The notes below the pieces were generated by a model. It saw only the letters and a list, made by a program, of their open reading frames with translations. It was not told the origin of the DNA and ran no database searches. DNA of 33,836 bases from Bacteroidota bacterium. GTDB taxonomy: Bacteria; Bacteroidota; Bacteroidia; B-17B0; Aurantibacillaceae. The position numbers were made by a program, and so were the translations under genes. Location: positions 1-33,836 of the forward strand of contig JAJNDK010000021.1 in the NCBI GenBank assembly GCA_021156365.1. The letters are read 5' to 3'. Of this stretch, positions 1-33,836 are shown in pieces. Each line of letters begins with the position of its first letter. Position 1 is the first letter of the stretch.

Positions 1-378
1 TTTTGCAGCAAGTGAATAGGTGTAAGTTCCGAGTTCTACTGCTTCGCCTTTATAGGTTCCATCCCATTTTGTATTGATATCGGTGCTTTCGAAAATTTTA
101 GCTCCCCAACGGTTATATATAGTAAGATGGTACTCTTCCAGACCTTCGCCTACCGCTCCGAAAAGATCGTTCAGGCCGTCGTTGTTTGGTGTAAAAGCAT
201 TCGGGATATAAAGGTGGATATCCGGGGTGGTTGTTACTTCATTAGAAACACTATATACCTGGGTATTGCCTTTTTTATAAGCAGTAACTCTGTATTTGGT
301 TGTTTCGTCAGTACTTTGTGATTTTAAGCTGAAGCTCAGCAGGAGGGTAAACAAAGTGATGAATGTAATTGTTTTCAT
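1..378 (-). CDS. Secreted protein with gliding-motility-associated C-terminal (type B sorting) domain, 3' end cut off by window
   Basis: The minus-strand frame is open from an ATG at 378 to the window edge (126 codons, no stop), so the C-terminus is missing. The N-terminus MKTITFITLFTLLLSFSLKS is a typical signal peptide. After a short spacer (about residues 20-50) comes the gliding-motility-associated C-terminal domain: YIPNAFTPNNDGLNDLF, then LTIYNRWGAKIFES, then WDG and the start of GTYTYSLAAK. In Bacteroidota this domain is the type B signal for export by the T9SS and attachment to the surface. The ORF is odd because the passenger is only about 30 residues: it is nearly a signal peptide joined directly to a sorting domain. 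It could be a remnant of a longer adhesin that lost its repeats, or a genuine small surface protein. The domain call is secure; the role is unknown. Confidence 0.85.
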   Translation of the reverse strand, partial: MKTITFITLFTLLLSFSLKSQSTDETTKYRVTAYKKGNTQVYSVSNEVTTTPDIHLYIPNAFTPNNDGLNDLFGAVGEGLEEYHLTIYNRWGAKIFESTDINTKWDGTYKGEAVELGTYTYSLAAK

Positions 379-690
379 GAGTAATTGATTTTGATGAGAC
401 AAAGTAACGGCAGCAGAAGGCGCGGAACCAGTGGTCTTTAGAGCCGTTCTTGCGTATGTAAGGAATTTTGATTTTTAGGTAAATCCCCGGCAGCTGAAAA
501 ATAGACATCAGCTATACTGTTTTTGTTGTGTAGAAGCAACAGCAGATAGTATAGTACTATCCGTTCCTATTACAAACAGGAGCTGCTTGATGACAAAAAA
601 ATAGTTTCACCCCGGAAAAAGGGCCGGAGACCTTGATAAGCTTCCGGAATTTTGAATGGAGTTTAGCGTTTTCCTGTAACCGGATGAAAT
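379..690. other. Intergenic stretch without a convincing gene
   Basis: The 432 bases between the starts and stops at 378 and 811 show no ORF with codon use or similarity that I trust. The minus-strand sequence TTACTTTG (complement of 400-407) is a near match to the Bacteroidota -7 box and could drive the gene starting at 378. A short dyad ATAGTA/TACTAT lies near 546-562. Nothing else is recognisable apart from the terminator listed separately at 691-720. Confidence 0.4.
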
Positions 691-720
691 AAAAAAAGGC
701 ATTCCTTATCGAAATGCCTT
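691..720 (-). terminator. Rho-independent terminator
   Basis: Read on the minus strand, an 8-bp stem AAGGCATT/AATGCCTT (arms 713-720 and 697-704) with an 8-base loop is followed directly by a run of seven T. It lies about 90 bases downstream of the small membrane-peptide gene ending at 811. Confidence 0.8.
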
Positions 721-810
721 GTAAAACGAAGACCGCTGTTCTGAATTAGTAGCCTTGTTTAATTGCTGCAGCTTCTTTTAATCTATCCTGTATACACCCG
801 ATCCGGTGAT

Positions 811-969
811 TTAGAATTCCGTGTTTCTGTATTTCGGATCAGCCGGAACGCTTATCGGTAAAGGTTTTTTAGCGTCAGCTGATTTCTGCTGATCTTTTTC
901 GAAATACAGAACTTTTACGATAAAAGCTAAGGAGAGGCAAATGAGTGCGATGAAGATGTATGTTTCCAT
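811..969 (-). CDS. Small single-pass membrane peptide (52 aa), function unknown
   Basis: I chose the ATG at 969, which begins METYIFIALICLSLAFIVKV; a longer frame reaching 1008 would add 13 polar residues in front of the membrane segment. Residues 4-20 form one hydrophobic helix. It is followed by a charged, lysine-rich tail and a C-terminus with PKYRNTEF. The gene has its own downstream hairpin terminator at 691-720 and is separated from the RlpA-like gene by another terminator, so it is probably transcribed alone. I do not recognise a family. The defined hydrophobic helix, the ATG and the flanking terminators support a real small gene, but no function can be assigned. Confidence 0.6.
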   Translation of the reverse strand: METYIFIALICLSLAFIVKVLYFEKDQQKSADAKKPLPISVPADPKYRNTEF

Positions 970-1097
970 GTGTTTTATTTTTTTATTGGGACAAAGTTCG
1001 TGTACCAAGCCCGATGGGGCTAAGGTGTTTTAAGATTGTCCTTTCACATGTAAGAAAAATTCTTTTTTTGTCGGGTTGATTTTTCACAAAGAGGAAA

Positions 1098-1130
1098 CAA
1101 AAAAGGCATCTCCACCGGAAATGCCTTTCT
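1098..1130 (-). terminator. Rho-independent terminator of the RlpA-like gene
   Basis: On the minus strand the stem AAAGGCAT/ATGCCTTT (arms 1121-1128 and 1102-1109) with an 11-base loop runs into a T stretch. It sits 18 bases after the stop codon of the gene at 1148-1522. The stem core GGCAT resembles that of the terminator at 691-720. Confidence 0.85.
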
Positions 1131-1147
1131 TTTAAAAACTGTTCTAT

Positions 1148-1522
1148 TTAGCCTTTAACAGGCGTGATGATCTCAATACGTACTTTCGTGAGCCCGGCCC
1201 TGATAAAGTTCAGTTGTTTGGCAGCAGCTACAGAAAGGTCGATGCTCCTTGTAGATGTTTTAGGCAAACGATCATTTACTTTTACGATTACTACCGAGTC
1301 GTTTTTCAGGTTGGTAACTTTTACCCAGGTACCAAGCTTCATGGTTTTGTGTGCGGCAGTTAACTTCAGGTTACTGAAAATTTCTCCGGAGGAAGTTTTT
1401 CTTCCGTTGAATTTGTCATGGTAATAACTGGCAATACCAGTTTCGGTTGCGGATGAATCTTCTTTAAAGGTGAAGGAAAAGAGGAATGCGCAAAACAGGA
1501 TAAGAAGGAATTTTGTTTTCAT
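1148..1522 (-). CDS. rlpA: RlpA-like double-psi beta-barrel secreted protein
   Basis: The 124-residue product has a signal peptide (MKTKFLLILFCAFLFSFTF) followed directly by a complete RlpA domain. Visible landmarks are GIASYYHDKFNGRKTSSGE, then AAHKTMKLGTWVKVTN, then VKVNDRLP and RSIDLSVAAAKQL. This family forms a double-psi beta-barrel. In other bacteria RlpA acts on, or binds, peptidoglycan lacking stem peptides, and proteobacterial members often add a SPOR domain. This protein has no SPOR domain and no lipobox, so it is probably soluble in the periplasm or secreted. Whether it has lytic transglycosylase activity cannot be told from the sequence. It has its own terminator and a divergent neighbour, so it is likely monocistronic. 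Confidence 0.85.
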   Translation of the reverse strand: MKTKFLLILFCAFLFSFTFKEDSSATETGIASYYHDKFNGRKTSSGEIFSNLKLTAAHKTMKLGTWVKVTNLKNDSVVIVKVNDRLPKTSTRSIDLSVAAAKQLNFIRAGLTKVRIEIITPVKG

Positions 1523-1750
1523 GTATTTTATTTCTAAGATTCATTCTAAAATACTGCCAGAGCGGGGAAGTAACCCTCCGTTTTGATGAACGTACTTGTT
1601 AAAATCCGCCAAAATGGATTGAAAGCTAATTATCAGAAACTTAGTCCAGAGGTAGAAAACGGGATTAACATATTTTAACCCCCGGAAAAAGACATTTTCC
1701 AAAGCCTTTAACGTTATGCAATATATGTTGTATATTCGCAGCACAGGTTT

Positions 1751-2464
1751 GTGGCAAAAAATTTAGTAATAATACCTACGTACAACGAGAAGGAAAATGT
1801 AGAGAAAATGCTACGTTATGTTCTTTCCTTGCCCAAAGAATTCCACGTTTTGATAGTTGATGACGGGTCGCCCGATGGAACGGCAGGGATCGTAAAAAAG
1901 CTTTGTGAAGAATTTCCCGACAAATTGTTCATTGAAGAACGTACCGGCAAATTAGGTCTCGGCACGGCATATATTCATGGTTTTAAATGGGCTATCGCAA
2001 AAGGTTACGACTATATTTTCGAAATGGATTGCGATTTTTCCCACAATCCGGACGACCTGATCCGCCTGCTTGATGCCTGTGAAAAAGGAGCTGATGTGGC
2101 TATTGGCTCTCGTTATACTAAGGGTGGGGGAGTGAAGAACTGGCCTTTCGGAAGGATCATGATGAGTTATTTCGCATCTGTATATGTAAGACTTATCCTG
2201 TGGATATCCATCAAGGATACCACTGCAGGGTTTTTATGTTATAAACGAAAAGTACTTGAAACCATTGACCTGGATTCGATCTGTTTTATGGGTTATGCAT
2301 TCCAGATCGAGATGAAATACAATGCGATCAAAAAAGGTTTTAAACTGGTGGAAGTACCGATACAATTCAAAGACAGGGAAGAAGGATATTCCAAGATGAG
2401 TACAAAGATCTTTAAGGAAGCTTTCTGGGGCGTACTGCAAATGCGCTTTAAAAAAATCAAGTAA
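1751..2464 (+). CDS. Polyprenyl-phosphate mannosyltransferase-like GT2 glycosyltransferase
   Basis: The 237-residue protein is a family-2 glycosyltransferase of the dolichol/polyprenol-phosphate mannosyl (DPM1) type, which moves a sugar from a nucleotide donor onto a membrane polyprenyl phosphate. Seen in the sequence are the N-terminal LVIIPTYNEKENVEKML, the donor-site DDGSPDGTA (residues 37-45), the metal-site region MDCDFSHNPDDL, and the conserved segment KDTTAGFLCYKRKVL. No C-terminal membrane domain is present, as in the short bacterial and human DPM1 forms. The start is GTG at 1751; the upstream ATGs at 1716 and 1725 are out of frame. A near-consensus promoter box TATATTCG lies at 1731-1738, implying a very short leader. 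The gene is followed after 17 bases by a WcaF-like acetyltransferase and may be co-transcribed with it. The sugar donor is inferred from family only. Confidence 0.85.
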   Translation: MAKNLVIIPTYNEKENVEKMLRYVLSLPKEFHVLIVDDGSPDGTAGIVKKLCEEFPDKLFIEERTGKLGLGTAYIHGFKWAIAKGYDYIFEMDCDFSHNPDDLIRLLDACEKGADVAIGSRYTKGGGVKNWPFGRIMMSYFASVYVRLILWISIKDTTAGFLCYKRKVLETIDLDSICFMGYAFQIEMKYNAIKKGFKLVEVPIQFKDREEGYSKMSTKIFKEAFWGVLQMRFKKIK

Positions 2465-2481
2465 CTAGTCTGTTTAAAACC

Positions 2482-3027
2482 ATGGATATCAAACAAGACC
2501 TGTCCTCTTTTTCCAATTCATGGTACGATCCGGGTGCAGGCATCATTAAACGATTTTTCTGGTACTGTACCAACGAATGCTGGTTCCGTTCGGGGTTTCC
2601 CATAAACGGCTTTAAAGTATTCCTGCTCCGGTTGTTTGGTGCTAAAGTCGGACACGGAGTGATCATCAAACCACATGTAAATATCAAGTATCCCTGGAAA
2701 CTTTCTGTGGGTGATCATGTATGGATAGGCGAGGAGGCCTGGATTGATAACCTCGCAGATGTTGCGATCGAAGACCATGTATGCATTTCGCAGGGAGCGA
2801 TGTTGCTGTGCGGGAATCATGATTATAAAAAGAGCACCTTCGACCTGATGCCGGGTAAGATCACGTTAAGGATCTCTTCCTGGGTAGGGGCGAAATCAGT
2901 TGTATGTCCGAATGTAACAGTTGGTAAAAATGCCGTGCTGGCCGTTGGTTCTGTTGCTTCTTCCGACCTGGAGGAAGGCTGGATTTACAGGGGAAATCCT
3001 GCAGTGAAAGTGAAAGAACGCGGATAG
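2482..3027 (+). CDS. wcaF: WcaF-like hexapeptide-repeat acetyltransferase
   Basis: The 181-residue product is a left-handed beta-helix acyltransferase of the putative colanic-acid WcaF type, which O-acetylates sugars of exopolysaccharide or glycolipid precursors. The N-terminal part (about 1-55, with NECWFRSGFPINGFKVFLLR) is the helical lead-in seen in WcaF proteins. From about residue 56 the hexapeptide coils begin (GAKVGHGVIIKPHVNI, VGDHVWIGEEAWID, IEDHVCISQGAMLL). The likely catalytic His is in CGNHDYKK, and the helix ends with NVTVGKNAVLAVGSV and YRGNPAVKVKER. It follows the GT2 gene by 17 bases, suggesting a two-gene envelope-glycan operon. Its stop is one base from the stop of the convergent ORF6N gene. 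The exact acceptor is unknown. Confidence 0.85.
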   Translation: MDIKQDLSSFSNSWYDPGAGIIKRFFWYCTNECWFRSGFPINGFKVFLLRLFGAKVGHGVIIKPHVNIKYPWKLSVGDHVWIGEEAWIDNLADVAIEDHVCISQGAMLLCGNHDYKKSTFDLMPGKITLRISSWVGAKSVVCPNVTVGKNAVLAVGSVASSDLEEGWIYRGNPAVKVKERG

Positions 3028-3028
3028 T

Positions 3029-3580
3029 TTATTTCTTTGGTAGTTTGTACCCGATCTTTTTTCTTGGTTTTTCTATCTTCTTCTCTTTTTTTTCCTGCAG
3101 TTCGTCCAGGTATTGAAAAACCAGTTCTATATTTTTTGAGTGGTTGTCACTTTTTCTTTCGAGTTTTTCGACGGCCAGGCGCAGTTCGGTGTTGTCGGTA
3201 AGCATTTGCCGGATCTTTGTGAAAACACGGATGATCTGAATATTTACTTTAATTGCTTTTTCGCTGTTCAATATACTCGAAAGCATGGCAACACCTTGTT
3301 CCGTAAAACAAAAGGGACTGTAGCGTAATCCCATTTTGTCTGAAATGGAGGTCGCAAATTGAGGCCTCCATATATCCAATTCCTGTTTGGTCATTTCGAA
3401 CATAAAATCTTTAGGAAACCGACTCATGTTACGTTTTACTGATTGTTTCAGTACTTTTGTCTCTGTACCATATAAGGCCGCAAGACCTCTGTCCAGCATT
3501 ACCTTCTGCCCTCGTATAAGGTAGATCTTATTGATAATTCTTTCATCTGCGATTAACAAGGCAGTTTCCTGTTTTGCCAT
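3029..3580 (-). CDS. ORF6N-domain protein
   Basis: I start the protein at the ATG at 3580 (MAKQETALLIADERI), giving 183 residues. A longer frame to 3622 exists, but its ATG lies inside a 29-bp palindrome, and the family normally begins shortly before the DERIINKIYLIRGQKVMLDR segment. The ORF6N domain covers about residues 10-100 and includes LAALYGTETKVLKQSVKRN, RFPKDFMFEMTKQE, WRPQFATS and RYSPFCFTEQGVAML. The C-terminal third is a charged coiled coil ending in a Lys/Pro-rich tail. ORF6N domains occur in phage and bacterial proteins related to KilA-N and are thought to bind DNA; no cellular role is established. The gene is converging on wcaF and sits between housekeeping genes, which fits an accessory insertion. 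The associated palindromes are described separately. Confidence 0.88.
   Translation of the reverse strand: MAKQETALLIADERIINKIYLIRGQKVMLDRGLAALYGTETKVLKQSVKRNMSRFPKDFMFEMTKQELDIWRPQFATSISDKMGLRYSPFCFTEQGVAMLSSILNSEKAIKVNIQIIRVFTKIRQMLTDNTELRLAVEKLERKSDNHSKNIELVFQYLDELQEKKEKKIEKPRKKIGYKLPKK
3345..3371. repeat. Intragenic quasi-palindrome encoding WRPQFATS of the ORF6N protein
   Basis: Thirteen-base arms around centre 3358 pair with two mismatches (3352/3364 and 3354/3362). On the minus strand this stretch is the codons for W-R-P-Q-F-A-T-S of the ORF6N domain. It shares the pattern GGAGG...CAA/TTG...CCTCC with the perfect palindrome at 3595-3623. Confidence 0.8.
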
Positions 3581-3594
3581 ATCATTCAGTATAA

Positions 3595-3623
3595 AATGGA
3601 GGTCACAATTTGTGACCTCCATT
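3595..3623. promoter_or_regulatory. Perfect 29-bp palindrome at the 5' end of the ORF6N gene, probable operator
   Basis: Arms 3595-3608 and 3610-3623 are exact inverted repeats (14 bp each) around a single centre base, with core GTCACAATTTGTGAC. The site lies 15 bases upstream of the chosen start at 3580 and would overlap the transcript start or ribosome-loading region. Translated in the proper frame it reads W-R-S-Q-(F/I)-V-T-S on both strands, a match to the protein's own WRPQFATS motif. Confidence 0.7.
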
Positions 3624-3632
3624 GGTGTTTTT

Positions 3633-3640
3633 CAATACTA
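3633..3640 (-). promoter_or_regulatory. Possible -7 box of the ORF6N promoter
   Basis: The minus strand reads TAGTATTG, one mismatch from TAnnTTTG, with a TTG about 22 bases further upstream. It lies between the two palindromes, so both would flank the promoter. This is pattern matching only. Confidence 0.35.
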
Positions 3641-3664
3641 ATTTAAAACAAAAATCGAAATGCA

Positions 3665-3699
3665 AAAACTTGATGTCGCAATTTGCGACATCAAGTTTT
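3665..3699. promoter_or_regulatory. Perfect 35-bp palindrome upstream of the ORF6N gene, probable operator
   Basis: Arms 3665-3681 and 3683-3699 are exact 17-bp inverted repeats around one centre base, with core GTCGCAATTTGCGAC. Its centre (3682) is 73 bp, close to seven helical turns, from the centre of the palindrome at 3595-3623. In frame it reads L-M-S-Q-(F/I)-A-T-S on both strands. It is not followed by a T run in the minus direction, so it does not look like an ordinary terminator for that strand; in the plus direction a CT-T8 run follows, so a terminator role there cannot be excluded. Confidence 0.7.
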
Positions 3700-3705
3700 C
3701 TTTTT

Positions 3706-3744
3706 TTTAAATAAAAAAACCTCTTAGTTTTTTACTAAGAGGTT
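3706..3744 (-). terminator. Rho-independent terminator of rsfS-ftsH
   Basis: On the minus strand an 11-bp stem (AACCTCTTAGT/ACTAAGAGGTT, arms 3734-3744 and 3718-3728) with a 5-base A loop is followed by a long T-rich run. It lies 24 bases after the ftsH stop codon. Confidence 0.9.
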
Positions 3745-3768
3745 CCCTGTTCTATATTGAACTATAAA

Positions 3769-5862
3769 TTAAGTGATCGGTGTGATCGGGTTATTCGGAT
3801 TCGGTACGATCTCGGTTATTCCGGCCACTTCTTCTTTATCAAACGGGCGTTTGCCAAAAATGATCTCTAAATCATCACGGAAGATCACCTCACGCTCCAG
3901 CAGTTTTTCTGCAAGCAATGAAAGTTTGTCTTTGTTATTCATCAGGATCTCTTTCGTACGGAAATAGGCCTCATCGATCATTTTCTTTACTTCCTGGTCG
4001 ATGATCTCCGCCTGGCGCTCACTGTATGGTTTTCCAAACGTATATTCCGATTGTCCGGAAGAGTCGTAATAACTTACATTTCCGATCTTATCATTTAGTC
4101 CGTAATAAACGATGCTTGCATAGGCTTGTTTGGTGATCTTCTCCAGATCGCTGAGCGCACCGGTAGACACCTGCCCGAAGATCAGCTCTTCGGCAGCTCT
4201 TCCACCTAATGCAGCACACATTTCATCCATGATCTGTTCACGTGTAGTGATCTGGCGTTCATCCGGCAGATACCAGGCAGCGCCTAAGGAACGGCCTCTA
4301 GGTACGATCGTTACCTTAACAAGCGGGTGAGCATGTTCCACCAGCCAGCTTACGGTAGCATGTCCCGATTCGTGGAAAGCGATCACACGTTTCTCATGCG
4401 GAGTAATGATTTTATTTTTCTTTTCCAATCCGCCAATGATACGATCTACGGCGTCCAGGAAATCCTGTTTATCAATCACTTTTTTGTTGTTACGCGCAGC
4501 GATCAAAGCAGCTTCGTTACAAATGTTGGCTATATCCGCACCACTGAAGCCGGGTGTTTGTCGTGCCAGGAAATCCACGTCAATGCTGTTATCCAGTTTC
4601 AGTGGTTTTAAATGCACAACAAAGATCTCTTTCCGTTCATTCACATCCGGAAGATCCACAAAGATCTGCCTGTCGAAACGACCCGGACGAAGCAGGGCTT
4701 TATCGAGGATATCGGCACGGTTGGTAGCAGCGAGGATGATCACACCACTGTTCGTTCCGAATCCATCCATCTCGGTCAATAGCTGGTTCAGTGTATTCTC
4801 GCGTTCGTCATTTGCTCCCTGCGAAATATTTTTACCCCTTGCACGGCCTATCGCATCGATCTCATCAATGAAAACGATACATGGCGCTTTCTCTTTTGCC
4901 TGGCGGAACAGATCGCGCACACGCGAAGCACCCACACCTACGAACATTTCTACGAAATCTGAACCCGATAAGGAAAAGAACGGTACTTTGGCTTCACCTG
5001 CAACCGCTTTAGCGATAAGTGTCTTACCCGTACCCGGAGGACCGACAAGCAGAGCCCCTTTCGGGATCTTTGCTCCAAGTTCCGTATATTTTTTAGGATT
5101 CTTAAGGAAATCAACGATCTCCTTGATCTCTACTTTGGCCTCTTCCAGACCTGCCACATCATTAAATGTGATCTGAACGTTGGTGTCTTTGTCAAATAAT
5201 ACTGCTTTCGAGCGGCCGATATTGAACAATTGTCCTCCGCCACCCGGTCCGCTCATGCGGCGCATAATAATGATCCAAAGCAGGATCATAAGCCCGATCG
5301 GTAATATCCAGCTGAACAAATGATCGCTCCAGTCAGTACGTGTAATGCGTGTAGCCCAGATCTTGGAGCTTTCAGGATTGTTCTTCTGAGCTTCTTTCAT
5401 CTCATTGATAAAAATATCCTTGCTGGCAAAATTCAGATGATATTGTGGCTCGAGGTCCTTTTTGGCCTGTGGTGATTTTGTTACAGGCGCAGGAGTACCC
5501 TGTGCTCTTAAACTATCCGAATAAACGGTTATTTCCGCCACTTCATCATTAACGATCACAACGTTTTTGATCCAGCCTTTGCTGAGGTAATTGTTGAACT
5601 CAGCCTGTTCCATCGGCTTCAGGCGGGTCTGGCTGAAACCTCCTCCAAACATGGTGAAAGCAAGCAACCCGATAACTACTACCGCATAGATCCAGTAAAA
5701 GTTAAAGGAATTCTTGGGAGGGCCGCCTCCCGGCTGATTTCCGTTTTTCTTGGCAAAGCGCTCACGCATTTTTTCGAACTGCTGCTTACGCTGTTCATCC
5801 TGGTTATTCTGATCGTTCGGCGTTTTTGATCCATCCGCCGAATCTTTATTCTCTTCGCTCAT
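3769..5862 (-). CDS. ftsH: ATP-dependent zinc metalloprotease FtsH
   Basis: The 697-residue protein is a membrane-anchored AAA+ protease that degrades damaged and regulatory membrane and cytosolic proteins as a hexamer. A disordered, Gln/Asn/Gly-rich N-terminus (1-50) precedes TM1 (about 55-75). An extracytoplasmic domain (76-180) and TM2 (about 183-200) follow. The AAA module has Walker A GPPGTGKT (274-281), the pore loop FVGVG (about 307), Walker B IVFIDEID (329-336) and the second-region-of-homology arginines in RPGRFDR (392-398). The zinc-protease site HESGH is at 497-501. Length and order are normal for the family; the charged N-terminal extension before TM1 is a common Bacteroidota feature. 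It lies 21 bases after rsfS and ends at a strong terminator, so the two form an operon. Confidence 0.98.
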
Positions 5863-5883
5863 CTCTTCGTTCTGTTAAGTTTT

Positions 5884-6540
5884 TTAGGATTCATATTTTG
5901 TCACTTCTGCATCGGCCCACAGGGCTTCGATGTTATAATATTCCCTGGTCTCTTTCTGAAAAACATGTACCACAATGTTGATGTAATCTACCAGGATCCA
6001 TTCGCCTACCTGGTGTCCCTCACTGTGATAAGGTTTTTCTCCTGTTTTTTTACCCACTACTTCTTCTACCGAATCAGCAATAGCTTCCACATGCGTTCTT
6101 GAGTCGGCATCCGCTACTACAAAATAATCCGTTACCGGGTTGGAAAGCTTAGTGAGGTCAAGGACAACAATATTCTTTGCTTTTTTCTCCTGTAATCCTT
6201 CTACAATGGCATCCAGTAATCCGCTGTTCTCGTTGTTGCTTCGTACTTTAACCGGTTTTTTGCCTTTGTTTTTCGGGGAGGAGTTGATTATCTTATTGGC
6301 TTCGCGCTGAGCAGCTTCTTTTTCAGAAAGCTCTTTTTTGGAAGCCGATTTTTTCGGGGATGCCTTTTTTACAGCGGCTTTTTTTGCAGCTGCCGATTTT
6401 CTTGCAGGCGCTTTTCTACCTAATCCTGTGCTTGCTGTTTTGGCTGCTGTTTTTTTTCCAGCGGTTGTTTTAGTCGCCGCTTTTTTTACAACTGTCTTTT
6501 TGGTTGCTGCCTTTTTTACAGCAGGTGTCTTTTTTGCCAT
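5884..6540 (-). CDS. rsfS: Ribosomal silencing factor RsfS with histone H1-like N-terminal extension
   Basis: The C-terminal part (about residues 105-215) is a complete RsfS/Iojap domain: LLDAIVEGLQEKKAKNIVVL, NPVTDYFVVADADSRTHVEA, GEKPYHSEGHQVGEWILVDY and NIVVHVFQKETREYYNIEAL. RsfS binds ribosomal protein uL14 on the 50S subunit and blocks subunit joining when nutrients are short. The first 80 or so residues are unusual: almost only Lys, Ala, Thr, Ser and Pro in AxKK-type repeats (MAKKTPAVKKAATKKTVVKK and onward), like histone H1 or the bacterial Hc1/AlgP-type tails. A typical RsfS is about 110-130 residues, so this one is nearly doubled. The ATG at 6540 is the natural start, and the basic tail is in frame without any break. 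It is the first gene of an operon with ftsH and is divergent from birA. Confidence 0.93.
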   Translation of the reverse strand: MAKKTPAVKKAATKKTVVKKAATKTTAGKKTAAKTASTGLGRKAPARKSAAAKKAAVKKASPKKSASKKELSEKEAAQREANKIINSSPKNKGKKPVKVRSNNENSGLLDAIVEGLQEKKAKNIVVLDLTKLSNPVTDYFVVADADSRTHVEAIADSVEEVVGKKTGEKPYHSEGHQVGEWILVDYINIVVHVFQKETREYYNIEALWADAEVTKYES

Positions 6541-6602
6541 ATATATCTGATGCCTTGTAACTTAAATAATCCTTAAAAGTAAGGTATTTTTATTGGTTAG
6601 CA

Positions 6603-6610
6603 CAAAAATA
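6603..6610 (-). promoter_or_regulatory. Possible -7 box of the rsfS-ftsH promoter
   Basis: The minus strand reads TATTTTTG, an exact TAnnTTTG match, in the divergent rsfS/birA spacer. It would give a leader of about 55 bases. No clear -33 TTG is visible, so the call is tentative. Confidence 0.4.
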
Positions 6611-6635
6611 TTTGATTCTTTTGTGTATTAAATAA

Positions 6636-7406
6636 ATGGATACGCTTTTCATAGGAACCAATACTATTCATCTGTCTGAGGTGGACTCGACCAATAGCTA
6701 TGCCAACGCCCTGTTAAAAGACGTTAAACCACCCGAAGGCACACTTGTCTGGGCTGATCACCAGACTGCGGGAAAAGGTATGCGTGGCAATGTGTGGTTG
6801 GCTGAGAGCCGCAGTAACATTACTGCTTCGTATATCCTGTATCCTTCTTTTTTGTCTGCCACGGATCATTTTATACTCAGCAAAGCAGTTGCGCTTGCCG
6901 TTCATGCGACATTGACAGAACTGCTGAATGTTGACAATTATGACATAAAAATAAAATGGCCGAATGACATTTTGATCAATGGGAAAAAAGTAGCAGGGAT
7001 CCTGATCGAAAACTCCTTCCGGGAAGAACGCATGCAGGCAGCTGTGATCGGTATCGGCCTCAATCTGAACCAGGCTGATTTTGCCGGGCTGTCAGACAAA
7101 GCGACCTCGGTGTATCTGCTCACGAACCTGCAAATGCCCAGGGAGCCTGTCCTGCAGAAGATCTCGAAGCACCTCGAAGTGATGTATCTCCAGCTGAAAC
7201 AGGGTAAAATAGAAACCATAAATGAATTATACCTGAAACACCTGCTTCATTTTGCTGAAGATGCCGATTTTTTCGACATCGGGAAGGAGCAGCACCTCAG
7301 GGGCAAGATCGTAGATGTGCAGGAAAATGGGACTTTAGAGATTCTCACAACGGAAGGAGAACTGCGGTTTTTCGATCTGAAAGAGATCCGGTTTGGGTAT
7401 TACTGA
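6636..7406 (+). CDS. birA: Biotin--[acetyl-CoA-carboxylase] ligase
   Basis: The 256-residue enzyme activates biotin with ATP and attaches it to the biotin carboxyl carrier protein. The catalytic domain shows LSEVDSTNSYANALL, the adenylate-binding loop DHQTAGKGMRGNVW (the usual GRGR is GKGMRG here), the strand KIKWPNDILINGKKVAGILI, and IGIGLNLNQ. A small C-terminal beta domain ends at FDLKEIRFGYY. There is no N-terminal winged-helix domain, so this is a monofunctional class I ligase and not a repressor. The ATG at 6636 is the obvious start. It is divergent from rsfS with about 95 bases between starts and is followed by guaA on the same strand, which has its own promoter. Confidence 0.95.
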   Translation: MDTLFIGTNTIHLSEVDSTNSYANALLKDVKPPEGTLVWADHQTAGKGMRGNVWLAESRSNITASYILYPSFLSATDHFILSKAVALAVHATLTELLNVDNYDIKIKWPNDILINGKKVAGILIENSFREERMQAAVIGIGLNLNQADFAGLSDKATSVYLLTNLQMPREPVLQKISKHLEVMYLQLKQGKIETINELYLKHLLHFAEDADFFDIGKEQHLRGKIVDVQENGTLEILTTEGELRFFDLKEIRFGYY

Positions 7407-7457
7407 ACAATTTTATCACGATCGTCATAGTACCTTATTTTTAATTTCATTTATTTC

Positions 7458-7465
7458 TATCTTTG
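7458..7465 (+). promoter_or_regulatory. -7 promoter box of guaA
   Basis: TATCTTTG followed by CAC is a textbook Bacteroidota -7 element (TAnnTTTG). It ends three bases before the first ATG of guaA, so transcription would start at about 7471-7473, on or just after that ATG. Confidence 0.65.
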
Positions 7466-7468
7466 CAC

Positions 7469-9001
7469 ATGCAAAACGAAATGATCCTTATTCTCGACTT
7501 TGGTTCGCAGTACACCCAACTTATTGCACGCAGAATCAGAGAGCTCAACGTATATTGTGAGATCCATCCTTACAACAAGATCCCTGAAATAACGCCCAAT
7601 ATCAAAGGTGTGATACTTTCCGGAAGCCCGCATTCGGTAAGGGAAGAAAATCCGCTTAAGCCAGAGTTAGGTGCTATCAAAGGTAAATTGCCTTTACTGG
7701 GAGTTTGTTATGGAGCGCAGTACCTCGCACATTTCTTTGGAGGTGAAGTAGGAAAATCTTCTTCCCGTGAGTATGGCAGGGCCAATCTGAGCTTCGTTAA
7801 TCAGTCAAATCCTTTATTCAAAGGGATCAGTAATGATTCACAGGTATGGATGAGCCATGCGGATACTATTTTGAATGTGCCGGAGAACTATGAAGTCGTT
7901 GCAAGTACACACGATGTAAAAGTGGCAGGCTACCAGATAAAAGGCGAAGAAACGTTTTGTATCCAGTTCCACCCGGAAGTGTATCACACAAGCGAAGGAC
8001 CACAATTGCTCCGGAATTTTGTATATGATATCTGCGGTTGCAAAGGCAACTGGACCTCCGAATCATTTATTGATACCACCATTGCCGAATTGAAGGCGAA
8101 GCTCGGAAGCGACCGCGTAGTACTCGGTTTGTCAGGCGGTGTTGATTCCAGTGTGGCAGCAGTACTGTTGAACAGAGCGATCGGAAGCAATTTATTCTGT
8201 GTGTTTGTTGACAATGGATTGTTGCGCAAGGACGAATTTGAGAATGTACTGGAATCCTATAAAAACATGGGTCTGAACGTAGTAGGTGTAAATGCAAAAA
8301 AGCAGTTCTACGACGCACTCGCGGGTTTGAGCGATCCGGAGAAAAAACGCAAGGCGATCGGAAAAGTATTCATCGATGTATTCGACCAGGAAGCACACCG
8401 GATCGAGGATGTGAAATGGCTGGGACAGGGAACTATTTACCCGGATATTATCGAAAGCGTTTCCGTTAAAGGTCCTTCGGCTACCATCAAGTCGCATCAC
8501 AATGTGGGAGGTCTGCCGGATTATATGAAACTGAAAATTGTAGAGCCACTGAAATCCCTGTTCAAAGACGAAGTAAGGAGAGTAGGGAAGGCTTTGGGCA
8601 TGGAAGATTCTTTGCTCGGACGCCATCCTTTCCCGGGTCCAGGTCTGGCAATCCGTATTCTTGGAGATATTACCGAAGAAAAGATCCGCATCACACAGGA
8701 AGTCGATGCAATCTTTATCAACGGTTTAAAAAGCGCCAACCTGTATGATAAGGTATGGCAGGCAGGAGCCATTTTCCTACCTGTTCAATCAGTGGGGGTG
8801 ATGGGCGATGAGCGTACCTACGAAAATGTAGTGGCATTGCGTGCAGTGAGCTCTACCGATGGTATGACGGCCGATTGGTGTCACTTGCCTTACGAATTCC
8901 TTGCAAAGGTATCTAACGATATCATCAATAAAGTGAAAGGTGTGAATAGGGTGGTATATGACATCAGCTCCAAACCGCCTGCTACTATTGAGTGGGAGTA
9001 A
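7469..9001 (+). CDS. guaA: GMP synthase (glutamine-hydrolysing)
   Basis: The enzyme converts XMP, ATP and glutamine to GMP in purine synthesis. The N-terminal class I glutamine amidotransferase domain (about 1-190) has [18 protein letters not shown], the nucleophile Cys in [13 protein letters not shown], and the His/Glu pair in QFHPEVYHT. The ATP-pyrophosphatase domain has the PP-loop [15 protein letters not shown]. The C-terminal dimerisation domain has [15 protein letters not shown] and ends in [12 protein letters not shown] list the first ATG at 7469 (510 residues). However, the strong promoter box at 7458-7465 predicts a transcript beginning around 7472, so the second ATG at 7481 ([13 protein letters not shown]) may be the start used; alternatively the mRNA is leaderless. 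Length is normal for the family. Confidence 0.97.
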
Positions 9002-9013
9002 GCTATTAATTGA

Positions 9014-9120
9014 TTTCGTGTTTAACGTTTCGTGTTTGTTTATCTCTATTCAGTTTCGCAGAGATGCTAAGACCGCAAAGGTGCAGAAAAGATATAGCTA
9101 TACGAAATAGTCTTAGATCT
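9014..9120. repeat. Degenerate intergenic repeats between guaA and recN
   Basis: The 148-base convergent spacer holds a direct repeat TTTCGTGTTT (9014-9023, 9028-9037), then TTTCGCAGAGATGCTAAGAC near 9054-9073 continuing into CCGCAAAGG, and a CTTGCGTCTTGC segment near 9118-9129. From memory, CGCAGAGACGC-AAAG and TTGCGTCTTG motifs recur between genes in several Bacteroidota genomes; here I see only one degenerate copy of each. No terminator stem with a T run is visible. Confidence 0.4.
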
Positions 9121-9149
9121 TGCGTCTTGCAATCCTGGTTCCCTGCCAG

Positions 9150-10802
9150 CTATTTCAGCAGTTCCTTCGCATTACTTAATGCCGCTTCCGTAGGTTTACC
9201 GGTGCTCAGCATCTTTGCGATCTCAATAACCCGTTCCTCTTCTGTAAGTGATTTGATATGTGAAACGGTTTTTTCCTTCGTATCCGTTTTATAAACAAAC
9301 AAATGACTTTTTCCTTTGCTTGCTAACTGTGGCAAATGTGTGATAGAGATCACCTGCATACTGGTTCCCATGCTTTCCAGGATCACACCAATCTTATCGG
9401 CCACGTCCCCGGAAACACCGGTATCGATCTCATCAAATATAATAGCAGGCAATGCAGTGAGCTTTGCAACCAGCGCTTTTATACAGAGCATCAGCCTCGA
9501 TAATTCTCCGCCCGAAGCTACTTTGTGCAGCTCTTTGAATTCTCCGCCTTTGTTGGCAGAAAAAAGAAAGCGGATATCGTCCAGTCCGTTTGTATTGAAT
9601 TCGGTTCGTTCTGTTATTTCCACTTTGAACTGTGCATTCGGCATGGAAAGTGTTTCCAGCATTTTTTTGATCTCCGTTTCAATTCCGGGCACTGCTTTCT
9701 TCCGCTTGTCTGAAATGGATTTTGCAAGTTTCCCCAGTTTCTCTTTCAGGCCTTGCAATTGTTTTTGCAGTTTTGCCAGTTCATCGTCAAAGTTCTCAAT
9801 GGTGTTGATCTTTTCTTCGAACTCATTTTTCAAAGCGATCAATTCATGCTCTGTTTTTGCACCATGTTTTTTCAGCAACCGGTTGTATGCATCTATGCGG
9901 TCATTTACCTGCACCAGGCGCTCCGGGTTGTAATTGGTTTTTTCCTCCAGGGCAGCGGTTTCTTCTGCCAGATCTTTTAATTCAACAAGCGAAGAAGAAA
10001 TACGTTTGCCGATCTCTTCATATTCACTTCCGTATTTGGAGAGCTGTGTAGCAACAGATTTGAGAGCGTTAAGGCGTGAAACTACATTCTCGTGATCACC
10101 GTTTATGGCAGAGTAAATAGCATTCAGGTTGCCCTTGATGCTTTCTGCATTTTCCAGCGCTTCACTTTCTTTTTCCAGATCCGTGTATTCATTTTCTTTG
10201 GGCGAGAGCTCTTCGATCTCACCGAACTGGAATTTGAAATAGTCGAGATCTTTTTTTAATTGCACTTCTTTATCCTGCAATTCCTGCAGTTTTTTCTTAT
10301 ACGATTGGTATTCGGAATAGGCGGTTTTGTATTCGGGCAATGCCGTCTTTAATCCGGCGAAAGCATCCAGCACACTGAACTGGAAAGAGACCTGGTTGAG
10401 CAATAAGGTCTCGTGCTGTGAATGGACATCGATCAGGCGCTCGGCCAGCTCTTTCAATACGCTAAGTGTAGCAGGGCTGTCATTGATAAAAGCGCGTGAT
10501 TTTCCTTCGGGACTGATCTCTCTTCTTACTGTCGTTTCATTTTCGAAATCAATATCCTGGGCTTTGAAAAAATCCTGCAGGTGATAATTGCTGATATCGA
10601 ACACCGCTTCCACAATACATTTTTTGCTTTTATCACTCAGTGCATCTGTTTCGGCCCTGTTGCCCAGCACCAGTCCCAGGGCCCCTAAGAGTATGGATTT
10701 ACCGGCTCCTGTTTCACCGGTGATCACCGTTAGTCCTTTTGGAAAATCAATGGTACTTTCATTGATCAACGCATAATTTTTTATGTTCAGTTGTTTAAGC
10801 AT
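9150..10802 (-). CDS. recN: DNA repair protein RecN
   Basis: The 550-residue protein is an SMC-like ATPase that acts early in double-strand-break repair. The head domain has MLKQLNIKNYALINESTIDF and Walker A GETGAGKSILLGALG at the N-terminus. Long coiled coils fill about residues 150-380. The C-terminal head has the signature ASGGELSRLMLCIKAL, Walker B IIFDEIDTGVSGDVADKIG, and VISITHLPQLASKG. Length is usual for RecN. Its ATG at 10802 is one base after the pyrF stop, so it is the last gene of a tight ptp-pyrF-recN operon. I see no hairpin terminator just after it. The coupling of a repair ATPase to pyrimidine synthesis is positional only. Confidence 0.97.
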   Translation of the reverse strand: MLKQLNIKNYALINESTIDFPKGLTVITGETGAGKSILLGALGLVLGNRAETDALSDKSKKCIVEAVFDISNYHLQDFFKAQDIDFENETTVRREISPEGKSRAFINDSPATLSVLKELAERLIDVHSQHETLLLNQVSFQFSVLDAFAGLKTALPEYKTAYSEYQSYKKKLQELQDKEVQLKKDLDYFKFQFGEIEELSPKENEYTDLEKESEALENAESIKGNLNAIYSAINGDHENVVSRLNALKSVATQLSKYGSEYEEIGKRISSSLVELKDLAEETAALEEKTNYNPERLVQVNDRIDAYNRLLKKHGAKTEHELIALKNEFEEKINTIENFDDELAKLQKQLQGLKEKLGKLAKSISDKRKKAVPGIETEIKKMLETLSMPNAQFKVEITERTEFNTNGLDDIRFLFSANKGGEFKELHKVASGGELSRLMLCIKALVAKLTALPAIIFDEIDTGVSGDVADKIGVILESMGTSMQVISITHLPQLASKGKSHLFVYKTDTKEKTVSHIKSLTEEERVIEIAKMLSTGKPTEAALSNAKELLK

Positions 10803-10803
10803 T

Positions 10804-11643
10804 TCAATTCAGCAAATGAATTAGTTTTGAGTTTAGCAATTCGGTTTGCATTTCCCTTTGCATTTTTCGCGCCTCTTCTTTCGCTTTTTCAGCAAAGTCG
10901 GTCCCGCCGGAAGCGTAAAGAATGGATCGCGAAGCGTTGATCAGCAATCCGCAATCTTTTGTGAAACCATGCTTACATACGTCCTGCAGGCTGCCTCCCT
11001 GAGCACCCACACCTGGCACCAATAAAAAATGAGATGGGATGATCTTACGGATCTCTGCCAGTGATTCGGCTTTGGTAGCGCCTACCACATACATCATGTT
11101 TTCATCGTTTCCCCAGGCTTTGGACGTTTCCAGCACTGTTTCAAACAATTGTTTTTCCCCGCTTTTGAGGAATTGGAAATCGAAAGCACCTTCGTTGGAA
11201 GTAAGGGCAAGCAGGATCACCCACTTATCCGGGATGCTAAGAAAAGGTTTCACTGAATCACTTCCCATGTAAGGAGCAACGGTGATAGAATCGAATTGCA
11301 TCCCTTCGAGGAAAGCTTTGGCATACATAGCACTGGTATTGCCGATATCGCCGCGCTTGGCGTCTGCAATGGTAAAATGATCGGGGTACTGCTGACGCAG
11401 ATAGGTAATTGTTTTATCCAGGCTTTGCCAGCCCTTTAATCCATGTGCTTCATAAAAAGCCATATTCGGCTTGTAGGCAACACAATACTCGTGTGTGGCA
11501 TCGATGATGGCTTTGTTGAATTCGAGGATGGGATCTTCCATATTCAACAAATGCTTCGGCAGTTTATTCATATCCGGATCCAATCCTACACAAAGGAATG
11601 ATCTCTTTTTCTGTATCTCTTCTATTAGTGCAGCTCTCTTCAT
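10804..11643 (-). CDS. pyrF: Orotidine 5'-phosphate decarboxylase (type 2)
   Basis: The 279-residue enzyme catalyses the last step of UMP synthesis, decarboxylating OMP. It is the longer, type-2 bacterial form. Visible motifs are FLCVGLDPDMNKLPKHL near the N-terminus, the catalytic DAKRGDIGNTS (the Asp-Lys-Asp charge network), the VAPYMGSDSVKPFL strand, and the phosphate-binding LVPGVGAQGG. Its ATG overlaps the stop of the upstream phosphatase by four bases (ATGA type), so translation is probably coupled. recN follows after one base. No pyr-type leader or attenuator is visible in the operon. Confidence 0.97.
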   Translation of the reverse strand: MKRAALIEEIQKKRSFLCVGLDPDMNKLPKHLLNMEDPILEFNKAIIDATHEYCVAYKPNMAFYEAHGLKGWQSLDKTITYLRQQYPDHFTIADAKRGDIGNTSAMYAKAFLEGMQFDSITVAPYMGSDSVKPFLSIPDKWVILLALTSNEGAFDFQFLKSGEKQLFETVLETSKAWGNDENMMYVVGATKAESLAEIRKIIPSHFLLVPGVGAQGGSLQDVCKHGFTKDCGLLINASRSILYASGGTDFAEKAKEEARKMQREMQTELLNSKLIHLLN

Positions 11644-12113
11644 TCGTTTCTTTCTTTTTTTAGTTTCTCCGCAATAGCGGTACAGGCCTTGTGTGCCAAC
11701 TGAAATACCTGCTCAAAATCCTTGTCTGTTCCGTAATACGGATCAGGTACCGGCATATTCTTTCCCGGGTGTAGCTCATTCAGCAGCATATTCACTTTTT
11801 GCCGGTGCTCTTCTTTTTTAGCTAAAGCTAATACATTTTTGAGATTGTTTTCATCCATTACGTAAATCCGGTCGAAGTCTTCAAAATCATCTATACAAAA
11901 CTGACGTCCGCGAAGACTGCTGATATCGACCCCGTTTTTTTTGGCATTGGTCATCGAACGTTTATCAGGCTGATCACCAACATGGTAATTGGCAGTACCG
12001 GCAGAGTCCACTGTAACGGAGATATTGTGCTGCCTGGCCACATCGCGCATCACGCCTTCTGCTACCGGCGAACGGCAGATATTACCAAGGCAGACCATCA
12101 AAATTTTCGTCAT
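11640..12113 (-). CDS. Low-molecular-weight protein-tyrosine phosphatase
   Basis: I start at the ATG at 12113 (MTKILMVCLGNICRSP), giving 157 residues; the frame stays open to 12245, but that would add 44 residues before the conserved N-terminus and run into the divergent gene. The phosphate loop is CLGNICRS (the C-x5-R-S of the family), and the general-acid loop is PDPYYG near residue 123. Such enzymes remove phosphate from tyrosine, and in many bacteria they act with a tyrosine kinase on exopolysaccharide export, but no kinase is nearby. The gene overlaps pyrF by four bases and heads the ptp-pyrF-recN operon. It is divergent from the kinase gene at 12166, with 52 bases between starts. Confidence 0.95.
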   Translation of the reverse strand: MTKILMVCLGNICRSPVAEGVMRDVARQHNISVTVDSAGTANYHVGDQPDKRSMTNAKKNGVDISSLRGRQFCIDDFEDFDRIYVMDENNLKNVLALAKKEEHRQKVNMLLNELHPGKNMPVPDPYYGTDKDFEQVFQLAHKACTAIAEKLKKERNE

Positions 12114-12165
12114 AGATGAATAAAAAAATACTATTTTTAGCGTGTACAAACTTAATAAATTCCTT

Positions 12166-13008
12166 ATGATTATTGCGGATAGCGGGAGCACAAAAACGAC
12201 ATGGAGGATAGCAAAAGACAATGCGGCGTTTTCAGATGTTTCCACCGAAGGAATTAATCCCTATTTTCAGTCGCAGGAAGACATTGAGCAGATCATCTAT
12301 ACACAGCTTTTACCCAATATAGAGCCGGCCTGGATGGGAAACACCGCGGAGATCAATTTTTATGGCGCCGGCTGCTCCAGTCCGGAAAAAAGCGGGATCG
12401 TGGAAAACGCCATTAAAAGTTGCTTCCAGGCTTCTATGGTTCAGGTGAATCACGACCTCTTAGCCTCCGCCCGCGCTCTGCTGGGTAAAAACAAAGGAAT
12501 TGCCTGCATTTTGGGTACCGGTTCCAATAGCTGTGTGTATGACGGAAATGATATTACGGAGAACATCCCTTCCTGGGGCTATTTGTTCGGGGATTTTGGC
12601 AGTGGCGCACATATAGGCAAATCATTGGTACAGGCCTATGCGAACGATGAATTGGATGCAGAGCTGCGAAAAAAACTGGAAACCCAGGGAGTGCAGCGCG
12701 AAGTAGTACTCAACAATGCTTATAAACGGCCTTTACCCAACAGGTACCTGGCGGGTTTTGCAAAGCTGGCCCATGCCCACATTCAGCATCCGCAGATAAA
12801 AAAGATCGTAGAGAATTGTTTCCACGATTTTTTTCTTCAGCAGATCGAAAAATATACGGATTATAAATCCTATGAAGTAAGCTTTGTAGGCTCCATCGCC
12901 TTTCATTTTGCAGAGCAGTTGAAACAGGCCGCCTCCGACAGAGGTATCCGGATGGGATCTGTATTAAAAGAACCGATCAGCGGACTTACCAATTATCATT
13001 TCAGTTAA
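12166..13008 (+). CDS. BadF/BadG/BcrA/BcrD-type ATPase, N-acetylglucosamine kinase-like
   Basis: The ATG at 12166 (MIIADSGSTKTTWRI) is the best start, giving 280 residues; an upstream GTG at 12142 would add eight residues ahead of the phosphate-1 motif. The protein has the actin/hexokinase ATPase fold: phosphate-1 DSGSTKT (5-11), phosphate-2 ILGTGSNSCVYD, the adenosine region LFGDFGSGAHIGK, and the C-terminal SFVGSIAFHFAEQLKQA. Bacteroidota members of this family are usually annotated as N-acetylglucosamine kinase-like; the substrate is not certain from sequence. The stop TAA is directly followed by the ATG of the next gene (TAAATG), indicating translational coupling. A near-consensus TATTTTTA box at about 12128-12135 could be its promoter. 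Confidence 0.85.
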   Translation: MIIADSGSTKTTWRIAKDNAAFSDVSTEGINPYFQSQEDIEQIIYTQLLPNIEPAWMGNTAEINFYGAGCSSPEKSGIVENAIKSCFQASMVQVNHDLLASARALLGKNKGIACILGTGSNSCVYDGNDITENIPSWGYLFGDFGSGAHIGKSLVQAYANDELDAELRKKLETQGVQREVVLNNAYKRPLPNRYLAGFAKLAHAHIQHPQIKKIVENCFHDFFLQQIEKYTDYKSYEVSFVGSIAFHFAEQLKQAASDRGIRMGSVLKEPISGLTNYHFS

Positions 13009-14505
13009 ATGAAAAACCGCAGTCTGTATTACACCATCAGTTTTGTAGAAGGGGCTGCAGTAATGGCAACGGAGATCATCGGTGCTAAATTCCTTGCACC
13101 ATTGTTCGGCTCATCGCTTTATGTATGGAGCTCTGTGATGGCGATGACACTTGGCGGGCTGGCGGGTGGTTATTTCTTCGGCGGGCGGATGTCGCAAAAA
13201 GAAAATACCGAAAGACGATTGTTCGTAACCCTGTTTTTTGCCGCTACGTTTATCCTGATCATGCCATTGATCATCCAGGCTCTTTCACCACTTTCACTGA
13301 ACATGCCTTTGCTGGAGGGGGTGGTGCTTTCTTCCTGCTTCATCCTGATCCCGCCGGTATTTTGTATGGGAATGGTGTCGCCGCTTATTGTGCAGCTGAT
13401 CTCCGACCGGTCCGGAGAAAGCGGGAAACGGGCAGGGGAGGTCTATGCCATATCAACGGTTGGAGGGATCCTTGCTACTTTTCTCACCGGTTTTTACCTG
13501 ATCCCCAACTTCGGACTTAGTCTGCCTTTATTTATATTCGGCGGACTGCTGCTGCTGTTCAGCTTGTTTTATTTCGCTAAACGGAATGAGAAAACCTTCC
13601 TGCTGATCGCTTTTTTTGTGGCGACTTCGGTGGTCATGAATTTTTTCAAAGAAGACGATACGAAGGAAAATATCCTGTACAAAAGCGAAGGAATGCTGGG
13701 AAAGCTGGAAGTGATGGAAACCGGCTGGGATATGGATAGCACAAAGCCGCATGAAAAGCATCGTTTGCTGCTGATCAATAATATTATTCAAACCTGGATC
13801 GAATCCGACAGTAGCCGTTCGTATTTGCAATATGTAAATCAGATCGACAGACGATTCGAATATACTAAAGAAAGAAAGCATGCTTTGTTATTAGGACTGG
13901 GCGGTGGAGCTGTGGCAAACGTTTTGGAGAAAAAGAATTTTGCAGTGACTGCCGTGGAGCTGGATCAGCGCATCATAGAAGTTGCCCGCTCCTGGTTCGG
14001 GGTGTCGGAAAAGGTAAAGATCATTAATGATGACGCACGCCATGCTATTGAGCGGATGCATACGAAATATGACCTGATCGTTGTGGACCTGTTCAACGGA
14101 GAAGTAACTCCTTCACACGTATTAAGCAAAGAAAGCATAACAAAAATGCAGGGGCTGCTGACCGATACAGGGAATATCATTTTTAATACTTATGGGTATA
14201 TCCAGCCTCCGGCCGGTCTGGGTAATCTATCACTCTTAAAGACACTGAAAGAATGCGGCCTTCACTATAAGATCGGAATGAATGGAAGCACCGGGCAGGA
14301 AGACTACCGTAATTTACTCATAGTCGCTTCGGGAACAGCAGTCGGTTACGTAGAGAACGAGCTGACCGAAGAAATACAGTTTGATAAAGGATCTGTTGTT
14401 ACCGATAACAACCCGGTGCTTGAGTTCCAGAATGCCGCCGCTGCCAAACGATGGAGGTATTATTATATACAGAACTTCATTAAGAAGCGAAAATCCGCGC
14501 TTTAA
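13009..14505 (+). CDS. Membrane protein fused to spermidine-synthase-like methyltransferase fold
   Basis: The 498-residue protein has an N-terminal membrane domain of about seven helices (residues 8-215; for example FVEGAAVMATEIIGAKFLAP, LGGLAGGYFFGG and AISTVGGILATFLTGFYLIP). It is followed by a spermine/spermidine-synthase-like Rossmann domain (about 240-480). That domain shows LLLGLGGGAVANVLEKK, the acidic VELDQRIIEVAR, NDDARHAIERM and DLIVVDLFNG. Such fused proteins are widespread and often annotated as 'fused MFS/spermidine synthase', but their substrate is not established. No speD or other polyamine gene is next to it, so true spermidine synthesis is doubtful. The ATG abuts the stop of the kinase gene, so the two are co-translated. 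Confidence 0.9.
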   Translation: MKNRSLYYTISFVEGAAVMATEIIGAKFLAPLFGSSLYVWSSVMAMTLGGLAGGYFFGGRMSQKENTERRLFVTLFFAATFILIMPLIIQALSPLSLNMPLLEGVVLSSCFILIPPVFCMGMVSPLIVQLISDRSGESGKRAGEVYAISTVGGILATFLTGFYLIPNFGLSLPLFIFGGLLLLFSLFYFAKRNEKTFLLIAFFVATSVVMNFFKEDDTKENILYKSEGMLGKLEVMETGWDMDSTKPHEKHRLLLINNIIQTWIESDSSRSYLQYVNQIDRRFEYTKERKHALLLGLGGGAVANVLEKKNFAVTAVELDQRIIEVARSWFGVSEKVKIINDDARHAIERMHTKYDLIVVDLFNGEVTPSHVLSKESITKMQGLLTDTGNIIFNTYGYIQPPAGLGNLSLLKTLKECGLHYKIGMNGSTGQEDYRNLLIVASGTAVGYVENELTEEIQFDKGSVVTDNNPVLEFQNAAAAKRWRYYYIQNFIKKRKSAL

Positions 14506-14553
14506 TTCTCTTCTTTAACTTCATCCACGTTAATTAATTCAGGTACCGATAGC

Positions 14554-14583
14554 TCGCGAAGCCTCGCGACGGGACTGCGTAAT
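14554..14583. repeat. Short GC-rich hairpin element
   Basis: TCGCGA at 14554-14559 and again at 14564-14569 form a small hairpin, followed by CGGGAC. It resembles the GTCCCGA/TCGGGAC hairpin inside the larger repeat at 16480-16610 and may be a fragment of the same interspersed family. Confidence 0.35.
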
Positions 14584-14688
14584 CCGCGTCTGGCCTGCTA
14601 AAATCTTTTTTTTCTTCTCTCTTTATGGAATTAAAATAAACTGTACATCCTAAGGTAAATCAATTCTAATTTTTTAAACCTTATCGAT

Positions 14689-16383
14689 ATGAACAGATCA
14701 ATTTTAACGCTGGCGGTCCTCACATGGAGCATTACTGCAGTATTTGCCGGAAGCACCGAAAAACTTGTTAAATCAAAACCCGAAAAAGTGACTGTTTACA
14801 TCAGTGGTGCACAGGTGTTCAGGAATGCGGATGTAACATTGCAGGCCGGGCAAAACCAGGTAATTCTCGAAGGCCTGGAAGCAGGTGTAGACCAACAAAG
14901 TATACAGGCCGGCGGCAAGGGTAATTTCATTATAACAGGCGTGCAATACCAGGTCCACTATCCGGAACTGCAGGCGGTGAAAGCAAATGGCGATGCCAAG
15001 TATTATAAGCTGGTGAAGCAGATCAACGATTCTCTTGTAGAGCTCGACTTTGATATGAAAGAGGTGATCGTGAAAAAAGAAGGGTTATTGACCGAAAAGA
15101 ACGTCCTGCTCAACAATCGTCTGTATAAAGGCGAGTCAAAAAAGGATTCACTTGAATTGTTGAAGAACGGGCTTACATACCTGCGTGAAAAATTATTGAA
15201 TATCAACCTGGAGCTGCTGAAGCTGGAACGCCAGGAAATGATTGTTCAGAAAAAGAGAAATGATCTCAACAACCGTTTGGCAGAGATCAATAACGATCTC
15301 ACAGCGCAGTCGTACCCTACTGAACCGGCAAAGACCGATTACAGGATCATAATAGATGTGATCGCAGATGCAGCTACTCCTGCCAGTATCAATGTAAATT
15401 ATTATGTAAGCAATGCAGGATGGACACCCATCTACGACCTTCGTACGGAAGGTGTGGAGAGCCCGGTGAAATTAACTTACAAAGCCCTGGTTCGTCAGAG
15501 CACCGGTGCCGACTGGAAAGATGTACGGTTGACACTGTCTACAGGAAATCCTCATCAGAGCTTTACCTTACCTGCACTGAGTGCCTGGTACCTTGGCGTG
15601 TATCATCCGAAAGGAAAACAAAAATTCAGGGGATATTATGATGACGATGCAAAAAAGGACATGGCTTCGAAATCCACCATGGGTGCAGGAGCAGTACCTA
15701 CGGATATGTATTCAGCCATGGATACGATGAAAGATGCAGAGTACAATACATCGTACACCACCATGCAGGATAATTATGTGCAGGCGGAGTTTGAGATCAA
15801 ATTACCATATACCATTCCATCGGATAACAAAACACATATCGTTGCTGTAATGAACAAAGAGCTGCCAACCAAATATGTATACAGGTCGGTTCCGAAATTA
15901 GATATGAATGCATATCTCACAGCACGTGTTACAGGCTGGGAAGATATGAATCTGTTGCCCGGACAAGCTACTTTATTCTTTGCAGGAACCTATGTAGGAC
16001 AAACCTATCTGAATTCGGTTGAAGTGAACGATACACTCAATCTTACGCTCGGGCAGGACAAAAGCATTGTCGTGAAACGTGAGAAGCAAAAAGACAAGAT
16101 TAAAGAAAAATTATTGGATAATGATAAGGTATATACCTTCGCTTATGAAATACAGGTGAAGAACGGCAATGCAAAAAACATTGATATCGAGATCCAGGAT
16201 CAGCTGCCTTTGTCGAACAATAAACAGGTGGTAATTGAAAAAGAAAATACGAACGGAGCTTCCTATGAAGAGAACACGGGCATCCTTACCTGGAAAAATA
16301 CCATCAAGGCAAAAGACAGCAAGAAGATCAATTTCAGCTATACGATCAAGGCACCGAAAGAAATGCCGATAGCGGTGAGATAA
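14689..16383 (+). CDS. Secreted MuiA-family (DUF4140/DUF4139) protein
   Basis: The 564-residue product begins with a signal peptide (MNRSILTLAVLTWSITAVFA). Residues 28-130 are the N-terminal DUF4140-like domain (PEKVTVYISGAQVFRNADVT, VILEGLEAGVDQQSIQ). A coiled coil spans about 100-205. The C-terminal DUF4139 domain (about 215-564) has YYVSNAGWTPIYDLRTEG, DWKDVRLTLSTGNPHQS, and the beta-rich end LTWKNTIKAKDSKKINFSYT. Family members are called mucoidy inhibitor A because of one Pseudomonas study; the molecular role is not settled. It stands alone, with about 180 bases of spacer in front and a clear terminator behind. Confidence 0.9.
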   Translation: MNRSILTLAVLTWSITAVFAGSTEKLVKSKPEKVTVYISGAQVFRNADVTLQAGQNQVILEGLEAGVDQQSIQAGGKGNFIITGVQYQVHYPELQAVKANGDAKYYKLVKQINDSLVELDFDMKEVIVKKEGLLTEKNVLLNNRLYKGESKKDSLELLKNGLTYLREKLLNINLELLKLERQEMIVQKKRNDLNNRLAEINNDLTAQSYPTEPAKTDYRIIIDVIADAATPASINVNYYVSNAGWTPIYDLRTEGVESPVKLTYKALVRQSTGADWKDVRLTLSTGNPHQSFTLPALSAWYLGVYHPKGKQKFRGYYDDDAKKDMASKSTMGAGAVPTDMYSAMDTMKDAEYNTSYTTMQDNYVQAEFEIKLPYTIPSDNKTHIVAVMNKELPTKYVYRSVPKLDMNAYLTARVTGWEDMNLLPGQATLFFAGTYVGQTYLNSVEVNDTLNLTLGQDKSIVVKREKQKDKIKEKLLDNDKVYTFAYEIQVKNGNAKNIDIEIQDQLPLSNNKQVVIEKENTNGASYEENTGILTWKNTIKAKDSKKINFSYTIKAPKEMPIAVR

Positions 16384-16403
16384 AAAAAAACTGTAACAGA
16401 TTA

Positions 16404-16440
16404 AGCCCTGCCGGAGTTCAGCTTTGGCGGGGCTTTTTTG
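16404..16440 (+). terminator. Rho-independent terminator of the MuiA-family gene
   Basis: AGCCCTGCC (16404-16412) pairs with GGCGGGGCT (16426-16434), one T-G wobble, and is followed by six T. It starts 20 bases after the stop codon. Confidence 0.9.
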
Positions 16441-16479
16441 TTTGTTCCTGATGCAGATAAATGTTGGAATAAACTCAGC

Positions 16480-16610
16480 TGTCACGTCGAGTACCCCGAC
16501 GCATACAGTCGTGGTGTATCTGGACGCTCACGTAATCGCCTAAAACGTTCTCGATACAATTTTCTGTCCCGATGCTTCGGGACGAAGGCGGAAAATCGCT
16601 CGAACTGACA
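16480..16610. repeat. Interspersed repeat with nested inverted repeats
   Basis: The 131-base element is bounded by TGTCACGTCGAG (16480-16491) and CTCGAACTGACA (16599-16610), inverted copies with two mismatches. Nested inside are ATTTTC/GAAAAT (16559-16564, 16591-16596) and a perfect hairpin GTCCCGA/TCGGGAC (16566-16572, 16577-16583). The composition and symmetry are those of a palindromic intergenic repeat; TCGAG-containing elements of this look are common between Bacteroidota genes. It fills most of the spacer between the terminator at 16440 and the SRPBCC stop at 16648, where no gene is visible. Confidence 0.6.
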
Positions 16611-16647
16611 TGTTTACAGTAATTCAAACTTTTCCTGCAACATGAAA

Positions 16648-17109
16648 TTATTTTAATACGGATCGTTCCGCTACGTCTTTTAAAAAACCATTACGTGTCA
16701 GCAGGAAATCAGTCATATGCCGTTTCAGTACCAGCTTGTCGAATAGGCTGCCAATGAAGCCAAACGGAACTTCATACGTAAAAATATCCTTCATCGTTGT
16801 GATCCCGTCTTTGTATTCGAAAAGATGAATGTGGTGCATGGATTTGAAAGCGCCTTTCAGCATGCGGTCCTCAAAGGAATGTGGACGGTCTACCTGTGTG
16901 ATCTTTACCGTCATCTTTTGCATAATACCAAAATGCCGGGCTTTCCAGGTGATCTCATCATTCAGCTCACAGATCCCCGAGGTTCTTCCGGCAATGGCTT
17001 TTTCTTTGGTATGTGCTGCGGATTGCTGATGGATATCTACGCTCAGTGACAAGTCAAAACAATGTTCGACAGGAGCTTTGATCGCTGTATAAAGGATGAT
17101 CTGTGTCAA
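16648..17109 (-). CDS. SRPBCC-family protein
   Basis: The 153-residue protein has the SRPBCC (START/Bet v1-like) fold signature: an N-terminal strand IILYTAIKAPVEHCFDLSLS, then TSGICELNDEITWKARHFGI, DRPHSFEDRMLKGAFKSM, and a C-terminal helix FGFIGSLFDKLVLKRHMTDF. Proteins of this type bind hydrophobic ligands; the ligand here is unknown. The start is a TTG at 17109 directly after the TAA stop of the giant gene and in the same frame, so the junction reads TAA-TTG. No ATG lies near the conserved N-terminus, and the family alignment begins exactly here, so TTG is the likely start and expression probably depends on reinitiation from the giant gene. Confidence 0.82.
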   Translation of the reverse strand: MTQIILYTAIKAPVEHCFDLSLSVDIHQQSAAHTKEKAIAGRTSGICELNDEITWKARHFGIMQKMTVKITQVDRPHSFEDRMLKGAFKSMHHIHLFEYKDGITTMKDIFTYEVPFGFIGSLFDKLVLKRHMTDFLLTRNGFLKDVAERSVLK

Positions 17110-20100
17110 TTACCTGTTCAGATAAGAGCTTGCCTCTGCACCGTATAGTTTTTTGCCGTCTTTGTATACGGTGATAAAGGCGTCGGTTATTCCATTGGCT
17201 TTCGCTTCTTCCATCAGCGTTCGTGCAAATTTCCCTTCCACGAATGAACCGACAGTATAAATATAGAGTCCGTTCACCTGGTTGGCAAGGATCGGCCAGT
17301 TTTTGATCTTCAGGAAGTTATTGGCAACATTCTGGGGCAACTGATTTTTGTAAGCGCCTATCTGCACTTTAAATGTAATGCCTTCGTCGCCTGCTTTTAC
17401 GCCGTTCTCAGCAGTTGGCTGCGGTGCCTGTGTCACACCATTGTTGAACGGAGCTGCTGTATTGGTCGGAGCCGCCGTATTCGTTACAGCAGGCGTAATG
17501 GTATTTGTAACCGGGGCAACTGTATTAGTTACAGGTGCAGAAGCGCCATCGAACTGAATAGGATTTTCCGGAGGGAACTGCAGGTTTTCTCCGGCAGCAA
17601 TTTTTGCAAGCGCATCCGCAATTTTGATCCGTTGACCATTCTGGTATGCGGAAACAAAAGCATCAGGTATACCAAGTGCATTTACTTTTGCCCTGTCGGT
17701 TTTCACCCGGTCGATGTTGTTGTAGATCCCTGCCGTGTAGCGATACTGCCCGTTTGGCATACGCTCGCGGTAGATCGGTTTCAGATTATAGAGCTGGTTG
17801 CCGCTTACCTGGTTGGAGTATACACCTATTTGTACCGTAAAGAGCATTCCCTGCATGTCGTTCAGGTCGGAGCTCACAGCAACCGGTGTGGAATTATTCG
17901 TATTGGCTGGTGTTGTTGTAGTGTTATTTGCAGCTGTATTGTTTGCAGTGTTGTTATTCAATGTATTTGCTACACTGTTGGCGGTAGGAACATTGGAATT
18001 GATGGTGATCCCGGCAGTCTCATTCGGATCGTTGTTAACCGGAATGCCCTGTTTTTTCAGCTCATTGATCGCATCGGCAAGAGAGATCCGCTGCCCGTCT
18101 TTGTAAGCGACCACGAACGCATCTTTATAACCTAATTTTTTCAGATCATTCCGTACAGCATTGGCATTGTCGAATTTTTCGAAGCGGCCTGCCTGGTATC
18201 GAATAAAACCTGTTTGGGTACGTTCGCCTCTTAACGGTGACAGCCCTTTGAAAAGATCATCGGGGATCTGGTTTTTGAAAGCGCCGATCTGCACGGCAAA
18301 AATAATTCCGTTAGGCAGTTTTTCATCGAGCGGTATCGGGTTGTTGGATGAGTAGGCATTATTGTTTTTCACTGAAATACCTGCAGCTGTTGTAATGTTT
18401 GCATTGTTGGATGCTGTATTCGTATTGTTGGTATTGTTTGCTGTAGTATTGGTATTCGTCGTAGTAGTGGTATTAGTGGTGGCTGTATTGTTATTGGTAG
18501 CCGAAGTGTTGTTATTAGTGCTATTATTCGTATTGTTTGTAACAGGAGGAGTAAGCGCTTTGATCTTATTATTGTTAGCGGCTACAGCTTTGTTATTGGC
18601 TGCTTTTTGGTTTTGCAATGTTGTGATCCGTTGATTGATCTTTGTTTTATCCGCTGCATTTGCCGTAGTCAGTTTTTTTCGTTCAAGCGTTATTTCCGCA
18701 TCAATGACACTGTTGTATTTGTTCAGGACTGCATTCCGGGCGCTGAGATTGCTTTCGTTCTCTTCTGCACCATTGAAACTTTTCAGGTCGTCGTCATATT
18801 TTGTAGCATTGTCCCTGAACGTTGGAGAGTAGTCAGCATATTTGGAAGTCGCAGTCGGTGTAGTGGAAGTATTGTTCGCAGCAGTGTTGCCGGTATTGGA
18901 TTGCTGGCCGGAGGCGATCCGGATGTTTTCGAGCGTTTTCGGATCGAGGCTTTGCTCATAGGCTTCCGCTTCCATTTTCTTGCTATCGGCAAAGGATTTG
19001 GTATTGCCTGCCAGTTCCATTACGGAATCACCTTTTGCTTTGAACTCGTTGGCCAGCCGGTCGAGCTTTGCAGCCTGCTCCTGTTTCAGGTTACGTTCAT
19101 CACCTGAAGGAAGTTTGTCCAACTGTATACGCAGGTCGTTCGATTCCTTCAGGTATAGGGTAGCCTGTTCGTAATAGTTTTTTGCTTTTGTACTTTCCTT
19201 CTCTGCAATGTCTTCATATTTTTTTACTTCCTGGGTGAAGGTGGTATAGTTCTTATACTCCGGTGTGCTTTGAACGGCTTTTATCTGCGCAGGGCTCAGC
19301 TTACCGTTGGAAGGTGTTACAGTGTTGGTGGAGGCTGTATTGGTATTTGAAGTATTTGATGTGGTATTGTTTGTAGTAGTGTTATCGGTCGAATTTGTAT
19401 TGTTGGTGGAAGTGGAATTGTTTGTAGTATTGGATGCGGTAGACGAGCTGTTTTGCAATTGTTCGCTTTCCGTATTGGCTTCGTTCGTTTTGCTGATTGC
19501 TGCTCTTAGTTTTTTGTTGGCATCCAACAGCATCGCATTTTTTTCTTTCAGGTTAGTAGAACTGCCTGCATTCGATAATAGGGCAGTCGCTTCACTGTAC
19601 AGATTCGTTGCTTCCTGGTCTTTTTGTTGTATGCTGCTATTGGTGCCGTTTGGCTTGGCTTCGTTTCCTTTCAGGCGGTTCATCACAAATGCATATTCCT
19701 GCTTGTTGGCTTCCGCCAGTTCTTCGAGGGCTTTGATCTTATCCTGCTCTTCTTTGTTCAATTCATTTTTTATATCCGCTACATTGCTTTCATTTACAGC
19801 ATTCGTGTTGCCGTTTTGAGAAGGAGTAAAAGCCGGATTGCTCTTTTTGAGTAAAGCGAGGGCTTCCTGTTGTTTTTTGAGCGCTTGCTGTTCTTTGTCT
19901 TCCACGTTGCTGAACGAAGCAGACTTCGCAGCTACATCCTGCTCCGCATTGGCTTCCTCTTCTATCCGCATGGCCTGGTTGTAGAGTGTTTTGGCTTCGC
20001 TGATCAATGAATTTATTTTCGTTATCACCGGATTTGGTTTTGATCCGTTGGCCTTCATATACTCATCGATCGTTTTCTCATTCTGTGCATAGGCTGCTTC

Positions 20101-23100
20101 ATTGTCTTTTGCTGTAAGAAGAGCAGCCTCAAATCTCTTGTTTGCTGCCATCGATTCCAGTTCTTTTACTTTTGCCAGGTTCTCCTGCTTCGCTTGTCCC
20201 GACAGGTTGTTTGTTTTCTTACGAAGATCGGTTGCTTCCGCGTACTGCTTTTCTGCCTCCGCATTCAGCTGGTTTATTTTCTCTGTGTTCTTTGGCGTGT
20301 CGCCTGTGCTGTTCTGAAGTGTGTTCTGAGCGGCAGTGACTTTGCCTGCAGTGTTTTTCGCATCGGCTACTGCGGCATTGTAGTCGCTTTCGGCTTTTTG
20401 CTTCAGTGTAACGGCTGCCGGGTTACTATAAGCATTATCAGCGAACAAGGATTGCTCTTCTGAGTTGGTGAATGAATTGAGCGTGTTGTTGAGATCATTC
20501 AGGCTATTGTTCAATGGCTGATTGTTTGTATTGGCGGCCGTGTTATTGGAAGTATTGTTTGTATTACCGGTGTTGTTGTTTGCAGTATTCGAAGTATTGT
20601 TGGAAGTGTTTGTGTTGTTGTTCGCAGCTGTAGAATTGTTCTCCACATTTTTGAAATACGCGATCTTCGAATCATTGATCTTTTTGTCTTCCTGTTGCTC
20701 TTTTTTGATCGCTTCCAATTCCTGGATCTTCGTATTGATTGCTGTTTTCTCAGCCGGTGTTTTCGCTTTTTTCAGCTCATTCTTTTTATCTGTGATCGAT
20801 TTGTCAATGGCTGCAATATAGGTATCGATCAGTTTGTTCTGCCCGGTATAGCGCCCGGAAGATTCGGGCTGGGAATTCAGCTTTGTGCTTTGCTCCTCAA
20901 AATTCTTTTGCTCTTTTTGAATGCCGCTCAGGTTCTCATTCCCGGATGTGTTATTGGTTATCGGGTTCAAGGAATTGGTGTTGTTTGTATTGTTGGTGGC
21001 AGTAGTATTAGTCGAATTACCGGAATTGTTGGTCGTATTGTTTGGATTTGTGGAAGTGTTACTGTTGTTGGTTGAGTTACTGGTGTTACCCGAATTGTTG
21101 TTTGGAATAGCTGTTACAGCTTCGGAGCTCTTTACCTCTGTCAGCATATTGCTGGCAAAGTCTGCCTGGCTTTTCAGCGCATCACTTTCCTTTTTCAGAG
21201 ACGTGATCCTGTTCTCTGTTTTTGTTTGTTCAGCGGTTTTTGCGTTCAGATCTGTCGTGAGCTCGTCTTTCTGTGCTTTCAGGTTATCCAGCAATGTCTT
21301 GTCCTTCGTAGTGCTGATCTCCTTATTGATATCATTCATCTCTTTCTGAAGCTCGGCTACATCATTTTTGATCTTGTATAGCGACGGTTCCAGGTTTTTT
21401 ATTTCCTCATCCTTCCGAAGGGCTTCACTCTTAATAGAGTTCGCCAGATCGTTGCTTGTATTCTTCGGTGCATTGCTTATTTGCTCCAGCTCTTTCTGGA
21501 TCGCTTCCAGTTTGCTCAGTGCATCTTTGTTGTTCTTCGATTTGTTTACCTGCTGCAAAGCTTCTGCATACTTCTGCTGCAGATCGGCTTCTTTCGCTTT
21601 GTTGTTGGCATCCAGGTCCAGCTGTTTGGCAATGTTCTCTGCCAGTGCCGCCTGGTCTTCCAGTTTTTTTGCTTCCTCTTTCAGTTCATTTGCCTTATCC
21701 AGCAAGGGTTCTTTTTTTATGGGATCTGTTTCCTTGTTGGCATTCCCGATAGCCTGCAGTGCTTCCTGTTCTTTCTGTTCCGCTTCAATTTTCTGGTTGT
21801 TCACAAACGTGAAAGCATCATTGGCATCCGATTTCAGTTTTACAGCTTCTTCTTTCAATTCTTTGACATCATCAAAGGCGATCTTTTCCAGCTGCTGATT
21901 GTTCATCGTTGTGTTGGAAGTTGTATTACCCGTATTGTTTGACGTATTGGTATTCGAAGTGTTTGTATTATTGGAAGTGTTGGAATTATTAGTGTTCGTT
22001 GAAGTAACCGTATTGGTAGCGGCAGGCGTGGTAAAATCGGAAGCATTCACATCCATCTTCGATTTTTCTTCGATGATCTCTATATAATCCTTGTAGGCAT
22101 TCTCGTCGCTCGAATTGGTCTTAAAGAAATTTTTGATCACCAATGTCTGGTCTTTATAACCGATCGTTTGCCTGTAGGGAATGAGCGAGTTGTTCTCCGG
22201 GATATCAATGCCTTCCGATTGTGTTGTAAAACCAGGTGTTTCCACTGTGAAAATGAATTTGCCTCCGTTCGGGATCTTCATCAGGTACGCCCCATCACTG
22301 CCCGCCTGGAATTTTCCTACATTTTCTCCGGCATTGATGTCTTTTACAGAGATCCGCGAAGCCACACTCTGCGTTTCATTTTGTTTCAGCACATTCCCTT
22401 TGATGTAAATAAATTCCGGAGGTCTGCGTTCCGTATTGATCTTGAACACATCGATCTTACCGACAGGGCTCTGGCGGGTAGAGGAGAAGTAAGCCGTTTT
22501 TTCAAGTGAATCGGTTACGAATAGAATATCGTCATTCGGTGTATTAATAGGAAAGTCAAGGTTCACCGGGCTGCTCCAGGTGCGTGTGTTCTCATCGAAT
22601 TCCGATTTGAAGAGATCGTAACCACCCATGCTGTTGTGTCCTTTGGATGCAAAGTACAATACCTTCCCGTTCGGATGGAGGAATGGGTAGTCTTCGTCGA
22701 ACCCTGTGTTGATAGGCGCTCCGAGACTTTGCGGTTTGCTCCATTCACCATTGGGCAATTTACGGACAATGTAAATATCCTTGTTGTCTCCGCTGCCGTA
22801 GCTGGAATAATACAGCTGGTCATTTGATTTGGGAAGATAAACGATCGACTTGTTCTTTTTCTTTTTATCTGCAGCGGTCATGTACTCTGCAGGTTTCACA
22901 AGTAATTTTCCGCCTATGCCTTTGAGGTTATAACTTCTGAAGTATTCGGTTTCCACTAACTGCTTTTTTTCCAGCACCACCAATTCATTCAGATTGCTCA
23001 GCAAACGTTTCCCGTTCTTGCAGGCATTGATCTCCATATCCACCTGGAGTTTTTTTACCATACCGCCGGAACCAATGGCTTTGTAATCGGTGTACAACTT

Positions 23101-23550
23101 TATGGCCTCATCAAAACGGAAATTGGAATGGTATGCTTTTGCAAGATAGAACTTGGCTTCCTTCTCACAGTCTTTGATATTCTTGTTGGCAAATTCGAGA
23201 TAGGGATAACACTTTTTTTTGTCGGGATCCGTATAGAGCATGCAGACACCGAGGCGGTAATTGTAATTCGGATCTTTGGGATAGGTGGAAACAAGCTGTG
23301 AATATGCCTTGTAGCCGGCTGCATAATCTTCGTCCTCAAAAGCCTTCGCGGCTTGTTTTTTCAATTCTTCTTCATTCGCATACTGAGCATGTGCTTTTTG
23401 CGGATTTAAAAAACCGAGAAAAAAGAACAGCAGGATCAGGTTCCGAAAAGTAGCCGGAACAGAACGATGAATGGTTTTAGCAATTTTCGGCACTGATGAC
23501 GTTATTCCATGTGGCAAGTAATTGAAAATAAGATTGTCACATGAAAACAT
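17110..23550 (-). CDS. Giant envelope protein: PorE-like front end, coiled coils with Asn/Thr linkers, three SPOR-like repeats
   Basis: Counting from the ATG at 23550 the protein has 2146 residues. The frame opens upstream at a GTG (23646), but a promoter-like box at 23596-23603 argues for a later start; a GTG at 23493 would give the most canonical signal peptide. The signal sequence ends at KAHAQ (about residue 56). TPR-like helices (57-190) lead into a PD40 beta-propeller (236-390, for example GEWSKPQSLGAPINTGFDED and SMGGYDLFKSEF) and a carboxypeptidase-regulatory-like domain (378-450). Then come long coiled-coil blocks separated by Asn/Thr-rich linkers near 504-550, 810-871, 968-1013, 1365-1415, 1550-1568, 1667-1720, 1848-1890 and 2003-2040. 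Three SPOR-like modules close it (1748-1838, 1901-1988, 2060-2146), each starting FxVQIGxxxNQ. The front end matches PorE architecture. I infer a periplasmic or outer-membrane scaffold that binds peptidoglycan. The SRPBCC gene follows directly. Confidence 0.88.
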   Translation of the reverse strand: MFSCDNLIFNYLPHGITSSVPKIAKTIHRSVPATFRNLILLFFFLGFLNPQKAHAQYANEEELKKQAAKAFEDEDYAAGYKAYSQLVSTYPKDPNYNYRLGVCMLYTDPDKKKCYPYLEFANKNIKDCEKEAKFYLAKAYHSNFRFDEAIKLYTDYKAIGSGGMVKKLQVDMEINACKNGKRLLSNLNELVVLEKKQLVETEYFRSYNLKGIGGKLLVKPAEYMTAADKKKKNKSIVYLPKSNDQLYYSSYGSGDNKDIYIVRKLPNGEWSKPQSLGAPINTGFDEDYPFLHPNGKVLYFASKGHNSMGGYDLFKSEFDENTRTWSSPVNLDFPINTPNDDILFVTDSLEKTAYFSSTRQSPVGKIDVFKINTERRPPEFIYIKGNVLKQNETQSVASRISVKDINAGENVGKFQAGSDGAYLMKIPNGGKFIFTVETPGFTTQSEGIDIPENNSLIPYRQTIGYKDQTLVIKNFFKTNSSDENAYKDYIEIIEEKSKMDVNASDFTTPAATNTVTSTNTNNSNTSNNTNTSNTNTSNNTGNTTSNTTMNNQQLEKIAFDDVKELKEEAVKLKSDANDAFTFVNNQKIEAEQKEQEALQAIGNANKETDPIKKEPLLDKANELKEEAKKLEDQAALAENIAKQLDLDANNKAKEADLQQKYAEALQQVNKSKNNKDALSKLEAIQKELEQISNAPKNTSNDLANSIKSEALRKDEEIKNLEPSLYKIKNDVAELQKEMNDINKEISTTKDKTLLDNLKAQKDELTTDLNAKTAEQTKTENRITSLKKESDALKSQADFASNMLTEVKSSEAVTAIPNNNSGNTSNSTNNSNTSTNPNNTTNNSGNSTNTTATNNTNNTNSLNPITNNTSGNENLSGIQKEQKNFEEQSTKLNSQPESSGRYTGQNKLIDTYIAAIDKSITDKKNELKKAKTPAEKTAINTKIQELEAIKKEQQEDKKINDSKIAYFKNVENNSTAANNNTNTSNNTSNTANNNTGNTNNTSNNTAANTNNQPLNNSLNDLNNTLNSFTNSEEQSLFADNAYSNPAAVTLKQKAESDYNAAVADAKNTAGKVTAAQNTLQNSTGDTPKNTEKINQLNAEAEKQYAEATDLRKKTNNLSGQAKQENLAKVKELESMAANKRFEAALLTAKDNEAAYAQNEKTIDEYMKANGSKPNPVITKINSLISEAKTLYNQAMRIEEEANAEQDVAAKSASFSNVEDKEQQALKKQQEALALLKKSNPAFTPSQNGNTNAVNESNVADIKNELNKEEQDKIKALEELAEANKQEYAFVMNRLKGNEAKPNGTNSSIQQKDQEATNLYSEATALLSNAGSSTNLKEKNAMLLDANKKLRAAISKTNEANTESEQLQNSSSTASNTTNNSTSTNNTNSTDNTTTNNTTSNTSNTNTASTNTVTPSNGKLSPAQIKAVQSTPEYKNYTTFTQEVKKYEDIAEKESTKAKNYYEQATLYLKESNDLRIQLDKLPSGDERNLKQEQAAKLDRLANEFKAKGDSVMELAGNTKSFADSKKMEAEAYEQSLDPKTLENIRIASGQQSNTGNTAANNTSTTPTATSKYADYSPTFRDNATKYDDDLKSFNGAEENESNLSARNAVLNKYNSVIDAEITLERKKLTTANAADKTKINQRITTLQNQKAANNKAVAANNNKIKALTPPVTNNTNNSTNNNTSATNNNTATTNTTTTTNTNTTANNTNNTNTASNNANITTAAGISVKNNNAYSSNNPIPLDEKLPNGIIFAVQIGAFKNQIPDDLFKGLSPLRGERTQTGFIRYQAGRFEKFDNANAVRNDLKKLGYKDAFVVAYKDGQRISLADAINELKKQGIPVNNDPNETAGITINSNVPTANSVANTLNNNTANNTAANNTTTTPANTNNSTPVAVSSDLNDMQGMLFTVQIGVYSNQVSGNQLYNLKPIYRERMPNGQYRYTAGIYNNIDRVKTDRAKVNALGIPDAFVSAYQNGQRIKIADALAKIAAGENLQFPPENPIQFDGASAPVTNTVAPVTNTITPAVTNTAAPTNTAAPFNNGVTQAPQPTAENGVKAGDEGITFKVQIGAYKNQLPQNVANNFLKIKNWPILANQVNGLYIYTVGSFVEGKFARTLMEEAKANGITDAFITVYKDGKKLYGAEASSYLNR
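17113..18315 (-). repeat. Three SPOR-like repeat modules in the giant gene
   Basis: Modules begin near 18305, 17845 and 17373 (minus strand). Each starts with the strand FAVQIGAFKNQ, FTVQIGVYSNQ or FKVQIGAYKNQ, and contains a second conserved half: RYQAGRF, RYTAGIY or IYTVGSF, followed by a helix and DAF(V/I)(V/S/T)(A/V)Y(K/Q)(D/N)G(Q/K). This two-half pattern is that of SPOR domains, which in other bacteria bind glycan strands stripped of stem peptides. Asn/Thr-rich linkers separate the copies. Confidence 0.75.
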
Positions 23551-23595
23551 AAACCTTAAACGTGCTTTTGTATTAATATGTTCCGGATAAATTAA

Positions 23596-23603
23596 CAAAA
23601 ATA
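23596..23603 (-). promoter_or_regulatory. -7 box upstream of the giant gene
   Basis: The minus strand reads TATTTTTG, an exact TAnnTTTG match. A start of transcription near 23589 would leave a leader of about 39 bases before the ATG at 23550. This makes the upstream GTG at 23646 an unlikely start. Confidence 0.5.
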
Positions 23604-23741
23604 CGATTTTAGTCCTTAAGATGCGAAGTAAACACAAATTACACACTATTCAGAGCCCTTCCGGCGTATTTATAAGGTCTTAAGTGTTAATTACTTGTAA
23701 AGCAATAAAACGGGTAAAAACACGTTATATTTTGAGTATTT

Positions 23742-25754
23742 TTGTATAAAATTAAAAAACTGCGCTCACTTAGTATCATATTTCTTCTTTTTCCTTTGCT
23801 GACAAAGGCTTTCGTGAATTCGCCACAGGTCAATTGTGTAAGTGTTTCCGGTGGTGATGTTACACTCAACTGGACAGCCCCTGCCGACCCTTCTTCCGAA
23901 TTTGTTAGTTATAACATATTTGTTTCCAATTCGTTAAATGGAACTTACAGCCCCGTTATTACCATTCCTACTCTCGCCACCACTTCGTATACCTACGTAG
24001 GTGCAGGAGCCAACACAACCCCTAAGTTTTTCTATATCACGACCACTTCCAGCGACGGAAGCACCCAGCCAGCGACCGATACGGTGCGGACCATTTTCCT
24101 GGTGGTAACCAATCCCCTGAATGGCGGCGTGGGATTTTTGCAATGGAACCCGGTTTCCGATCCCTTGCATCCCAGTTCAGGAGTAAGTTATACGATCTAC
24201 CGTGAATATCCTGCCGGAGTATATTCGGTGCTGGGAACCACTACCAACACCAAATGGCGCGACACCATTTCCATTTGCAGCTTTGCATTCAATTATTATG
24301 TAGAGATCTCGGATGCCAATGGTTGCAACTCCACTTCCAATGTAGTGAATATTACGATCGAGGATAAAACGGACCCTGTGCCTCCCGGACTGGATTCTGT
24401 GAGTATAGATCCTTTTACAGGCGATACGATCATGGGCATAAGTGCCTCTCCTTCGCAGGATGTAGTAGCTTTCCAGACCTACCAATATGTAGGGGTGTCG
24501 TACGCGAACTATCATGTGCTCACCGGTAATTTCTCACATACTGATACCATCAGGGGCGGAAGCGGAACCTATAGTGTGGCCAGTATGGACAGCTGCGGGA
24601 ATCTCAGCATTATATTGCCTAATCAGAGGACCATTGGCCTTCAATACAACTATTCATTATGTGGCAGAAGCGTCACGCTCGGCTGGACACCTTATATTAA
24701 TATGCGGAACGGTGTACGAACCTACAGGATCTTTCAGTCGGTTAACGGGGGAGCTTATACAATGATCGATGATACGGCGGGATTGAGCTATACAGTAGAG
24801 AACCTGCAGCAAAACAAAACCTATAAGTTCTTCGTGAGGGCAGTGGACAGCACCGGCACCATTACCTCCAGTTCCAACGTTATCACTTTTTTTTCGAAAA
24901 GCCAGCCGCTTCCTGTTTTTATATATGTGAAAAGTGTGAGTGTAAACCTGGCGCAGGATATCGATATCGGGATCCAGGTAGATGATACATCCGGTGTGCA
25001 GGGTATCGAAGTGTATCGCTCCCGCAGTGCTACAGGTACTTTCACGTTGGTAGGCTACATCACTTGTGCCCCGGGCAATGCCAGCTATTACATTACCGAT
25101 GCGAATGTGGAAACGGCCACTACCGAATATTATTACAAAGCAATTGCCATCGACAGCTGCGGGCTTCCGGCCATTACTTCCAATGTCAGTAAGTCGGTTG
25201 TGCTGCAGGTTGTTTCCAATGCCGACCGCACAAATACGCTGAGCTGGACGGATTATGAAAGTTACTTAGGAAATGTGGCCGCATGGAATATCTATCGTTC
25301 GGTGGATGATGTTTTTGATCCGGTGCCGGTTGCAACCGTGCCGGGTGGGATCTTTACTTACATCGATGATGTGGAGGCATTTATTCCCAATGCAGGCCGG
25401 TTCAATTATTATGTGCAGGCAGTGGAAGGTACGGGAAATCCATACGGCCTGATGGAGCTCAGCAATTCCAATATTGCAGAGACCTATCACAGCGACAATA
25501 TTTTCATCCCTTCGGCTTTTGTACCGAAAGGCCTGAACAAGGTGTTCCTGCCGATGACGCAATACGTGGAAAAAACCGAATACATGGTAAGCATTTACGA
25601 CCGCTGGGGCGGAAAGATCTGGGAAACGCAGAGCGACTCGGAAGGCTGGGATGGCGGCGGACACGAAGGCGGCTGGTATGTATATGTAATAGAATACAAA
25701 AATGCCTTTGGGGAATACAAACGCATCAATGGAAATGTGTTGATGATCAAATAG
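23742..25754 (+). CDS. Secreted fibronectin-like surface protein with type B (gliding-associated) sorting domain
   Basis: The 670-residue protein begins with a signal-like segment (KIKKLRSLSIIFLLFPLLTKAF) and continues with repeated beta-sandwich units of fibronectin type III character. Examples are CVSVSGGDVTLNWTAPADPS, SVTLGWTPYINMRNGVRTYR and RTNTLSWTDYESYLGNVAAW, each with the typical 'Y-x-I-(F/Y)' strand. The last 80 residues are the gliding-motility-associated C-terminal domain: IFIPSAFVPKGLNKVFLP, VSIYDRWGGKIWETQSDSEG, WDGGGHEGGWYVYVIEYKN. It should be exported by the T9SS and displayed on the surface or secreted. No ATG is available: a TGA lies at 23733 in frame, and the only plausible start before the signal peptide is the TTG at 23742 (or a non-standard ATT at 23751). 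It is divergent from the giant SPOR gene. Confidence 0.87.
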   Translation: MYKIKKLRSLSIIFLLFPLLTKAFVNSPQVNCVSVSGGDVTLNWTAPADPSSEFVSYNIFVSNSLNGTYSPVITIPTLATTSYTYVGAGANTTPKFFYITTTSSDGSTQPATDTVRTIFLVVTNPLNGGVGFLQWNPVSDPLHPSSGVSYTIYREYPAGVYSVLGTTTNTKWRDTISICSFAFNYYVEISDANGCNSTSNVVNITIEDKTDPVPPGLDSVSIDPFTGDTIMGISASPSQDVVAFQTYQYVGVSYANYHVLTGNFSHTDTIRGGSGTYSVASMDSCGNLSIILPNQRTIGLQYNYSLCGRSVTLGWTPYINMRNGVRTYRIFQSVNGGAYTMIDDTAGLSYTVENLQQNKTYKFFVRAVDSTGTITSSSNVITFFSKSQPLPVFIYVKSVSVNLAQDIDIGIQVDDTSGVQGIEVYRSRSATGTFTLVGYITCAPGNASYYITDANVETATTEYYYKAIAIDSCGLPAITSNVSKSVVLQVVSNADRTNTLSWTDYESYLGNVAAWNIYRSVDDVFDPVPVATVPGGIFTYIDDVEAFIPNAGRFNYYVQAVEGTGNPYGLMELSNSNIAETYHSDNIFIPSAFVPKGLNKVFLPMTQYVEKTEYMVSIYDRWGGKIWETQSDSEGWDGGGHEGGWYVYVIEYKNAFGEYKRINGNVLMIK

Positions 25755-25802
25755 CCTTATATGGTTCCAGAGAAAATGCCGTGCAGTATTTTAATGTGTA
25801 GA

Positions 25803-26447
25803 TCAATCCACATCATCTCCCGCCGTCGGAACCGAAATAATTTCCAGTACTTTCCCTTCCGCACTTAATCGCAAAGCACTTAAATTCTTTCCCCTGTAAG
25901 CACCAGTATCAATGTTCCAGGAATTGGAGACTTCATCATACTTTGGCTTCCCGGATTTTATCGGTGTATGTCCATAGATCTGCAGTTTGCCTACATTCTT
26001 TATTTCACCGCGGTTCCAGACCAATCCATCTGCATGTTTTTCGTCCATGCAAAAAGGTGAAGGACCAATGCCCGCATGTGTGATCAGCATAGCATCATTC
26101 TCCCAGCTAAGGGGAAAAGAAGACACCCATTCCATGTCTTCTTCGAAATCACGTTCCTCTAATGTGTATTGCCACAGCACTTTCATTCCGTATTTTTTAT
26201 ACCAGTCGTTTTGCTTCCGCGTTTTTGCGTATTCAAGCGCCATCTGTTCGTGGTTGCCTTTCAGGAATATGGCTCCGTGTGTACGTTGCAGCTCCCGGCA
26301 TAGCTTTATGGTTTGCGGATTATTATTGCCCCGGTCCATCAGGTCGCCCAGTTGGATCAGTTGTTCCGTATCCCTGTTCCAGTGGCTTAACAGGCTTTTC
26401 AGTGTTTTGTAACAACCGTGCACATCGCCTGCAACAAAGAGATCCAT
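25803..26447 (-). CDS. Metallophosphoesterase, PrpA/serine-threonine-phosphatase-like
   Basis: The 214-residue protein carries the full metallophosphoesterase motif set: GDVHGCYKTL (residues 7-16), GDLMDRGNNN, GNHEQMALEY, then THAGIGPSPF and the late YGHTPIKSG. The order and size match the bacterial Ser/Thr protein phosphatase 1 family (PrpA/PphA type), or a symmetrical nucleotide (Ap4A) hydrolase; these are hard to tell apart by sequence. It uses two metal ions bound by the Asp, His and Asn residues in those motifs. It is cytoplasmic, with no signal peptide. It is convergent with the fibronectin-like gene and divergent from the TPR gene, so it is transcribed alone. Confidence 0.93.
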   Translation of the reverse strand: MDLFVAGDVHGCYKTLKSLLSHWNRDTEQLIQLGDLMDRGNNNPQTIKLCRELQRTHGAIFLKGNHEQMALEYAKTRKQNDWYKKYGMKVLWQYTLEERDFEEDMEWVSSFPLSWENDAMLITHAGIGPSPFCMDEKHADGLVWNRGEIKNVGKLQIYGHTPIKSGKPKYDEVSNSWNIDTGAYRGKNLSALRLSAEGKVLEIISVPTAGDDVD

Positions 26448-26537
26448 AAGCTTTTAATTAGTTGTCTAAAATTAATAAATATAGTTGCTTCTTTGGTCGG
26501 AAATTCGTTTATTTATGTTTACTAAAAACAAAATCTT

Positions 26538-27578
26538 ATGCGTAAACTACTCACTATGTCTTTTGTATGTGCGGCTTTTTGCTTTGCACATGCCCAGGGA
26601 GATACGGTAAAAGTGAAAATGGATGATGGCCCGGAGTTATTTTACAACAAAGGACTGGAAGCATTCAAAGCGAAAAATTATCCCGAAGCGGTCAGCCAGT
26701 TCACCCAGGCCATAGGAATAAAAGCGGATTTTGAAAAGGCCTATTTTAACCGCGGGCTGAGCCAGGCAGAGCTGAATAAGATCGGCGAAGCGCAAAAGGA
26801 TTTCAATAAGTCCATAGAGCTGAATCCGAATGCGGATTACAGCTATTTCTCGAGAGGTGAGACCATGTATGCGCTGGAAGAAAAAGAACAGGCTTATGCG
26901 GATTTCAGCAAAGCCACCGGGATCAATCCCAACAATGCCGATGCCTGGTATAAAATGGGCCTGATCGATTTTGAAAACAAAGCCTATGATAAAGCGATCG
27001 AAGATTACAACAAAGCGGTGGTCGCCAAACCCGATTTTGCTTACGCATACAACGACCGTGCCAGTGCAAAACTCGAATCGGGAAAGACCGAGGCCGCTAT
27101 CGAAGATTATAAGAATGCCATCAAGGCCAATCCTCAAATGGCTTTTGCACACAACAACCTGGGCAGCGCTTACCGCAAACTGAAAAATTACGATGCCGCT
27201 ATTGCTTCTTATAATAAGGCGATCGAACTGAAAAAGGATTATTATATCGCCTACAACAATCGTGGAAGCGCAAAGCTGGACAAGAACGATTTTGAAGCTG
27301 CATTAGCGGATTTTTCCAAAGCTATCGAAATGAAAAGTGATTATGCGTTTGCCTATAACAACCGTTCTTCCGCCAATTACAAAAAACGGAATTTCCAGGC
27401 AGCGATCAATGATTGCAACAAAGCCATTATTCTTAACGGGAATTATGGAGAAGCTTACCTGAACCGCGGTATCGCACGCGAAATGATGAAAGATTTCAAA
27501 GGCGCCTGCGAGGATTTCAAAAAAGCCGCCTCCTTAGGCATCGACCGCGCCAAACAATATTTTGACGTTTGCGAATAA
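26538..27578 (+). CDS. Secreted tetratricopeptide-repeat protein
   Basis: The 346-residue product has a signal peptide (MRKLLTMSFVCAAFCFAHAQ) followed by about nine TPR units filling residues 33-346. Repeats such as KNYPEAVSQFTQAIGIKADF, KAYDKAIEDYNKAVVAKPDF, KNYDAAIASYNKAIELKKDY and NDFEAALADFSKAIEMKSDY show the 34-residue period and the conserved Ala, Gly, Tyr and Pro positions. The repeats are highly regular, including the recurring 'AYNNRGSAK' motif. TPR superhelices bind other proteins; there is no catalytic domain. It ends 70 bases before the PorE-like gene and probably shares its envelope function. A hydrophobic anchor or lipobox is absent, so it is likely periplasmic. Confidence 0.9.
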   Translation: MRKLLTMSFVCAAFCFAHAQGDTVKVKMDDGPELFYNKGLEAFKAKNYPEAVSQFTQAIGIKADFEKAYFNRGLSQAELNKIGEAQKDFNKSIELNPNADYSYFSRGETMYALEEKEQAYADFSKATGINPNNADAWYKMGLIDFENKAYDKAIEDYNKAVVAKPDFAYAYNDRASAKLESGKTEAAIEDYKNAIKANPQMAFAHNNLGSAYRKLKNYDAAIASYNKAIELKKDYYIAYNNRGSAKLDKNDFEAALADFSKAIEMKSDYAFAYNNRSSANYKKRNFQAAINDCNKAIILNGNYGEAYLNRGIAREMMKDFKGACEDFKKAASLGIDRAKQYFDVCE

Positions 27579-27648
27579 GATAAGACAGATCAGGATTCAA
27601 ACCTTACCCGCCTGAAGCGGATGGTTCAAAAAAAATAATAAACGAAAT

Positions 27649-29823
27649 ATGAAATCATTCCATATGCACTTCACATTCAAAAAAACGCTGTTAACCGCTT
27701 GTTTTCTAATCTGCGCTTCTTTCATTTTTGCCCAGGTAAATGTCGAATTTGAAAAAGACAATTTCAAAGACCGGAAGGATGAATTCAAGGAAGCGAAAAG
27801 TAATTTCAAGGATGGCAAAGAGCTCTTCGATAAAGGGTATACCGAATACAAGTCCTATATCGATTATTATATCCAGGAGAACGGGATCATGCCTTCCAGC
27901 CGGAGGGATTATTTTCACCAGGACGATCAGGTATTCATGGAATCCCTGCCTTTCCTGGAGAAAGCCCAGAAGTTCAACCCGGATAATGCCCAGCTCAACT
28001 GGATGATCGGTTTTATAAAATTCCAGCATAAGCACCAGAGTGATGAATGTGTGCCGTATCTTGAAAAAGCCTATAAGCTGAATCCCAATACCGACCAGAT
28101 GCTTACCTACACGCTTGCCTGGTCGTATCATCTGCACAACAAATGGGACGAGGCTATCAATTATTACAACATCTATAAAACAAAGGTCCAGCAGGGTGCA
28201 TCTTATGCAGCACAGGTGGAAGATGCAACAAAGAAAGCGACGGAGTGTGCGAACGGAAAAAAATACATGGCCAACCCACAGCGTGTGTTTATCGACAACA
28301 TGGGATCGCATGTGAATTCCGCTTTCCCTGAATACAGTGCGTATATCTCTACCGATGAGTCCGTTCTTATGTTCACATCGAGGAGAAGCAATTCCACCGG
28401 CGCAACCGTTGACAAGAAAGACAACGGGTATATGGAAGACATCTATATGTGTACAAAAGTGAACGGCGAATGGAGCGATCCGAAGAACATGGGAGTGCCG
28501 ATCAATTCTGCGGATCATGATGCTACCGCAGGTTTGTCGCCCGACGGTACTACGCTCTATATCTTTGCTTCTCACAAAAGTGTGGGTGATATCTATGAAA
28601 GCAAGCTGAACGGTACGGTATGGAGCAAGCCCGAAAAGATGAATAAGAATATCAACTCGGACCTTCGCGAAACAACCGTGTCCGAATCCTACGATGGCAC
28701 CAAATTGTATTATGTGTCGGAGAAAAAAGGAGGACTGGGTTTTGGTGATATATATATGAGCACTAAGGATGCCAAAGGAAAATGGGGCGAAGCGACGAAC
28801 ACCGGTGCCCCCATCAATACCAAATATGCCGAAGAAGGTGTGTTCTTATTGCCCGACGGGAAAACCATGTATTTCAGCTCCAAAGGCGGCGCAACGATGG
28901 GTGGCTACGATATTTTTAAATCTACTTTCGAGAATGGGAAATGGACGGAGCCGGTGAATTTAGGGTATCCGGTGAACAGTCCTGATGATGATGTATACTT
29001 TGTAATTTCCGGAAGCGGGCGTCGTGGCTATTATGCTTCCGCCAAAGAAGGCGGTTACGGGGAGAAAGATCTGTACATGATCACCTTCCTCGGGCCGGAG
29101 AAACCGAATATGCTGAGTAATGAAGACAACCTGATCGCCTGTATTGCAGAGCCGATCAAGACCGTTCAGGCAGCTCCACCGATGGAAGTGGCATCGAATG
29201 CGCTCACGATCCTGAAAGGGACCATCACCGATGCGGTCACACAGAAACCATTGGAAACGACCATAGAACTCATCGACAATACAAAGAACGAAGTAGTAGC
29301 TACTTTCAAATCCAACAGCGCTACCGGTAAATATTTAGCCATGCTACCATCGGGTAAGAACTATGGTATTGCGGTGAAGGCCGAAGGATACCTTTTCCAC
29401 TCGGAGAATTTCGATATCCCGAAAGCCAGCGGTTACCAGGAGATCATCAAGGACATCCAGCTGAAAAATGTATCGGTGGGAGCGAAGATCATCCTGAAAA
29501 ATATCTTCTTTGATTTTGATAAAGCAACCCTGCGTCCTGAATCAACAAACGAACTCGAACGTTTGATCAAGCTGCTCACCGATGTGCCTACGCTGAAGAT
29601 CGAGATCGGCAGCCACACCGACAGCAAAGGAAGCGACGATTACAATATGAAATTATCACAATCGCGGTCCGAGTCGGTGGTAAACTATTTGATCTCGCAC
29701 GGCATTGCAAAAGACCGCCTGCAGGCAAAAGGGTATGGTGAGACCAAACCGATCGCTACCAATGATACCGATGATGGCAGGCAGCAGAACCGGAGGAGTG
29801 AGTTTGAGATCTTGAGTAAATAA
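27649..29823 (+). CDS. PorE-like TPR / PD40 beta-propeller / OmpA-C protein
   Basis: The 724-residue protein starts at ATG 27649 (an in-frame ATG at 27664 would give a tidier signal peptide, MHFTFKKTLLTACFLICASF). TPR-like helices cover about 40-200 and end in a CANGKKYM segment similar to the giant protein's ACKNGKRL. A PD40 beta-propeller spans about 228-490 (ISTDESVLMFTSRRSNST, LLPDGKTMYFSSKGGATMGG). A carboxypeptidase-regulatory-like domain follows at 525-605. The OmpA C-terminal domain is at 615-724 (FFDFDKATLRPESTNELERL, IGSHTDSKGSDDYN, LSQSRSESVVNYL). This is the domain order of PorE, the T9SS outer-membrane lipoprotein that binds peptidoglycan, although I see no lipobox here. Such PD40-OmpA proteins are numerous in Bacteroidota, so exact PorE orthology is not claimed. 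Confidence 0.9.
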   Translation: MKSFHMHFTFKKTLLTACFLICASFIFAQVNVEFEKDNFKDRKDEFKEAKSNFKDGKELFDKGYTEYKSYIDYYIQENGIMPSSRRDYFHQDDQVFMESLPFLEKAQKFNPDNAQLNWMIGFIKFQHKHQSDECVPYLEKAYKLNPNTDQMLTYTLAWSYHLHNKWDEAINYYNIYKTKVQQGASYAAQVEDATKKATECANGKKYMANPQRVFIDNMGSHVNSAFPEYSAYISTDESVLMFTSRRSNSTGATVDKKDNGYMEDIYMCTKVNGEWSDPKNMGVPINSADHDATAGLSPDGTTLYIFASHKSVGDIYESKLNGTVWSKPEKMNKNINSDLRETTVSESYDGTKLYYVSEKKGGLGFGDIYMSTKDAKGKWGEATNTGAPINTKYAEEGVFLLPDGKTMYFSSKGGATMGGYDIFKSTFENGKWTEPVNLGYPVNSPDDDVYFVISGSGRRGYYASAKEGGYGEKDLYMITFLGPEKPNMLSNEDNLIACIAEPIKTVQAAPPMEVASNALTILKGTITDAVTQKPLETTIELIDNTKNEVVATFKSNSATGKYLAMLPSGKNYGIAVKAEGYLFHSENFDIPKASGYQEIIKDIQLKNVSVGAKIILKNIFFDFDKATLRPESTNELERLIKLLTDVPTLKIEIGSHTDSKGSDDYNMKLSQSRSESVVNYLISHGIAKDRLQAKGYGETKPIATNDTDDGRQQNRRSEFEILSK

Positions 29824-29828
29824 GAGAG

Positions 29829-30539
29829 ATGCCTAAAAAGAATCCTGCTTTTGCGATCATTGTGCTCGTACTGGCGCTTCTGGAGATCTACCGGATAACC
29901 CTGCACCCTTTTGATCTGTATGGGATCGCTTCCGTATTGATCGCAGCTACCGGCATCGTTCTCTTTTTCAAGGGACACAGTGCTTATGATAAATTTCTTT
30001 ACGCCTGGATTTTTATGCAAGTGCCGAATATTTATTTTACGGATGCGGCGGGTGTTCAAACACCTATTATGAATGCTTTTTCACTTTCTATGTTTCTCGA
30101 TCTGGGTGCTGGCTCTGATTTGGGGCTAAAGGGGAAAAGGACACTAACGGTTTATTTGAATGTATTACCGATCGGACTGTACTACCTGTTTAAATTCCTG
30201 AACGTTGATAAACCTCTCGGTTATAGTTTCGTTGTGAATCGCCTGAAAAAAGGAAGTTTCCCGAATGCTCAGTTTCCCCTGAAAGGTAAAATAAACCGGC
30301 TTGCCGGCCGTGAGAAGGTAACAGGCGTTTATGAGATCTTCCTTGAGACCGGGATCACGATCGGAAGCAAAACATACGACTATGTACTACTGGAACCAAA
30401 AAAAAATACACTGATCGATACAAACGGGAAGAAACAGATTTGTGCGCTTCGGATATGTGATATACCGGGGATGAAATACTCGAAAAAGCAGAATCGCTTT
30501 GTAGAATGGGTGACGGTTGAAGCAGACAAAATATACTAA
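29829..30539 (+). CDS. Multipass membrane protein of unknown function
   Basis: The 236-residue product starts five bases after the stop of the PorE-like gene, so it is co-transcribed with it. The N-terminal half is hydrophobic, with about four membrane segments: FAIIVLVLALLEIYRITL, YGIASVLIAATGIVLFF, FLYAWIFMQVPNIYF and LNVLPIGLYYLFKFLNV. The C-terminal part (about 133-236) is a soluble beta-rich domain with VTGVYEIFLETGITIGSKTY and KKQICALRICDIPGMKYSKK. I recognise no family. The steady reading frame, ATG start and operon position support a real gene. Its link to the PorE-like protein is positional. Confidence 0.75.
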   Translation: MPKKNPAFAIIVLVLALLEIYRITLHPFDLYGIASVLIAATGIVLFFKGHSAYDKFLYAWIFMQVPNIYFTDAAGVQTPIMNAFSLSMFLDLGAGSDLGLKGKRTLTVYLNVLPIGLYYLFKFLNVDKPLGYSFVVNRLKKGSFPNAQFPLKGKINRLAGREKVTGVYEIFLETGITIGSKTYDYVLLEPKKNTLIDTNGKKQICALRICDIPGMKYSKKQNRFVEWVTVEADKIY

Positions 30540-30578
30540 AATCAAATTTCCTCCGTTATTTCCCAAAACCACCTGCCT

Positions 30579-31481
30579 GTGAAAAAAAGCATTCTCGCCC
30601 TTCTACTCCTGCTCTGTTTCGATCCTCAATTAAATGCCTGTATGAATGACAGGGCGGGGAGTCTACGTGATGTCCCCGTAAATACGGAAGGATATGTTCC
30701 CGTCGGACATACTTATCATGTAATGGGTTTTGATAGCCGTATGGAAGAACTGGACAGCCTTTGGAAAAAAACAAAGAACTTTGATTACCGTATTGACTAC
30801 GGCGTACTGCTTGTTCTGAAAGGCGAGTATGAAAAAGCAGAAAAGCTCTTCCTAAGTATTGAAAAGAAAAAACCGGGCATGTACGCAACGGCAGCCAATG
30901 TAGGAACACTGTATGAGCTGATGGGAAAGAATGAGCTGGCCTTGCAATGGATCAAAAAAGCAGTAGCAATAGATCCAATGTCGCACAATGGTTCCGAATG
31001 GATCCATGTGAAAATACTGGAAGCCAAAATTGGTGGTGATTCCCTTGCTACAGGCCGTTTCTTATTAAATGTAAATTTCGGTACGGGAGAAGTGCCTGTT
31101 TCGGACCTGAAACCGGATAGCCTCGAAAAACTTCGCCTGGCAATATACTACCAGCTCAACGAAAGGGTTTATTTTATCAGGCCGGAAGATAAGATCGTAG
31201 CTGCGCTGATGTTTGAGCTGGCGAATGTAACCTGGATCACAGGCAGAGAAAAGGAAGCACACGCAATATATCAGCTTGCACGGGATTACGGACTCAAAGA
31301 CGAGCTGTTGGAAAAAAGAACGGCTCACTCTTCGGGTAAATCGCCCATCGTAAAAGTACCGCATGCACCGGAACTTCCCAATAATAAAGCAGTTCAGTGG
31401 ATAGTCATTTCTTCCGTTTCTGTAGTCGTTCTTGGGATCGCAGCTTTTTTGTATACAAGGAAACGGCGTAGGGGGAATTAA
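30579..31481 (+). CDS. Secreted TPR protein with C-terminal membrane anchor
   Basis: The 300-residue product starts with GTG (30579) and a signal peptide (MKKSILALLLLLCFDPQLNA). TPR-like units lie at about 60-150 (YGVLLVLKGEYEKAEKLFLS, AANVGTLYELMGKNELALQW) and again near 205-235 (FELANVTWITGREKEAHAIY). The C-terminus has a single membrane helix (about 272-292, WIVISSVSVVVLGIAAFLYT) followed by a basic RKRRRG tail, so the protein is anchored in the inner membrane with its TPRs outside the cytoplasm. It follows the unknown membrane protein by 39 bases. No specific family is recognised; a role as envelope adaptor is inferred from architecture. Confidence 0.8.
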   Translation: MKKSILALLLLLCFDPQLNACMNDRAGSLRDVPVNTEGYVPVGHTYHVMGFDSRMEELDSLWKKTKNFDYRIDYGVLLVLKGEYEKAEKLFLSIEKKKPGMYATAANVGTLYELMGKNELALQWIKKAVAIDPMSHNGSEWIHVKILEAKIGGDSLATGRFLLNVNFGTGEVPVSDLKPDSLEKLRLAIYYQLNERVYFIRPEDKIVAALMFELANVTWITGREKEAHAIYQLARDYGLKDELLEKRTAHSSGKSPIVKVPHAPELPNNKAVQWIVISSVSVVVLGIAAFLYTRKRRRGN

Positions 31482-31482
31482 G

Positions 31483-31490
31483 TATCTTTG
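31483..31490 (+). promoter_or_regulatory. -7 promoter box of the POT transporter
   Basis: TATCTTTG is an exact TAnnTTTG match starting one base after the previous stop codon. It places the transcript start near 31497, only about six bases before the ATG at 31503. Confidence 0.55.
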
Positions 31491-31502
31491 ATTTTTAGTC
31501 AT

Positions 31503-32750
31503 ATGAAAATCCCTATCTCCCAAAAATATCCTTCTGACATGGTTTTCTTCCTTCTTTCCAAAATGCTGGAAAGGATGGCTTTCTATGGTATCCGCGGTGT
31601 CCTCGTTATGTATATGGTGCACGGAATGGAGATCTTTTCGATGCAGGATGCAGCTAAATTATATGGCTTTTTTATCGGGAGTGTTTATCTTTCCAATATT
31701 ATTGGAGGTGTGCTGGGCGATTTTCTGACAGGCAATAAATACACCGCCCTTGCTGGAAGCGCTCTGCAGATCCTGGCTGCCATTTCTTTTTGTTTTCCTT
31801 CGGAGATCAGTCTGTACCTGGGGCTCATTTTGCTGAGTCTTGGTTCAGGGCTTAACAATCCGAATTTCCTGGCCCAGTATGGGAAGCGTTTTGCAGATAG
31901 CCCTGCACGCCTGGATGGCGGTATGACGATCTGGTATTCGGTCATCAATTTTGGAGCGATCATTGGTTCTTTCATTATCTCTGTGATCGGGAACTACAAT
32001 TACCTGTACGGATTTGTTCTTGCGGCTTTCATCATGTCATTGTCGGTATTGTTCCTGATCTTTACGAAAGAAACAAAGGTATTTCCTTCGCTTGCGATAT
32101 CACATTCTGCGAAAGGCCGGAGCATAGTATATATAATTGTTGCCATTCTTTTGGGTGGCGTTTTCTGGGCTCTTTATGATCAGTGCAGCTCGGGCCTCTT
32201 TGAGCTGCAGATGACTGTGGAGAAAGCAAGTGAACAAAACGGGCTGGTTGGTAATTTCTGGCAGATCTGGGGCGCAGTCTGTATTCTTGTCAGTGGAATT
32301 GTTTTGTCTCTTGTCTGGTCGTTTATATATGTAAATTCCTTTACCAAGATCGGGATTGGTTTTTTGCTGGGTGCTCTTGCTTTCTGCCTCTTTGCTTTGG
32401 ATTCGGACACCAATACGGGCTTGAATATTTTTGTGTTTGCGGGAATTACTTTTTTGCTGAGTGTATCCGACTTGTTTGTAGCCCCCATTTTGTCCTCAGT
32501 GATCATACGTCATACCAATCCGCGCTATCTCACACTTATCATTAGCCTCAGTTTCTTACCAGCAGGATTTGTTCCTCCGTTGTTGGGAAGTATAATTCGC
32601 CAGGCAGATATTTCTTCTTTTGTTATTGAAGTCGTGGGTACTGTTCTTATGTGTTTCATCGGGACTACTGTTATTGTATTGTCACGATTCTGGGCGCCGA
32701 AGCAGGAAGTGCAGGAAAATGAACTATTAGCGGAGGAGTATAAGAAATGA
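31503..32750 (+). CDS. POT/PTR2-family peptide transporter
   Basis: I start at the ATG at 31503 (MKIPISQKYPSDMVFFLLSK), giving 415 residues; the frame is open five codons earlier from a TTG that lies in the promoter box. The protein is a major-facilitator-type carrier with about 12 membrane segments. The POT family signature is visible at the N-terminus (LSKMLERMAFYGIRGVLVMY, equivalent to the usual E-R-F-x-Y-Y-G). Further on are GGVLGDFLTGNKYTAL and the FWALYDQCSSGLFELQM segment (the F-W-x6-Q-x-x-S motif). Family members move di- or tripeptides with protons. It is somewhat shorter than the usual 450-500 residues. The stop overlaps the ATG of the lipoprotein gene by four bases. Confidence 0.88.
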   Translation: MKIPISQKYPSDMVFFLLSKMLERMAFYGIRGVLVMYMVHGMEIFSMQDAAKLYGFFIGSVYLSNIIGGVLGDFLTGNKYTALAGSALQILAAISFCFPSEISLYLGLILLSLGSGLNNPNFLAQYGKRFADSPARLDGGMTIWYSVINFGAIIGSFIISVIGNYNYLYGFVLAAFIMSLSVLFLIFTKETKVFPSLAISHSAKGRSIVYIIVAILLGGVFWALYDQCSSGLFELQMTVEKASEQNGLVGNFWQIWGAVCILVSGIVLSLVWSFIYVNSFTKIGIGFLLGALAFCLFALDSDTNTGLNIFVFAGITFLLSVSDLFVAPILSSVIIRHTNPRYLTLIISLSFLPAGFVPPLLGSIIRQADISSFVIEVVGTVLMCFIGTTVIVLSRFWAPKQEVQENELLAEEYKK

Positions 32751-33118
32751 GAATAAGTATTGCGATATTATTTTCTTTTTGCCTTCTCTCCTGCGGCAAT
32801 AATGCACTTCATGTCAATGGTTCCTACTATGCTATTTTGCCCGGCGAGACCATCGAGCTCTATACCACTACTAATTCCTGCTGTTATTATTGTGTCCCAA
32901 ACCAGGATAGCCTGAAAAGCGTTCGGTTCGTGGATCGGAAAGTGGTGGAAGAAGCCCCGGACGATTGCGATGGTTGTTCTTCTACCGATGCCTGGACCTT
33001 CAAAGGTATAAAAGTCGGTATCGATACCATTATCCTGAAAAAAGTGGGCGGAGGCAAACAATGTTCCGATCCTGCCTATGAAACGGAAAGGTATGTGGTG
33101 ATCGTTACAGATAAATAA
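32747..33118 (+). CDS. Cysteine-rich lipoprotein of unknown function
   Basis: The 123-residue product has a lipoprotein signal (MRISIAILFSFCLLSC, lipobox LLSC with Cys 16). The mature part is about 107 residues with seven further cysteines, including SCCYYC and DCDGC, suggesting several disulphides. The end WTFKGIKVGIDTIILKK and YVVIV is weakly like the last strands of chagasin-type (I42) protease inhibitors, and GETIELYTTTNS could be the matching first loop, but the family's full motif is not present and I do not claim it. The gene overlaps the POT transporter by four bases (ATGA), so it is translationally coupled to it. Confidence 0.8.
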   Translation: MRISIAILFSFCLLSCGNNALHVNGSYYAILPGETIELYTTTNSCCYYCVPNQDSLKSVRFVDRKVVEEAPDDCDGCSSTDAWTFKGIKVGIDTIILKKVGGGKQCSDPAYETERYVVIVTDK

Positions 33119-33134
33119 TGTTCGCTCCCGGAAT

Positions 33135-33386
33135 AAATGACTGCTTCTCCCTGTGAAATGGTCTGCTGAGTAATTTTTATGGATTTTTCATGAAATTAAA
33201 TGGCTGATTTTCCTTGTGAAATGGTTTGCTGTATAATTCTAATGGATCCTTCGCGGAGATAAATGGCCGGTTCTCCTTGTAAAATGGACTGTTGTATAAT
33301 TTTAATGGATTTTTCGCGGAGATAAATGGCCGGTTCTTCCTGTGAAATGTTCTGTGGGATAATTTTTATGGACTATTCTTTGGAAG
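33135..33386. repeat. Tandem array 1: four 63-bp units
   Basis: Units start at 33135, 33198, 33261 and 33324. Units share blocks such as CC(T/C)TGTGAAATGG, GTATAATTTTAATGGATTTT and CGCGGAGATAAATGGC. Units two and three each contain a complete 20-codon ATG-to-TAA mini-frame, with the stop of one touching the ATG of the next (TAAATG). There is no long ORF in any frame of the plus strand through the whole array. It begins 17 bases after the lipoprotein stop. Confidence 0.85.
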
Positions 33387-33752
33387 AAATATTCAGTACG
33401 CTACAAAAAATGCTCTCTGTGCGGAAAGAAATTTCCCTTGACTCCGAAAAAATATTCAGTACGCTACAAAAAAAGCTCTCTGTGCGGAAAGAAATTTCCC
33501 TTGGCTCCGAAAAAATATTCAGTACGCTACAAAAAACGCTCCCTGTGCGGTAAGAAATTTCCCTTGACTCCGGAAAAATATTCAGTACGCTACAAAAAAT
33601 GCTCTCTGTGCGGAAAGAAATTTCCCTTGACTCCGAAAAAATGTTCAGTACGCTACAAAAAATGCTCTCCGTGCGGAAAGAAATTTCCATTAGCTCCGAA
33701 AAAATATTCAGAATGTTATAAAAAAAAGTTCATTGTGGGAGACTATAAATAA
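33363..33752 (+). CDS. Doubtful repeat-encoded ORF without a standard start
   Basis: This frame is open across array 2 and encodes a 21-residue repeat with consensus KKYSVRYKKCSLCGKKFPLT plus Pro, ending in a distinct tail GDYK. Several copies have Cys-x2-Cys, spaced 17 residues apart, which would suit a zinc ribbon. In this frame one base change (A to T near 33551) is silent, whereas it makes a stop in the neighbouring frame. Against a real gene: no ATG precedes the repeats in frame, cysteines are lost in some units, and two other frames are also open over much of the array because 63 is a multiple of three. Confidence 0.2.
   Translation, partial: FLWTILWKKYSVRYKKCSLCGKKFPLTPKKYSVRYKKSSLCGKKFPLAPKKYSVRYKKRSLCGKKFPLTPEKYSVRYKKCSLCGKKFPLTPKKCSVRYKKCSPCGKKFPLAPKKYSECYKKKFIVGDYK
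33391..33735. repeat. Tandem array 2: five 63-bp units and a degenerate sixth
   Basis: Units start at 33391, 33454, 33517, 33580 and 33643, with a decayed copy from 33706. Each opens with ATTCAGTACGCTACAAAAAA and contains CTCTGTGCGG and GAAATTTCCCTTGACTCCG. Copies differ at only a few positions, so the array is young or is being homogenised. The unit sequence is unlike that of array 1 although the period is identical. Confidence 0.9.
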
Positions 33753-33757
33753 TTTTG
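33750..33757 (+). promoter_or_regulatory. Possible -7 box near the window end
   Basis: TAATTTTG is an exact TAnnTTTG match. Downstream, a 14-codon frame (33764-33808) ends quickly, and an ATG at 33825 could open a gene outside the window. Otherwise 33753-33836 shows nothing recognisable. Confidence 0.25.
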
Positions 33758-33836
33758 TGTAAATGAAAGAACTCAAAATTAATACAAAACATTGTTATTT
33801 GGTTTAAACCTGTCTGGATAGAGTATGGAGAGCTGG

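Follow-up and report, generated by a model that had tools for sequence, protein, structure and literature searches.

The window analysed here, a stretch of 33,836 nucleotides from a Bacteroidota bacterium, carries on its minus strand a giant gene that reads as a single open frame (Table 1). The initial annotation had started the gene at the ATG at position 23550, which agrees with one of the two later candidate starts in this frame, the other being a GTG at 23493. The encoded protein consists, in order, of a TPR domain, a shortened PD40 region, a regulatory-like domain, a spacer of about 1,240 residues and three C-terminal SPOR modules, and no OmpA domain (PF00691) was found in it by Pfam at E values up to 10. 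The proposal that a PorE-like front is here combined with three SPOR modules replacing the OmpA anchor is confirmed by Pfam, NCBIfam, a family profile and an AlphaFold model. Export of the protein would depend on a region that looks like an ordinary signal peptide; the lipobox pattern is absent from 101 of 112 family members, including the window protein, and is present in the other 11. Two further proteins expected in the window were also recovered: a normal TPR/PD40/OmpA protein, for which the best NCBIfam model is of the CHU_0125 type (305 vs. 620 bits), and an RlpA-like DPBB protein, in which SPOR went undetected (E up to 0.01).

Table 1. Features of the giant gene and of two other genes in the window (CRD, carboxypeptidase-regulatory/transthyretin-like domain).
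Feature	Residues	Position	Strand	Basis or remark
Giant PorE-like/SPOR gene		17110..23646	-	2,178 aa from GTG
Signal-peptide-like region, end ...QKAHAQ		23383..23550	-	sequence reading and pattern scan; no lipobox pattern
TPR domain	92-216	22999..23373	-	AlphaFold helices; structural matches; Pfam TPR below cut-off
PD40 propeller-like region, ~188 residues	221-408	22423..22986	-	Pfam PD40, model strands, alignments
CRD	412-507	22126..22413	-	model beta region, Foldseek, alignment
Spacer	540-1779	18310..22029	-	Asn/Thr/Ser-rich linkers between helical segments
Helical repeat copy	620-679	21610..21789	-	50.7 bits
Helical repeat copy	1217-1272	19831..19998	-	19.0 bits
Helical repeat copy	1343-1396	19459..19620	-	35.4 bits
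Helical repeat copy, weak	1493-1552	18991..19170	-	11.1 bits
SPOR module 1	1780-1849	18100..18309	-	Pfam 29.8 bits; model; Gln and Arg 90/90
SPOR module 2	1933-2002	17641..17850	-	family profile 92.4 bits; model without first helix; DedD Z 4.4
SPOR module 3	2089-2162	17161..17382	-	model; CwlC Z 7.3, RlpA Z 6.4; basic residue mostly replaced
RlpA-like DPBB protein		1148..1522	-	DPBB E 2.7e-19
Comparison protein, TPR/PD40/CRD and OmpA anchor		27649..29823	+	Pfam, NCBIfam, alignment

We examined the front end for its relation to PorE. Pfam detected PD40 at residues 309-346 (E 3.6e-8), and TPR only below its cut-off. TPR domains fill the list of structural matches (VIA) for the front, for example Sti1 TPR2B with a Z of 14.7, a size that is common for helical repeats according to the tool's own caution. 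Since the VIA matches listed cover almost only the TPR part, the assignment of a propeller rests on the PD40 sequence matches; this region could be aligned both to the OmpA protein of the window and to the best PorE candidate of the genome. For the CRD, transthyretin-related proteins are among the Foldseek matches (TMt about 0.6), and the homology with the window's OmpA protein extends over TPR, PD40 and CRD. The PorE profile NF052230 matches residues 275-486 (E 1.2e-25), but the giant as a whole scores 89.8 bits, where the cut-off is 600. The better candidate, encoded elsewhere in the genome, reaches 508.6 bits, likewise under the cut-off, and no lipobox was seen in it by eye. In summary, the giant has the TPR-propeller-CRD front of PorE-type proteins, with the PD40 region shortened and the propeller assigned by sequence, and lacks their C-terminal OmpA-like domain.

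As for the tail, Pfam recognised SPOR (PF05036) in the full protein at residues 1783-1846 (E 4.6e-5, 24.1 bits, cut-off 21). When the modules were scanned one by one, module 1 passed this cut-off, and modules 3 and 2 stayed below it (19.7 and 14.4 bits), each matching half of the profile only. The relative L115 behaves similarly, with module 1 above the cut-off, module 3 at 13.7 bits and no SPOR match for module 2 at E up to 1, and SPOR matches at E up to 0.01 were obtained in all 49 tails scanned (the window and 48 relatives). By a profile iterated from the window's own modules, 98 of 121 frames (96 full-length and two end-cut) have exactly three; of the remaining frames, four have two modules, one has four, three have none and 15 are cut. 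Among the three full-length frames with none, L120 has a frameshift and its three modules lie in the other frame, L166 is broken up by unread bases and L086 is a distant variant; a detectable module is kept in two of five such variants.

The AlphaFold model also bears out a SPOR-like structure, with the order of strands and helices typical of SPOR, and the beta-alpha-beta-beta-alpha-beta RNP-like fold, in modules 1 and 3, and without the first helix in module 2. Solved SPOR domains head the structural comparison (CwlC Z 7.3, RlpA Z 6.4, DamX Z 5.0, DedD Z 4.4), although these values are modest and, by the tool's own caution, common; the SPOR matches listed fall on modules 2 and 3, and none on module 1. 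CwlC is also the best Foldseek match of the tail (probability 1.00, TMt 0.72, E 4.8e-3), where no match attains E 0.001, and its SPOR domain is the sole match of a plausible kind, a weak one, in a sequence search of solved structures. PMC6895207 gives Q270 and R309 of RlpA and Q251 and R285 of FtsN as residues contacting denuded glycan. We scored the equivalent positions in the 98 of 121 proteins whose module count is exactly three (90 after removal of eight near-duplicates), excluding frames with two, four or no modules and the cut ones, the basic patch being represented by one position, that of one of RlpA's three arginines. Module 1 has Gln and Arg in 90/90 proteins, and module 2 has Gln in 90/90 with Arg (88/90) or Lys (2/90) at the basic position; in module 3, Gln is kept in 82/90, and the basic residue is gone in 88/90, Arg or Lys being present in only two. 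We take the Gln and basic residue of modules 1 and 2 to be the counterparts of RlpA Q270/R309 and FtsN Q251/R285, the mapping being based on motif spacing and the CwlC alignment. Both residue types involved in contacts with glycan lacking stem peptides are generally present only in modules 1 and 2.

The spacer had been described as more than 1,200 residues of coiled coil and linker; the length holds, while the composition is incomplete, since the spacer contains degenerate copies of a family-specific helical repeat of about 56 residues. The repeat profile, which started from a single segment of the window protein and was then grown on the spacers of its own family, finds 444 copies across 99 family spacers, some of which are shortened by a second front-like match, and none in reversed or in shuffled spacers, which rules out a spacer made of coiled coil only. 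At least one copy is present in 82 of 91 non-redundant spacers. In 2,468 other frames, the profile has eight hits (E below 0.01), and each of them belongs to the second half of an interrupted family member, L120 or L166. The repeat consensus has no Pfam match over cut-off (DUF6381, 24.5 vs. 26.6 bits).

We then looked at how widely the architecture is distributed. Both ends are encoded in one frame in at least 101 of 295 genomes of the class, from 25 families, and this breadth, together with relatives having three modules, rules out a unique fusion or an artefact. Among 110 front matches in frames of at least 1,400 aa, nine had no tail match listed for the same frame. A tail match is absent from 66 of the 295 class genomes, and within the phylum, it occurs in a giant frame in two of 198 very complete genomes. 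The identities of the N- and C-terminal ends co-vary among 90 proteins (Spearman 0.84, with 0.23 as the highest of 500 permutations), and 15 sampled giants lie on one side of a branch with a support of 100/100, forming one clade; therefore, both ends are inherited as a unit. The initial annotation would have been refuted by an architecture both common and already characterised. That it is unusual is not borne out, and no description of it was found among the papers listed in the literature searched, which included few subscription papers or preprints (PMC12635249 contains no occurrence of SPOR, PorE, PD40 or peptidoglycan). The PorE-like/SPOR giant is a widespread and apparently uncharacterised protein. 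The genome also encodes PorE-like paralogs, 14 of which end in OmpA and three, of normal size, in SPOR (L193, L194 and L195); the latter three form a group separate from the giants in the tree. With an AU p of 0.276, the test neither establishes nor dismisses that they and the giants make up one clade, with one origin of all SPOR swaps.

The two anchor types recognise opposite states of the wall: OmpA-type domains the one with stem peptides, SPOR-type domains the one without. Glycan stripped of stem peptides is made by amidases at division sites and in remodelling zones. Our favoured reading, to which we give a little under an even chance, is that the giant is a periplasmic tether or scaffold with a PorE-like docking head and a SPOR tail on stem-peptide-free glycan. 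Its putative signal peptide would export it to the periplasm, where the TPR, short PD40 and CRD head might dock onto a complex of the outer membrane or envelope, in the way suggested for PorE. The helical repeats and the Asn/Thr/Ser-rich linkers would supply reach and flexibility, and the three SPOR modules, with the Gln and basic residue retained in 1 and 2, may grip denuded glycan by avidity, the tail's target being glycan that amidases would produce at division sites and remodelling zones. The giant would then work like PorE or CHU_0125-type tethers with another wall target and, by analogy with SPOR proteins of other bacteria, might be located at septa. In favour of this reading are the SPOR matches by sequence and fold, the residues of modules 1 and 2, the joint inheritance of both ends, the homology of the front, the three SPOR-ending paralogs and two Amidase_3 matches in the genome, which could make the ligand. 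Against it are the basic residue missing from most copies of module 3, the modest structural matches, the single window module over the Pfam cut-off, neighbours that show no link to division and the tail match in a giant frame in only two of the 198 phylum genomes. On our best reading, the OmpA-type paralogs would bind stem peptides and the giant peptide-free glycan.

It is also conceivable, but unlikely, that the giant is a component of the T9SS or gliding machinery, a PorE variant that fixes this machinery to wall at septa or under remodelling. The match to the PorE profile and two GldM matches in the genome are in line with this, as is the window's divergent neighbour, which has a CHU_C type IX signal above the Pfam cut-off. 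We surveyed the neighbours in 113 non-redundant loci, many ending at contig ends, with one representative identified per cluster, and found clusters of ClpS (43 loci), M48 peptidase (29), PlsY (16) and two of T9SS-sorted proteins (25 and 21), whose representatives have type A sorting domains (55 and 50 bits, cut-off 23); no frame of the window belongs to any of these. The T9SS-sorted clusters lie within 1.5 kb of the giant gene in 31/113 loci, a raw count, but such proteins are cargo rather than parts of the machine. The low PorE score, the missing OmpA domain and the better candidate elsewhere in the genome also speak against this role. Co-occurrence is uninformative because nearly every genome sampled has GldM (280/295); four of the 101 giant holders have no GldM hit, three being 60-81% complete and the fourth 95%. 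The link to a T9SS machine suggested initially is, therefore, not supported.

Alternatively, the giant might be a factor for division or cell separation that acts chiefly via its SPOR tail, as do FtsN, DamX or RlpA, and whose head brings in the outer membrane for constriction. This would fit the RlpA-like protein of the window, the amidase matches in the genome and the common marking of division sites by SPOR domains (PMC6895207). However, no division gene is among the conserved neighbour clusters examined, and the absence of a tail match from 66/295 class genomes, and of one in a giant frame from 196 of the 198 phylum genomes, makes us regard this role, too, as improbable. We give even less credit to the idea of a general structural envelope fibre whose SPOR-like modules have changed their ligand by drift. 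The basic residue lost in module 3, a spacer varying from 905 to 2,083 residues and the few distant variants with a detectable module would suit such a drift, but in modules 1 and 2 of the 90 proteins, the Gln is invariant and the basic position has Arg or Lys throughout.

The tether or scaffold that we favour would offer a possible route for positioning outer-membrane machines, or for coupling outer-membrane constriction, to division in Bacteroidota. A broader idea, which we consider rather doubtful, is that Bacteroidota direct a whole family of PorE-like paralogs to one or the other of two wall targets through an exchange of the C-terminal anchor, with OmpA used where the wall bears stem peptides and SPOR where the glycan is peptide-free. 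The giant would then be the version with long reach and three domains, linking an outer-membrane machine specifically to zones of division or remodelling. The set of OmpA and SPOR paralogs in one genome makes this idea open to domain exchange.

Compared with known systems, the giant shares with PorE the order TPR, PD40/WD40 and CRD and a terminal domain of a peptidoglycan-binding type; it differs in its PD40 region of about 188 residues, which spans 269 residues (167-435) in P. gingivalis PorE (PMC7192894), in its spacer and SPOR modules without OmpA, in scoring far under the NCBIfam cut-off and in having no lipobox pattern. The CHU_0125-type PD40/OmpA proteins are homologous to it over the whole front and have an OmpA anchor where the giant has the spacer and SPOR. 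FtsN, DamX, DedD, RlpA and CwlC share the SPOR fold with the Gln and basic residue of modules 1 and 2, but most known SPOR proteins have one domain joined to a membrane anchor or an enzyme (PMC6895207), whereas the giant bears three copies on a giant PorE-like scaffold. The paralogs L193-L195 share with it a TPR-PD40-CRD front and a C-terminal SPOR with Gln and Arg, and differ from the giant in their size (672-770 aa), their single SPOR and the absence of a long spacer.

The giant gene of the window encodes 2,178 residues when read from a GTG (alternative later starts are an ATG at 23550 and a GTG at 23493), and its sequence reads as opening with a putative signal peptide that ends near residue 88. 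Pfam returned PD40 (E 3.6e-8), SPOR above the cut-off (E 4.6e-5) and a weak TPR match, with no OmpA domain at E up to 10, while the NCBIfam PorE model matched residues 275-486 (E 1.2e-25, 89.8 bits against a cut-off of 600). This supports the initial annotation of a PorE-type front in which SPOR replaces the OmpA anchor.

Coordinates of the giant gene, its divergent neighbour, modelled domains and short SPOR-ending paralogs
Feature	Location	Strand	Description
Giant gene	17110-23646	-	open frame
Divergent neighbour	23742-25754	+	fibronectin type III domains and CHU_C type IX secretion signal (T9SS type B-like)
Front helices	model 6-130		AlphaFold
Front strands	model 135-322		AlphaFold
Front beta domain	model 326-421		AlphaFold
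Helix running into spacer	after front beta domain		AlphaFold
SPOR module 1	from residue 1780		giant
SPOR module 2	from residue 1933		giant
SPOR module 3	from residue 2089		giant
L193, L194, L195	G000:C9, C22, C1		normal-size PorE-like proteins ending in SPOR, without OmpA

The front (residues 87-539, 45 relatives in the alignment) was modelled with a mean pLDDT of 85.7 and a pTM of 0.81. TPR domains dominate its structural matches (e.g., Z 14.7, a value that the tool describes as common for helical repeats), and the Foldseek matches include transthyretin-related proteins, as expected if the front holds a carboxypeptidase-regulatory-like domain (CRD). Its profile aligns across TPR, PD40 and CRD with the window's OmpA protein (27649-29823), and also with the best PorE candidate of the genome. 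Thus, of the proposed TPR, PD40 propeller and regulatory-like front, the model bears out TPR and CRD and Pfam the PD40, but the propeller stays putative, as structure comparison did not confirm the fold. The PD40 region is shortened, at about 188 residues compared to 269 in P. gingivalis PorE (accessible text of PMC7192894).

A SPOR match (E up to 0.01) was found in all 49 aligned tails (the window's and 48 relatives), although only module 1 passes the Pfam cut-off when the giant's modules are scanned singly. In the tail model, 268 of 411 residues reach a pLDDT of at least 90, and the linkers are flexible (pTM 0.37). The order of strands and helices in modules 1 and 3 is beta-alpha-beta-beta-alpha-beta; module 2 shares it except for the first helix. 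Known SPOR domains rank first or close to it in the structural comparison, with Z values that are modest by the tool's note (CwlC 7.3, RlpA 6.4 and DamX 5.0 for module 3, DedD 4.4 for module 2); 6ozd, a putative exported protein of unchecked domain content, scored 6.7. No SPOR row among the structural matches listed covers module 1, and Foldseek gave no tail match at E 0.001 or better. The three predicted C-terminal modules are SPOR-like in profile and, save for the first helix of module 2, in modelled fold. By our own mapping onto the glycan-contacting positions in the accessible text of PMC6895207, Gln is retained in 90, 90 and 82 of 90 three-module proteins (modules 1, 2 and 3). The strand-3 basic residue is Arg in 90/90 for module 1 and Arg or Lys (88 and 2) for module 2, and in module 3 this position is Arg or Lys in 2/90 and Ile, Val or Leu in 83/90. 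Hence, modules 1 and 2 look competent from these residues, and module 3 altered.

Between both ends lies a spacer of about 1,240 residues (905 to 2,083 across 90 proteins, median 1,280), in which helical segments alternate with Asn/Thr/Ser-rich stretches (Asn 17%, Thr 12% and Ser 8% at 546-1765). Coiled coil and linker exceeding 1,200 residues had been proposed; length, helices and linkers hold, but iterated profiles also revealed a degenerate helical repeat of about 56 residues. It has four copies in the window protein, one of them weak, and 444 matches across the 99 family spacers used to train the profile, with none in reversed or shuffled spacers. In 2,468 other frames, eight hits fell below E 0.01, all in halves of two family members whose frames are interrupted. 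In L120, a frameshift, possibly an assembly error, splits the family member, and the second frame carries three SPOR modules.

The front query matched 288 of 295 class genomes, many through PorE-like paralogs, and the tail query 229. At least 101 of the 295 genomes, from 25 families and including the window's, carry both ends in a single open frame (a lower bound from the matches listed, typed by hand), so the giant is not the unusual architecture it was taken for. Exactly three modules occur in 96 full-length and two cut frames of 121; the others have two (4), four (1), none (3 full) or fewer (15 cut). Among five distant variants (L086, L187-L190; 1,192-1,626 aa), a module is clear in one (39.3 bits), weak in another (11.6 bits) and undetected in the other three. 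Across a sample of 198 very complete phylum genomes, the tail profile matched in 33, but only the window's genome and one more had the match inside a giant frame; among the best 80 of 186 named relatives, nearly all titles are those of metagenome bins, from Bacteroidetes, Bacteroidota or Bacteroidia. Identity at the N-terminal end tracks that at the C-terminal end (Spearman 0.84, against at most 0.23 after permutation), and a branch with 100/100 support separates the 15 giants sampled from the rest of an unrooted tree. SPOR and PorE-type proteins are each known, and no description of the combination was found in the literature searched; it is widespread, coherent and, as far as seen, uncharacterised. 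Three frames of about 970-1,000 aa (G255:C42, G030:C83 and G171:C6) each hold two tandem front-like matches.

The anchor swap recurs in the window genome. Among 24 further PorE-like fronts, including the window's OmpA protein and drawn from a selection of the better PorE-profile matches, 14 end in OmpA, three in a single SPOR and seven in neither. These SPOR-ending paralogs (672, 677 and 770 aa) score 46, 35 and 30 bits with the family profile, give no Pfam SPOR match above the cut-off, retain Gln and Arg, and group together (support 97/93) in a tree of all but three fronts, which were too short. They may share one swap with the giants, a single origin being neither shown nor rejected (AU p 0.276). 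The genome also encodes a second three-SPOR protein (L196:937-3183 on G000:C3, 749 aa) with no PorE-like front match, and two adjacent PD40/OmpA proteins (L218, G000:C5:47000-51500) that pair with 100/100 support.

Neighbouring genes were compared at 113 loci. ClpS occurs at 43 (within about 350 bp of the giant gene in 40), an M48 peptidase at 29 (downstream in 28) and PlsY at 16 (within 170 bp in 15); none adjoins the window's giant gene, and they point to neither division nor secretion. That the giant is a T9SS component would fit two neighbour clusters whose representatives carry T9SS type A sorting domains; their members lie within 1.5 kb of the giant gene at 31 of the 113 loci, in most cases upstream and on the opposite strand. 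It would also fit the type B-like neighbour in the window. However, T9SS cargo is generally common in these genomes, so these neighbours favour it only weakly, and GldM, present in 280/295 sampled genomes, is too ubiquitous for its co-occurrence to discriminate. With GldM uninformative and the score far below the PorE cut-off, the T9SS membership of the giant, and the link to a T9SS-like machine suggested initially, is not supported.

The simplest reading of the domain content, fold, residues and inheritance described here is that the giant is a tether. Once exported, it would dock through its front onto an envelope complex, while the SPOR tail would grip peptide-free glycan by avidity, possibly at the septum. 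It would thereby be the counterpart of PorE-type tethers, which bind stem peptides via OmpA.
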